From contig JH599919.1 of NCBI GenBank assembly GCA_000245075.1, positions 1 through 45,231 of the forward strand: a DNA stretch of 45,231 bases, in the 5' to 3' direction. The notes under the pieces were generated by a model. That model had not been told where the DNA came from and ran no database searches. It saw nothing but the letters and a program-made list of their open reading frames with translations. Shown piece by piece: positions 1-45,231 of the stretch. A program made the position numbers and the translations under genes. Position 1 is the stretch's first letter. Each line of letters begins with the position of its first letter. The DNA comes from Acetobacteraceae bacterium AT-5844. GTDB taxonomy: Bacteria; Pseudomonadota; Alphaproteobacteria; Acetobacterales; Acetobacteraceae.

Positions 1-2540
1 TCGGCAGCGGCCTCGCCCTCCTGCGGCGCAGCCGCCGGCTGCGGGCGGCGGTCCCGCTGCGGGCGGCCATGATGGCGCGGGCGATGCCGGTCTTCACGGC
101 GGGCGCTCACCATGGTCGGGCTTGGCGGACCGAAGGCGTCTTCCGCCAGCGGTTCCACCGGCAGCAGGCGGAAGCCCAGCGTCGCCAGCACGGCCGGCAG
201 CACGTCGGCCTTCACGCCCAGGCGGCTGGCCACATCCGGCGGCAGCATGGCGGGGGTGCGGCGGGTCAGGTGGCCCAGTTCGCCGGCCACGCGCTCCGCC
301 ACGTCCAGGCGCAGCAGCACGGGGCCAGCCTGCACCCAGCCCATGGTGGCGGCGAAGCCACGCGGCCAGCCTTCCGGCGGCTGGATAGAGACAAGGCCAC
401 CGCCCGGAACCGTCGGCACCGCGCAGTCGGCCTTCAGCGCCCAGAGCTGCGCGCGCAGCGCCATGGGCTTCGGCTTCAGCACTTCCGGCAGGTACAGGGC
501 GAAGCGGCCGGCACGGATGCCGATGGCCTTCAGCTTCTGCCGCAGTTCCGGGTTGACCTCGCCCTCCGTGCCGCCGGGCACGAGGCCCAGGAACTCCCGC
601 AGGCGGAAGGCTGGGCCCCGCAGCGTGTTGTCCTCGGCCGCCTTTTCCTCGACGGCGGTGAGGGGCGCGAACTCACGGGCGATCAGCGCCTCGAGCCAGG
701 TGGCGAGGCGGGCGCGGATACGCTCACGCTGGGCACCATCCAGGAACTCGCTGGGCAGCACGTCCACCTGGGGCTTGTCCGGCGTGGGGCCGGATTTCAG
801 CCGGGCGATCTCCGCGCCTTCCCAGGTGATGCGGTGGGTCGGGGTCAGGGCGAATTCCTCGTCCTTCGCCGCTTCCAGCGCATCCACGCGGCGGGGCATC
901 TCGCCCACCAGCGCACGGCGGGCAGCGCGCAGGACCAGCTTGCGCTCGTCCTCATTGGCGGCTGACGGGTCCGGCTCGAAAACAAAGCCACTGACATGAC
1001 CGACGGGATGGCCTTCCACTACCACCTCTCCCTTACGATTGACGGCGGACAGCAGCTCTTCCTCCGTTTCGTCTAGCCGGCGGATCAGATGAGCCGCGCG
1101 GCGATCGACGAAACGGGCGGTCAGGCGCTCATGCAGCGCGTCGGAAACGGCGTCCTCGGCCGCCCTGGCCTCGGACTGAAAACGAGTAGCATCACGGACC
1201 CAGTCAGACCGGGCGGCCACGTAGGACCACACCCGGATGGCTGAGAGACGCGACATTAAAGTATCGAGGTCGCCCTCGATATTACCCAGTTGGGCAATCT
1301 GGCTGGCCACCCAGTCGTTCGGCAAGGCGCCGTCCTCAGCCAGATGGGCAAAGATCTTGGCGGCGAACTTGGTGTGGCTGTCATCCGCGAGCTTGCGGAA
1401 GTCGGGAATCTGGCAGGCTTCCCACAACAGGCGCACGCGGGCGCGGGAGCCGGCGAGCTTCCGGACCGCCTGGTCGCGGGAAAGAGCCTCGAGCGTGATG
1501 TGGTCCGTCGCATCATTGCCGCGCGAGAGGCCGGGCTGGCCGGGCGCGCGGCCCAGGCTGTCCAGCAGCCCGTCGATGCTGGACATGTCGAGATCGGAAT
1601 TGCGCCAGGCCAGGGTGGTCAGCGCCTCGAACTGGTGGCCCTCGATCTTGCCGACCATTTCATCCGGCAGGGGCGGGCAATCGGCTGTCACGCCGAAGCT
1701 GCCATCCCGCATGCCGCGCCCGGCGCGGCCGGCGATCTGCGCGGCCTCCTGCGCCGTCAACGGGCGGGGGCGGTGGCCATCGAATTTCTGCAGGGAGGCG
1801 AAGGCGACATGGTCCACATCCATGTTCAGCCCCATGCCGATGGCGTCGGTCGCCACCAGGAAGTCCACTTCCCGGTTCTGGTAGAGCGCCACCTGGGCAT
1901 TGCGGGTGCGCGGCGAGAGACGGCCCATGACCACGGCGCAGCCACCCCGGCGGCGGCGGATGGCCTCCGCGATCGCATAGACCTCGCCGGCGGAGAAGGC
2001 GACGACGGCGCTGCGCGGCGGCAGGCGGGTCAGCTTGGCGGGGCCGGCATATTCCAGCTGGGAGAGGCGCGGGCGCGTCTCGATCTCCGCCTGGGGCACC
2101 AGCCGCTGCAACAGGGGGCGGATGGTCTCCGCGCCCAGGAACATGGTCTCCACCAGGCCGCGCGCGTGCAGCAACCGGTCCGTGAAGATGTGGCCGCGGT
2201 CAGGGTCCGCGCAGAGCTGGATCTCGTCCACCGCCACGAACTCGGCCTTCCGGTCCAGCGGCATGGCCTCGACCGTGCAGGCGAACCATTTGGCCTCGGG
2301 CGGGACGATCTTTTCCTCGCCGGTGATCAGCGCGACGTAACGGGCGCCCTTGGCGGCCACCATCCGGTCGTAATTCTCGCGCGCCAGCAGGCGCAGCGGG
2401 AAGCCGATGATGCCCGAGGCATGCGCCAGCATCCGGGTAATAGCCAAGTGGGTCTTGCCGGTATTGGTCGGACCCAGGATGGCCTTAACCCGGGCCGGAA
2501 ACATGGTGGCAGACGAGTTCGTGGAGACGAAGGCTGACAT
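1..2540 (-). CDS. Suv3/MgpS-type ATP-dependent helicase, C-terminus cut by window edge
   Basis: At least 846 codons read without a stop from an ATG at 2540 to the left edge. Near the N-terminus is a Walker A motif, GPTNTGKT (residues 23-30), followed by a Walker B-like DEIQ, the form found in the Suv3 group of superfamily 2 helicases. Further on are VATDAIGMGLNMD and QIAGRAGRGMRDG, matching motifs V and VI. The visible C-terminus becomes low-complexity, rich in Arg, His, Pro and Ala, as in alphaproteobacterial homologues with basic tails. The likely role is ATP-driven RNA unwinding in RNA turnover. No clear Shine-Dalgarno precedes 2540; ATG at 2504 is an alternative start, 12 residues later and still before the Walker A motif. 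The long open frames on the opposite strand here are Arg/Gln/Ser-rich shadows. Confidence 0.9.
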   Translation of the reverse strand, partial: MSAFVSTNSSATMFPARVKAILGPTNTGKTHLAITRMLAHASGIIGFPLRLLARENYDRMVAAKGARYVALITGEEKIVPPEAKWFACTVEAMPLDRKAEFVAVDEIQLCADPDRGHIFTDRLLHARGLVETMFLGAETIRPLLQRLVPQAEIETRPRLSQLEYAGPAKLTRLPPRSAVVAFSAGEVYAIAEAIRRRRGGCAVVMGRLSPRTRNAQVALYQNREVDFLVATDAIGMGLNMDVDHVAFASLQKFDGHRPRPLTAQEAAQIAGRAGRGMRDGSFGVTADCPPLPDEMVGKIEGHQFEALTTLAWRNSDLDMSSIDGLLDSLGRAPGQPGLSRGNDATDHITLEALSRDQAVRKLAGSRARVRLLWEACQIPDFRKLADDSHTKFAAKIFAHLAEDGALPNDWVASQIAQLGNIEGDLDTLMSRLSAIRVWSYVAARSDWVRDATRFQSEARAAEDAVSDALHERLTARFVDRRAAHLIRRLDETEEELLSAVNRKGEVVVEGHPVGHVSGFVFEPDPSAANEDERKLVLRAARRALVGEMPRRVDALEAAKDEEFALTPTHRITWEGAEIARLKSGPTPDKPQVDVLPSEFLDGAQRERIRARLATWLEALIAREFAPLTAVEEKAAEDNTLRGPAFRLREFLGLVPGGTEGEVNPELRQKLKAIGIRAGRFALYLPEVLKPKPMALRAQLWALKADCAVPTVPGGGLVSIQPPEGWPRGFAATMGWVQAGPVLLRLDVAERVAGELGHLTRRTPAMLPPDVASRLGVKADVLPAVLATLGFRLLPVEPLAEDAFGPPSPTMVSARREDRHRPRHHGRPQRDRRPQPAAAPQEGEAAA

Positions 2541-2708
2541 CGCAGCCAGTGTGTGGCGCCAATGGGGGGTGCTTGGCAACGGGGCGTATGCGCCAGGACA
2601 TGGCGAGGGGGCCCAAAACCCCGCCGCGAACTGGCTTTATGCCGGTGTCATAATAGCTGAGGCTGCCCCTGGCGGCGGCGCCGAGGCTCGGGCAGGCTGG
2701 TCAGGCTC

Positions 2709-3863
2709 ATGCCTGCACCTTCCACCGCCATGTCCCACGCCCTGCGCCATGCCGCCCTTCTGGGGGCAGCCTACGCCGCGCTGGGCATTTCCCAACCCTT
2801 CCTGCCGGCCTTCCTGACGGCGCGCGGGCTGGAGCCTGGGGAGGTCTCGGTGGCGCTGGCTCTGGGTTCCGCCGTGCGGCTTCTGGTCGGCCCGATGGCG
2901 GGGCGGTTGGCCGACTCTCTGAACGACCCGCGGTGGCTGCTGGCCGGGGCCGCCGCCGCCTCAGCACTCGCGGCGGGCGGCTTCCTGCTGGCGGCCGGCG
3001 TGGCGGGGCTGCTGCTGGCCCAGTTGCTCTACAGCACCGTGCTGGCGCCGCTCGTGCCGCTGAGCGAGACGGTCACGCTCGCCGCCGCACGGCATGGCCT
3101 GTTCGACTATGGCCGGGTGAGAGCCGCAGGCTCCGCGACCTTCATCCTCGCCTCCGCCCTGGCGGGCTGGCTGGTGGGGCGGCTGGGCTACGACATGGTG
3201 CCCCTGTTGATGGCGGGCATGCTCGCACTGGCGGCGCTGGCGACCGTCATGCTGAAGCCCACTGGGGAGGTGCGCGTGTCGCGGCCGGGGAGCTTCCGTG
3301 CCGTGCTGGCCTTGCCTGGCATCCGGCGGCTGATCCTTGTCTCGGCCCTGGTGCAGGGGAGCCACGCGGCGCTTTATACCTTCGGCGCCATCCACTGGAC
3401 GGCGGCGGGGCACTCTCCTTTCACCATTGGCGTGCTCTGGGCGGGTGGCGTGGTCGCGGAGATCGCGCTCTTTACCTTCGGCCACGCGCTGGTGGAGCGG
3501 CTGGGGCTGCGGGGGCTCTCTCTGGTGGCGGCCATGGCGGGGGTGCTGCGCTGGGGATTGCTGGGCAGTACGGTATGGCTGCCGGCGCTGGCCTTCGCGC
3601 AATTGCTGCACGGGCTGACCTTTGGCGCGCAGTATCTGGCCTCAATGCGACTGCTGCTGGCGCTCGTGCCGCCGGGCCAGGCGGCGACCGCGCAGTCCCT
3701 CCACGCCAGCCTGGGCGTTGGCCTGACCACGGGGCTGCTGACGCTCGCCTGCGGGCCACTCTACGCAGCCTGGGGCGGCGGAATATTCTGGGTGATGGCG
3801 ATGCTCTGCGCTATCGCCGTGCCGGTGGCGCTGGGGCTGCGAGAGCGGCCGGCGGCGGGATGA
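2709..3863 (+). CDS. MFS transporter, HcaT/MFS_1-like
   Basis: The 384-residue protein has about 12 hydrophobic segments. The first is a LGISQPFLPAFL segment, and the GPMAGRLADSLNDPR loop between TM2 and TM3 is the MFS signature loop. The paired small-residue helices and the FDYGRVRAAGSATF segment resemble the 3-phenylpropionate/nucleoside-H+ symporter-like branch (MFS_1_like). Substrate cannot be read from sequence. It is divergent from the helicase (168 bp apart) and convergent with the M20 peptidase, with which it shares a hairpin. An ATG at 2730 is an alternative start; neither has a strong ribosome binding site. The two neighbours have unrelated roles, so context gives no substrate clue. 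Confidence 0.85.
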   Translation: MPAPSTAMSHALRHAALLGAAYAALGISQPFLPAFLTARGLEPGEVSVALALGSAVRLLVGPMAGRLADSLNDPRWLLAGAAAASALAAGGFLLAAGVAGLLLAQLLYSTVLAPLVPLSETVTLAAARHGLFDYGRVRAAGSATFILASALAGWLVGRLGYDMVPLLMAGMLALAALATVMLKPTGEVRVSRPGSFRAVLALPGIRRLILVSALVQGSHAALYTFGAIHWTAAGHSPFTIGVLWAGGVVAEIALFTFGHALVERLGLRGLSLVAAMAGVLRWGLLGSTVWLPALAFAQLLHGLTFGAQYLASMRLLLALVPPGQAATAQSLHASLGVGLTTGLLTLACGPLYAAWGGGIFWVMAMLCAIAVPVALGLRERPAAG

Positions 3864-3892
3864 AAAGGCGGCCGGAGCCATGCCCCGGCCGC
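3863..3892 (-). terminator. Rho-independent terminator of the M20 peptidase gene
   Basis: An 8-bp perfect GC stem (3868-3875 with 3885-3892) encloses a 9-nt loop and is followed on the minus strand by C-TTTT (3866-3863). It lies 7 bp after the peptidase stop. The run of T appears only on the minus strand, so it serves the peptidase gene, although the stem could also slow readthrough from the convergent MFS gene. Confidence 0.7.
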
Positions 3893-3899
3893 AATTCTC

Positions 3900-5066
3900 T
3901 CAGACGCTCGCCAGCAGCGCCGCCATCAGGCGGGCGCGGGGCACGAGGCTATCCATCATCACATGCTCCACCAGCGTGTGGGCGTTGCCGCCCAGCACGC
4001 CAAGGCCATCCAGGGTCGGAATGCCCATGGCGCCGGTGAAATTGCCGTCCGAGCCGCCGCCGGCGCTCTCATGGCCGATCTCCAGCCCCAGCTTGCCGCC
4101 GAGGCGACGGGCGAGGCCGTAGAGCTCCATCACCGCCGCATCCGGCTCCCACACCGGCCGGGTAACGCCGCGCTTCACGGCGAACTGCACCTCGCCGCTG
4201 GTGTCGTTCATCGCCAGCATCTTCTCCACCGCCGCATCGAGGTCCGGCTGGCGCTTGGCCATGGTGAGGGCCTCGGCATCGCAATAGGTGGGGACGCAGT
4301 TGACCCACTGGCCGCCATGGAAGACGCCGACCGAATAGGTGCAGGCCTCGCTGGTCATGTCCTCAATGGCGATCAGCCGCCGCGCCATTTCCTTCACCGC
4401 GCTGCGGCCGGCGGAAAGCTGGGCGCCGGCATGGCTGGGCTTGCCGGTGGTGCGCAGGTTGAACCGCGCGATGGCATAGCGGCCGGTGACCACATTGTGG
4501 TTTCCCTTGCCGGGCTCCGGCACGAGAACCACCTGGTGGCGCGCGGCCTCGGCCTCGATCAGGTCCCGCGTGGAGGGGCTGCCGATTTCCTCGTCGCTGG
4601 TCAGCAGCACCGTCACCGGGCGGCTGGTGGGAATGCCGGCCTTGGCCAGCGCAGCAAGCGCCTGCACCGCCAGCATGGTGCCGCCCTTCATGTCGTACAG
4701 GCCGGGGCCGAAGGCGCGGTCGCCTTCCACGCGGAAGGGCAGGCCCTTCGCCAGCGTGCCGACGGGGTGCACCGTGTCCAGATGCGCGAGGACCAGCGTG
4801 CCGCCTTCCGGCGCGCCCGGCGGCGCGAAGCGAGCACGGACGCAATCGCCCAGGCCCATCCGGCCCGGGATGCGCTCCACCTTCGCGCCCACCACGGCCA
4901 GGTCCCGCATGGCCAGCGACATCATGGCGTTGACGGCGGAGGCGTCGAAGGTCGGGCTCTCCTGCTCTACCCAGGGACGCATGGCGGCCAGCAGGTCCTC
5001 TGCCTTGAAGGGCAGGGCGAGTGCCCGTTCCGCGTTCGGGGAGATGTCAGACGTCGGAGCGTCCAT
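3900..5066 (-). CDS. M20 family metallopeptidase, CPG2 (glutamate carboxypeptidase)-like
   Basis: The 388-residue protein belongs to the dinuclear zinc M20 family, CPG2/M20A-like. By alignment with CPG2 the metal ligands and catalytic residues are present: H95 and D97 (HLDTVH), D125 (YDMKGG), the base E159 and ligand E160 (SDEEIGS), E184 (VPEP) and H363 (AHTLVEH). The GGSDGNF motif precedes the last histidine. No signal peptide is seen, so a cytoplasmic exopeptidase or deacylase acting on an N-acyl or peptide-linked amino acid is expected. The start at 5066 is fixed by AGGAGG 8 bases upstream; the open frame continues upstream but only as a shadow of the divergent gene. It ends in an intrinsic terminator. 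The divergent TauD-like/racemase-like pair could share its promoter region. Confidence 0.9.
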   Translation of the reverse strand: MDAPTSDISPNAERALALPFKAEDLLAAMRPWVEQESPTFDASAVNAMMSLAMRDLAVVGAKVERIPGRMGLGDCVRARFAPPGAPEGGTLVLAHLDTVHPVGTLAKGLPFRVEGDRAFGPGLYDMKGGTMLAVQALAALAKAGIPTSRPVTVLLTSDEEIGSPSTRDLIEAEAARHQVVLVPEPGKGNHNVVTGRYAIARFNLRTTGKPSHAGAQLSAGRSAVKEMARRLIAIEDMTSEACTYSVGVFHGGQWVNCVPTYCDAEALTMAKRQPDLDAAVEKMLAMNDTSGEVQFAVKRGVTRPVWEPDAAVMELYGLARRLGGKLGLEIGHESAGGGSDGNFTGAMGIPTLDGLGVLGGNAHTLVEHVMMDSLVPRARLMAALLASV

Positions 5067-5184
5067 ACCTGTTGCCTCCTGTATTTTGGTCAGGCGGCAG
5101 CCTGCGACGGCTTCCCGCATGCGGCAAGAGGTGTCACACGCCCGTAGCTGACGGCGCGTGAGCCCGGCTGCTATCTTTGCCGCG

Positions 5185-5931
5185 ATGACAGACACGAACC
5201 CGCCTCGCCGTATCGCCCCGCAGAGCGGCCCCCAGTCCTGGACTGCCGACGCCCTTTCCCCCGCGGACTGGATGGTGCCGGTGGGGGCCGAGGCGGCTGC
5301 CGAAATCCTGGCGTCGCCCGGTGCCGGGCGGCCCGTGCTGGACCCGTTGCTGTCCCGCGTGGTGGAGCGGCTGACGCATGGCCAGGGATTCGCGCTGCTG
5401 CGAGGCCTGCCGGCGCAGCAGGATACGCAGGCCGTGCTGGCCGCCCTTGGCGACCGGCTGGGGCATAGGGTGAGAATGCAGTTAGGCGAAGGAGATATTC
5501 TTACCGTCCCGGCTGATATTCTACTGCTGCTGTGCCGTGAATCGGCCAGCATGACGCTGTACTCCGCCGCCGCTGTGCACAATGCGCTGCTGAAGGCCGA
5601 CCGCGCGGCGTTGGAGGTGCTGTACCGCCCGCTGCCCTACGGGGAGGACCGCGATATCCCGGTCTTTGCTGTCAGCGGCGGGGTTTTTTCGGCGTGGCTG
5701 GATCGCGCGGCCCTGGCCCGTGCGGTGCCGCCGGCGGCGCTGGCGGCGCTGGAGGCGGCCATGGCGGCGCCCGGCCTTGCCCTCTCTCTTCCGCTGCGGC
5801 CAGGCGATGTGCTGTGCGTGAACCCGTTTCTCGTCTGGGCTTCACGGGTGCCGGGGCTGGAGATGCTGGCGCTCCGGGTGCCGGGAGATTCACGCCTCTC
5901 CGAAGGCGCCTTCGCCATGCTGGGGGAATGA
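5185..5931 (+). CDS. TauD/TfdA-fold protein lacking the iron-binding triad
   Basis: The 248-residue protein aligns along its length with TauD/TfdA-type Fe(II)/2-oxoglutarate dioxygenases: the GFALLRGLP strand, a PADILLLLC segment matching the usual HTDGxDxxGLLC region, and LRPGDVLCVN matching the GD(M/V)xxxNN region. The metal ligands are gone. The HTD motif reads LTV (residues 106-108) and the distal His of the VLHSR motif reads WASR (Ala219). About 40 residues before the HTD position are also missing compared with the family. It is probably a non-enzymatic ligand-binding or regulatory relative. A GTG at 5158 is an alternative start; neither start has a clear Shine-Dalgarno. Its stop overlaps the ATG of the next gene (ATGA), so the two are translationally coupled. 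Confidence 0.7.
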   Translation: MTDTNPPRRIAPQSGPQSWTADALSPADWMVPVGAEAAAEILASPGAGRPVLDPLLSRVVERLTHGQGFALLRGLPAQQDTQAVLAALGDRLGHRVRMQLGEGDILTVPADILLLLCRESASMTLYSAAAVHNALLKADRAALEVLYRPLPYGEDRDIPVFAVSGGVFSAWLDRAALARAVPPAALAALEAAMAAPGLALSLPLRPGDVLCVNPFLVWASRVPGLEMLALRVPGDSRLSEGAFAMLGE

Positions 5932-6665
5932 TGCGCATCCTGGTTGCCAACGCCAACACCACAGAGGCCATCACGCAGCTCTGCGCCGGGGCCGCCCGTG
6001 CCGCCGCCGCGCCGGGCACCGAGATCCTCGCCGCCACGCCGCGCTTCGGCCCGGCGGTGATTTCCTCGCGGGCGGAGAATGTCATCGCCGGGCATGCCTT
6101 GCTGGAGCTGCTGGCGGAGCATGCGGGCCAGGTGCAGGCGGTGGTGCTGGCCGTCAGCCATGACACGGCGCTGGAGGCCGCCCGGCAACTCATGCCTTGC
6201 CCGGTGGTGGGCATGACGGAAGCGGCCTGCCTAACGGCCTGCATGGTGGCGGCACGCTTTGGCCTTCTGACCCTGGGCGGGGTGGAGACCTATCGTGAGC
6301 TGATCGGCCGTCATGGCCTCTCCTCTCGCCTTTCCGGGCTGGAAGGCATTGCCATGACGCCGCCGGAGGCGGTGCAGGACCCCGCACGGGCCGAGGCGAT
6401 GGTGCTGGAGGGAATTGCACGGCTGGTGGAAGGCGGGGCGGATGCCGTGGTGCTGGGCGGCGCGGCACTGGCCGGCATGGCCGCGAGGCTGGAGGCGCGT
6501 GCGCCCGTGCCATTGCTGGACGGCATCGCCTGCGCCGTGAAGCTGTCCGAGGCGCTGGTGGGCCTGAACTTGCCGAAGCCGCGAGCGGGCAGCCTGGCGC
6601 CGCTCTCTGGCCGTGAGAGCGGCGGGCTGTCGCCGGCGCTGGCGGCGCTGTTACGCGGCGGCTGA
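5928..6665 (+). CDS. Asp/Glu/hydantoin racemase-like protein without catalytic cysteines
   Basis: The 245-residue protein shows the two-lobed Asp/Glu/hydantoin racemase fold: an N-terminal RILVANANTTEAI strand-loop, VVGMTEAA in the middle and the GADAVVLGG strand in the second half. The two cysteines that deprotonate the alpha carbon in active members are replaced. The ACFGDPG-type motif reads AVSHDTA (Val76) and the LGCAG motif reads LGGAA (Gly178). The paralogue at 43525-44166 in this same window keeps both. A conventional two-base racemase reaction is therefore unlikely; a lyase/decarboxylase-like or purely binding role is possible. The ATG at 5928 overlaps the upstream stop by 4 bp; a second ATG follows immediately. 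The end overlaps the convergent lpxB by 15 bp. Confidence 0.8.
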   Translation: MMRILVANANTTEAITQLCAGAARAAAAPGTEILAATPRFGPAVISSRAENVIAGHALLELLAEHAGQVQAVVLAVSHDTALEAARQLMPCPVVGMTEAACLTACMVAARFGLLTLGGVETYRELIGRHGLSSRLSGLEGIAMTPPEAVQDPARAEAMVLEGIARLVEGGADAVVLGGAALAGMAARLEARAPVPLLDGIACAVKLSEALVGLNLPKPRAGSLAPLSGRESGGLSPALAALLRGG

Positions 6666-7814
6666 GGGGCCGTCGCTTTCCAGCGCGCGCAGTACCGCTG
6701 TCGCGGCGGCGTGGCTGGGAATGCCACCTTCCGGGCGTAGCATATCGAACACCGTGGCGAAGCCTTCGCGCTGCGCCGCCGCGGCGGCGGGGTCCGTCAA
6801 CAGGCGGACCAGTTCCGCGCTCAGCTTCTCCGGCGTGCAATCCTGCTGCAGCAATTCAGGAATGATGCTGCGTTTCGCGAGCAGGTTGACGATGCTGACA
6901 TGCTCGACCTTGATCAGCCGCCGGACGATGGCGGCTGTCAGCGGATTGACCCGATAGCCCACCACCATCGGCACCCCGGCCAGTGCCACCTCCAGCGACG
7001 ACGTGCCGGATTTGATCAGCCCGACCTCGGCGGCGGCGAAGGCGTCGTATTTCTCGCTGATGTCGCGGACGAGGATGGGCGGCGGGTGCCAATCGGCGGC
7101 GGCGGCTCGCACCGTTTCCTCCACCGGTCCGGCGAGCGGCACTACTGGTCGTAGCTTCGGCACGCGGGCGGCAGCCAGTTTCAGCGCGGCCCCGAAGGTG
7201 GGCAGTAGGCGGCCAACCTCGCTGCGGCGGCTGCCGGGCATGACCAGCACGACACGTTCATCCGGCGCGATGCCATGCAGGGCACGGAAGCGCACGGCAT
7301 CGCCCTTGTCGGCACCCGATTCCAGGATGGAGTGGCCGACGAAATCCACGGGGATACCGGCCTTCTCGAAGAAGGGCGCCTCGAAGGGCAGCAGGGCGAG
7401 GATACGGTCCACTTCCTTCGCGATGCGCTTCACCCGGCCCGGGCGCCAGGCCCAGACCTGCGGCGCGACATAGTGAAGGATCCTGAAGCCCTTCGGCCGC
7501 ACCCGCGCGGCCACGCGCAGGCCGAAGCCCGGACTGTCGATGGTGACAACCACGGCCGGGCGGCGCGCCATGATATCGGCGACCGTCTCGTCCAGGCGGC
7601 GGGAGAGGCGGCGGATGTTCGGCAGCACTTCCGCGAGCCCCATCACCGCCAGCTCCCGCATCGGGAACAGGCTGGAAAAGCCTTGTTCGGCCATGCGGTC
7701 TCCGCCAACACCGGCGAAGGTGAGGTCTGGCCGTGCGGCGCGCAGGGCCGCGATCAGCCGCGCGCCCAGCAGGTCTCCGGAGGCTTCGCCCGCGACCAGA
7801 TAGACCAGCGTCAT
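6651..7814 (-). CDS. lpxB: Lipid-A-disaccharide synthase
   Basis: The 387-residue protein has the full usual LpxB length. The N-terminal GEASGD motif (residues 9-14), the VGGDRM segment, the YVAPQVWAWRPGR segment and the SGTSSLEVAL donor-binding region are all diagnostic. It is a GT-B glycosyltransferase (family GT19) that joins UDP-2,3-diacylglucosamine to lipid X to form the beta-1,6 disaccharide core of lipid A, at the inner face of the cytoplasmic membrane. Its start overlaps the nitrilase-fold gene by 4 bp (ATGA), so it is the last gene of a three-gene unit. This is unusual, since lpxB commonly sits in an lpxD-fabZ-lpxA-lpxI-lpxB cluster, which is not in view here. Confidence 0.95.
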   Translation of the reverse strand: MTLVYLVAGEASGDLLGARLIAALRAARPDLTFAGVGGDRMAEQGFSSLFPMRELAVMGLAEVLPNIRRLSRRLDETVADIMARRPAVVVTIDSPGFGLRVAARVRPKGFRILHYVAPQVWAWRPGRVKRIAKEVDRILALLPFEAPFFEKAGIPVDFVGHSILESGADKGDAVRFRALHGIAPDERVVLVMPGSRRSEVGRLLPTFGAALKLAAARVPKLRPVVPLAGPVEETVRAAAADWHPPPILVRDISEKYDAFAAAEVGLIKSGTSSLEVALAGVPMVVGYRVNPLTAAIVRRLIKVEHVSIVNLLAKRSIIPELLQQDCTPEKLSAELVRLLTDPAAAAAQREGFATVFDMLRPEGGIPSHAAATAVLRALESDGPSAAA

Positions 7815-8701
7815 GCGGGTTCCTTCACAGGCGGCGCATCGAAGGGGCGGCTCGGCCAGTCCCGATAGTTGAAGACGGCGCCCTCACGCCGCACCGTCTC
7901 GATGCGCGCAGGGTCGAGATCGGCGAATACCCATTGCGGCATGTCCAGCGCCCCACGCGCCAGGACGCCATCTTCCGGGAAGCCGCGGTCGATGGGGCCG
8001 AAGACGGCCGCGTAGCCACGATTTTCATCCAGCGCGGCGGACCAGGGCGCGATGCCGACCGTGGGGGTGATGGCGACGAAGCACTGGTTCTCCACCGCCC
8101 GAGCGGCGGCGCAGACGCGGACACGGTTGAAGCCGTGCATGCTGTCCGTGCAGGAGGGTGCGAGGATCAGCCAGGCGCCTGCCTCCACCTGCGCCCGCAC
8201 ATGCTTCGGGAACTCCGAATCATAGCAGACGGAAATGCCGATCAGCCCCCAGGGCGTGCGGAACACGCCGGGTGTGGCGCCGGCGGAGACGCCCCAGCGC
8301 TCCCGCTCGAACCGCGTCATGGCGTGCTTGTCCTGCGTGGCGACGCGGCCTTGCGGGTCGATCAACGGCGCACGGTTGCGGATCAGCCCATCCTCGTCCC
8401 GCACCGGCAACGTGCCGGGCAGCAGCCACAGCCCGGCGCGGCGGGCGGCGGCCCGCATCTCGGCCAGGATCTCCGGGGCCGCTTCCACCATGGCGGCCAA
8501 CTCGCCCGCCTCATCAGCGATGTTGGAGCCGGTGAGGCCGGCGCCCAGTTCCACACAGGCATATTCCGGCAGCACGGCAAGGTCGGCGCCTCCGGTCTTC
8601 GCCTCCGCCAGCCAGCGGTCCAGCTTGGCACCAAAGGCGGCGATGCTCTCCGGCCGCTCCACCGGGTATTGCAGCAGGGCAAGGCGCAGGGGGGCGGTCA
8701 T
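7811..8701 (-). CDS. Carbon-nitrogen hydrolase (nitrilase-fold amidase)
   Basis: The 296-residue protein has the nitrilase superfamily Glu-Lys-Cys triad in the expected order and spacing: E46 (LPEY), K125 (QDKHAM) and C159 (SVCYDSEFP). It should cleave or transfer an amide C-N bond through a Cys thioester in the cytoplasm; the substrate is not evident. It overlaps the upstream GNAT gene by 4 bp and lpxB downstream by 4 bp. GNAT and nitrilase domains occur fused in one protein in other bacteria, so the pair probably acts together. The ATG at 8701 lies inside the end of the GNAT frame, consistent with coupled translation. Confidence 0.9.
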   Translation of the reverse strand: MTAPLRLALLQYPVERPESIAAFGAKLDRWLAEAKTGGADLAVLPEYACVELGAGLTGSNIADEAGELAAMVEAAPEILAEMRAAARRAGLWLLPGTLPVRDEDGLIRNRAPLIDPQGRVATQDKHAMTRFERERWGVSAGATPGVFRTPWGLIGISVCYDSEFPKHVRAQVEAGAWLILAPSCTDSMHGFNRVRVCAAARAVENQCFVAITPTVGIAPWSAALDENRGYAAVFGPIDRGFPEDGVLARGALDMPQWVFADLDPARIETVRREGAVFNYRDWPSRPFDAPPVKEPA

Positions 8702-9288
8702 GGCAGGGTGCGTTCCCAGAAATCAAGGATATGGGGCGTTTCGTTCTCGGCGCCGATCTCGCGCCAGTCCAGTGTGCAGGTCAGGCCGGGGCAGGGGGCG
8801 TAACCCCGGTTGCGCCAGAAGGCGTCCAGTGGTGTGTAGCCGGCTGGCCTGCGCGGGTCCTGATCCGAGCGGCGGACGCCGCAGAAAGCAGTCCGGGGCA
8901 GGGCCAGGGCGCGCGCATGGGCCTCGCGCAGTTCGAAGAACCGCACGCCCGCACCCTGGCCGCGATAGGCGGGCAGCAGAACGCTTTCCCCGAAATAACA
9001 GTATTCCGCTGGGTTCCGCCCCGCCGCCGTGAATGCGTCGCGGACAGCCGCATGGGTTTCCGCCATCGGTTCGCAGGTCGCGGCCCCCACTGCGGTCTCG
9101 CCATCGAAGGCGATGATGGCCGCCGCGCCTTTGCCATCCGCATAGGTGCGGAGGTAGCGGGCCTCGTAAGCCTCATCGCCATCATAGAGATAGGGCCAGG
9201 CGCGGAAGACCGAGATGCGAAGCTTCGCCAGCGCTGGCAACAGAGGGTGCAGCGCGTCGCCGCGCAGGGTTTCGAAGCGGAGAGACAT
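8698..9288 (-). CDS. GNAT family N-acetyltransferase
   Basis: The 196-residue protein has the GNAT core, with the acetyl-CoA loop at about residues 106-112 (LLPAYRGQGAGVRF, the Q/RxxGxG/A motif) and an N-terminal region (LRISVFRAWPYLYDGD) typical of the GNAT domain partnered with carbon-nitrogen hydrolases. It should acetylate an amine, but the acceptor is unknown. It heads the GNAT-nitrilase-lpxB unit with 4-bp overlaps. No purine-rich ribosome binding site precedes the ATG at 9288, so the mRNA may be leaderless or start very close to it. Confidence 0.85.
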   Translation of the reverse strand: MSLRFETLRGDALHPLLPALAKLRISVFRAWPYLYDGDEAYEARYLRTYADGKGAAAIIAFDGETAVGAATCEPMAETHAAVRDAFTAAGRNPAEYCYFGESVLLPAYRGQGAGVRFFELREAHARALALPRTAFCGVRRSDQDPRRPAGYTPLDAFWRNRGYAPCPGLTCTLDWREIGAENETPHILDFWERTLP

Positions 9289-9416
9289 GGGCGGGAGGGA
9301 TACAGCGGATCGGGCGCCGGGGCGAGATCAGCGCGCGTGCAGAGGCGCCGCCGGAACAGTGCGGGTCGTGCAGGGCAGGTTCGGGGTCTTGCGATATCGG
9401 CCGCTACACAAAATGG

Positions 9417-9431
9417 ATTGTTAATGACAAT
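9417..9431. promoter_or_regulatory. AT-rich inverted repeat ahead of the sensor operon
   Basis: ATTGT-N5-ACAAT forms a perfect 5-bp inverted repeat in the 277-bp gap between the divergent GNAT and small membrane-protein genes. The gap is noticeably richer in A+T than its surroundings from about 9405 to 9540, as expected of a promoter region. The bound protein is unknown; the repeat is short and could be chance. Confidence 0.3.
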
Positions 9432-9565
9432 TGCGGGCAGACAATGGTGCCGGTTATGCTCCGCCACGCGTGACTGCGGTGATGTGGTGAAATATCATAG
9501 GGATCCTCACGTTTACTTAGAGAGGAAAGGCCCTGTTTCAGTAATAAGGCAAAGGGAGGGCTGAG

Positions 9566-9919
9566 ATGGAAGAGCCGACGCCACGCCTGCGGCACTTTCT
9601 TCCTGCCTTACTGCTGCTGGGTTTCAGCGCCTTTGCGACCTTCGCCGTAACCCTGGGCTCCCCGAAAGAGGGTAGCCAGATGGCCGTGATCGCACCGCCC
9701 TGGTACAGCATGGGGGAGACGGTTTCGCTCGTGGTCGCGGCAGGTGGCCGCATCGTGGAAACTGGTGGCTTCGGTAATGTCCTCGTCGCCTCTTCCGACG
9801 ATCCACGCTTCTCGTCGGAGCTGTACCAGGCTGGCGCATGGCTGGTGGTAGACCCGATTCGGCTACGGGGCTGCCTCGGGCTCGCCGCGTCGCCCACCCT
9901 CATGGAAGGCCGCGGCTGA
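9566..9919 (+). CDS. Small single-pass membrane protein coupled to the hybrid kinase
   Basis: The 117-residue protein has no family I recognise. Residues 1-10 are charged, 11-30 form one hydrophobic segment (LPALLLLGFSAFATFAVTL), and the remaining roughly 85 residues are soluble, with a conserved-looking MAVIAPPWYSMGETVSLV stretch and a single Cys near position 103. Topology suggests an inner-membrane anchor with a periplasmic domain, though a cleaved signal peptide is possible. A strong GGGAGGG precedes the ATG by about 5 bases. Its TGA overlaps the kinase ATG by one base (TGATG), a classic coupling arrangement, which points to a joint role such as a sensing or accessory subunit of the kinase. 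Confidence 0.75.
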   Translation: MEEPTPRLRHFLPALLLLGFSAFATFAVTLGSPKEGSQMAVIAPPWYSMGETVSLVVAAGGRIVETGGFGNVLVASSDDPRFSSELYQAGAWLVVDPIRLRGCLGLAASPTLMEGRG

Positions 9920-12702
9920 TGCAGGAGATTACACGTCTGCGTCAGCGCTTCGGTCGGTTCCTGGTGCTGCTGCTCTGGCTGCACCTGCCCGTCGTCGGAG
10001 TGGTAGCGTGGCTGACGCAGCATTCTCCATGGCCCGCCATGGCCATTGTCTTCGTGCTGGCGGGGTCTGTGCAGCTCTCATGGTGGTCTCAGGGCGCAGC
10101 TCCGGCGACGCGCTATCTCTCCGCCGTCGCGCTGATGGGGCAGCCCGCGCTGCTCGTCTATCTGCTGGCCGGCCACCGCTGGCAGATGGACATGCACATG
10201 TACTTCTTCGCCACGCTGGCACTGCTCATCGCCTGGTGTGACTGGCGGGCGCTGGTCGTGGCGGCGGTGAGCATCACGCTGCACCATCTCATCCTGAATT
10301 TCGCCTTTCCTTCCCTGATCTTCGCCCATGGCGCCGATCTGGAGCGCGTGTGCCTGCACGCGGCCATCGTGGCCTTCCAGACGGCCGTGCTGATCTGGCT
10401 GAGCCGGACGCTGGTCGGCAGCTTCACGCGGATCGAAGCGATGTCGGCCGAGATCATGGCGCGGACGCGGGAGGCCATGGCGGCGAATGATGCCAAGAGC
10501 ATGTTCCTCGCCAATATGAGCCATGAGATCCGGACGCCGATGAATGCCATCCTCGGCTTCTCCCATCTGGCACTCCGGACCGAGCTGACCCCGCCGCAGC
10601 GCAACTATCTGGTCAAGATCAAGACCGCGAGCAGCAATCTCCTCTCGCTCCTCAACGACATCCTGGACTTCTCGAAGATCGAGGCCGGAAAGCTGGTGCT
10701 GGAGAAAGCGGATTTCGGGCTGCGTCCGGCGCTGGACAGCACCATCAGCATCGCCTCCCTCCGGGCGCAGGAGAAGGGTATCGCGCTGAATGTGGCGATC
10801 GCGCCGGAAGTGCCGGAGGTGGTGGCCGGCGACGCGCTGCGGCTCAACCAGGTGCTGCTCAACATCCTCAGCAATGCGCTGAAGTTCACCGAGAAGGGTT
10901 CGGTCGATCTGGAGGTCCGCGTACGGGAACAGCGGGGGAATGATCTGCTGCTGGAATTCCGCGTCCGCGACAGTGGCATCGGCATGTCGGCGCAGCAGCA
11001 GGAATGTATTTTTCATTCCTTCTCCCAAGCCGATGCATCGACCACAAGAAGGTTTGGGGGCACCGGGCTCGGCCTTGCCATCAGCAAGCAACTCGTGGCG
11101 CTGATGGGCGGCACCCTCTCGGTGGAGAGCGAGCTGGGCAAGGGTAGCACCTTCACCTTTACGGTCGCCATGCAGTGTGGCGACGGCGAGGCCGCGGTCC
11201 GCCGCCTGCAGGTAGAGGTGCTGCGCAGGTTGCGGGTCCTGGTCGTGGATGACAATGCGGGCTCGCGCGAGATCCTGCAGGCCACCTTCGGCGCCTGGGG
11301 CATACAGGTCGATCTCGCTGCGTCGGGCCGCGAAGCCATCGGCGCGCTGGAGGCCGAGGCAATGCGGGGCCGTCCCTACGATCTGGTGGTGATGGACTGG
11401 CGGATGCCCGGCATGGACGGCGTCGAGGCCGCTATTGCCATCCGGCGTGACGCCAGACTTCCGCATATTCCCGTCATGCTGATGGTCAGCGCCTATGGAC
11501 GCGAGGAGGTCATGAAGGCGGCGGAAGGGGCCGGCATTTCCGCCTGTTTGGTCAAGCCGGTCGATCCGGGGCTGCTGCTGGAGACGCTGACTCGGCTGTT
11601 CGACCAGGAGCCACCGCCCGTGGTCACGCCCGCGCGGATCGCGGCAGTGGCGGAGCTTGACGCGGCGCCGGCGCGGCTGCGCGGGCGGCATGTGCTGCTG
11701 GTGGAGGATAACGAGATCAACCGTGAGCTGGCGACCGAGATCCTGACGGATGCCGGGCTCCTGGTGGATACGGCGGAAAATGGCCGGGTGGCCTGTGAAA
11801 AAGTGCTCAGCGGCCGACAGCCATACGCCGCGGTGCTGATGGATGTGCAGATGCCGGAGATGGATGGCTGCGAGGCCACGGCCAGGATCCGGGAGACGTA
11901 TTCCGCGGTGCAGCTCCCCATCATCGCCATGACGGCGCATGCCTTTGAGGCGGAGCGCCAGCGCTGCCTGCAAGCGGGGATGAATGATCATATCCCGAAG
12001 CCGGTTGACCCGGCCGTGCTGCTGCAGACGTTGGACCAGTGGGTCGCCGCCGCGCCGGCCCCGGTAGCGTCCTTGCCTGCGTTTTCGGATGAATTGCCGG
12101 AGAATCTGGCGCATTTCGACCTGCAGGCAGCGCTGCGGCGCGTGAAAGGCAAGCGCAGCCTGTTGCGGAGGCTCATTCTCGACTTCGGCACCAAATACGC
12201 CTCCGCCGTCGCCGACCTTCGCACGACGGTCGCGCGGGGTGAGTTCGCCCATGCCCGGGCACTGGCGCATACCCTCAGGGGCGTGGCCGGCTCGCTTGAG
12301 CTTCGCGAGGTCATGGAAGCGGCCCGCCAGACCGAGGATGCCCTGGCCCAACAGCAGCTGGATGCCGTGCCCGCCTGTCTGGACCGGCTGGAGCATGCGC
12401 TGGTGCCGGCCCTGGCCACGATCGAGGCCTTGCGGCAGATGCAACCGGCCGCGCCGCCGCCGGGCAGCGAGACCTCCGCCACTCTTGCCGCGGAGCCGCT
12501 GCTGGCCCAGCTGCGGCAACGGCTGGAGTTGCGCACCCTCTCCGCCTGGCAGACTTTCGATGAGCTGAGCAAGGTGATGCCTGCCGATGTCCCCGGCATG
12601 GCCGCGCTGGCAGAGGCCCTCACACGCCTCGACTACGCCACAGCCGCAGCGATTTTGGACAGCATGATGGACGCACAGCGCCTCGGTGAGGGGGTCAAGT
12701 GA
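9919..12702 (+). CDS. Hybrid sensor histidine kinase with two receivers and Hpt
   Basis: The 927-residue protein begins with a membrane sensor of about six hydrophobic segments (residues 12-175) containing His93 (MDMHMYFF), His122-His123 (LHHL) and His147 inside or near helices. HisKA follows, with phospho-acceptor His202 (NMSHEIRTPMN), then a HATPase_c domain with N box (NILSNALKFTEKG), G1 (DSGIGM) and G2 (GTGLGL). Two receiver domains come next, phospho-acceptors Asp493 and Asp642, and an Hpt domain with His784 (AHTLRG). Together these form a complete internal phosphorelay, but no separate DNA-binding response regulator is adjacent, so the output partner is elsewhere. The sensor resembles those on some alphaproteobacterial chemoreceptors. 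The ATG at 9919 overlaps the upstream stop; the open frame upstream of it is the small protein's shadow. Confidence 0.93.
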   Translation: MQEITRLRQRFGRFLVLLLWLHLPVVGVVAWLTQHSPWPAMAIVFVLAGSVQLSWWSQGAAPATRYLSAVALMGQPALLVYLLAGHRWQMDMHMYFFATLALLIAWCDWRALVVAAVSITLHHLILNFAFPSLIFAHGADLERVCLHAAIVAFQTAVLIWLSRTLVGSFTRIEAMSAEIMARTREAMAANDAKSMFLANMSHEIRTPMNAILGFSHLALRTELTPPQRNYLVKIKTASSNLLSLLNDILDFSKIEAGKLVLEKADFGLRPALDSTISIASLRAQEKGIALNVAIAPEVPEVVAGDALRLNQVLLNILSNALKFTEKGSVDLEVRVREQRGNDLLLEFRVRDSGIGMSAQQQECIFHSFSQADASTTRRFGGTGLGLAISKQLVALMGGTLSVESELGKGSTFTFTVAMQCGDGEAAVRRLQVEVLRRLRVLVVDDNAGSREILQATFGAWGIQVDLAASGREAIGALEAEAMRGRPYDLVVMDWRMPGMDGVEAAIAIRRDARLPHIPVMLMVSAYGREEVMKAAEGAGISACLVKPVDPGLLLETLTRLFDQEPPPVVTPARIAAVAELDAAPARLRGRHVLLVEDNEINRELATEILTDAGLLVDTAENGRVACEKVLSGRQPYAAVLMDVQMPEMDGCEATARIRETYSAVQLPIIAMTAHAFEAERQRCLQAGMNDHIPKPVDPAVLLQTLDQWVAAAPAPVASLPAFSDELPENLAHFDLQAALRRVKGKRSLLRRLILDFGTKYASAVADLRTTVARGEFAHARALAHTLRGVAGSLELREVMEAARQTEDALAQQQLDAVPACLDRLEHALVPALATIEALRQMQPAAPPPGSETSATLAAEPLLAQLRQRLELRTLSAWQTFDELSKVMPADVPGMAALAEALTRLDYATAAAILDSMMDAQRLGEGVK

Positions 12703-12975
12703 GCCTTCCTTGCCGAAGGTAGAGGCTGCGACAGTGGATTGCTCCGGTAAGCCGAGTGCCCGCTGCCGGGAATGGCGAAGGCTGAGACTGACGGTATCTG
12801 GACCGGTTTGCTTTCGAGATACCTGAAAGCACATCTCTTCCAGAGACGCCGACGAATATTAGTTTGAAAATCGAAACAATAACGGCTCTGATGGCGCGCC
12901 GGACGTCATCCCTTCGAGCTGGGCGACCTACGCCGCTCCAGGGTATCGGCGAGATGCATAGCTCGGAGCAACCGC
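12703..12975. other. 273-bp gap between kinase and MFS genes
   Basis: I find no convincing gene here. A modest A+T-rich patch at about 12855-12885 (TTGAAAATCGAAACAATAA) could hold the promoter of the downstream MFS gene, but no hexamer pair with proper spacing stands out. No strong terminator hairpin is visible after the kinase. Confidence 0.4.
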
Positions 12976-14145
12976 ATGCCGCCTCACTGGCAGGCCCTCA
13001 CGGTGCTGACGGCCGCCCGCACGAGCATGGGGTTCCAGTTCCAGTCCATCGCCTCGGTTTCGCCTGACCTAGTCACGCAACTCGGCCTGTCCTACGCCGA
13101 TCTCGGAACTCTCATCGGTCTCTATTTTCTGCCGGGCCTCGCGCTGGCCCTCCCGGGCGGAATGCTGGGCCACCGCTTTGGTGACAAGCGCGTCGTCATC
13201 TGCGGCCTTCTCCTGATGTTCGCTGGCGGGCTCATAACGGCCTTGGCCTGGGATTTCCCCTCTCTCGCGGCAGGCCGGTTGCTCTCAGGGGTAGGCGGCG
13301 TGTTGCTGAACGTCCTCATGGCGAAAATGATGACAGACTGGTTTGCCGGCCGGGGCGAGATCGTTCTGGCGATGGCCGTGTTCGTGAATTCCTTTCCCAT
13401 AGGAATGGGCCTCGCCACCATCTCACTGGGCACGCTGGCAAGCGCTGTTGGCTGGAGCGCTTCGCTCGCGGCCACCGCCGCTGCGGCGCTCGTGGCGCTG
13501 CTCCTTCTTGGGACATACAAGCAGCATCCAAACGACGGTGCCGGCGTGGTGGCCCGCGAGAAGATCTCCAACCGCGAAGCACGGTTGGTATGTCTTGCCG
13601 GAATCATCTGGGGGCTTTTCAACGGCGCCATCTCGGTCATGTTCGGCTTTGCCCCGATTTTTCTTGTCGGCGAAGGCCATAGCGCCGCCCAGGCTGGCCT
13701 GCTCGCGGGTATCGCCATCTGGCTCTCGGCAGTCTCTGTCCAGATAGGAGGCTTTCTTGGACAGGCCTGGAGCCGGCCCACCACGCTCATGGCCATCGGC
13801 GCATTGGGCTGGGCCGCGGGCCTTGCCGTGCTGGCCGCCGGCGCGGGGTTTTCCGGCGCGGCTCTCATCGGCTCCGGGTTGCTGATGGGCCTGCCTGTCG
13901 GGGTCATCATGGCGATGCCCGCGCGCGTATTGCGCCCGGAAAGCCGGGCTGTCGGCATGGGGCTGTTCTACACCTGCCTCTACCTTGGCCACAGCCTGAT
14001 GCCGGCAGCGGCCGGGTGGTTGCGGGACGTGACGGGCAGTGCCGCACCGCCACTGCTCATCACGTCACTGCTCGTGGCGGGAATGCTGCCGCTTTATGCG
14101 CTGTTTCAGGTCGCCCAGCGCCGCGCCGCCGCGCCGGCAGCATGA
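12976..14145 (+). CDS. MFS transporter, CynX/NimT-like
   Basis: The 389-residue protein has twelve hydrophobic segments. The GGMLGHRFGDKR loop between TM2 and TM3 is the MFS signature, and the fold pattern resembles the CynX/NimT (cyanate/2-nitroimidazole) branch. Substrate is unknown. GGAG sits 8 bases before the ATG at 12976. It converges on the solute-binding protein gene at 14180 with only 34 bp between, so there is no room for a large terminator. Base composition is slightly less GC-extreme than its neighbours. Confidence 0.85.
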   Translation: MPPHWQALTVLTAARTSMGFQFQSIASVSPDLVTQLGLSYADLGTLIGLYFLPGLALALPGGMLGHRFGDKRVVICGLLLMFAGGLITALAWDFPSLAAGRLLSGVGGVLLNVLMAKMMTDWFAGRGEIVLAMAVFVNSFPIGMGLATISLGTLASAVGWSASLAATAAAALVALLLLGTYKQHPNDGAGVVAREKISNREARLVCLAGIIWGLFNGAISVMFGFAPIFLVGEGHSAAQAGLLAGIAIWLSAVSVQIGGFLGQAWSRPTTLMAIGALGWAAGLAVLAAGAGFSGAALIGSGLLMGLPVGVIMAMPARVLRPESRAVGMGLFYTCLYLGHSLMPAAAGWLRDVTGSAAPPLLITSLLVAGMLPLYALFQVAQRRAAAPAA

Positions 14146-14179
14146 GAGGCCCAAGGCGGTTTCGGCTCCGTCGCGCTCC

Positions 14180-15778
14180 TCAGGCCTTTTCCATGTTCCA
14201 GAAGAACTGGACCGGGGAAAGCACCATGCCCTTCAGGCTGCTGCGATAGGCCATGGGCTGCTCGATGAGCCCGGCCGGGGCGTAGGGCACCGTTTCGAAG
14301 GCCCGGCGCTCGATCTGCGCGGCCAGTTCCTTCTGCTTCGTGGCATCGGCGGTGGCGATCCACTGGTCGCGCAGGCCCTCCAGCGTCGGGTCATCCGGCC
14401 AGCCGAACCAGGCGGTGGCGCCGTTGCTGCGGATCAGCGGATGCAGCGCGGGGTTCAGCACATCGGCACCGGACCATAGCGTGTGGAATACGGACCAGCC
14501 CCCGGCATCCGGCAGGCCGCGATTGCTGCGGCGGCCGATGAAGCTGGCCCAGTCCGTGGAAATCAGCTCGGCATTCATGCCGAGATTCTTCAACAGCTCC
14601 TGCGTGACCAGGGACTGGTTGTAAGCGATCGGCTGATCGGCGGGTGCCAGCAGCACGACCTTTTCGTTGTTGTAGCCCGCTTCCTTCAGCATGGCCTTTG
14701 CGCGCTCCAGATCCGCGCGCATCGCCTCCTGCCCGCCGGCACCGGTGGACATGGGAGAGCCGGGGGTGAAGAAGGTCTTGGCCTCACGATAATAGGCCGG
14801 GCTGCCGACCACGGCCTGCATGTAGTCTTCCTGCTTCATCGCCATCAGTACCGCGCGGCGGATGCCGGGGTTATTGAAGGGCGGCTGCGTCTGGTTGAAG
14901 CGCATCAGCAGGATGAGGCCGAGCGGCACGTTCTGGATGGTGATGTTGCGGTCCCGCTTCAGCACCGGCAGCAGATCAACGGGCGGCTGCTCGTACCAAT
15001 CGACCTCGCCCTGCACCAGCGCGCCGACAGCGGCGGCGGGCTCCGTCAGCGCCAGCCATTCGATGCGGTCGATTTTCGCGACCTTGCCGCCGGCGGCCCA
15101 GGAAGGCGCTTCCTCGCGCGGCCTGTATTTGTCGAAGCGGGTGTAGATGGCGTTCTGGCCAGGCACCCATTCACGGCTCTGGAACTGCCAGGGGCCGGAG
15201 CCGATGGGGTCTGAAATGGGCTTGGAGGCATCGGTCTGTGCCACACGCTCCGGCATGATGAACGGTACGTTGGAGGAGAGCTTGCCCAGCGCGTCCGGCA
15301 GCAGCGGGAAGGGCTTTTTCAGGCTGATGCTGAAGGTGCGCGCATCGTCGGCGGAATAGCCTTCGACGAAAGTGGCGAAGGTCTGGCCGAAAGCGTCGCG
15401 CTGGGACCAGCGCTTGATGGAGGCAATACAATCCTGCCCCCGCACCGGCTGGCCATCATGGAAGACCAGCCCGTCACGCAGGTGGAAGGTCCATTTCAGC
15501 CCGTCCGGCGCGGTCTGCCACTCGCTCACCATCTGCGGCTTGATCTGGAAGTTCGCATCCGTGGCGAACAGGGTGTCGTAGATCAGATAGCCATGGTTAC
15601 GGATGACGTAGCTGGTGGCGACGATCGGATCGAGCGACGGTAGCGGCGTGGAGGGGATGAAGCGCAGCGTGGCGCGATTGCCACCTTGCGCGTGCGCGAA
15701 ATGCGGGCGGGCGAGGGCGGTGGAGGCCAGTGCGGCACCGCCGGCCAGCAGGGTGCGCCGGTTGAGAGAAAGACTCAT
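14180..15778 (-). CDS. ABC transporter substrate-binding protein, family 5, Tat-exported
   Basis: The 532-residue protein has a twin-arginine-type signal at the N-terminus (NRRTLLAGGAALASTALA, residues 6-23) and the SBP_bac_5 fold: IVATSYVIRNHGYLIYDTL, the GSGPWQF motif and the NNPGIRRAVLMAM segment are typical of oligopeptide/nickel/opine-type binding proteins. It should bind its ligand in the periplasm. The cognate permease and ATPase genes are absent on both sides, so it must share a transporter encoded elsewhere or have been separated from it. It lies 44 bp downstream of the DapA-family gene on the same strand, so ligand and lyase substrate may belong to one pathway. GGAG about 10 bases upstream supports the start at 15778; the longer upstream open frame is a shadow of the DapA-family gene. 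Confidence 0.9.
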   Translation of the reverse strand: MSLSLNRRTLLAGGAALASTALARPHFAHAQGGNRATLRFIPSTPLPSLDPIVATSYVIRNHGYLIYDTLFATDANFQIKPQMVSEWQTAPDGLKWTFHLRDGLVFHDGQPVRGQDCIASIKRWSQRDAFGQTFATFVEGYSADDARTFSISLKKPFPLLPDALGKLSSNVPFIMPERVAQTDASKPISDPIGSGPWQFQSREWVPGQNAIYTRFDKYRPREEAPSWAAGGKVAKIDRIEWLALTEPAAAVGALVQGEVDWYEQPPVDLLPVLKRDRNITIQNVPLGLILLMRFNQTQPPFNNPGIRRAVLMAMKQEDYMQAVVGSPAYYREAKTFFTPGSPMSTGAGGQEAMRADLERAKAMLKEAGYNNEKVVLLAPADQPIAYNQSLVTQELLKNLGMNAELISTDWASFIGRRSNRGLPDAGGWSVFHTLWSGADVLNPALHPLIRSNGATAWFGWPDDPTLEGLRDQWIATADATKQKELAAQIERRAFETVPYAPAGLIEQPMAYRSSLKGMVLSPVQFFWNMEKA

Positions 15779-15822
15779 GGGCGAAAACTCCAGCTTGGGG
15801 GCCGGCGGTGCGGCCGTGATGG

Positions 15823-16746
15823 TCAGGCGGCCAGCGCGGCCATGTCGGGCAGGGCGGGGCGGGTGGCCAGCGCCGCCTTCATCAGCGCCTCGATCTCGGC
15901 CGTTTCCCCGGCGGAAAGGGCAAGGCGCGGCGGACGCGTCAGATGCGTGCCACGGCCCATGATGTGCTCGCAAAGCTTGATGCACTGCACGAGGTCCGGC
16001 CGCGCATCGAGATGCAACAGCGGCATGAACCAATCGTAGAGCTTGCGCGCTTCCTCATACCGTCCGGCGGCGGCCAGGCGGAACAGCGCCTCGCCCTCCT
16101 GCGGGAAGGCGTTGGACATGCCGGAAACCCAGCCCTTGGCGCCCAGCATGATGCTCTCCACCACGGTGTCGTCCAGGCCTGCGAACATCAGGAAGCGGTC
16201 GCCCACCATGTTGCGCACATCGGTGAAGCGGCGGGAATCCCCCGAGGATTCCTTGAAGCACACCACCGTCTCGCAATCGGCCAGCGAGGCCAGGATCTGC
16301 GGCGTGACGTCGTTCTTGTAGATGGGCGGGTTGTTATAGACCATCACCGGCAGGTCCGTGGCCTTGGACACGCCCCGGAAATGCGCCGCCGTCTCATGCG
16401 GCTTCGAGGAATAGACCAGCGCGGGCATCACCATGATGCCGTCCAGCCCGATGCGCGCGGCTTCCTTGGCCATGTCGCAGGCGAAGGCGGTGGTGAACTC
16501 CGCGATGCCGGCGATGACGGGCACGCGGCCGGCCGCGGCGTCCTTGGCCGCCTCCATCACCGAGATCTTCTCGTCCTTCGAGAGCGAGCAGTTCTCGCCC
16601 ACCGTGCCGCAGACGATGAGGCCGGAGACGCCATCGCGGATCAGCGCCTGCATGACGCTGTGCGTCCGCTGGATGTCCAGGCTGAAATCCTCATGGAACT
16701 GGGTGGTGACGGCGGGGAAGACCCCTTGCCAGTTGACCTTCGGCAC
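15823..16746 (-). CDS. DapA-family class I aldolase/dehydratase
   Basis: The 307-residue TIM-barrel protein of the dihydrodipicolinate synthase/N-acetylneuraminate lyase superfamily carries GTVGEN at residues 47-52, Tyr137 (VYNNPP) and the Schiff-base lysine Lys165 (CFKESSGD). It should cleave, condense or dehydrate a 2-oxo acid through a lysine imine. True DapA is unlikely: the gene is linked to a catabolic-type GntR regulator and a solute-binding protein rather than to lysine genes, so a sugar-acid or amino-acid degradation step is more probable. Its promoter region carries a candidate repressor site (16784-16798). The cytoplasmic substrate cannot be named from sequence. Confidence 0.88.
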   Translation of the reverse strand: MPKVNWQGVFPAVTTQFHEDFSLDIQRTHSVMQALIRDGVSGLIVCGTVGENCSLSKDEKISVMEAAKDAAAGRVPVIAGIAEFTTAFACDMAKEAARIGLDGIMVMPALVYSSKPHETAAHFRGVSKATDLPVMVYNNPPIYKNDVTPQILASLADCETVVCFKESSGDSRRFTDVRNMVGDRFLMFAGLDDTVVESIMLGAKGWVSGMSNAFPQEGEALFRLAAAGRYEEARKLYDWFMPLLHLDARPDLVQCIKLCEHIMGRGTHLTRPPRLALSAGETAEIEALMKAALATRPALPDMAALAA

Positions 16747-16781
16747 AGCAGCGCCCCTCTCGATATTGTTTGGCCATGTCG

Positions 16782-16811
16782 AATGTAGAATTTATACAAT
16801 CGATGCGTCAA
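16782..16811 (-). promoter_or_regulatory. Candidate sigma-70 promoter of the DapA-family/SBP operon
   Basis: On the minus strand, TTGACG (16811-16806) and TACATT (16787-16782) are separated by 18 bp. This places transcription start near 16775, about 30 nt before the ATG at 16746. The spacer holds the inverted repeat described next, so a repressor bound there would block RNA polymerase. Confidence 0.5.
16784..16798. promoter_or_regulatory. Candidate GntR operator
   Basis: TGTAGAATTTATACA is an inverted repeat with 6 of 7 base pairs matching around one central base. It lies between the divergent GntR gene and the DapA-family gene, inside the predicted promoter spacer. FCD-type GntR proteins commonly bind short A+T-rich palindromes of this size. 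Assignment to the adjacent regulator is inference. Confidence 0.5.
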
Positions 16812-16917
16812 CAAAGTTTCAGGCCCTGCTGGCCCCATGGACAGGCCACGCCACCGCCGGATAGTCAGACGCCAAAGGACGCCGCAACGACGCCATGCAC
16901 AGGATCGGAGACAGAGG

Positions 16918-17610
16918 GTGAGCACCACCACAGCGCGTGCCCGCAAGGGCCTGGCGCATCGCACCGTCGCCGGGGCCATCCTGGACGAGATCCGCCGCCG
17001 GATCCTGGATGGCAGCTTCGCCGCCGGTGCCCAGCTGCGGCAGGACACGCTGGCGGAAGAGTTCGGCGTCAGCCGCATTCCGGTGCGGGAGGCGCTGTTC
17101 CAGCTGGAGGCGGAGGGCTTCGTGCGCATCCTGCCGCATAAGGGCGCGACGGTGTCCTCCCTCTCCGTGGAGGAGGTGGCCGAGGCCTTCGAGCTGCGGG
17201 CCCTGCTGGAGCCGCGCCTGCTGCGCCATTCCGCGCCACGCCTGACGGAGGCGGACTACGCCGCCATCGACGCCGTGCTGGCGGATTACTCCCGCGCGCT
17301 GGAGGAACGGGACACGGCCCGCTGGGGAGAGCTGAACACGACGCTGCACCTGATGCTGTACCAGCATGCGGGGAAGCCGCGCACGGCCTCTCTCGTCAGC
17401 AGCCTTTTGCAGGAATGCGACCGCTACACCCGCCTGCAGCTTTCCACGGAGCGGGAGTCACTGGAGCGCGCGAACAGGGAACACCGGGAACTGGTGCGCC
17501 TGTGCCGCGCCGGGGATATGCGCACGGCCGTGCCCTTCCTGAAGCAGCATATCGAGCATGTGGGAGAGGCGCTGGGGACCTTCCTGCGCGCCCGGCCACC
17601 ACAGGCGTAG
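16918..17610 (+). CDS. GntR family regulator, FCD/FadR subfamily
   Basis: The 230-residue protein has an N-terminal winged helix (about residues 15-80: LRQDTLAEEFGVSRIPVREALFQLE split over the recognition helix) and an all-helical C-terminal FCD ligand domain, with ELRALLEPRLL and the metal-ligand-type histidines in LNTTLHLMLYQHAG and EHVGEAL. It most likely represses the divergent DapA-family/solute-binding operon and releases DNA when a pathway intermediate binds. GTG at 16918 is chosen as the start because GGAG lies 9 bases upstream and the winged helix follows directly; the open frame extends further but that part is Arg/Gln-rich noise. Confidence 0.88.
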   Translation: MSTTTARARKGLAHRTVAGAILDEIRRRILDGSFAAGAQLRQDTLAEEFGVSRIPVREALFQLEAEGFVRILPHKGATVSSLSVEEVAEAFELRALLEPRLLRHSAPRLTEADYAAIDAVLADYSRALEERDTARWGELNTTLHLMLYQHAGKPRTASLVSSLLQECDRYTRLQLSTERESLERANREHRELVRLCRAGDMRTAVPFLKQHIEHVGEALGTFLRARPPQA

Positions 17611-17667
17611 CCACCGCCGGGCCATTGGGACCCATTGCACCCGCTGACAGGGACGGAGTAAGCGAAT

Positions 17668-17793
17668 GTGTTCAAGAGCCCGTCCGGCGAAGTCCATCCG
17701 CAAGGGTTCGCCCAGGAGCATATCGCCATGCCGCTGTTGTGCTCAGCCGATATCGATGCGCTGTACCATTGCTGGCAGGCTTACTCGGCGTAG
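17668..17793 (+). CDS. Possible 41-residue small protein
   Basis: The frame starts at GTG with a well-placed GGAG (17655-17658, 9 bases upstream) and reads 41 codons to TAG. The product has balanced composition (two Cys, two Trp/Tyr pairs, segments such as PSGEVHPQGFAQEHIAMPLL) unlike the Arg/Pro-rich noise frames nearby. It overlaps the 3' end of the convergent SDR gene by 13 bp. No family is recognised. It may instead be the remnant of a larger gene, as the 170-bp gap has no other content. Confidence 0.3.
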   Translation: MFKSPSGEVHPQGFAQEHIAMPLLCSADIDALYHCWQAYSA

Positions 17794-18497
17794 ATCATCT
17801 TGCGGGTCATCCCGCCATCGACGACGAACTCGGCGCCGGTGACGAAGCCGGCTTCCGGCCCCAGCAGCCAGGCGGCCATGGCTGACACGTCCTCCACCAT
17901 GCCCACCCGGCCGGCGGGGTGCTGCTCATGGTCTTCGGGCCGGAGTTCCTCGTTGGAGACATGGATCCAGCCCGGGCTGATGCAGTTCACCCGGATCGCC
18001 GGGCCGAGGCTGATGGCCAGCGCGTGAGTCAGCGCCAGCAGGCCGCCCTTCGTCGCGGAATAGGCTTCCGTATCCGGCTCCGACATATGCGCCCGGGTCG
18101 AGGCGATGGTGACGATCGCGCCGCGGCCGGAGCTGCGCAGCAGCTTCGCCGCGGCACGTGTCAGCAGGAAGGTGCTGGTGAGGTTGGTGTCCAGCACACG
18201 CCGCCATTCCTCGAGAGACAATTCTTCGACCGGTTTGCGGATCATGATACCGGCATTGCACACCATGCCATCCAGTTGCCCCTCCGTGGCCGCGATGCTG
18301 TCGATCAGGGCCCGGATCGCCGCCTCATCCGCGACGTCGGCGATGACATGGCGGCCGGGAGCGTCGGCGGCGGCGGGCTTCATATCCGCCGTCACAACCC
18401 GCCAGCCCTTGGCGGCCAGATGCGCGGCCAGGCCGGCCCCGATGCCATGCGCGCCACCGGTGATCAGCGCGACGGGAGATGTATCTGCCATGCTCAT
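17781..18497 (-). CDS. SDR family NAD(P)-dependent oxidoreductase
   Basis: The 238-residue classical short-chain dehydrogenase has a cofactor motif TGGAHGIG (13-20), NAG (81-83) and the catalytic tetrad Asn105, Ser133, Tyr146, Lys150 (YSATK). The acidic Asp38 after the second strand suggests NAD rather than NADP preference. The SPGWI segment and GFVTGAEFVVDGG C-terminus are typical. It probably oxidises or reduces a secondary alcohol/ketone in the cytoplasm. It starts 11 bp after the DUF5666-like gene on the same strand, so the two may be co-transcribed. The ATG at 18491 is an alternative start, six bases later and with comparable ribosome-binding sequence. Confidence 0.92.
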   Translation of the reverse strand: MSMADTSPVALITGGAHGIGAGLAAHLAAKGWRVVTADMKPAAADAPGRHVIADVADEAAIRALIDSIAATEGQLDGMVCNAGIMIRKPVEELSLEEWRRVLDTNLTSTFLLTRAAAKLLRSSGRGAIVTIASTRAHMSEPDTEAYSATKGGLLALTHALAISLGPAIRVNCISPGWIHVSNEELRPEDHEQHPAGRVGMVEDVSAMAAWLLGPEAGFVTGAEFVVDGGMTRKMIYAE

Positions 18498-18508
18498 CCT
18501 CTTCCGGC

Positions 18509-19156
18509 TCAGTTCGGCGGCACCAGCCCGTCCTTGCCGACGATGACGCTGCTTGCGGTGATGCCCCCATCCGGCGCCCGGCTGCCACTCACCATGACCT
18601 GTGCCCCCGACACCAGCAAATCCCGATCTCCGGGCGCGAGGGTGACGACGGGGACATCTTCCGGCACCAGAATGCGCTGCTCTCCTCCGGCGTAGCGGAC
18701 GAGCAGGATCTTGTCCTCGCCGGTGCCGACCTGGCCGACCGTGCCGGCTGTGAGACTGGTGACGGTGCCGTTTGTCATGGTGCTGCCGTCGCCGAGATCC
18801 CAGGGGCGGTGCCCCTCCCCAATGCCGCGCATGCTGGGCGGGAAGATCGTCACCTGAAGGGCGCGCAGCGTGCCGTCCGGCTGCGCAACGGCGGCGGAGC
18901 CGATATAGCTCTCCGGCCGGATATCGCTGAGCCGGGCAGGGAGCATCTGGCTGACACGAAGATTCTGAGCGAGATGGACGGTCGCTTTGCTGCCTTCGCG
19001 CGTCGTCATCTCCAGCGTCATGACATCAACATCGTCCAGCACGCCTCTCAGGCGTATGGGGCTGCTGCCTTGCGTGGCCGCCGGGGCCTGTGCCCTGGCG
19101 AGCGCCGCCGGGAACGTGGCCATGGCTGTGAAGGCGAGGAACAGGCGTCGTTTCAT
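18509..19156 (-). CDS. Secreted DUF5666-like protein
   Basis: The 215-residue protein has a clear signal peptide (MKRRLFLAFTAMATFPAALARAQA) followed by two or three OB-like beta repeats: IRLRGVLDDVDVMTLEMTTREGS..., a second GTVTSLTAGTVGQVG unit and a final VMVSGSRAPDGGITASSVIVGKDG unit. The last resembles the G(xx)ITAxxVxVG endings of DUF5666 domains. It should be periplasmic; its role is unknown. A strong GGGAGG lies 8 bases before the ATG at 19156. The longer open frame upstream is not supported by a ribosome binding site. It precedes the SDR gene by 11 bp. Confidence 0.75.
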   Translation of the reverse strand: MKRRLFLAFTAMATFPAALARAQAPAATQGSSPIRLRGVLDDVDVMTLEMTTREGSKATVHLAQNLRVSQMLPARLSDIRPESYIGSAAVAQPDGTLRALQVTIFPPSMRGIGEGHRPWDLGDGSTMTNGTVTSLTAGTVGQVGTGEDKILLVRYAGGEQRILVPEDVPVVTLAPGDRDLLVSGAQVMVSGSRAPDGGITASSVIVGKDGLVPPN

Positions 19157-19251
19157 GGAGAATCCTCCCGAGAACCATGACGGTCCTCGGGAAGACATAG
19201 GTGCGCCCTGCTTTCCGGCATCGGGCGCGAAGGTGACAAAACCTTCGTCTT

Positions 19252-19902
19252 TCACATCATCGGCGCGTAGCGGGCGATTTCGGTGAAAATATCCCGCACC
19301 GCATCGGCCACGGTCCTGTTCAGCGCCTCATGGCGCGTCACGGCGTCGATACGCGGCTGCGTTTTTTCCAGTTCCTCGGGCGCCAGCATCAGGGGGAACA
19401 GACCGGCAGCCTGGGTCAGCCCGATCAGCAGGGAATCGCGCGGCTCCGGTGCGCCATCCTCGAAGATCACGCTCATCAGGCGCGCCTTTACCTCGCGTTC
19501 CTCCTTATCGGACACCACCGGGTAGCGGCGCTCGGAGAAGATCCAGAGGAAGCGGCCTTCCTCCGCCTTCAGGATGCCGCGCTTCACGAGCCGGTCGAAA
19601 TAGGCATCGCGGAAATCCTCGGCGTCGCGCACCAGGGTTTCCACCCACCAGCGGCTGTCCTTCGGCTCCGCCTCGGCGGTGATGCGGGCCAGCACACCGT
19701 CGAGGATATCGTCGCCTGTGGGCGCGGGGTTCTTCACACGCAGGCGTGGCGGGTCGGTATCGATCCGCTCCTCCAGCGCCAGCTCGGCGAGGATGGCGCC
19801 GACCAGGGCGTAATCGCCCGCCGGCGCGACGCGGTCGTTCAGGCGGCCCGTTTCGTCATCCAGCATCAGCAGGAGGATTTCCTCCGGCATGGTCAAAGGC
19901 AT
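19252..19902 (-). CDS. GPP34 (Golgi phosphoprotein 3-like) family protein
   Basis: The 216-residue protein matches the GPP34 family: it opens with PEEILLLMLDDETGRL, continues with YALVGAILAELALEERI and carries the two-helix VETLVRDAEDFRDAYFDRLVKRGIL and SERRYPVVSDKEEREVKARL segments. Eukaryotic GOLPH3 binds phosphatidylinositol-4-phosphate at the Golgi; bacterial members are largely uncharacterised and the lipid-binding loop cannot be assumed here. AGGAGG 9 bases upstream supports the start at 19902. It lies 73 bp downstream of the COG0523 gene on the same strand and might be co-transcribed with it. Confidence 0.85.
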   Translation of the reverse strand: MPLTMPEEILLLMLDDETGRLNDRVAPAGDYALVGAILAELALEERIDTDPPRLRVKNPAPTGDDILDGVLARITAEAEPKDSRWWVETLVRDAEDFRDAYFDRLVKRGILKAEEGRFLWIFSERRYPVVSDKEEREVKARLMSVIFEDGAPEPRDSLLIGLTQAAGLFPLMLAPEELEKTQPRIDAVTRHEALNRTVADAVRDIFTEIARYAPMM

Positions 19903-19975
19903 GGTGGCGCCCTCCTCTCGGCTCCATTCGCCAAGGCAACGTTTGTGGGCGCCACTGAGTTGCCGGAAGCAGGGC

Positions 19976-21064
19976 CTATGCCGTTTCGGCCCGTGCCGCC
20001 TGGACGAAGGCTGCGAGCCCGTCCTCCACCACGCTGCGGGGCAGGTCCCGCAGAATGAAGACGAGGCGGGACTGGCGCTTTTCCCCCTCCGGCCAGCCGG
20101 AGAGGATGGTGGGGGCGTGCCACACATGCTGCACCCCGTGGATGGCCACGGGCTTGTCCTGCCCCTCCAGGTCCAGAATGCCCTTCACCCGCAGCACGGA
20201 GGTGCCGCGCGTGGCCGTCAGCATTTCCAGCCAGGTGGCCAGCCCCTGCCAGGGCAGGGGATGGTCGAAGGTCAGGCAGAAGGCGTGGATGCTGGCATCA
20301 TGGCGGTTGGGGTCGTGGTGATGATGGTGGTGGTGGTCGCCGTGGTCGTGCCCATGCCCATGGTGATGGTCGTGATGCTCATCCCAGGCAGCGGGAGAGA
20401 GCCAGCCACGCACCGCTTCGCCCTGCCGCGCCGGGTCGAACCGCGCCTCTCCCAGCAGCGCCTCAACCGGCGCCGTGCCATGGGGCGCCAGCACCGGCAC
20501 AGCGCCGGGGTTGATGCCACGCAGCCGTGCCAGCAGGTCTTCCAGCGTCTCGGGGTCCGCGAGGTCCGGCTTGCTGACGAGCAGCCGGTCGGCCACGGCC
20601 ACCTGCCGCACGGCTTCCGGCTGGCTGTCCAGCGTGGCGGCGCCGTTGACCGCATCCACCAGCGTCACCACTCCGGCCAGGGCGAAATGCCGCTGGATGG
20701 CGGGGTCGGCCAGGAGGGTTTGCAGAATGGGCACGGGGTCCGCGAGGCCGGTGGTCTCCAGCACCACGCGGCGGACCGGCTGGCCGGCCTGCATGCGCTC
20801 CACCAGCCGCATCAGCGCGGCGGAGAGATCACCCCGGATGGTGCAGCACAGGCAACCGGCCTGGAGGAGGATGGCGTCCTCCTCCAGTGTCTCGACCAGC
20901 AGATGGTCCAGGCCGATCTCGCCGAATTCGTTGATCATCACCGCCGTGCCGGCCATCTCCGGCTGGCGCAGCAGGTGGTTCAGCAGCGTCGTCTTACCGG
21001 CACCAAGGAAACCGGTGAGGACGGTGACGGGAACGGGCTGATCAATGGCCATGGGCGTGGCCAT
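19976..21064 (-). CDS. COG0523 GTPase metallochaperone (CobW/ZagA-like)
   Basis: The 362-residue protein is a G3E GTPase with Walker A GFLGAGKT (residues 18-25), the INEFGEIGLD switch segment, the CLCC (CxCC) metal-binding motif and an SKPDLAD motif for guanine recognition. The region between GTPase and C-terminal CobW_C domain is a very histidine-rich loop (about residues 228-252). Such proteins deliver zinc to client enzymes when zinc is scarce. Its start overlaps the hisI gene by 23 bp; GAGG lies 7 bases upstream of the ATG at 21064. Together with hisI and the divergent Zur gene it suggests a zinc-responsive unit. Confidence 0.92.
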   Translation of the reverse strand: MATPMAIDQPVPVTVLTGFLGAGKTTLLNHLLRQPEMAGTAVMINEFGEIGLDHLLVETLEEDAILLQAGCLCCTIRGDLSAALMRLVERMQAGQPVRRVVLETTGLADPVPILQTLLADPAIQRHFALAGVVTLVDAVNGAATLDSQPEAVRQVAVADRLLVSKPDLADPETLEDLLARLRGINPGAVPVLAPHGTAPVEALLGEARFDPARQGEAVRGWLSPAAWDEHHDHHHGHGHDHGDHHHHHHHDPNRHDASIHAFCLTFDHPLPWQGLATWLEMLTATRGTSVLRVKGILDLEGQDKPVAIHGVQHVWHAPTILSGWPEGEKRQSRLVFILRDLPRSVVEDGLAAFVQAARAETA

Positions 21065-21476
21065 ACAGCGCCTCGGGGTCGGCTTCCGGCTGGGTGATGG
21101 GCGTCAGCTCGCCATCCCGCAGGGCCTGGAAGAAACAGCTCCGCCGGCCGGTGTGGCATGCGACGCCGGTCTGCTTCACGATGGCCAGGACGGTATCCCC
21201 ATCGCAATCCAGGCGGAGATCCACCAGATGTTGGACTTGGCCGGATGTCTCGCCTTTCCGCCACAGCGCGTTGCGGCTGCGGCTGAAATAGACGACACGT
21301 CCGGTGGCAAGGGTTTCCTCCAGTGCCTCGGCATTGGCCCAGGCCATCATCAGCACTTCGCCGCTGCCCTCGGCCTGGGCAATGACGGGTACCAGCCCGT
21401 CGCGGTTGAAGCGGGTGGCGGCCAGGAACTTGGCGCGGGCCTCCGGCGAGGGGATGGAGCTGGGGGCCGTCGTCAT
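21042..21476 (-). CDS. hisI: Phosphoribosyl-AMP cyclohydrolase
   Basis: The 144-residue zinc enzyme of histidine biosynthesis opens the ring of 1-(5-phosphoribosyl)-AMP. It has RFNRDGLVPVI, MMAWANAEAL, SRSRNALWRKGE, the Mg/Zn-binding LDCDGDTVL, and VACHTGRRSCFF with the two zinc-ligand cysteines. It is a stand-alone HisI without a fused HisE domain, as usual in alphaproteobacteria. The C-terminus ends in a short histidine-rich tail (GHAHGH). AAGGA upstream supports the ATG at 21476. It sits in a zinc-regulated context, overlapping the metallochaperone gene and divergent from zur, which makes it a plausible client of that chaperone. Confidence 0.95.
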   Translation of the reverse strand: MTTAPSSIPSPEARAKFLAATRFNRDGLVPVIAQAEGSGEVLMMAWANAEALEETLATGRVVYFSRSRNALWRKGETSGQVQHLVDLRLDCDGDTVLAIVKQTGVACHTGRRSCFFQALRDGELTPITQPEADPEALYGHAHGH

Positions 21477-21488
21477 GGCGGTATCCTT

Positions 21489-21525
21489 GGTGAGCGTGAT
21501 GTTACAGTATAACGCGGTGAGCGTG
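21489..21525. promoter_or_regulatory. Zur-box-like operator between hisI and zur
   Basis: GTTACAGTATAAC (21501-21513), with arms GTTA and TAAC around five bases, resembles the alphaproteobacterial Zur box (ATGTTATA-type palindrome). It is flanked by two exact direct copies of GGTGAGCGTG (21489-21498 and 21516-21525). It lies between the divergent hisI (start 21476) and zur (start 21540) genes, in the right place to control both. Confidence 0.55.
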
Positions 21526-21539
21526 TGGGAGATATGGTG

Positions 21540-22058
21540 ATGGCGGCAGGGCAGGGTAGCGCAGGCGGTACGGTCGGCCAGGATAAGCCCGCGCCGGATG
21601 TCGCGCACGCCCTGGCGGCGGCGGATGCCCGCTGTGCCCGCGCCGGTGCGCAGCTCACGGAACTGCGCCGCCAGGTGCTGGCGCTGGTGCTGGAGGCCGA
21701 CCAGCCTCTCGGCGCCTACGCGCTGCTGGATAAGCTCAAGGCCCTCCGCCCCGGCGCCGCCCCGCCCACCGTGTACCGCGCGCTGGACTTCCTGCTGGAG
21801 CAGGGGCTGATCCACAAAGTGGAGCGGCTGAACGCCTTTGTCGGCTGCGTTGAGGCGGGGCACGACCATGACCACGACCACGGCCATGAGCACCCGCACC
21901 AGTTCCTGATCTGCCGGGACTGCGGCACCACCATCGAGATCAGCGACCACGCGGTGGCTCATGCGCTGGAGGCCGCGGCGAAGCGCGCGGGCTTCACCGC
22001 CATTCAGGCCACGGTTGAAATCGAAGGCCGTTGCGCCGCCTGCTCGGCGGCCGCGTAG
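21540..22058 (+). CDS. zur: Fur family zinc uptake regulator
   Basis: The 172-residue Fur-family repressor has a winged helix (about residues 30-90: LTELRRQVLALVLEADQPLGAYALLDKL and PPTVYRALDFLLEQGLIHKVE). After it comes a histidine-rich metal segment (HDHDHDHGHEHPHQF) and the two structural-zinc CxxC pairs CRDC and CAAC. The lengthened N-terminus and PTVYRAL recognition helix fit Zur better than Fur. Zinc-bound dimer should repress the divergent hisI/metallochaperone genes and itself via the adjacent palindrome. ATG at 21540 is selected because GGGAG lies 8 bases upstream; GTG 21525 and ATG 21534 are in frame but poorly spaced. Confidence 0.85.
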   Translation: MAAGQGSAGGTVGQDKPAPDVAHALAAADARCARAGAQLTELRRQVLALVLEADQPLGAYALLDKLKALRPGAAPPTVYRALDFLLEQGLIHKVERLNAFVGCVEAGHDHDHDHGHEHPHQFLICRDCGTTIEISDHAVAHALEAAAKRAGFTAIQATVEIEGRCAACSAAA

Positions 22059-22077
22059 CGGGAGCGGGCGCTCCCCC

Positions 22078-22416
22078 TCAGAGCAGGGACTGAACCTCCT
22101 CCGGCGGCCGGCACAGCTTCGTGCCGCGGGGAGTCACGACGATAGGCCTGTTCACCAGCACCGGCCGGGCCACCATCGCATCCAGCAGCGTCTCGTCGCT
22201 CGCATCGGCAGGGATATCGGCGGCTTCCTTGGCGCGCAGAATATCCCGTGGCTGGGCGTCCATGGCCCTCAGCAGTTGCTGGAGCTGAGCCCTGGTCCAG
22301 CCGGCCTTCAGATATTCCACAACCTGCGGCTCATGGCCGGCCTCCCGCAAGGCGGCCAGTACCTTCCGGGACGTGCCGCAGGCGGGGTTGTGGAAGATGG
22401 TGATGTCGTCCGGCAT
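22078..22416 (-). CDS. arsC: Arsenate reductase (glutaredoxin-type ArsC family)
   Basis: The 112-residue protein has catalytic Cys13 in HNPACGTSR and the later ARPVLVNRPIVV segment with the arginine pair that binds arsenate in the glutaredoxin-coupled ArsC/Spx-like fold. Length and motif agree with true ArsC rather than YffB/Spx. It reduces arsenate to arsenite with glutathione and glutaredoxin. No arsR, arsB or acr3 gene is near, so it stands alone; it ends 19 bp from the end of zur, convergent with it. Confidence 0.9.
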   Translation of the reverse strand: MPDDITIFHNPACGTSRKVLAALREAGHEPQVVEYLKAGWTRAQLQQLLRAMDAQPRDILRAKEAADIPADASDETLLDAMVARPVLVNRPIVVTPRGTKLCRPPEEVQSLL

Positions 22417-22481
22417 GGCGGCTCCTCGGCTGGGCTCAGCGCCGATGATCCGCCATGCCGGCCTGCAAGGCCAGAGGGCGG

Positions 22482-24638
22482 TCAGACCTCGTGCCGGCGC
22501 GGCCGCGTGCGCAGCCGGAACAGCAGCAGGGACCTGCCGGTGACGGTATAGGACTCACCCATTTTGAAGGCGGGCTCCTCCTCCTCATCGTCATCCGCAA
22601 GGTTGGTATCCAGCAGCCGAACCCAGGCGCGGCCGTCAGGGGCGTCGGGGAGGATGAATTCCACCGCCTCGTGATGCGCGTTCAGAATGGTCAATATGGT
22701 CTCGTCATGAGCGGCGACCTTGATGCCGCTCTCCTGCGCGCGGCCATCCAGCATGCGGGCGAAGCATTTCGTATTGGGGTCCTCCCAATCCGCCGGCTCC
22801 ATTTCCTCGCCGGAGGGCTTCCACCAGGAGAGCGCCTTGCTGCCGCTGGCCTCGTGGAAGTCGCCGCTCAGAAAGCGGCCACGGCGCAGGATGGGGAAGC
22901 GGTTGCGAAGCCGCGCCAGCCGGCGGGTGAAGGCGGCCAGGTGCTCGCCCTTTTCGCCCCAGTCCCAGTTGAGCCAGGAAATCTCGTTATCCTGGCAATA
23001 GGCGTTGTTGTTGCCCTGCTGGGTGCGGCCGAACTCATCGCCCGCCAGCAGCATCGGCGTGCCCTGGCTGAGATAGAGCGTGCCCAGCATGTTGCGGATC
23101 TGCCGCTCGCGGGTTGCGTTGATCTCCTCGTCGTCGGTCGGGCCTTCGACGCCATAGTTGAAGGAGAGGTTGTGCGAGTGGCCGTCGTTATTGTCCTCGC
23201 CATTCGCCTCGTTGTGTTTCTCGTTATAGGTCACGAGATCGTTCAGCGTGAATCCGTCATGCGCGGCGAGGAAGTTCACGCTCGCCCAGGGCTTGCGGCC
23301 ATTATGGTCGAAGAGATCGGCCGAGCCGGACAGGCGCTTGCCGAGATCGGCCGCCGAGCCTTCCTCGCCGACCCAGAAGCCGCGCACCGTGTCGCGGTAC
23401 TTGTCGTTCCACTCCGCCCAGCCGGGGGCGAAGTTGCCGACCTGATAGCCGCCGGGGCCGATATCCCAGGGCTCCGCGATGAGCTTCACATCGGCCAGCA
23501 CCGGGTCCTGCATGCAGGCTTTCAGGAAGGCGGATTGCGTGTCGAAGCCGCCCGGCTCCCGCGCCAGGATGGTGCCGAGGTCGAAGCGGAAGCCATCGAC
23601 ATGCATCTCGTTCACCCAGTAGCGCAGGCTGTCCGTCACCATCTGCAATACGCGGGCGTGGGAGAGGTTCACCGTGTTCCCGGTGCCGGTGTCGTTGATG
23701 TAGTAGCGCTTCTGGTCTGGCAGCAGGCGGTAATAGCTGGCGTTGTCGATGCCCTTGAAGGAGAGGGTGGCGCCGCGCTCATTGCCCTCTGCCGTGTGGT
23801 TGTAGACCACGTCCATGATGACCTCGAGCCCGGCATCGTGCAGGCGCGCCACCATTTCCTTGAATTCTGCGAAAGCGAAATCCGGCGTGCGGGCATAGCG
23901 CCGGGCGGGGCCGAAAAAGCCGAGGGAATTGTACCCCCAGTAGTTCACCAGGCCTTTCCCCAGAAGATAGTCGTCATTCAGGAAAAACTGGATCGGTAGC
24001 AGCTCCACCGAGGTGACGCCGAGCGACTTGATATGCCGGATGACTTCCGGATGGCCGAGCCCGGCATAGGTGCCGCGCATGTCTTCCGGCAGCAGCGGGT
24101 GCAGCTTGGTCAGGCCTTTGACATGCGCCTCGTAGAAGAGGGTGCGCTCCCACGGAATGCGCGGCCGGCGGTCATTGCCCCAGGTGAAGGCCGGGTCCAC
24201 CACGCGGCACTTTGGCATAAAGGCTGCACTGTCACGCTCGTCGAAGGAGAGATCTTCGTCCGCGTGGCCGATGGTGTAGCCGAACAGCGCTGGGTCCCAG
24301 TTCAGCTCGCCGACATGGGAGAGGGCATAGGGGTCCAGCAGCAGTTTATTGGGGTTGAAGCGGTGGCCTTCCTTCGGCGCGTATGGACCGTGCACGCGGT
24401 AGGCATAGACGGTGCCAGGCCGGGCATCCGGCAGGAAACCGTGGAAGACCTCGTTCGTGTATTCGGGGAGCTCGATCCGCTCCAGTTCACGCTCGCCTGC
24501 ATTGTCGAACAGGCAGAGTTCCACTTTTGTGGCGTGGGCGGAGAACAGGGCGAAATTGACGCCCAGTCCTGTCCAGGTGGCACCCAAGGGATTCGGGCGG
24601 CCTTGCAAGACACGTGACTGATTGATGGATGGCGGCAC
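22482..24638 (-). CDS. glgX: Glycogen debranching enzyme
   Basis: The 718-residue protein has the N-terminal CBM48 (about 12-110: NPLGATWTGLGVNFALF) and the GH13_11 catalytic barrel. Conserved regions are DVVYNHTAEG, GFRFDLGTIL (nucleophile Asp), LIAEPWDIG (acid/base Glu) and FLAAHDGFTLNDLV (third Asp). A C-terminal beta domain follows. It removes alpha-1,6-linked limit-dextrin branches during glycogen breakdown in the cytoplasm. The full usual length (about 700) is present. It stands alone here, without glgA, glgB, glgC or glgP neighbours, and lies downstream of the metC terminator hairpin. Confidence 0.96.
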   Translation of the reverse strand: MPPSINQSRVLQGRPNPLGATWTGLGVNFALFSAHATKVELCLFDNAGERELERIELPEYTNEVFHGFLPDARPGTVYAYRVHGPYAPKEGHRFNPNKLLLDPYALSHVGELNWDPALFGYTIGHADEDLSFDERDSAAFMPKCRVVDPAFTWGNDRRPRIPWERTLFYEAHVKGLTKLHPLLPEDMRGTYAGLGHPEVIRHIKSLGVTSVELLPIQFFLNDDYLLGKGLVNYWGYNSLGFFGPARRYARTPDFAFAEFKEMVARLHDAGLEVIMDVVYNHTAEGNERGATLSFKGIDNASYYRLLPDQKRYYINDTGTGNTVNLSHARVLQMVTDSLRYWVNEMHVDGFRFDLGTILAREPGGFDTQSAFLKACMQDPVLADVKLIAEPWDIGPGGYQVGNFAPGWAEWNDKYRDTVRGFWVGEEGSAADLGKRLSGSADLFDHNGRKPWASVNFLAAHDGFTLNDLVTYNEKHNEANGEDNNDGHSHNLSFNYGVEGPTDDEEINATRERQIRNMLGTLYLSQGTPMLLAGDEFGRTQQGNNNAYCQDNEISWLNWDWGEKGEHLAAFTRRLARLRNRFPILRRGRFLSGDFHEASGSKALSWWKPSGEEMEPADWEDPNTKCFARMLDGRAQESGIKVAAHDETILTILNAHHEAVEFILPDAPDGRAWVRLLDTNLADDDEEEEPAFKMGESYTVTGRSLLLFRLRTRPRRHEV

Positions 24639-24676
24639 GGCAGACCCCTTGCTGGAGAGCGCCCACCATAAGCGTG

Positions 24677-24704
24677 CCGCCCCTCGCGGAGTTGCGAGGG
24701 GCGG
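24677..24704. terminator. Strong hairpin between metC and glgX
   Basis: A perfect 11-bp GC stem (24677-24687 with 24694-24704) closes a 6-nt loop. It lies just after the metC stop (24712) on the minus strand and before the glgX start (24638). No T-run follows on that strand, so termination would be weaker than a classic intrinsic site, but the stem separates the sulfur operon from glgX. Confidence 0.6.
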
Positions 24705-24711
24705 GAGGTTT

Positions 24712-25917
24712 TCAGCGCGGCAGCGTGGCCAGGGCGGTTGAAAGATCCGCGATCAGGTCCCTCACATCTTCCAGGCCGATATGGAACCGCACCGTTGGCC
24801 CGCCGAGGGCGGCGGCATCGGTGGCCGTGCGGGTGACATAGTTGGTGGTCGGGAGAGCGAGGCTTTCATACCCGCCCCAGGAAGCGCCGATGCCGAAGAG
24901 CCGCAGGGAGTCCACCGCCGCCTCAAGCTGCGCCGGGGTATAGCGCGGCTGGAACACCACGCCGAAGAGCGAGCAGGCGCCGGTGAAGTCCCGCTTGAAC
25001 AGGGCGTGTTGCGGATGGCTCGGCAGGGCGGGGTGCAGCACGCGGAACACTTCCGGCTGCTGCTCGAACCAGCGCGCCACTTCCAGCCCGGCCTCTTCCT
25101 GGTGCTTCAGCCGCACCGCCATGGTGCGCAGGCCCCGCAGCGCCAGCCAGCAATCATCGGGGCTGGCATAATGACCCATGAAGCGCCCGGCGGAGGCGAC
25201 GGTGTGCCAGTCTTCCTCGTTGTTCACCGTCACGCTGCCCAGCAGCACGTCCGAATGGCCGCCGACATATTTGGTTAGCGCCTGGATGGAGACATCCACG
25301 CCATGCTTGAAGGGCTGGTAGTGGTGGATGCCCCAGGTGTTGTCCATCAGCACCTTGGCGCCATGGGCATGGGCCACCGCGGCCAGGGCGTCGATATCCT
25401 GCAGCTCGAAAGTGTGGCTGCCGGGGCTCTCAGTGTAGAGCACGCGGGTGTTGGGGCGCATCAGCGCCTGCAACTCGTCCCCGCTGATCGTCGGATCGTA
25501 ATAGGTGGTCTCGATGCCCCAGCCGGTCATCAGCCCATCCGCCAGGCGGCGGGTGGGGCCGTAGACGCTGTCGGGGATCAGGCAGTGGTCGCCCGCCTTC
25601 AGAAAGGCCAGCAGCGGCACCGCGCAGGCGGCGAGGCCGGTGCCGACGATCAGGCAGCGCGTGCCGCCCTCGATCTCGGCAATGGCATCCTCCAGCGCGA
25701 AATGCGTCGGGCCGCCGGAGGTACCGTAGGTCAGCGCATGCTTCTCGAAGCCGGCGGCGTTGATGGTGCCGCGCGCCTCGCAGGAGGGGTAGAGCACGGT
25801 GGAGCCGCGATGCACGCCGCCATTGACGAAGCCATGGTTGCGCACGCCGGGGCGGCTCACATGGGTGACACGGGTGGCGAAGCGCTGTGGCGCCTTGGAA
25901 TGCAGGTCGTCAGGCAT
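24712..25917 (-). CDS. metC: Cystathionine beta-lyase
   Basis: The 401-residue PLP enzyme of the Cys/Met metabolism family has the cofactor region with LTKYVGGHSD (Schiff-base lysine) and MDNTWG (PLP-pyridine Asp), plus TYGTSGGPTHFALE and YTESPGSHTFE near the active site. MetC-type features outweigh those of cystathionine gamma-synthase, but the family is hard to separate by eye. It converts cystathionine to homocysteine, pyruvate and ammonia, or removes sulfur from cystine. The start at 25917 overlaps the sseA stop by one base (TGATG), so the genes are translationally coupled, and the hairpin beyond it ends the operon. Confidence 0.9.
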   Translation of the reverse strand: MPDDLHSKAPQRFATRVTHVSRPGVRNHGFVNGGVHRGSTVLYPSCEARGTINAAGFEKHALTYGTSGGPTHFALEDAIAEIEGGTRCLIVGTGLAACAVPLLAFLKAGDHCLIPDSVYGPTRRLADGLMTGWGIETTYYDPTISGDELQALMRPNTRVLYTESPGSHTFELQDIDALAAVAHAHGAKVLMDNTWGIHHYQPFKHGVDVSIQALTKYVGGHSDVLLGSVTVNNEEDWHTVASAGRFMGHYASPDDCWLALRGLRTMAVRLKHQEEAGLEVARWFEQQPEVFRVLHPALPSHPQHALFKRDFTGACSLFGVVFQPRYTPAQLEAAVDSLRLFGIGASWGGYESLALPTTNYVTRTATDAAALGGPTVRFHIGLEDVRDLIADLSTALATLPR

Positions 25918-26759
25918 CAGGCGGACTTTTCCTTCGGGGTTTCCGGGCGGGCGGCCCATTCGGTCCAGGAGCCGTCATAAATAGCGGGTTCAGGCAGGCC
26001 CGCCCGCACCAGCCCCAGCGCCACGACGCAGGCGGTAACGCCCGTGCCGCAGGAGGCGATGAGCGGCTGCGAGCCATCGACACCAGCCTTGGCAAAGATC
26101 TCGCGCAGCGTGTCCGGCGGCAGCATGGTCTGGTCCGGGGCCAGGAGCTCGGTCGCCGGCACGTTGCAGGCACCGGGCATATGGCCGGAGGGCAGGCCGG
26201 GGCGGGGTTCGGCGGCCGTGCCGTCGAAGCGGCCGCGGGCGCGGGCATCGATGATTTGCGCGGAGCGATCGGCCACCACGCGCTTCACATCACCGATGCC
26301 GGCCAGGCGGCGGGCGATGAAATCGGCCCAGAAGGTCTGCGGCGCGGGCGCAGGGGCGGCGCCGGCGGCCACATCGCCGCCCATCGCCTGCCATTTCGGC
26401 AGGCCGCCATCCAGCACCGCCACGCGCTCATGCCCGAACAGCCGCAGCAGCCACCAGCCACGGGCGGCGGAGAACAGCCCCTTCTGGTCGTAGAACACCA
26501 CGCGGGCATCGTTGGAAACGCCCATCTGCCCCAGCAGCCGGGCGGCGCGGCCCGGTGTCGGCGCCATATGCGGCAGGTCCGTCTCCGGGTCCGCCACCTC
26601 GTTGATATCGAAGAAGCGGGCGCCGGGGATATGCGCGGCATCGAACAGCGCGCGCGCATCCTTGCCCTCGGGTGGCAGGTAGTAGGTGGCATCGAACAGC
26701 ACGAGGTCGGGCTTGCCCAACTCGCCTTTCAGCCACTCGGCGGAAACCAGTTCCTGCAT
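25917..26759 (-). CDS. sseA: 3-mercaptopyruvate sulfurtransferase
   Basis: The 280-residue protein has two tandem rhodanese domains. The second carries catalytic Cys237 in the loop CGTGVTA, the mercaptopyruvate-type (CGSGVT-like) active site rather than the CRKGVT of thiosulfate sulfurtransferase. The [11 protein letters not shown] and DGGLPKWQ segments and the end [12 protein letters not shown] are typical. It transfers sulfane sulfur from 3-mercaptopyruvate to thiol acceptors. The ATG at 26759 is preferred, with GGAGG 10 bases upstream, over a TTG at 26768. It is third in the Nudix-AlaX-SseA-MetC unit, 5 bp after alaX. Confidence 0.93.
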
Positions 26760-26764
26760 GGGCG

Positions 26765-27484
26765 TCAATCCTCCAGCACTAGGTAGACCCGGCGGTTCTG
26801 CTTGCCCTTGTTCTCGAGCTTGGTGACGGTGATGGTGCCGATCTCGCCCGTGGCGCGCACATGCGTGCCGCCGCAGGGCTGCAGATCGACCGGGCTGTCT
26901 TCTTCGCCGATGCGCACCAGCCGCACCACCCCCGCGCCGCGCGGCGGCTGCACGGAAAGGGTGCGCACGAGGCCCGGATTGGCATCCAGCTCCGCCTCAT
27001 CCACCCAGCTGGTGCTGACGGCGTGGTTGGCGGCAACGAGAGCGCGCAGCCCCTCGGTCAGGGCTTCCTTGGTGGGCGGTTCCGGCAGGTCGAAATCCAG
27101 CCGGGACTTCTCCAGCCCAACCTGACCGCCCGTCACCCCCGCGCCGGGGATCAGGCTGCACAGCAGGTGCATGGAAGTGTGCATGCGCATCAACCGGTGG
27201 CGGCGGTCCCAATCCAGCGCCAGGCGCACGGTGGCGCCTTCCGGCGGCAGGGCAGCGCCCTCGGTCGGCTTGTGCAGGATGGCGCCGGCCTCGCCCTTCA
27301 CTGTGTTGGCCACCGCCATCTCGCCGCCATCCCAGCGCAGCGCGCCGGTATCGCCGGGCTGGCCGCCGGCCTGGGCGTAGAAAATGGTGCGGTCCAGCAC
27401 GACGCCATCGGGCGAGGCGGAGAGCACTTTCGCCTCGGTATCGCGGGCATAGGCGTCGTGGTGGAACAGGGTCTCGGTCGTCAT
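26765..27484 (-). CDS. AlaX-type alanyl-tRNA editing protein
   Basis: The 239-residue stand-alone homologue of the AlaRS editing domain has the zinc motifs HTSMH and CGGTH, the GGQPGDTG segment at the active-site rim and an N-terminal beta region of the AlaX-M/II type (longer than AlaX-S). It hydrolyses Ser or Gly mischarged on tRNA-Ala. The start at 27484 overlaps the Nudix stop as ATGA; an ATG at 27493 is possible. It is unusual to find this gene in a sulfur-amino-acid operon: see findings. Confidence 0.88.
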
Positions 27485-28122
27485 GCTGTCCATTCCTGCC
27501 GCAGCCGGGCACCGTGGAGCTGTAGCCAGAGCAGGCACAGCGCGGTGGTGGCGTTGCGGATCTCATTGCGCGCCAGCATCGCGAAGGCCTCATCGGCATC
27601 GACGATGGTGACGCGGGTTTCCTCGTGCTCGCTTTCCAGCCCCAGTGTGGCGCCATCGCCCGGCTCGGGCAGGCGCACGCGGGCGGCGTAGAAGCTCAAT
27701 TTCTCGTCGCTGCCGCCCTGCTGCAGCATGAACTGGCCGATGAACTTCACCTTATCGGGGGCGAGGCCGGCTTCTTCCTCCACCTCCCGCATGGCGCATT
27801 CCACCGGGTCTTCATCTGCCTCCAGCAATCCGGCGGGGCATTCGCGGGAAATGGGGTCCTCGCCCGCGGCGAGGCAGGGCAGACGGAACTGCTCGATGAG
27901 CGCGATACGGTGGGTCCAGGGATCATAGGGCAGGATCACCACCGCCCGGCCACGCCGCCACAACTCCCAGGTCAGCAGGCCTGAAAGGCTGCCATCGAAG
28001 CGGCGGTAGCGGAAGCGCACGCGCTGTATGGGGAAGCGGCCTTCCCACACCACCTCGTCGCTTTCCGGCACGTAAAGCGGATGAGAAGGCACCACCGGTG
28101 CCTTGGCGGGTCTGGCCTTCAT
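27481..28122 (-). CDS. Nudix hydrolase, ADP-ribose pyrophosphatase-like
   Basis: The 213-residue protein contains a Nudix box (GLLEADEDPVECAMREVEEE then AGL) with the metal-binding REVEEE. The preceding CPAG and the WRRGRAVVILPYDPWTHRIALIEQFR strand pair resemble ADP-ribose pyrophosphatase (NudF-like) enzymes. It should hydrolyse a nucleoside diphosphate-linked substrate in the cytoplasm. It heads the operon with alaX, sseA and metC. ATG 28122 is chosen; a TTG at 28149 has no ribosome binding site. It diverges from the DMT gene with 66 bp between, too small for two strong separate promoters. Confidence 0.9.
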   Translation of the reverse strand: MKARPAKAPVVPSHPLYVPESDEVVWEGRFPIQRVRFRYRRFDGSLSGLLTWELWRRGRAVVILPYDPWTHRIALIEQFRLPCLAAGEDPISRECPAGLLEADEDPVECAMREVEEEAGLAPDKVKFIGQFMLQQGGSDEKLSFYAARVRLPEPGDGATLGLESEHEETRVTIVDADEAFAMLARNEIRNATTALCLLWLQLHGARLRQEWTA

Positions 28123-28188
28123 GCGGCGGGCAGCGTAGTTGCGCGCCAATCAGCGCGGTGCCATGCCTTGCGGCGGAACGTCCAGACC

Positions 28189-29169
28189 ATGCAGCCAACC
28201 ATCCTTTCCGATTCGGCCCGCCCCTCCACCGAGGAGTTGGCCGCCGAGGCACGCCGCGTCCGCGCCGCGCGCCAGCGTGCCATTCTCTGCGTTCTGGGCG
28301 CGGCCGCAACCTTCGCCGTGGCCGCTGCTGCCGTGAAGGCGCTGCGGGGGGAGGTGCCGCTGATGCAGGTCATCCTCTTCCGCAACCTGCTGGCGGTGCC
28401 GGTGCTGCTGGGGCTGGCGATCATGGCGGCCCGCAAGGCAGGGCGCAGCGCCTCGCTGGCCGCGCTGCTCACCACCCGCCAGCCCTGGGCCCATGCGCAG
28501 CGCGTGCTGTGGGGGCTGGTGGGCATGTTCGGCAGTTTCTATGGCTATGTGTATCTGCCCCTGGCCACCGTTACGGCGCTCAGCTTCACCATGCCGTTTT
28601 TCCTGGCCGCGCTCTCCGTGCCCATGCTGGGGGAAAAGCTGGAACGGGGCCGCATGATCGCCATGCTCGTAGGCTTCGGCGGCGTGCTGGTGATGCTGCG
28701 GCCCTGGCAAGGGCTGGAGCAGACAGGGCTACCGCTGCTGCCTGTGCTGGTGGTGCTGGCGGGGGCGCTGGGATGGGCCCTGGCCATGATCACCATCCGC
28801 CGCATGGGCGATAACGGCGAGTCCGGCGCCACCATCGTGCTGTGGTTCGCGCTGGGCGGCACTGTCGTCGGAGGTCTGGCGGCCATCCCTGGCTGGGATT
28901 GGCCGGATGCGCGGCAATGGGCGCTGCTGCTGGCCGTGGGTGTGGTGTCTGCCTTCGCGCAACTGCTGATGACGGCCGCCTATCGCAGTGGCGAGACCAC
29001 GCTGATCGCGCCCTTCGAATATTCCGGCATTCTCTGGACCACCGCGCTCGGCGCACTGATCTGGGAGGAGTGGCCGGATGCCTGGAGCGCGGCGGGCATC
29101 ATCGTGCTGGTCGCCGGCGGGCTCGGTATGTGGTGGATGAACACGCGCCCGGCGCCGCGGGGCCGCTAG
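28189..29169 (+). CDS. DMT family transporter (EamA, RhaT-like)
   Basis: The 326-residue protein has ten hydrophobic segments made of two EamA repeats. The first has AAATFAVAAAAVKAL and a FLAALSVPMLGEKL motif; the second ends with the YSGILWTTALGALIWEEWPDAWSAAG repeat motif. Such carriers export or import small metabolites, often amino acids or S-adenosylmethionine; substrate is unknown. It is divergent from the Nudix operon. The ribosome binding site is weak (CGGAAC upstream). A GC hairpin at 29194-29217 follows its stop. Confidence 0.88.
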   Translation: MQPTILSDSARPSTEELAAEARRVRAARQRAILCVLGAAATFAVAAAAVKALRGEVPLMQVILFRNLLAVPVLLGLAIMAARKAGRSASLAALLTTRQPWAHAQRVLWGLVGMFGSFYGYVYLPLATVTALSFTMPFFLAALSVPMLGEKLERGRMIAMLVGFGGVLVMLRPWQGLEQTGLPLLPVLVVLAGALGWALAMITIRRMGDNGESGATIVLWFALGGTVVGGLAAIPGWDWPDARQWALLLAVGVVSAFAQLLMTAAYRSGETTLIAPFEYSGILWTTALGALIWEEWPDAWSAAGIIVLVAGGLGMWWMNTRPAPRGR

Positions 29170-29193
29170 GGACGGCTCGGCCATCCCGCGAAT

Positions 29194-29217
29194 GGCGGGG
29201 ACCGTGAAGGCCCCGCC
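29194..29217. terminator. Hairpin after the DMT gene
   Basis: A 7-bp GC stem (GGCGGGG/CCCCGCC) with a 10-nt loop lies between the convergent DMT (ends 29169) and MFS (ends 29240) genes. No T-run follows on either strand, so it is at best a weak or bidirectional terminator. Confidence 0.35.
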
Positions 29218-29239
29218 TGTGTGGGATTATGCAGGTTGT

Positions 29240-30451
29240 TCAAGCATCGGCGGTTTCGGCCTGCCGGGCACGTTCCAGAAACCAGGAAGCGCCAAAGACC
29301 GCGAGCCCTCCAAGCGTCAGGATCGCCCCGACCGCGCCCGTGGAGGTCCAGCCGAAGCCGGCGGCAATGACCGCCCCGCCCAGCCATGCCCCCAGCGCGT
29401 TGGCCAGGTTGAAGGCGGAGTGGTTGAGCGACCCCGCCAGCATCTGCGCATCTGGCGCGACATCGAAGAGGCGTGTCTGGAGGGCAGGGGCGAGCCCCAT
29501 GCTGGTGGCGCCGATGAAGAAGATGTTCACCGCCACGGCCGGCAGGCTCATGGGCGTGACGAGGAACAGGAACTGGGCGAGGCAGCCCGCCGCGAGCATG
29601 ATGCCGATGGCGCGCATCACGCCCTTATCCGCCAGCCACCCGCCCACGAGGTTGCCGGCGATCATCCCGCATCCGAAGACGGCGAGAAGGATCGGCACCA
29701 CGAATTCGGGCACCTGCGTCACCTGCGTCAGCGTGGGTGCGATGTAGCTGTAGATCGCGAACATGCCGCCAAAGCCGATGGCGGCGGTCCCCAGCGCCAG
29801 GAGAACCTGCGGCTGGAACATGCTCCTGATCTCGCGTCGGGCGCCGACCGCCGGGCCCGAGCCGATGACCGGCAGCCAGCAGCGGACCAGAATGGCCGTG
29901 AACACCGCAAGCACCGCGACAAGGCCGAAGACGACCCGCCAGCTCGCGATCTGCCCCACCCATGTGGCCAACGGCACGCCCAGGACATTGGCGATGCTGA
30001 GGCCGAGGATGACCCTGGCCACGGCGCTGGCCCGGCGGTGCGGTGGCACGAGCGATGCGGCCACCAGGGCGGCGGTGCCGAGATAGGCGCCATGCGGCAG
30101 CCCCGCCAGCAACCTGGCGGCGGAAATGCCGATGAGGCTCGAAGCGAGGGCGCTGGCCAGATTTCCCGCCGCGATGAGCAGGGCGAGGCCGACCAGGAGC
30201 CCGCGGCGGGGCGCGCGGGCAAAAAGGAGGGCGATGAGAGGCGCGCCGACCACGACGCCGACGGCATAGGCGCTGATCGTGAGGCCCGCGCTGGGCACGG
30301 AGACCTCCGCATCGGCCGCCACCTGGGGCAGCAGGCCCATGGCGGCGAATTCGCTGATCCCGAGGGAGAGGGCGCCGAGGGACAAGGCGAGTTCGGCGGG
30401 GCCGGACCCCTGGCGCGGCGGAGGTGAGGTGGATGTCGGGGTAGAAGCCAT
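29240..30451 (-). CDS. MFS transporter, DHA1/AraJ-like
   Basis: The 403-residue protein has twelve hydrophobic segments. The GISEFAAMGLLPQVA motif in TM1 and the GAPLIALLFARAPRR loop are characteristic of AraJ/YdhP-type (DHA1) carriers, often called arabinose efflux or sugar/chloramphenicol efflux permeases. The substrate is unknown. AGGGA 6 bases upstream supports the start at 30451; the longer open frame has no ribosome binding site. It is convergent with the DMT gene. Confidence 0.9.
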   Translation of the reverse strand: MASTPTSTSPPPRQGSGPAELALSLGALSLGISEFAAMGLLPQVAADAEVSVPSAGLTISAYAVGVVVGAPLIALLFARAPRRGLLVGLALLIAAGNLASALASSLIGISAARLLAGLPHGAYLGTAALVAASLVPPHRRASAVARVILGLSIANVLGVPLATWVGQIASWRVVFGLVAVLAVFTAILVRCWLPVIGSGPAVGARREIRSMFQPQVLLALGTAAIGFGGMFAIYSYIAPTLTQVTQVPEFVVPILLAVFGCGMIAGNLVGGWLADKGVMRAIGIMLAAGCLAQFLFLVTPMSLPAVAVNIFFIGATSMGLAPALQTRLFDVAPDAQMLAGSLNHSAFNLANALGAWLGGAVIAAGFGWTSTGAVGAILTLGGLAVFGASWFLERARQAETADA

Positions 30452-30610
30452 CTGCGTCCCTGTTCTGGGTTCGGGACGCTTCCTCCACTTGTGCGGCCGG
30501 CAGGCAGGCGCGGTGGTTGGGTGAACCCTAGCCGTGATGACGGCCCGCCGCAAAGAGCGGTTGCCGCTATCCTGCCCTGCGCCGCGCATCCCCCACTGCG
30601 GGGCGCGCCG

Positions 30611-31834
30611 TCACGCCGTGGCGCCCTGGGACAGCGTTTCCAGCCGCGGCACGGGCGAGGTGGTGATCAGGCCGAACTGCACCAGGAAGCAAAGCGCGGC
30701 CATGGCGAGGCATGCCTCCATGCCCAGCCGGGCCGCGACCAGCGCGCCGATGGCCGCCCCCACCGGTCGGGCGCCGAATGTAGCGGTCATGATGACGGCG
30801 GAGACGCGCCCCAGCAGCGCCTGTGGCGTCACCGCCTGCCGCAGCGTGGTGGTGGCGATGGTCCAGAGGATCGGCCCAGCCCCGAACAGAAAGAAGGAGA
30901 GCCCTGCCAGGGCCGGATGCGGCACCCAGGCCGTCAGCAGCATAAGCAACGCTGCAGCGAGCCCGCAGGCCGGGCCAACGGCCACGAGCGTGCCGAAGCG
31001 CAGCCGGGCGGCGACGCGGGGCGCCACCCAGGCGCCCGCGACCATGCCGCCGCCATAGATGGCCAGGGTGACGCCGACGCCCCAGGCCGTCAGCCCCAGA
31101 TGCTGCACGGCATAGGCGACATAGATGGCCTGCAACACGAACCAGCCGGTATTGAAGAACACTGCTGTCAGAAGGATCGGGCGGAGCAGGCTGTGCCCGG
31201 CGACGAAGCCGGCGCCTTCACGGAGTTCCTGCAACAGATGGCGGCGCGGGCGGGCGGCCGCCCTCTGCTCCGGCAGGCGGGCAAGGGTGATGGCGGCCAG
31301 CAGGGACAGGGCGGTCGCCACGCCATAGGCCACGGAGGCGCCCATCCAGCCGACAAGCGCGCCGCCCAGCGCCGGGCCAGCGGCATAGGCACCGCTGCGT
31401 GCGAGTTCCAGCCAGCGATTGGCATCGCCCAGTTGTGCGCGTGCTACCAGCGAAGGCAGCAGCGCGGGCGCGGCGACGCTGTAGACCACCGTGCCGATGG
31501 CGCCGAGGAAACCGAGCGCGGCCAACACCGGCAGATTCAGCGCTCCCCCCAGTAACAGCAGCAGCACGGCGAGCAGGGAAGCGGCGCGCAAAAGCTCCGC
31601 CCCCGCCATCAGCCAGCGGCGGGAGACCCTGTCCGCGAGCACCCCTGCCGCGAGGGAGAGGAGGAGAAAGGGCAGGGTCTGCGCGGTTTGCAGCCAGCCG
31701 GCCTGCGCGGCGCTCGCACCCAGCAGCAGCACGGCCACCAGGGGCGCCGCCGCCAGGGCCAGTTGCTCGGAGCATTGGGCGGCCAGGTTGGACCAGCTCA
31801 GCTGGCGGAACGCGGCCGGAAGGGGGGCGGGCAT
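30611..31834 (-). CDS. MFS transporter, MFS_3 (EntS-like)
   Basis: The 407-residue protein belongs to the MFS_3 (TMS1/EntS-like) branch: it opens FRQLSWSNLAAQCSEQLALAAAPLV, has the AGVLADRVSRRWLM signature loop and the PALLPSLVARAQLGDANRWLELARS segment characteristic of the family. Members often export siderophores, drugs or other amphiphiles, but the role here is not evident. The ribosome binding site is weak (AAGG about 11 bases upstream). It follows the GNAT gene at 31907 on the same strand with 72 bp between. Confidence 0.88.
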   Translation of the reverse strand: MPAPLPAAFRQLSWSNLAAQCSEQLALAAAPLVAVLLLGASAAQAGWLQTAQTLPFLLLSLAAGVLADRVSRRWLMAGAELLRAASLLAVLLLLLGGALNLPVLAALGFLGAIGTVVYSVAAPALLPSLVARAQLGDANRWLELARSGAYAAGPALGGALVGWMGASVAYGVATALSLLAAITLARLPEQRAAARPRRHLLQELREGAGFVAGHSLLRPILLTAVFFNTGWFVLQAIYVAYAVQHLGLTAWGVGVTLAIYGGGMVAGAWVAPRVAARLRFGTLVAVGPACGLAAALLMLLTAWVPHPALAGLSFFLFGAGPILWTIATTTLRQAVTPQALLGRVSAVIMTATFGARPVGAAIGALVAARLGMEACLAMAALCFLVQFGLITTSPVPRLETLSQGATA

Positions 31835-31906
31835 GGGCGGGAACCTTTGGAAACGTTCCCGCCAGGGTGGCGGAGAGGGGCGGCGCTGGAACTCCGCTTC
31901 TTGCTC

Positions 31907-32365
31907 TCAAATCTCGCGGGCGCGCGGGTCCTGGCCGTCGAAGCGCTTGGCGAACCAGTATCGGGCGTGACCTTCCGGCCGCCCCGCCAGTCCGCCGATG
32001 CTGACATAGCCTTGGCGCTTGTAGAATTCCGGGGCCTGGAAGCTGCTGGTATTCAGATGCACCCCCACCGCGCCCCGGGCCCGGGCTGCTTCCTCCGCCT
32101 GGGCCAGGATGCCGCTGCCGATACCCTGGCCGCGCAGGCTCTCATCCACCCAGAATTTCTCGACATAGAGCCAGGAGAGCACAACCTCCCCCACCAGTCC
32201 CGCCTGCACATGCCCCTGGGAGTCGCGGTGGACGAGGCAGAGGGGCTGGCTCCGGGCAGCGAAGCCCAGCGCCCTGGTCCGGTGCGCTTCCAGCCCGGCG
32301 CGGATCGCCTCGACCTCCGGCCCGGCGCGGTCCTCGATCAGTTCGAATCGCAGCGTGTCGGTCAT
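31907..32365 (-). CDS. GNAT family N-acetyltransferase
   Basis: The 152-residue protein has the GNAT core: VVLSWLYVEKFWVDESLRGQGIG split around the acetyl-CoA loop (RGQGIGSGI, about residues 79-87), then NTSSFQAPEFYKRQGY in the final motif B. The acceptor is unknown. It overlaps the upstream ParA-like gene by 4 bp (32362-32365), so it is translationally coupled to it, and it is separated by 72 bp from the MFS_3 gene downstream. Confidence 0.9.
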   Translation of the reverse strand: MTDTLRFELIEDRAGPEVEAIRAGLEAHRTRALGFAARSQPLCLVHRDSQGHVQAGLVGEVVLSWLYVEKFWVDESLRGQGIGSGILAQAEEAARARGAVGVHLNTSSFQAPEFYKRQGYVSIGGLAGRPEGHARYWFAKRFDGQDPRAREI

Positions 32366-33003
32366 GCTTTTCCTGGTCTCAGGGCGGCCACGGCGTCCGC
32401 GACGGCGCGCGCCTCATCGGCGGCGGTGCCGCGTGGTGCGCTTTCTACCACTCCCAACCCTTTGGCAAAGGCGGCGGCGAAGGCGGTTCGGTTGCCAAAG
32501 CCGGGCTCCAGCAAAGGCAGCTTCCGGCGCAGCAATTCCCGTACGATCTCCTCCCGCAGCCTGCCGTTCGCGGGCACGCGGTTCAGCAACACCGCGGCGC
32601 GGCGCTTTTCCTCGGCGATCAGTTCCAGCGTGCCCTCCATCGCCCAGAGGTCGGCCGGGGAAGGCTGCAGGGGCACGAGGACGAGATCCGCCGCGCGGAT
32701 GGCGATGCGGGCATCGGTATCCGCATGCGGCGGCGTGTCCAGCACCACGACATCATGCGTGCGGGCAAGGCGCTCGATGGTGGCGGGCAGGCGCCAGCCG
32801 GAAGGCGCCTCGAACCCCAGCGGATGGGCGCGGCTGCCGGCGGCCGCGCGCTCCTGCTGCCAGCGGGCAAGGGTTTGCTGCGGGTCCGCATCCAGCAGTG
32901 CCACACGCTGGCCCTGGGCGGCGAAGGTGGTGGCGAGCGTTGCCGCGACGGTGGACTTGCCTGCGCCGCCCTTACGCTGCGCGACCGCTACCACAAAGGC
33001 CAT
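32362..33003 (-). CDS. ParA/MinD family ATPase, no ParB partner nearby
   Basis: The 213-residue protein has a deviant Walker A KGGAGKST (residues 11-18) with the signature lysine, the DADPQQ switch I and the VLDTPPHADT switch II, the hallmark of ParA-type ATPases. It is small, without an N-terminal DNA-binding extension, resembling orphan ParA (ParC/PpfA-like) proteins that position cytoplasmic cargo on the nucleoid. No ParB, parS site or chemotaxis genes are adjacent. The stop codon overlaps the start of the GNAT gene by 4 bp. Confidence 0.9.
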   Translation of the reverse strand: MAFVVAVAQRKGGAGKSTVAATLATTFAAQGQRVALLDADPQQTLARWQQERAAAGSRAHPLGFEAPSGWRLPATIERLARTHDVVVLDTPPHADTDARIAIRAADLVLVPLQPSPADLWAMEGTLELIAEEKRRAAVLLNRVPANGRLREEIVRELLRRKLPLLEPGFGNRTAFAAAFAKGLGVVESAPRGTAADEARAVADAVAALRPGKA

Positions 33004-33060
33004 CGATTCCGCTCCTGAAGCACTGGTGGGAATGCGGAAGCGCCCTCGCGGCGGCCCGCC

Positions 33061-34224
33061 TTAGTCGCTTGCCGAGTGTGCCTTGCGCCGCATCCGAATG
33101 GCCAGCGCCAGGGCGCAGGAGGCGACGATCACCCCCGCCATGGCGATGCCCGGCAACCCCGCCAGCGCGATGGCGAGGCCCCCCACCGCCGCGCCACTGG
33201 CCTGCCCGAGATAGACACCGGAGGCGTTGGCGGCGAGCACGACGCTACGCGCATCGGGTACGAGGGTGATAAGGCGCGATTGCACAATGGGCATGATCGC
33301 GAAGATGGCCGTGGAGGAAGCCAGCAGCGCGAGCCCTTGCAGGATGACGGCGAACCAGGTGCCTTGCAGAAGGCCGAGCAGAAGGGCGCCCTGCAGGCTC
33401 TGCGCGCAGATGATGGCCGCGGGGGCGAGCCAGGCCGAATGGATGCCCTGCTTCTCGTAAAGCCGGGTGCCGAGCGGCAGGCCGAGGATGGAGGCGACGC
33501 CCGAGAGGGCCTGCATCAGCCCCACTGCGCCGCCGCTCAGCCCGCTCACCGCATTCACCGCCGGGCCGATATAGGCGGAGATGGCGAATGCGGCGGTGAA
33601 GCAGAAATAGCCGAGGCCGATGGAGGGCGGTACGCCGCCCCGCCGCAACACGGCGAGGTTGCCGCCGGCACGGCCCTCGCCAGGCACTTCGGGCAGCACC
33701 AGCCGAATCGCCAGGGCACTCGCGGCGCACAGCACCGTGGTCAGGCCGAAAGCGCCATGCCAGCCGAATGTGGCCCCCGCCACGGAACCCAACGGAATGC
33801 CGAGCAGGAAGGCCGCCGTCGTGCCGCCAATGACCAGGGCGAGGGCGCGGGAGCGCAGTTCCGGCGGGGCCAGCACCACGGCCGCGGCGCTGGCGGAGGG
33901 TACGATCAACGCCGCCGCCATGCCGCACAGCACCCGCAACCCGATCAACATGCCGAAGCTGGGTGCGAGTGCCATGCCCAGATTAAGCAGCGACATCACG
34001 GCAAGGGCGGTGGTCATCAGCCGCCGGCGCGGCACCCGCGCGCACAGGGCCGCAAGGGGAATCGCCGAAAGCCCATAGGCGAGGGAAAAGGCGGTGCCGA
34101 GCTGCCCGACCTGCGACACGGCGATGCCGAGGTCGTGTGACATTTCGTTCAGCAGGCCGGCATAGACGAAGGATTGGGTCGAGGTGGCGAAGGAGGCGGC
34201 AGCGAGAACAGGAACCGGGCCCAT
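33061..34224 (-). CDS. MFS transporter, DHA1-like
   Basis: The 387-residue protein has twelve hydrophobic segments, with FVYAGLLNEMSHDLGIAVSQVG at the start and the AALCARVPRRRLM signature loop; this pattern resembles DHA1 efflux carriers. The substrate is unknown. The gene is divergent from a rhodanese gene; a perfect 19-bp palindrome lies 51 bp upstream of its start. The protein starts directly with its first membrane helix. Sequence ahead of the ATG has no strong ribosome binding site. Confidence 0.88.
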   Translation of the reverse strand: MGPVPVLAAASFATSTQSFVYAGLLNEMSHDLGIAVSQVGQLGTAFSLAYGLSAIPLAALCARVPRRRLMTTALAVMSLLNLGMALAPSFGMLIGLRVLCGMAAALIVPSASAAAVVLAPPELRSRALALVIGGTTAAFLLGIPLGSVAGATFGWHGAFGLTTVLCAASALAIRLVLPEVPGEGRAGGNLAVLRRGGVPPSIGLGYFCFTAAFAISAYIGPAVNAVSGLSGGAVGLMQALSGVASILGLPLGTRLYEKQGIHSAWLAPAAIICAQSLQGALLLGLLQGTWFAVILQGLALLASSTAIFAIMPIVQSRLITLVPDARSVVLAANASGVYLGQASGAAVGGLAIALAGLPGIAMAGVIVASCALALAIRMRRKAHSASD

Positions 34225-34274
34225 CCCGCGCGAAAATGACGACGCTGAAATGACCGATCGCTCCGCCGATGTTA

Positions 34275-34293
34275 TGATGCCACGGTGGCATCA
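34275..34293. promoter_or_regulatory. Perfect 19-bp palindrome, operator candidate
   Basis: TGATGCCACGGTGGCATCA has 9 bp perfectly complementary arms about one central G. It lies between the divergent MFS (start 34224) and rhodanese (start 34384) genes, at a distance suited to control of the MFS promoter. No regulator gene is adjacent. A terminator is unlikely because no T-run follows and no gene ends here. Confidence 0.6.
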
Positions 34294-34383
34294 GCCCGTT
34301 GTGCGGCGCAAGAGCGCATGGCGACGGACGTGCTGCTCCAATGGGCCCGCACAGGGCCGAGAGCTCTTCGAGGGAAAGCCGCC

Positions 34384-34797
34384 ATGAGCGTTGCCGACGT
34401 CACCCCCCGCGCCGCCTGGGATGCCCTGCGTACCGACCACGATGCCGTACTGATCGACGTCCGCACCGATGCCGAATGGAACTTCGTGGGCCTGCCAGAC
34501 CTATCGGAGGTGGGAAAGCAGCCCGTGCTGATTCCCTGGCAAGTCTACCCTTCCATGCAGGTAAACGGCGCTTTTGCCGAGCATCTGCGCAAGGCGGGCA
34601 TTACCCCGCTGAACAAGCTGTACTTCCTCTGCCGCTCCGGGGCACGCAGCCTCGCGGCGGTACAGGCGGCTCAGGCGGCGGGCTTCGCCAATGCGTTCAA
34701 CGTCGCCGATGGCTTCGAGGGGCCGCCGGACGCCAGCGGCCATCGTGGCAGTGTCGCGGGCTGGAAAGCCGAGGGTCTTCCCTGGCGTCAGCGTTGA
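34384..34797 (+). CDS. Single-domain rhodanese
   Basis: The 137-residue protein has one rhodanese domain: the LIDVRTDAEWNFVG motif and catalytic Cys83 in the six-residue loop CRSGARS. A sulfurtransferase, or a persulfide carrier, in the cytoplasm is expected. AGGGA precedes the ATG at 34384 by about 8 bases. The last four bases overlap the next gene's TTG start (TTGA), indicating translational coupling with the GNAT protein. The C-terminus lacks a second rhodanese domain. Confidence 0.9.
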   Translation: MSVADVTPRAAWDALRTDHDAVLIDVRTDAEWNFVGLPDLSEVGKQPVLIPWQVYPSMQVNGAFAEHLRKAGITPLNKLYFLCRSGARSLAAVQAAQAAGFANAFNVADGFEGPPDASGHRGSVAGWKAEGLPWRQR

Positions 34798-35330
34798 TTC
34801 GCGACGCCATTCCGGCGGACATCCTGTCCCTGCCGGCGGTGGAGCGCTCCGCCGCCGAGCGCTTCCGTGGCACGCACATGGATTGGGCAGCCGATGGCGG
34901 CACGGTACCGCTCCCCGTGCTGGCACGGGCGATGGCGCGGGGCCAACTCTGGGTCGCAGAGGTCCAGGGAGGGGAAGTGGCGGGCTTCCTCCTCGCCGAG
35001 AGCGAGGAAGATGACCTTTTCATCAAGGAAGTCTCCGTCGCCCTTCCACATCAGGGGCATGGTATCGGGCGAGCGCTGCTCCGGCATGCGGAAGAGGCAG
35101 CGCGGGTGGCAGGTCACACCGCGTTGGCGCTGACCACCGACAGCGAACTTCCCTGGAACGCCCCCTTCTATGCACGCCTCGGCTTCCGCCGGCTGGGCCA
35201 GGCATCGCTTACGCCCGCTCTGCGCAGGCGTCTTGCGGCGGAGGCTTCCCTGGGGCTGGACATGAGCCGCCGCTGTGCGATGCGCCTTTTCTTGCCGGAA
35301 CAGGAACGCCGCGGTGATCGCACGCCCTAG
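34794..35330 (+). CDS. GNAT family N-acetyltransferase with TTG start
   Basis: The 178-residue protein has the GNAT fold, with acetyl-CoA loop PHQGHGIGRALLRHAEEAAR (residues from about 85) and a NAPFYARLGF motif B. The target is unknown. No ATG or GTG falls at a sensible place: the start is TTG at 34794, overlapping the rhodanese TGA as TTGA, so translation likely depends on reinitiation from the upstream gene. It converges on the small basic protein gene, overlapping it by 4 bp. Confidence 0.8.
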   Translation: MIRDAIPADILSLPAVERSAAERFRGTHMDWAADGGTVPLPVLARAMARGQLWVAEVQGGEVAGFLLAESEEDDLFIKEVSVALPHQGHGIGRALLRHAEEAARVAGHTALALTTDSELPWNAPFYARLGFRRLGQASLTPALRRRLAAEASLGLDMSRRCAMRLFLPEQERRGDRTP

Positions 35331-35632
35331 TGGTGGGCGTGCGATTTCCGGGTCTCCGCCGCCTTCTTGGCGCTGGCGGAGCGAGCTGCGGCGGGGCGAG
35401 ATGCGGAGGCCTTGCCCCCTAGCTCACCACCGCGATGGGACGCGGCGTTGCTGGAAGAATGGCCGCGGCCGGAGCCGCTTTTCTTCCCGCCGCCTTCATC
35501 CTTGTTCACCGTGGCCCAGGCGCGGCGCTCAGCCTCCTTATCGGAAACGCCACGGGCTTCGTAGCTTTCCTCGATATGCTCGGCCTTGCGTTTCTGCTTT
35601 TCGGTATAGGCGGATTTGTCACCGCGAGGCAT
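35327..35632 (-). CDS. Small basic protein of the so-called plasmid stabilization family
   Basis: The 101-residue protein starts MPRGDKSAYTEKQKRKAEHI with a helical, charged N-terminal half (about 1-48) followed by a Gly/Ser/Lys/Ala/His-rich disordered tail ending KSHAHH. Close relatives are annotated plasmid stabilization proteins, but that name is weakly supported. The tail is histone-H1-like in composition, so nucleic-acid or nucleoid binding is a possibility. It is separated from the next gene upstream by 55 bp. Confidence 0.75.
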   Translation of the reverse strand: MPRGDKSAYTEKQKRKAEHIEESYEARGVSDKEAERRAWATVNKDEGGGKKSGSGRGHSSSNAASHRGGELGGKASASRPAAARSASAKKAAETRKSHAHH

Positions 35633-35687
35633 GGCGTCCTCCTTCCGCTGTCACGGGAGAAGAACGCCTCACGCCACGAAGGGTTCC

Positions 35688-36530
35688 TCAGCCGCAGCGC
35701 GGCTCGTGCGGGGTGGCGTCGTAGCCGGAGAGGCCAGGCACGCCATAGCCGGGGAAGACGGTGTTCTCGGCATCATCCGCGCCGGGCTTCACGCCGAACC
35801 ACTTCTCGGACAGCGCGGCGATGGTGCCGTCCTTCTTCATGCACTCCAGCACATTTTCTACCGCATTGCGCAGCTCGACATTGTCACGCCGGAAGGGTGC
35901 GCCCCAATGCGCGCGGGTTTCCTTGATGACGAAATCCGGCACGAAGTTGGGCGTGCGCGTCGCGGCGTAGCGGATGACGGTGTTGCCGCCGAGCGTGGCA
36001 TAGGCGCGGCCCGCCAGCACGGCCTGGACGGCATCCGGCTGGCTTTCGAAGGTCTGCGCGGTAAAGCCGTATTTCGCGGCATTCGCCTGCGCCCAGGCAT
36101 CGTAGGCGCTGCCCTTGTTCACGGCGATGACCTTGCCGCGTAGGTCGTCCAGGCTGGTGATCGGCGTGGTGCCCTTGCGGATGCCGAACTGGAAGGCGGT
36201 GTAGAGGTAGCCCTCGGTGAAGAGGAGGTTTTCCGCGCGCTCTGCCGTCACGGTGACGGGCGCGGCCAGGAAGTCATAGCGGCCTGCATTTAAAGCGGGC
36301 ACCAGGCCGGAGAAGCTGGCACTGTCGATGGTGATGGGGCGGCCAAGACGCTTCGCCACCTCGGTGAACAGATCGACATTGAAGCCCTGCACGCCACCCT
36401 CCAGCTTGGGAAAGGCGTGGGGAGCGAAGGTGCCGTCCACCGCCGTCCGCAGCGGCTGCTGCGCGGAGGCGGGGGAGGCCAGCAGCCCGAGGGCCAGCGG
36501 CGCGGCGAGAAGGCAGGCGAGGAAACGCAT
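35688..36530 (-). CDS. Amino-acid-type substrate-binding protein (family 3)
   Basis: The 280-residue protein has a clear signal peptide (MRFLACLLAAPLALGLLASP, cleavage after ASA near residue 24) and the periplasmic binding fold of amino-acid ABC transporters. Typical segments are GFNVDLFTEVAKRLG, FLAAPVTVTAERAENLLFTEGY and the LDDLRGKVIAVNKGSAYD hinge. It should bind a polar amino acid or similar molecule in the periplasm. No permease or ATPase gene is adjacent. AGGAG lies 10 bases before the ATG at 36530. It follows the MFS gene with 97 bp between, containing a large inverted repeat. Confidence 0.9.
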   Translation of the reverse strand: MRFLACLLAAPLALGLLASPASAQQPLRTAVDGTFAPHAFPKLEGGVQGFNVDLFTEVAKRLGRPITIDSASFSGLVPALNAGRYDFLAAPVTVTAERAENLLFTEGYLYTAFQFGIRKGTTPITSLDDLRGKVIAVNKGSAYDAWAQANAAKYGFTAQTFESQPDAVQAVLAGRAYATLGGNTVIRYAATRTPNFVPDFVIKETRAHWGAPFRRDNVELRNAVENVLECMKKDGTIAALSEKWFGVKPGADDAENTVFPGYGVPGLSGYDATPHEPRCG

Positions 36531-36576
36531 CGGTCGTGGACTCCTGGCGGCCATGTGCGCCGTGATGGTGGCGCTG

Positions 36577-36621
36577 GCCGGTGCCGATTGCCAGCAAGAA
36601 GCGTGCAAGAATGGCACCGGC
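36577..36621. terminator. Nine-bp inverted repeat between MFS and SBP genes
   Basis: GCCGGTGCC at 36577-36585 pairs exactly with GGCACCGGC at 36613-36621 across a 27-nt loop. It lies after the MFS stop and ahead of the binding-protein gene on the minus strand. There is no T-run, so it could be a weak terminator or a protein-binding site. Confidence 0.35.
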
Positions 36622-36627
36622 TTGGCT

Positions 36628-37833
36628 TCACTCCGCCATCGCGTTCGCCCGGCGGGCGCGCAGCGGCAGCAGCAGCACCGCTCCAAGCCCGGCGACGCAG
36701 CCTGCCAGCACCAGCAGATCCGCCGCCGGCAGGGCCTCGATGATAGGTGCGGCGAGGGTGGGCGCGGCAGCCTGTGCCAACACCACGGGCATGGCGAGCC
36801 AGCCCAGCAGCGCCGCATAGCCCCGGGAGCCAAAGACCAGCATGGGCAGCGTGCCGCGATTGATGGTGAGGATGCCGTTGCTCATGCCGTAGAGCAGGGT
36901 GAAGCCGAAGGCGCCGTAAGGGCTGCCGGTCAGCAGCAGCACCGCGCCGAGCGGAAACAGCAGCGCGCCCAGCCGCGCCCGCCACAGCACGCCGATGCGG
37001 GAGGCGAGGCCCCATTCCAGCAGCCGCCCGATGACCTGCCCAGGGCCGATGAGCATCGCCGCCGCCATGGCCTGAGAGGTGGTGAGGTTGAGGCCGCTCA
37101 TCAGCGGCAGGACATGCGCGGCGAGGGCGGAGGTGATGAACCATCGCAATGTGAAGAAGCTGCCCATGCACAACAGCATCAGCCGGCGCAGACCAATCGG
37201 CCCCGCATCCGCTGCAACGGCCGTGGCCCTGGCGGTGGCGACAGGATCGGCGCGGGGAACAGCCCAGAGAATGAGCGGCAGGTTCACGAGAAGCTGGATG
37301 GCGGCATACGCCAGCAGCGTGCCGCGCCAGCCAACCACATCCAGCAGGGCGGTGCCGGCGGGCCAGCCGAGCGTGCTGGCAAATCCGCCCAGCAGCGAAA
37401 TGCCGGTGATGGCCGGCGCGACCCCCTGGCCGAGCAGCGTGCCTGCCGTGGCGAAAGCGGCGTCATACAGCCCCAGCGCCATGCCCATGCCCAGGACGGA
37501 CCAGGCGAGGAACCATCCCGCCGGGCCTTGCGCCGCCGCCAGCAGCGCCAGGCCGAGCGCCAGCACCAGCGTACTGGCCGCGAGCACGCCACGACCGCCA
37601 TGCCGGCCGATCCAGCGGCCGATCCGGGGCGCTGAGAGGCCGGTGATAAGCAGGGCCCAGGAGAAGCCGCCCATCAGCAGCGCCGTGGAAGCCCCCAGCT
37701 CCGCCGCCGCCGTGCCGACGATGACGGCGGGGACGTAGAAACTCGTGGCCCAGGACAGCAGCTGAACAACGCCCAGGGAGATGGCCAGGCGCCGTGCGGG
37801 GAGGGTGGAGGCCGGGCTGCTGGCCTCAGACAT
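36628..37833 (-). CDS. MFS transporter (YbfB/oxalate-formate-like branch)
   Basis: The 401-residue protein has twelve hydrophobic segments. It begins with a polar N-terminus (MSEASSPASTLPARR) and SLGVVQLLSWATSFYVPAVIVG, with the SAPRIGRWIGRHGGR signature loop and a second-half LLYGMSNGILTINRGTLPM segment. The substrate is unknown. Its first codons overlap the end of the GNAT gene at 37826-38383 by 8 bp, so the two are one operon, divergent from a LysR regulator. Confidence 0.88.
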   Translation of the reverse strand: MSEASSPASTLPARRLAISLGVVQLLSWATSFYVPAVIVGTAAAELGASTALLMGGFSWALLITGLSAPRIGRWIGRHGGRGVLAASTLVLALGLALLAAAQGPAGWFLAWSVLGMGMALGLYDAAFATAGTLLGQGVAPAITGISLLGGFASTLGWPAGTALLDVVGWRGTLLAYAAIQLLVNLPLILWAVPRADPVATARATAVAADAGPIGLRRLMLLCMGSFFTLRWFITSALAAHVLPLMSGLNLTTSQAMAAAMLIGPGQVIGRLLEWGLASRIGVLWRARLGALLFPLGAVLLLTGSPYGAFGFTLLYGMSNGILTINRGTLPMLVFGSRGYAALLGWLAMPVVLAQAAAPTLAAPIIEALPAADLLVLAGCVAGLGAVLLLPLRARRANAMAE

Positions 37834-38383
37834 GGTGGCGCGCAGGTGGCGTGGTGGCTCCGGCGCCCAGGCCGCGTTGCAGCAGCACGATATCCAGCCA
37901 GCGCCCATGCTTGTAACCGACGGATTCCAGCGTGCCGATCATGCGGAAGCCATGGCGCTGGTGCAGGCGGATGGAGGGGCCGTTGGCGCTGTCGCCCACC
38001 ACCGCCATCATTTGCCGGAAACCGCGCGCCTCGCAGGCCGCGATCAGCGCCACAAGCAACTGGGATGCGATGCCAAGGCCCATGGCGTCCGGGTGGAGAT
38101 AGATGGAATTCTCCACCGTGTTGCCATAGGCGGCGCGTGGCCGGTAGGCGCTGGCATAGGCATAGCCCGCCACGCGCCCGTCCCGCTCCGCGACCAGATA
38201 GGGATATCCCTGCTCGGCCAGGGCCGCGTGGCGGCGCGCCATTTCATCCAGTGCCGGCGGCTCGGTTTCGAAGGAAGCCGTCCCGTGGCGCACATGATGG
38301 CTGTAGATCTCAGTGATCGCGGCAAGGTCGGCGGGCAGCACCGGGCGGATCAGGGCCGATTGGGTGTCGAGGATCTGGTTCAT
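37826..38383 (-). CDS. GNAT acetyltransferase, phosphinothricin acetyltransferase-like
   Basis: The 185-residue protein resembles Pat/Bar/YncA enzymes: IRPVLPADLAAITEIYSHHVRHGTASFE, AYASAYRPRAAYGNTVENSIYLHPDA and the MGLGIASQLL acetyl-CoA loop, ending in GTLESVGYKHGRWLDIVLLQR. Members acetylate phosphinothricin, methionine sulfoximine or similar amines, so a detoxifying role is plausible but unproven. It overlaps the MFS gene by 8 bp and is divergent from a LysR gene, with the operator candidate between. Confidence 0.9.
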   Translation of the reverse strand: MNQILDTQSALIRPVLPADLAAITEIYSHHVRHGTASFETEPPALDEMARRHAALAEQGYPYLVAERDGRVAGYAYASAYRPRAAYGNTVENSIYLHPDAMGLGIASQLLVALIAACEARGFRQMMAVVGDSANGPSIRLHQRHGFRMIGTLESVGYKHGRWLDIVLLQRGLGAGATTPPARHHV

Positions 38384-38453
38384 GGTCGTTGGGCCACAGC
38401 GCGGAAGTTACGTGTGGATGGTCGGGCATTGGCGTGGGGCGAGAAAGAATATT

Positions 38454-38475
38454 TTCTGAATGCGGCGCATCAGAA
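38454..38475. promoter_or_regulatory. LysR-type operator candidate
   Basis: TTCTGA (38454-38459) and TCAGAA (38470-38475) form an inverted repeat around the palindrome ATGCGGCGCAT (38460-38470), in the A+T-richer part of the 104-bp gap between the divergent GNAT and LysR genes. LysR proteins usually bind T-N11-A palindromes in exactly this position, so it is a reasonable binding site for the adjacent regulator. Confidence 0.5.
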
Positions 38476-38487
38476 TAAGTTTGCCTT

Positions 38488-39366
38488 ATGGAGACCCCGA
38501 CCCTTCGCCAGCTCCGCACCTTCATCGCCGCGGTGGATCTCGGCAGCGTGACGGAAGCCGCCCGTTCCCTGCACCTCACCCAGCCCGCCGCCAGCCAGCA
38601 ATTGCGGGAAATGGAGCGCATTCTCGGCACGAGGCTACTGGATCGCGCGGAAGGGCGCGTGGTGCCGACGGCGGCGGGGCACGCCATTCTGGGCGCGGCA
38701 AGGCGCGCTCAGCAGGCCGCGCAGGATGTGGCGGAGGCGGCGCTCGCCTGCCGTTCCGGCGATTTCGGGCGTGTACGGCTGGGCACGGGTGCCACGGCCT
38801 GTATCCACTTATTGCCCCCGGCATTGGAGGCGGCGCGGGGCCGCATGCCGGGGCTGGAGGTGACGGTCGTCATCGGCAACACGCCGGAGATGCTTCGGGG
38901 GGTAGAGGAAGGCAGCCTCGATGCCGGGCTGGTGACGAAGCCACGCAGCATCAGCCGTGCGCTGACCCGCATCCGCCTGCGGCAGGACCCGCTGATGGCG
39001 CTGGTGCCCCATGGCATGGCGCCAGCGGGTGCGCTCGGCCCCGCCCAACTCGCCGCCATACCGCTCATTCTCTACGAAACGGGGGGAGACACGCGGGGCA
39101 TCGTCGATGGCTGGTTCCGCAAGGCGGGGCTCGCCCCGAAGCCGATTATGGAGCTCGGCAGCGTGGAGGCCATCAAGGTGCTGGTGGGCAGCGGGCTGGG
39201 TGCTTCCGTGCTGCCAGCCCTGGCCTTGCCGCAGGATGTGCCGGGGGCAGAGCGGCGGCCTCTGCGGCCGACCGTGGCACGGGAGCTGATCCTGGTGATG
39301 CGGAAGGAAAAAGTGCTGGACCGGGGCCTGCGCGTGATGACGGAGGTCTTGCAGGCCCTGGCATAG
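38488..39366 (+). CDS. LysR family transcriptional regulator
   Basis: The 292-residue protein has the N-terminal winged helix (residues 5-64: LRQLRTFIAAVDLGSVTEAA, then LHLTQPAASQQLREME) and the periplasmic-binding-like effector domain (about 90-290). It probably regulates the divergent GNAT-MFS pair and itself through the nested palindromes at 38454-38475. The start is ATG 38488. It converges on mtnA with a short GC hairpin (39372-39393) between. The inducer is unknown. Confidence 0.92.
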   Translation: METPTLRQLRTFIAAVDLGSVTEAARSLHLTQPAASQQLREMERILGTRLLDRAEGRVVPTAAGHAILGAARRAQQAAQDVAEAALACRSGDFGRVRLGTGATACIHLLPPALEAARGRMPGLEVTVVIGNTPEMLRGVEEGSLDAGLVTKPRSISRALTRIRLRQDPLMALVPHGMAPAGALGPAQLAAIPLILYETGGDTRGIVDGWFRKAGLAPKPIMELGSVEAIKVLVGSGLGASVLPALALPQDVPGAERRPLRPTVARELILVMRKEKVLDRGLRVMTEVLQALA

Positions 39367-39371
39367 GGCAA

Positions 39372-39393
39372 CGGCGGCTCTGGGGAACCGCCG
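39372..39393. terminator. Short hairpin between convergent LysR and mtnA genes
   Basis: CGGCGG pairs with CCGCCG across a 10-nt loop in the 37-bp gap between stops. No T-run is present. It could serve as a weak bidirectional terminator. Confidence 0.3.
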
Positions 39394-39403
39394 CGCCGGT
39401 TCG

Positions 39404-40507
<1,104 letters not shown>

Positions 40508-40552
40508 GGCAGGGCTCCGTCCGTGATGGCCGCGTGGTGCGGGCGGGGCGAG

Positions 40553-40562
40553 GGAATATTCC
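40553..40562. promoter_or_regulatory. Palindrome upstream of mtnA
   Basis: GGAATATTCC is a perfect 10-bp palindrome in the 168-bp gap between the divergent mtnA and DUF4153 genes. It is short and might be chance, but it is the only A+T-rich symmetrical element in the gap. Confidence 0.25.
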
Positions 40563-40675
40563 TGGCGCGGCATATAGGGTGTTTTTGCCCGGAGCGTCAT
40601 GCCCATCGCAAAGGTGAGCCCTGCGCGTGATCCTACGGCGTGACTTGGCTTGAGCGCGGCGGCAGCATCCGCCGC

Positions 40676-42418
40676 ATGTCACACACAGATTCGCCGCCGG
40701 CTCCTCCTCCGGCGCACAGGGCTGGCTCCCGCATCGCCGCCGCCCGGATCATCACCGGTTTCCTGCAGGGCCTCGCAGCCTATGGGCTCTGGTATGCGCT
40801 GGAAGGCAACGCGCCCGCCGCCTGGGTGCTGCAGAATCCGAAGGGCTTCGTGCTGCTCTGCCTGCTTGTGCTGCTGCTGCCACTGCCGGTGCTGCTGGGG
40901 CTCGGCCATATGCGTGGCAGGGTGCTGGCGGCCTGGACGGTGCTGGCGGGCCTGCTGATCATTCTCACCGGTTCGCACGACCTGCGCCAGAACGCGACCG
41001 GCGCTCTGCGCGAGCCATCCCTGCCATTGCTGCTCTGCCTGCCGCCGATGCTGTTCATCGCGCATAACCTGGTCTCGGCCGCCGATGCGTCGCGGCGCTG
41101 GTGGCCGCGCTATGGCGCGTGCTTCGAGGCCGCTTGGCGCGCCGCCATCCAACTCGCCCTTGGCGGGCTGTTCGTTTCGGCGTTCTGGGGCGTCTACCAT
41201 CTGGGCGGTGCGCTGTTCTCGCTCATCGGGCTGGAAGGGTTGCAGCGGGTTGGCGGCAAGGCGTGGTTCTACCTGCCGGTGACGGGCATGGTTGCCGCCG
41301 CCGCCCTGCATCTGGCCGATGCGCAGGACAGGCTGACGCGCGGCATGCGGGTCCTGGGCCTCACCCTGCTGGGGTGGCTGACGCCGCTGCTGGCGGTTCT
41401 GACGGCATGCTTCCTCCTTGCCTTGCTGTTCAGCGGGCCGGCGCTGCTCTGGGACACCGGCTATGCCGCGCCATTGCTGACGGTGGCCACGGCCACGCTG
41501 ATCATTCTGATCAATGCCGTGCATCAGGACGGGGAGGCGCAGTCCGCGCGCCCATTGCGCTGGGCCGCGCATCTGGCGGCGGTGGTGTTGCCGGTGCTGG
41601 TGATGCTGGCGGCCTGGGGGTTGTGGTTGCGCATCGACCAATATGGGCTGACGCGGGACCGGGTGGTGGGCGTCGCGGCGCTGGTCGTGCTGGCGGGGTA
41701 CGCGGTGCCCTACATCATCGCCGCGCTGCGGCCCGGCATGCGGCTGGTGGAGCCCGCCAACATCGCCGTGGCCGGCGTCGTCGTGCTGGTGCTGCTGGCG
41801 CTGAACACGCCTCTCGCCGACCCCAGCCGCCTGGCCGTCAACAGCCAGGTCAGCCGCCTGCTCGCGGGCGAGGTGCCAGCCGAGAAGTTCGACTTCTACT
41901 TCCTCCGCTACGGCTCCGGGCGCTACGGCCGCCAGGCCCTGGCGCGGCTGCAGCGGCATGACGACCCGGCCATCGCCACGGCTGCGCGGCGCGAGGGAGG
42001 CACCCCCGGCGTGGCCGGGGCGGAGGCGCAACAGCCTCTCCGGCTGGCCGCCTATCCTGCCGATGCCGCGCTGCCGCCGGCCATCCGGACCTTCATGGAA
42101 GGGCAGGTGGCCTATTGCCGTGGCGTGGATTGCGTCGCGATGCCGCTGGATCTGGCGGGAGACGGCACGGTGTCCTGGCTCGTCGGCCCCGCCGGCAGTG
42201 CCTTCTGGCTCTTCCGCCAGTCTCCCGAGGGTGAATGGAGGCGGGCGGAGAATTTCAGCATCGGCAATTGCGGCCGGCAGATGCTCGAAGCCGTGCTGGC
42301 GGGTCAGTTGACCCTCGAACTGCCGCGAGAACGCGAGATCGTGGTCGCGGGCCAACGGCTGCGGAGCCGGAACCTTGCCCCTTACTGCGACGAGGAAGGG
42401 CGCCGCGGCGGCGGCTGA
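40676..42418 (+). CDS. DUF4153 domain-containing membrane protein
   Basis: The 580-residue protein has roughly 11-12 hydrophobic segments in residues 20-385 followed by a soluble C-terminal region of about 190 residues. The AFWGVYHLGGALFSLIGL segment, the WLTPLLAVLTACFLLALLFSGPALLW segment and FYFLRYGSGRYGRQAL match the DUF4153 family. The function is unknown; family members are predicted inner-membrane proteins. ATG 40676 is preferred over GTG 40640, though no ribosome binding site is clear. It diverges from mtnA. Confidence 0.85.
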   Translation: MSHTDSPPAPPPAHRAGSRIAAARIITGFLQGLAAYGLWYALEGNAPAAWVLQNPKGFVLLCLLVLLLPLPVLLGLGHMRGRVLAAWTVLAGLLIILTGSHDLRQNATGALREPSLPLLLCLPPMLFIAHNLVSAADASRRWWPRYGACFEAAWRAAIQLALGGLFVSAFWGVYHLGGALFSLIGLEGLQRVGGKAWFYLPVTGMVAAAALHLADAQDRLTRGMRVLGLTLLGWLTPLLAVLTACFLLALLFSGPALLWDTGYAAPLLTVATATLIILINAVHQDGEAQSARPLRWAAHLAAVVLPVLVMLAAWGLWLRIDQYGLTRDRVVGVAALVVLAGYAVPYIIAALRPGMRLVEPANIAVAGVVVLVLLALNTPLADPSRLAVNSQVSRLLAGEVPAEKFDFYFLRYGSGRYGRQALARLQRHDDPAIATAARREGGTPGVAGAEAQQPLRLAAYPADAALPPAIRTFMEGQVAYCRGVDCVAMPLDLAGDGTVSWLVGPAGSAFWLFRQSPEGEWRRAENFSIGNCGRQMLEAVLAGQLTLELPREREIVVAGQRLRSRNLAPYCDEEGRRGGG

Positions 42419-42444
42419 ATTCGCAGGCGGGGCGCCGGTGGGCC

Positions 42445-42939
42445 TTAGATGCGCTGATGCAAGGCGCAGACGAGGGTGAAGAGGCGCCTCGCCGTTTCGA
42501 AATCCAGCCCGACACGGCCGTGAAGGCGGCGGGTCAGCAGCTCGGCTCCCTCATTGTGCAGGCCGCGCCGGCCCATATCGATGGCCTGGATGCTGCCCTC
42601 GTTTCCGCCCTCGGTAACGGCGCGCTCATGGCTCTCCACCACCATGTGGTAGTCCTTGATGAGCCGCCGGAAAGGGCCAAGGGCCAGCACGAGGGCATGC
42701 AGGGGCCGGTCCGCCGCATCGCGGATGTCGAAGGTCAGCCGCCCTTCCCGCAAGGAGAGATGCAGGGTGTAGGGGCCGCGGGGAAGGCCGGCCGGGTCGA
42801 AGCGGTTGGCGAGAAGCAGGTCGGCCACGGCCTGGGTGCGGTCGGCCTCCGCATAAGGGCTCGGCAGCGGCGCGGCATCCGGCAGTTCGATACGCGACAG
42901 CCGCTGGGTGGCGGGCATCTCGGGGCCATCATCAGGCAT
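42445..42939 (-). CDS. UPF0262 family protein
   Basis: The 164-residue protein matches the UPF0262 family, which is nearly confined to alphaproteobacteria: RPLHALVLALGPFRRLIKDY, then HMVVESHERAVTEG, and SIQAIDMGRRGLHNEGAELL, then VGLDFETARRLFTLVCALH. No function is known. Its first 8 bp overlap the DUF983 gene end, so both are probably co-translated. It is a useful indicator of the host's class. Confidence 0.9.
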   Translation of the reverse strand: MPDDGPEMPATQRLSRIELPDAAPLPSPYAEADRTQAVADLLLANRFDPAGLPRGPYTLHLSLREGRLTFDIRDAADRPLHALVLALGPFRRLIKDYHMVVESHERAVTEGGNEGSIQAIDMGRRGLHNEGAELLTRRLHGRVGLDFETARRLFTLVCALHQRI

Positions 42940-43387
42940 GGTCGTTACCCTTGCGGCTTATGGAGACGTCCACGGCGTCGCCCAGGGGGCCGAGGCGAAG
43001 CATCCAGCCGAGGACAGCGCCCTTCACCGGGCGCAGCGCCAGGGCGGAGATGATGGCGAAGAGCGGCAGCCAAACGGCCATGTGCAGCCACATGGGCGGC
43101 ATCCACACCTTCTCGACCCAGAAGATGACGGGCACCAGCAAGTGGCCGACCAGGAAGATGACAATGTAGGGCGGCAGGTCATCGGCCCGCAGTTGGGCCA
43201 GGGGCGTGCCGCAATGGGTACAGGCCGGAGCCACGGTGAGAAACCCGGTGAACAGCTTGCCTTCGCCGCAGACAGGGCAGCGGCCGCGCAGGCCGCGACG
43301 GAGCGTGGTGGTGAGCGAGGGCAGGGCGGGCTCGCGGTGACTGGCCGCGCGGTCCGGCTCCCACCGCCGCAGGGGCTGGCTGGTCAT
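42932..43387 (-). CDS. DUF983 family membrane protein
   Basis: The 151-residue protein has an N-terminal zinc ribbon of two CxxC pairs (CPVC and CTHC, about residues 38-62), then two transmembrane segments (YIVIFLVGHLLVPVIFWVEK and MWLHMAVWLPLFAIISALAL). This is the DUF983 layout; the function is not established, though members are often near cytochrome oxidase genes, absent here. AGGA precedes the ATG at 43387. It overlaps the UPF0262 gene by 8 bp. Confidence 0.88.
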   Translation of the reverse strand: MTSQPLRRWEPDRAASHREPALPSLTTTLRRGLRGRCPVCGEGKLFTGFLTVAPACTHCGTPLAQLRADDLPPYIVIFLVGHLLVPVIFWVEKVWMPPMWLHMAVWLPLFAIISALALRPVKGAVLGWMLRLGPLGDAVDVSISRKGNDHA

Positions 43388-43524
43388 GCGGTGTTCCTGG
43401 AAGGCGTTCCTGGCCCCATCCGGTTCGGGGGTGGCGGGGCTTTTGATTGTGCGATGCAATATCGATCATTTCGCCCTCCAGAATCAAGCTTGCGATCCAG
43501 GAGCGGGGCGTGGAGAACCCGTTG

Positions 43525-44166
43525 ATGGCCCGCCGAATCCTCGTGATCAACCCGAATTGCTCGGAAAGCTGCACCGCCGGCATCGCGCAATCCCTCGCAC
43601 CCTTCGCCGCCGAGGGCCGCCCGCCCTTCGAGGTGGTCTCCCTTCCCGGTGGCCCGCCCGCCATCGCCACCTGGCGCGACTGGTTCAGCGTGGCCGAGCC
43701 GCTCTGCCGCATGGTGGAGGAGGAAGATGCGCTGGCCTACATCATCGCCTGCGTCTCCGACCCCGCGATTGACGTGTTGCGGACGGTGACGCCCAGGCCG
43801 GTGATCGGGCCCTTCCGCTCGGCTGTCGGCTCCGCGCTGGCGCGGGCGGAGCGGTTTGGCGTGATCGCCTTTGTCGAGGCGTCCAAGGCGCGGCAGCGGA
43901 AGGTCTTGCAATCGATGGGCGTGGAGGCGCGGCTTGCCGCCAGCATCGCCCTGAACCTGCCGATGGAAACGCTGACCGACCCCACCGCTGCCCGCGAGGC
44001 GCTGTGCAACACCGCCAAGGCACTGGTGGCCGCTGGCAGCGAGGCTGTCATTCTGGGCTGCGCCGGCATGGCCGGCCACCGCAAGGCGGTGGAGGACGCC
44101 GCTGGTGTGCCGGTGATCGAGCCCTGCCAGGCCGCTGCCGCGCAGGCGTTGCTGGCGCTGGCTTAA
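43525..44166 (+). CDS. Asp/Glu/hydantoin racemase with both catalytic cysteines
   Basis: The 213-residue protein has the racemase fold with RILVINPNCSESCTAGI at the start, Cys76 in IACVSDPA and Cys179 in LGCAGM, the two-base pair used by hydantoin and aspartate/glutamate racemases. An amino-acid or hydantoin racemase active in the cytoplasm is expected; the exact substrate is open. GGAG lies about 10 bases before the ATG at 43525. It converges on the M20D amidohydrolase, with a strong hairpin between. It serves as an internal reference for the degenerate relative at 5928-6665. Confidence 0.88.
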   Translation: MARRILVINPNCSESCTAGIAQSLAPFAAEGRPPFEVVSLPGGPPAIATWRDWFSVAEPLCRMVEEEDALAYIIACVSDPAIDVLRTVTPRPVIGPFRSAVGSALARAERFGVIAFVEASKARQRKVLQSMGVEARLAASIALNLPMETLTDPTAAREALCNTAKALVAAGSEAVILGCAGMAGHRKAVEDAAGVPVIEPCQAAAAQALLALA

Positions 44167-44181
44167 CGGGCTGGACTGACA

Positions 44182-44207
44182 AGCGCCGCCGGACCGCCGG
44201 CGGCGCT
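44182..44207. terminator. Strong bidirectional hairpin
   Basis: A perfect 11-bp GC stem (44182-44192 with 44197-44207) closes an ACCG tetraloop in the 49-bp gap between the convergent racemase and M20D genes. It lacks a T-run on either strand but is very stable, and probably stops transcription from both sides. Confidence 0.6.
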
Positions 44208-44215
44208 GCCTCTCG

Positions 44216-45231
44216 TTACTCCTTCGCCAGTTCCTGCTCCACGAGGCTCGCCCAGAAGGCGATGCCGGAGGGCAGGATGGCGTCGTTGAAGTCGTAGCGC
44301 GGATGGTGGGTGGAGAAGCTCTCCCTGGAGGGGTCCACCTGGCCAAGCCGGATGAAGCAGCCCGGCACGGTGTTGGCCATGTAGGAGAAGTCCTCGCCGC
44401 CCATGGTGGGCGCGCGGTCCCGCACCAGCCGGCCTTCGCCGGCCAGGGCCGTGGCGGCCAGCCGGGCGCGCTCCACCGGCGCATCGGTGTTCACCACCGG
44501 CGGATAGCCGCGCACATACTTGATCTCCACCTGCGTGCCATGCGCCGCCGCCGTAGCAGTGATGACGTCCCGCAGCTGCTTCTCTACCGCGTCGCGCGTG
44601 GCGGGCAGCAGGGTGCGGACGGTGCCGGTGATCGTCACCTCCTCGGGGATGACGTTGCGTGCCGTGCCGCCATGCACGGTGCACAGCGAGACGACCGCGG
44701 AATCCAGCGGGTCCGTCCAGCGGCTGACCACGGTCTGCGCCGCGACGATGATGTGCGCCGCGGCCACGACGGGATCCACCGCCTGGTGCGGGCGCGCCGC
44801 ATGGCCGCCCAGGCCCTTCACCACGATATCGATGGAATCCGCCGCCGCATTGGTGGTGCCACGGGTGATGACGAAGGTGCCCGCTTCCGTCCGTGAATCA
44901 TTATGGATGCCGAAGACGGAATCGCAGGGGAAGCGATCGAACAGCCCTTCCTTCACCATCACCTCGCCGCCGCCGCCATCCTCTTCCGCCGGTTGGAAGA
45001 TGAAGTGGACGGTGCCGTCGAAATTCTTCGTCTCGGCGAGGTACTTTGCCGCGCCCAGCAGCATGGAGGTGTGCCCGTCATGGCCACAGGCATGCATCTT
45101 GCCATCGGTCTTGCTGGCATAGGGCAGGCCTGTGATCTCCTGCATCGGCAGCGCGTCCATGTCCGCGCGCAGGCCGATGGCGCGCGGGCTGTTGGCGCCC
45201 GCGCCGGCACCCGCCGCCGCGCGGCCACCGC
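44216..45231 (-). CDS. M20D amidohydrolase, N-terminus cut by window edge
   Basis: At least 338 codons read without a stop to the right edge. The family M20D (hippurate/IAA-amino-acid/N-acyl-amino-acid hydrolase) motifs are present: [24 protein letters not shown] (metal Cys and His), [11 protein letters not shown] (catalytic Glu), GHAARPHQ (dimerisation lid) and [10 protein letters not shown]. It is expected to hydrolyse an N-acyl amino acid in the cytoplasm. The missing part is the N-terminal roughly 60 residues. It converges on the racemase. Confidence 0.93.

Follow-up and report, generated by a model that had tools for sequence, protein, structure and literature searches.

We found that the gene for an M20-family metallo-hydrolase is kept beside a divergent pair of genes whose products have lost the catalytic residues of their families: pTauD, a pseudo-oxygenase of the TauD/TfdA fold, and pRac, a protein of the Asp/Glu/hydantoin racemase fold. 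The hydrolase looks like the core of this locus, and pTauD and pRac look like its accessories. The locus was analysed in a window of 45,231 nucleotides, which is one contig (C10) of an Acetobacteraceae genome of 5.19 Mb. By the pRac tree, Pseudoroseomonas aerophila is the nearest named relative of the window (pRac identity 89%). The features are listed in Table 1.

At this locus two pseudoenzymes of unrelated folds share a bacterial operon and accompany one hydrolase whose residues are intact. Pseudoenzymes are usually studied singly and mostly in eukaryotes. Among the matches listed in a search of the open-access literature, no paper on the pTauD-pRac pair or on the module was found.

Table 1. 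Positions of the module genes and their junctions in the window
Feature	Positions	Strand	Basis or remark
M20-family metallo-hydrolase (NCBIfam NF005678 / PRK07473, CPG2-like), 388 aa	3900..5066	-	Profile score, CPG2 alignment, invariant ligands
Divergent intergenic region	5067..5184		Six-locus alignment; promoter scan
pTauD, TauD/TfdA-fold pseudo-oxygenase, 248 aa	5185..5931	+	Fe ligands and 2OG arginine lost
Junction ATGATG	5928..5933	+	pTauD stop TGA (5929-5931) overlaps candidate pRac starts 5928 and 5931; sequence and 51 named pairs
pRac, Asp/Glu/hydantoin racemase-fold protein, 244 aa	5931..6665, or from ATG 5928	+	V75 and G177 in place of the catalytic cysteines

Gene order and co-occurrence

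Genome contigs were scanned with a pRac profile, and the best 80 of the 115 confirmed named loci were taken. M20, pTauD and pRac were found together in 47 of these 80 loci, and M20 and pRac without pTauD in 25. Four had pTauD and pRac without M20 (a contig end truncates L110, L164 and L167 but not L112), and in another four pRac had neither partner (a contig end truncates L158 and L161 but not L100 and L125). The same 80 loci provided 51 named pTauD-pRac pairs, of which 16 overlap, 27 are separated by 3-8 nt, one by 35 nt and seven by 67-202 nt, which puts 43 of the 51 in overlap or at most 8 nt apart. Within the window's genus, pTauD was present in 15 of 16 relatives (missing from G007) and a close pRac also in 15 of 16 (missing from G005). 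The outer neighbours, an MFS gene and lpxB (minus strand, 3' of pRac and overlapping its final 15 nt), were seen beside the trio only among the window's close relatives and, therefore, the trio is kept in differing surroundings. Chance adjacency of the trio is ruled out by the conserved order and the co-occurrence. The original prediction had expected the two pseudoenzyme genes to be conserved as neighbours in related genomes, and these counts bear it out.

Co-occurrence was assessed in 299 genomes of the family. Orthologues of pTauD, taken at 186 bits or more with two pieces in G005 counted once, numbered 51 copies in 50 genomes. Those of pRac, at 346 bits or more, were found in 71 genomes, with 14 weaker matches among those listed left out, and those of M20, at 58% identity or more, numbered at least 134 copies in at least 130 genomes, after matches at about 49% or below had been dropped. 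Among the M20 matches listed, all three genes occurred in 41 genomes, pTauD and M20 without pRac in nine, pRac and M20 without pTauD in 27, and M20 alone in 53. An M20 orthologue was present in 50/50 pTauD genomes and a pRac orthologue in 41/50; no pTauD without an M20 orthologue was found in the 299 genomes. pRac was accompanied by M20 in 68 of 71 genomes, and in the three others (G159, G232 and G307) pRac lies less than 500 nt from the contig start, again among the matches listed. Copies no more than 3.5 kb apart were counted for pTauD-M20 (45/51), pTauD-pRac (39/51) and, among the M20 matches listed, pRac-M20 (61/71). In seven of the nine pTauD genomes without a pRac orthologue, pTauD adjoins M20. 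Fisher tests, which ignore phylogeny, gave p < 1e-20 for each gene pair, and the genome-wide association that the original prediction suggested searching for is thus present on this measure. Since pTauD is never found without M20 and M20 is often alone, the core role seems to fall to the hydrolase and an accessory role to the pair. The earlier view of pTauD and pRac as a unit beside M20 was right in that the two are kept together, but the tightest partner of pTauD is M20 rather than pRac and, therefore, a better description of the locus is an M20 module to which two accessories belong. One genome carries two pTauD copies (G160:C1:18502 and G160:C1:5431054), each beside M20, and lacks a pRac match above the cut-off applied.

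Pairwise distances across 45 loci correlated at 0.865 for pTauD-M20, 0.814 for pTauD-pRac and 0.718 for pRac-M20; the corresponding partial correlations, calculated without a control for genome background, were 0.69, 0.55 and 0.05. These values would fit pTauD as a link between pRac and M20. Little weight is placed on this because the genome background was not controlled for and because distances are best resolved for the fastest gene, which is pTauD.

Start sites, junction and intergenic region

The TauD-like open reading frame opens at GTG 5158, with ATG 5185 as an alternative start. ATG 5185 is the likelier of the two since pTauD relatives align from an ATG at that position (MTD, MTE or MSD), with support that is partly circular because the start chosen in each relative was the one nearest to the query's start. 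The pTauD/pRac junction reads AATGATGCGC (AATGATG). A pRac start at 5928 would give ATGA and a 4-nt overlap, and a start at 5931 would give TGATG and a 1-nt overlap. The overlap was 1 nt in 15 of the 16 overlapping pairs and 4 nt in one (best 80 of the 115 named loci, with pRac starts also set by the nearest-to-query rule), suggesting that 5931 is the likelier start. The ATGA coupling originally described therefore holds in that the frames overlap and the close spacing is conserved, but the 1-nt TGATG form is likelier. Overlaps of 1, 4 or 8 nt were seen in 126 of 577 same-strand neighbours among crude gene calls and, thus, ATGA by itself proves little; it is the conserved close junction across pairs, not the overlap as such, that exceeds chance.

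In most loci the divergent genes share a short intergenic region. This layout, together with the largely kept pocket framework of pRac, would suit a sensor-regulator, a pair that binds an amino-acid-like ligand and regulates how the divergent M20 gene is expressed. However, the Pfam matches of pTauD and pRac include no DNA-binding domain, and no clear conserved operator was seen when six intergenic sequences were inspected by eye. We consider such a regulator very unlikely. A promoter scan of the intergenic region gave nothing above threshold. A candidate element, CTGACG-18 nt-TATCTT at 5148-5177, is partly conserved in the alignment of six loci inspected by eye and scores below the threshold of the scan. 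Its end lies 7 nt before ATG 5185, and it would yield a leaderless pTauD mRNA.

Catalytic residues and selective constraint

The M20 protein scored 600.2 bits against NCBIfam NF005678 (cut-off 386), which makes it a member of that equivalog, and gave a near full-length match to carboxypeptidase G2 (1cg2) with the metal ligands aligned. Seven active-site positions (H95, D97, D125, E159, E160, E184 and H363) were invariant in 46/46 rows. The hydrolase is apparently a working enzyme with a complete active site, in agreement with the earlier description of it as intact. It differs from PRK07473 and carboxypeptidase G2 in being paired divergently with two enzyme homologues that lack catalytic residues. 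At one locus, L074 (G014), the M20 match is split into two pieces that lie in separate frames (8174-9338), through either a frameshift or an assembly error.

pTauD scored 33.7 bits against PF02668, above the curated cut-off of 27; of six other members, two fall short of it (one at 19.6 bits, one with no match). The models predicted for the two accessory proteins gave both folds with high confidence (pLDDT 95.2 for one and 94.7 for the other), and the model of pTauD has the double-stranded beta-helix. The iron triad HxD...H is gone from the window's pTauD, with L106 in place of the first His, V108 in place of the Asp and A219 in place of the distal His, and a gap stands at the column of the 2OG-binding arginine (LLRLWL motif). 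These losses rule out an ordinary functional dioxygenase in the window. FrbJ (5eqn) and TtnM (7n7v) are Fe(II)/2OG hydroxylases of the same superfamily; unlike them, pTauD has no Fe ligand or 2OG arginine, is shorter, and is tied to an M20 gene rather than to a polyketide cluster or a phosphonate cluster such as that of FrbJ.

A survey of 60 distinct pTauD sequences and 16 ordinary paralogues, taken from genomes within the family, showed that the losses are graded across genera, with the distal His gone throughout. The branch between the two groups has support of 100/100. All 16 paralogues keep HxD...H and the RLWL arginine, whereas the distal His was found in 0/60 pTauD sequences, its place being taken mainly by Lys (26) or Ala (23), and Arg at the 2OG column in 31/60. 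The first His was retained in 41/60 and D or E at the acid position in 56/60. Four of the 60, including the window's, have lost all four features. Pro214 and Trp218, beside the lost distal His, were invariant in 60/60. Since intermediate stages survive in sister genera, the path from enzyme to accessory is traceable and testable. Relatives with HxD or HxE and the arginine but without the distal His might possibly retain some iron chemistry. Some distal-His substitutions in E. coli TauD retain activity, and a search of the open-access literature found no paper on these. The former HxD region of the window's pTauD (5480-5539) is AT-rich, with a GC content of 0.517 compared to 0.65-0.77 in the flanking 60-nt steps. 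The pTauD of L065 (G005, 6307-7224) contains an insertion of about 45 residues rich in Gly, Pro and Glu within one open frame, on a stretch without a pRac orthologue.

pRac matched the PF01177 profile and has the racemase fold, with Val75 and Gly177 at the positions of the two catalytic cysteines. The closest racemases are HpxA of Klebsiella pneumoniae (3qvj/3qvk), an allantoin racemase whose catalytic cysteines are given as Cys79 and Cys184 in PMC12661438, and AllR of P. fluorescens (5lfd). pRac differs from these in its Val/Gly site and in adjoining an M20 hydrolase. The V/G combination was found in 90/90 rows with at least 55% identity to pRac; in this set identical sequences were merged, the window is counted twice and any locus may recur with different starts. 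More distant rows, including two solved structures, were C/G (13), A/G (10), C/C (7), V/G (6), G/C (2), I/G (1) and M/G (1). Judged by its residues, an ordinary racemase is ruled out for pRac, both cysteines being absent. Much of the conserved pocket framework is nevertheless retained: N7, N9, T15, G40, P91, D78, E97 and G129 are common to 7/7 Cys/Cys rows, and D197 and G198 to 6/7. S76, T79, T96 and Y121 were each present in at least 97% of the 90 pRac rows and in 0, 1, 0 and 0, respectively, of the seven Cys/Cys rows. G182 marks pRac and also its C/G, A/G and V/G relatives. The original prediction of two degenerate proteins is upheld at the residue level by the missing iron triad and the V/G site; its description of both as dead enzymes fits the loss of catalytic residues, but pRac, with its pocket framework, may still be catalytically active.

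Between the window and L064, dN/dS was 0.105 for pRac, 0.137 for LpxB, 0.185 for M20 and 0.352 for pTauD, and in the four window pairs where the two could be compared, pRac was constrained about as much as LpxB. Purifying selection is clear on pRac and weaker on pTauD. Neutral decay of both genes is ruled out for pRac by its LpxB-like dN/dS and is unlikely for pTauD. Another possible explanation is slow decay: pTauD would be a remnant retained as the operon head, providing a translation start and coupling for pRac, so that only pRac and M20 matter. Its iron-site ligands have been lost stepwise, and it evolves fast (mean distance 0.52 compared to 0.29 and 0.25 for the other two genes), and no gene of the operon has a higher dN/dS; the value for the distant pair L064-L081 is as high as 0.96, with a dS that is probably too low. 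A pRac tree was built from 74 rows, leaving out L168 (a run of N) and ten loci in which pRac lies close to the beginning of the stretch; on it, pTauD presence needs eight changes, at least five of them forced by well-supported branches, compared to a mean of 22 in shuffles. At L067 (G007, 6643-6690) only a 15-codon ORF stands at the aligned pTauD start. Its end continues to overlap pRac as TGATG, and it looks as though nothing but the coupling had survived. However, four very close pairs gave pTauD dN/dS values of 0.07-0.13, and the window compared with its five closest relatives gave 0.33-0.46. Its predicted fold is intact, Pro214 and Trp218 are never lost, and nine genomes keep pTauD without a pRac orthologue, seven of them beside M20. 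A mere remnant is, on this evidence, improbable.

The main rival to an accessory role is that pRac is a cysteine-independent enzyme (for example, an isomerase, decarboxylase or lyase) acting before or after M20, with pTauD stabilizing it. The fixed V/G site and an SxDTA loop would be the mark of such an enzyme. The LpxB-like constraint fits it, as do the pocket-region positions that are kept or newly fixed and the Cys/Gly, Ala/Gly and Val/Gly groups among distant relatives, one of which overlaps an M81-type gene (L238). Also, a decarboxylase and maleate isomerases are members of the superfamily. To our knowledge, however, every solved relative with a mechanism available to us uses at least one of the two cysteines, and the arylmalonate decarboxylase / maleate isomerase branch likewise keeps at least one, in contrast to pRac, which has no cysteine at either position. 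We regard this rival as somewhat unlikely.

Proposed roles and further neighbours

The reading that we tentatively prefer is that the pTauD-pRac operon serves the M20 amidohydrolase as an accessory module. The hydrolase would cut an N-acyl- or peptide-like amino-acid compound, a class suggested by its CPG2-like family. pRac, which keeps the allantoin/hydantoin-racemase fold with Val and Gly replacing the two acid-base cysteines, would bind this ligand, or the substrate or product of the hydrolase, without racemizing it. pTauD, having kept its fold, would be an adaptor or scaffold made with pRac, linking pRac to the hydrolase or modulating the hydrolase. We infer that pTauD and pRac may form a physical complex, that pRac may hold a ligand and that the activity of the hydrolase may be modulated. 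Counting against the accessory reading, the accessories are separable, with M20 and pRac lacking pTauD in 25 of the best 80 of 115 loci and a pRac orthologue missing from nine of the 50 pTauD genomes. Other counterpoints are the fast evolution of pTauD, the pRac of L100 and L125, which has neither partner in the stretch covered, and loci outside the family, where at the thresholds used neither partner was found near pRac relatives (0/18). A bolder proposal, which we hold to be possible if doubtful, is that pTauD (as adaptor) and pRac (holding the ligand) form a dedicated hetero-complex that controls or extends M20, or that pRac founds a cysteine-independent chemistry with a pseudo-oxygenase partner. 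The remaining probability lies with explanations that we have not thought of. Annotation of these genes as 'taurine dioxygenase' and 'hydantoin racemase' would assign activities that their residues do not support.

Outside the family, no M20 or pTauD relative was found near pRac relatives in 18 loci at the thresholds used. These were L093 and 17 of 20 further loci; the remaining three belong to family genomes and are distant paralogues. At L238 the M81-type gene overlaps the pRac relative by 4 nt, and at L235 and L237 genes near the pRac relative resemble an amidohydrolase and a polysaccharide-deacetylase-type protein, judged by eye from their first residues.

M81/MlrC metallopeptidase genes were found at the module in 18 of 81 loci (the 80 named loci and the window, crude gene calls), which is suggestive and not constant and, thus, does not make M81/MlrC a third constant partner; it is possibly a further partner of the module. 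It lies 3' of pRac in L110, L119, L120 and L147, beside M20 in L113, and near M20 with one gene call between in L104, L136 and L137. The window's genome has seven M81 matches, with none on the window contig. Genes for DctP, Bug-type (labelled by eye) and ABC solute-binding proteins also recur near the module; nothing is drawn from these because the families are very large in these genomes. The window contains a second match to the Asp/Glu racemase family on the plus strand (43534-44163), which is 31% identical to pRac.
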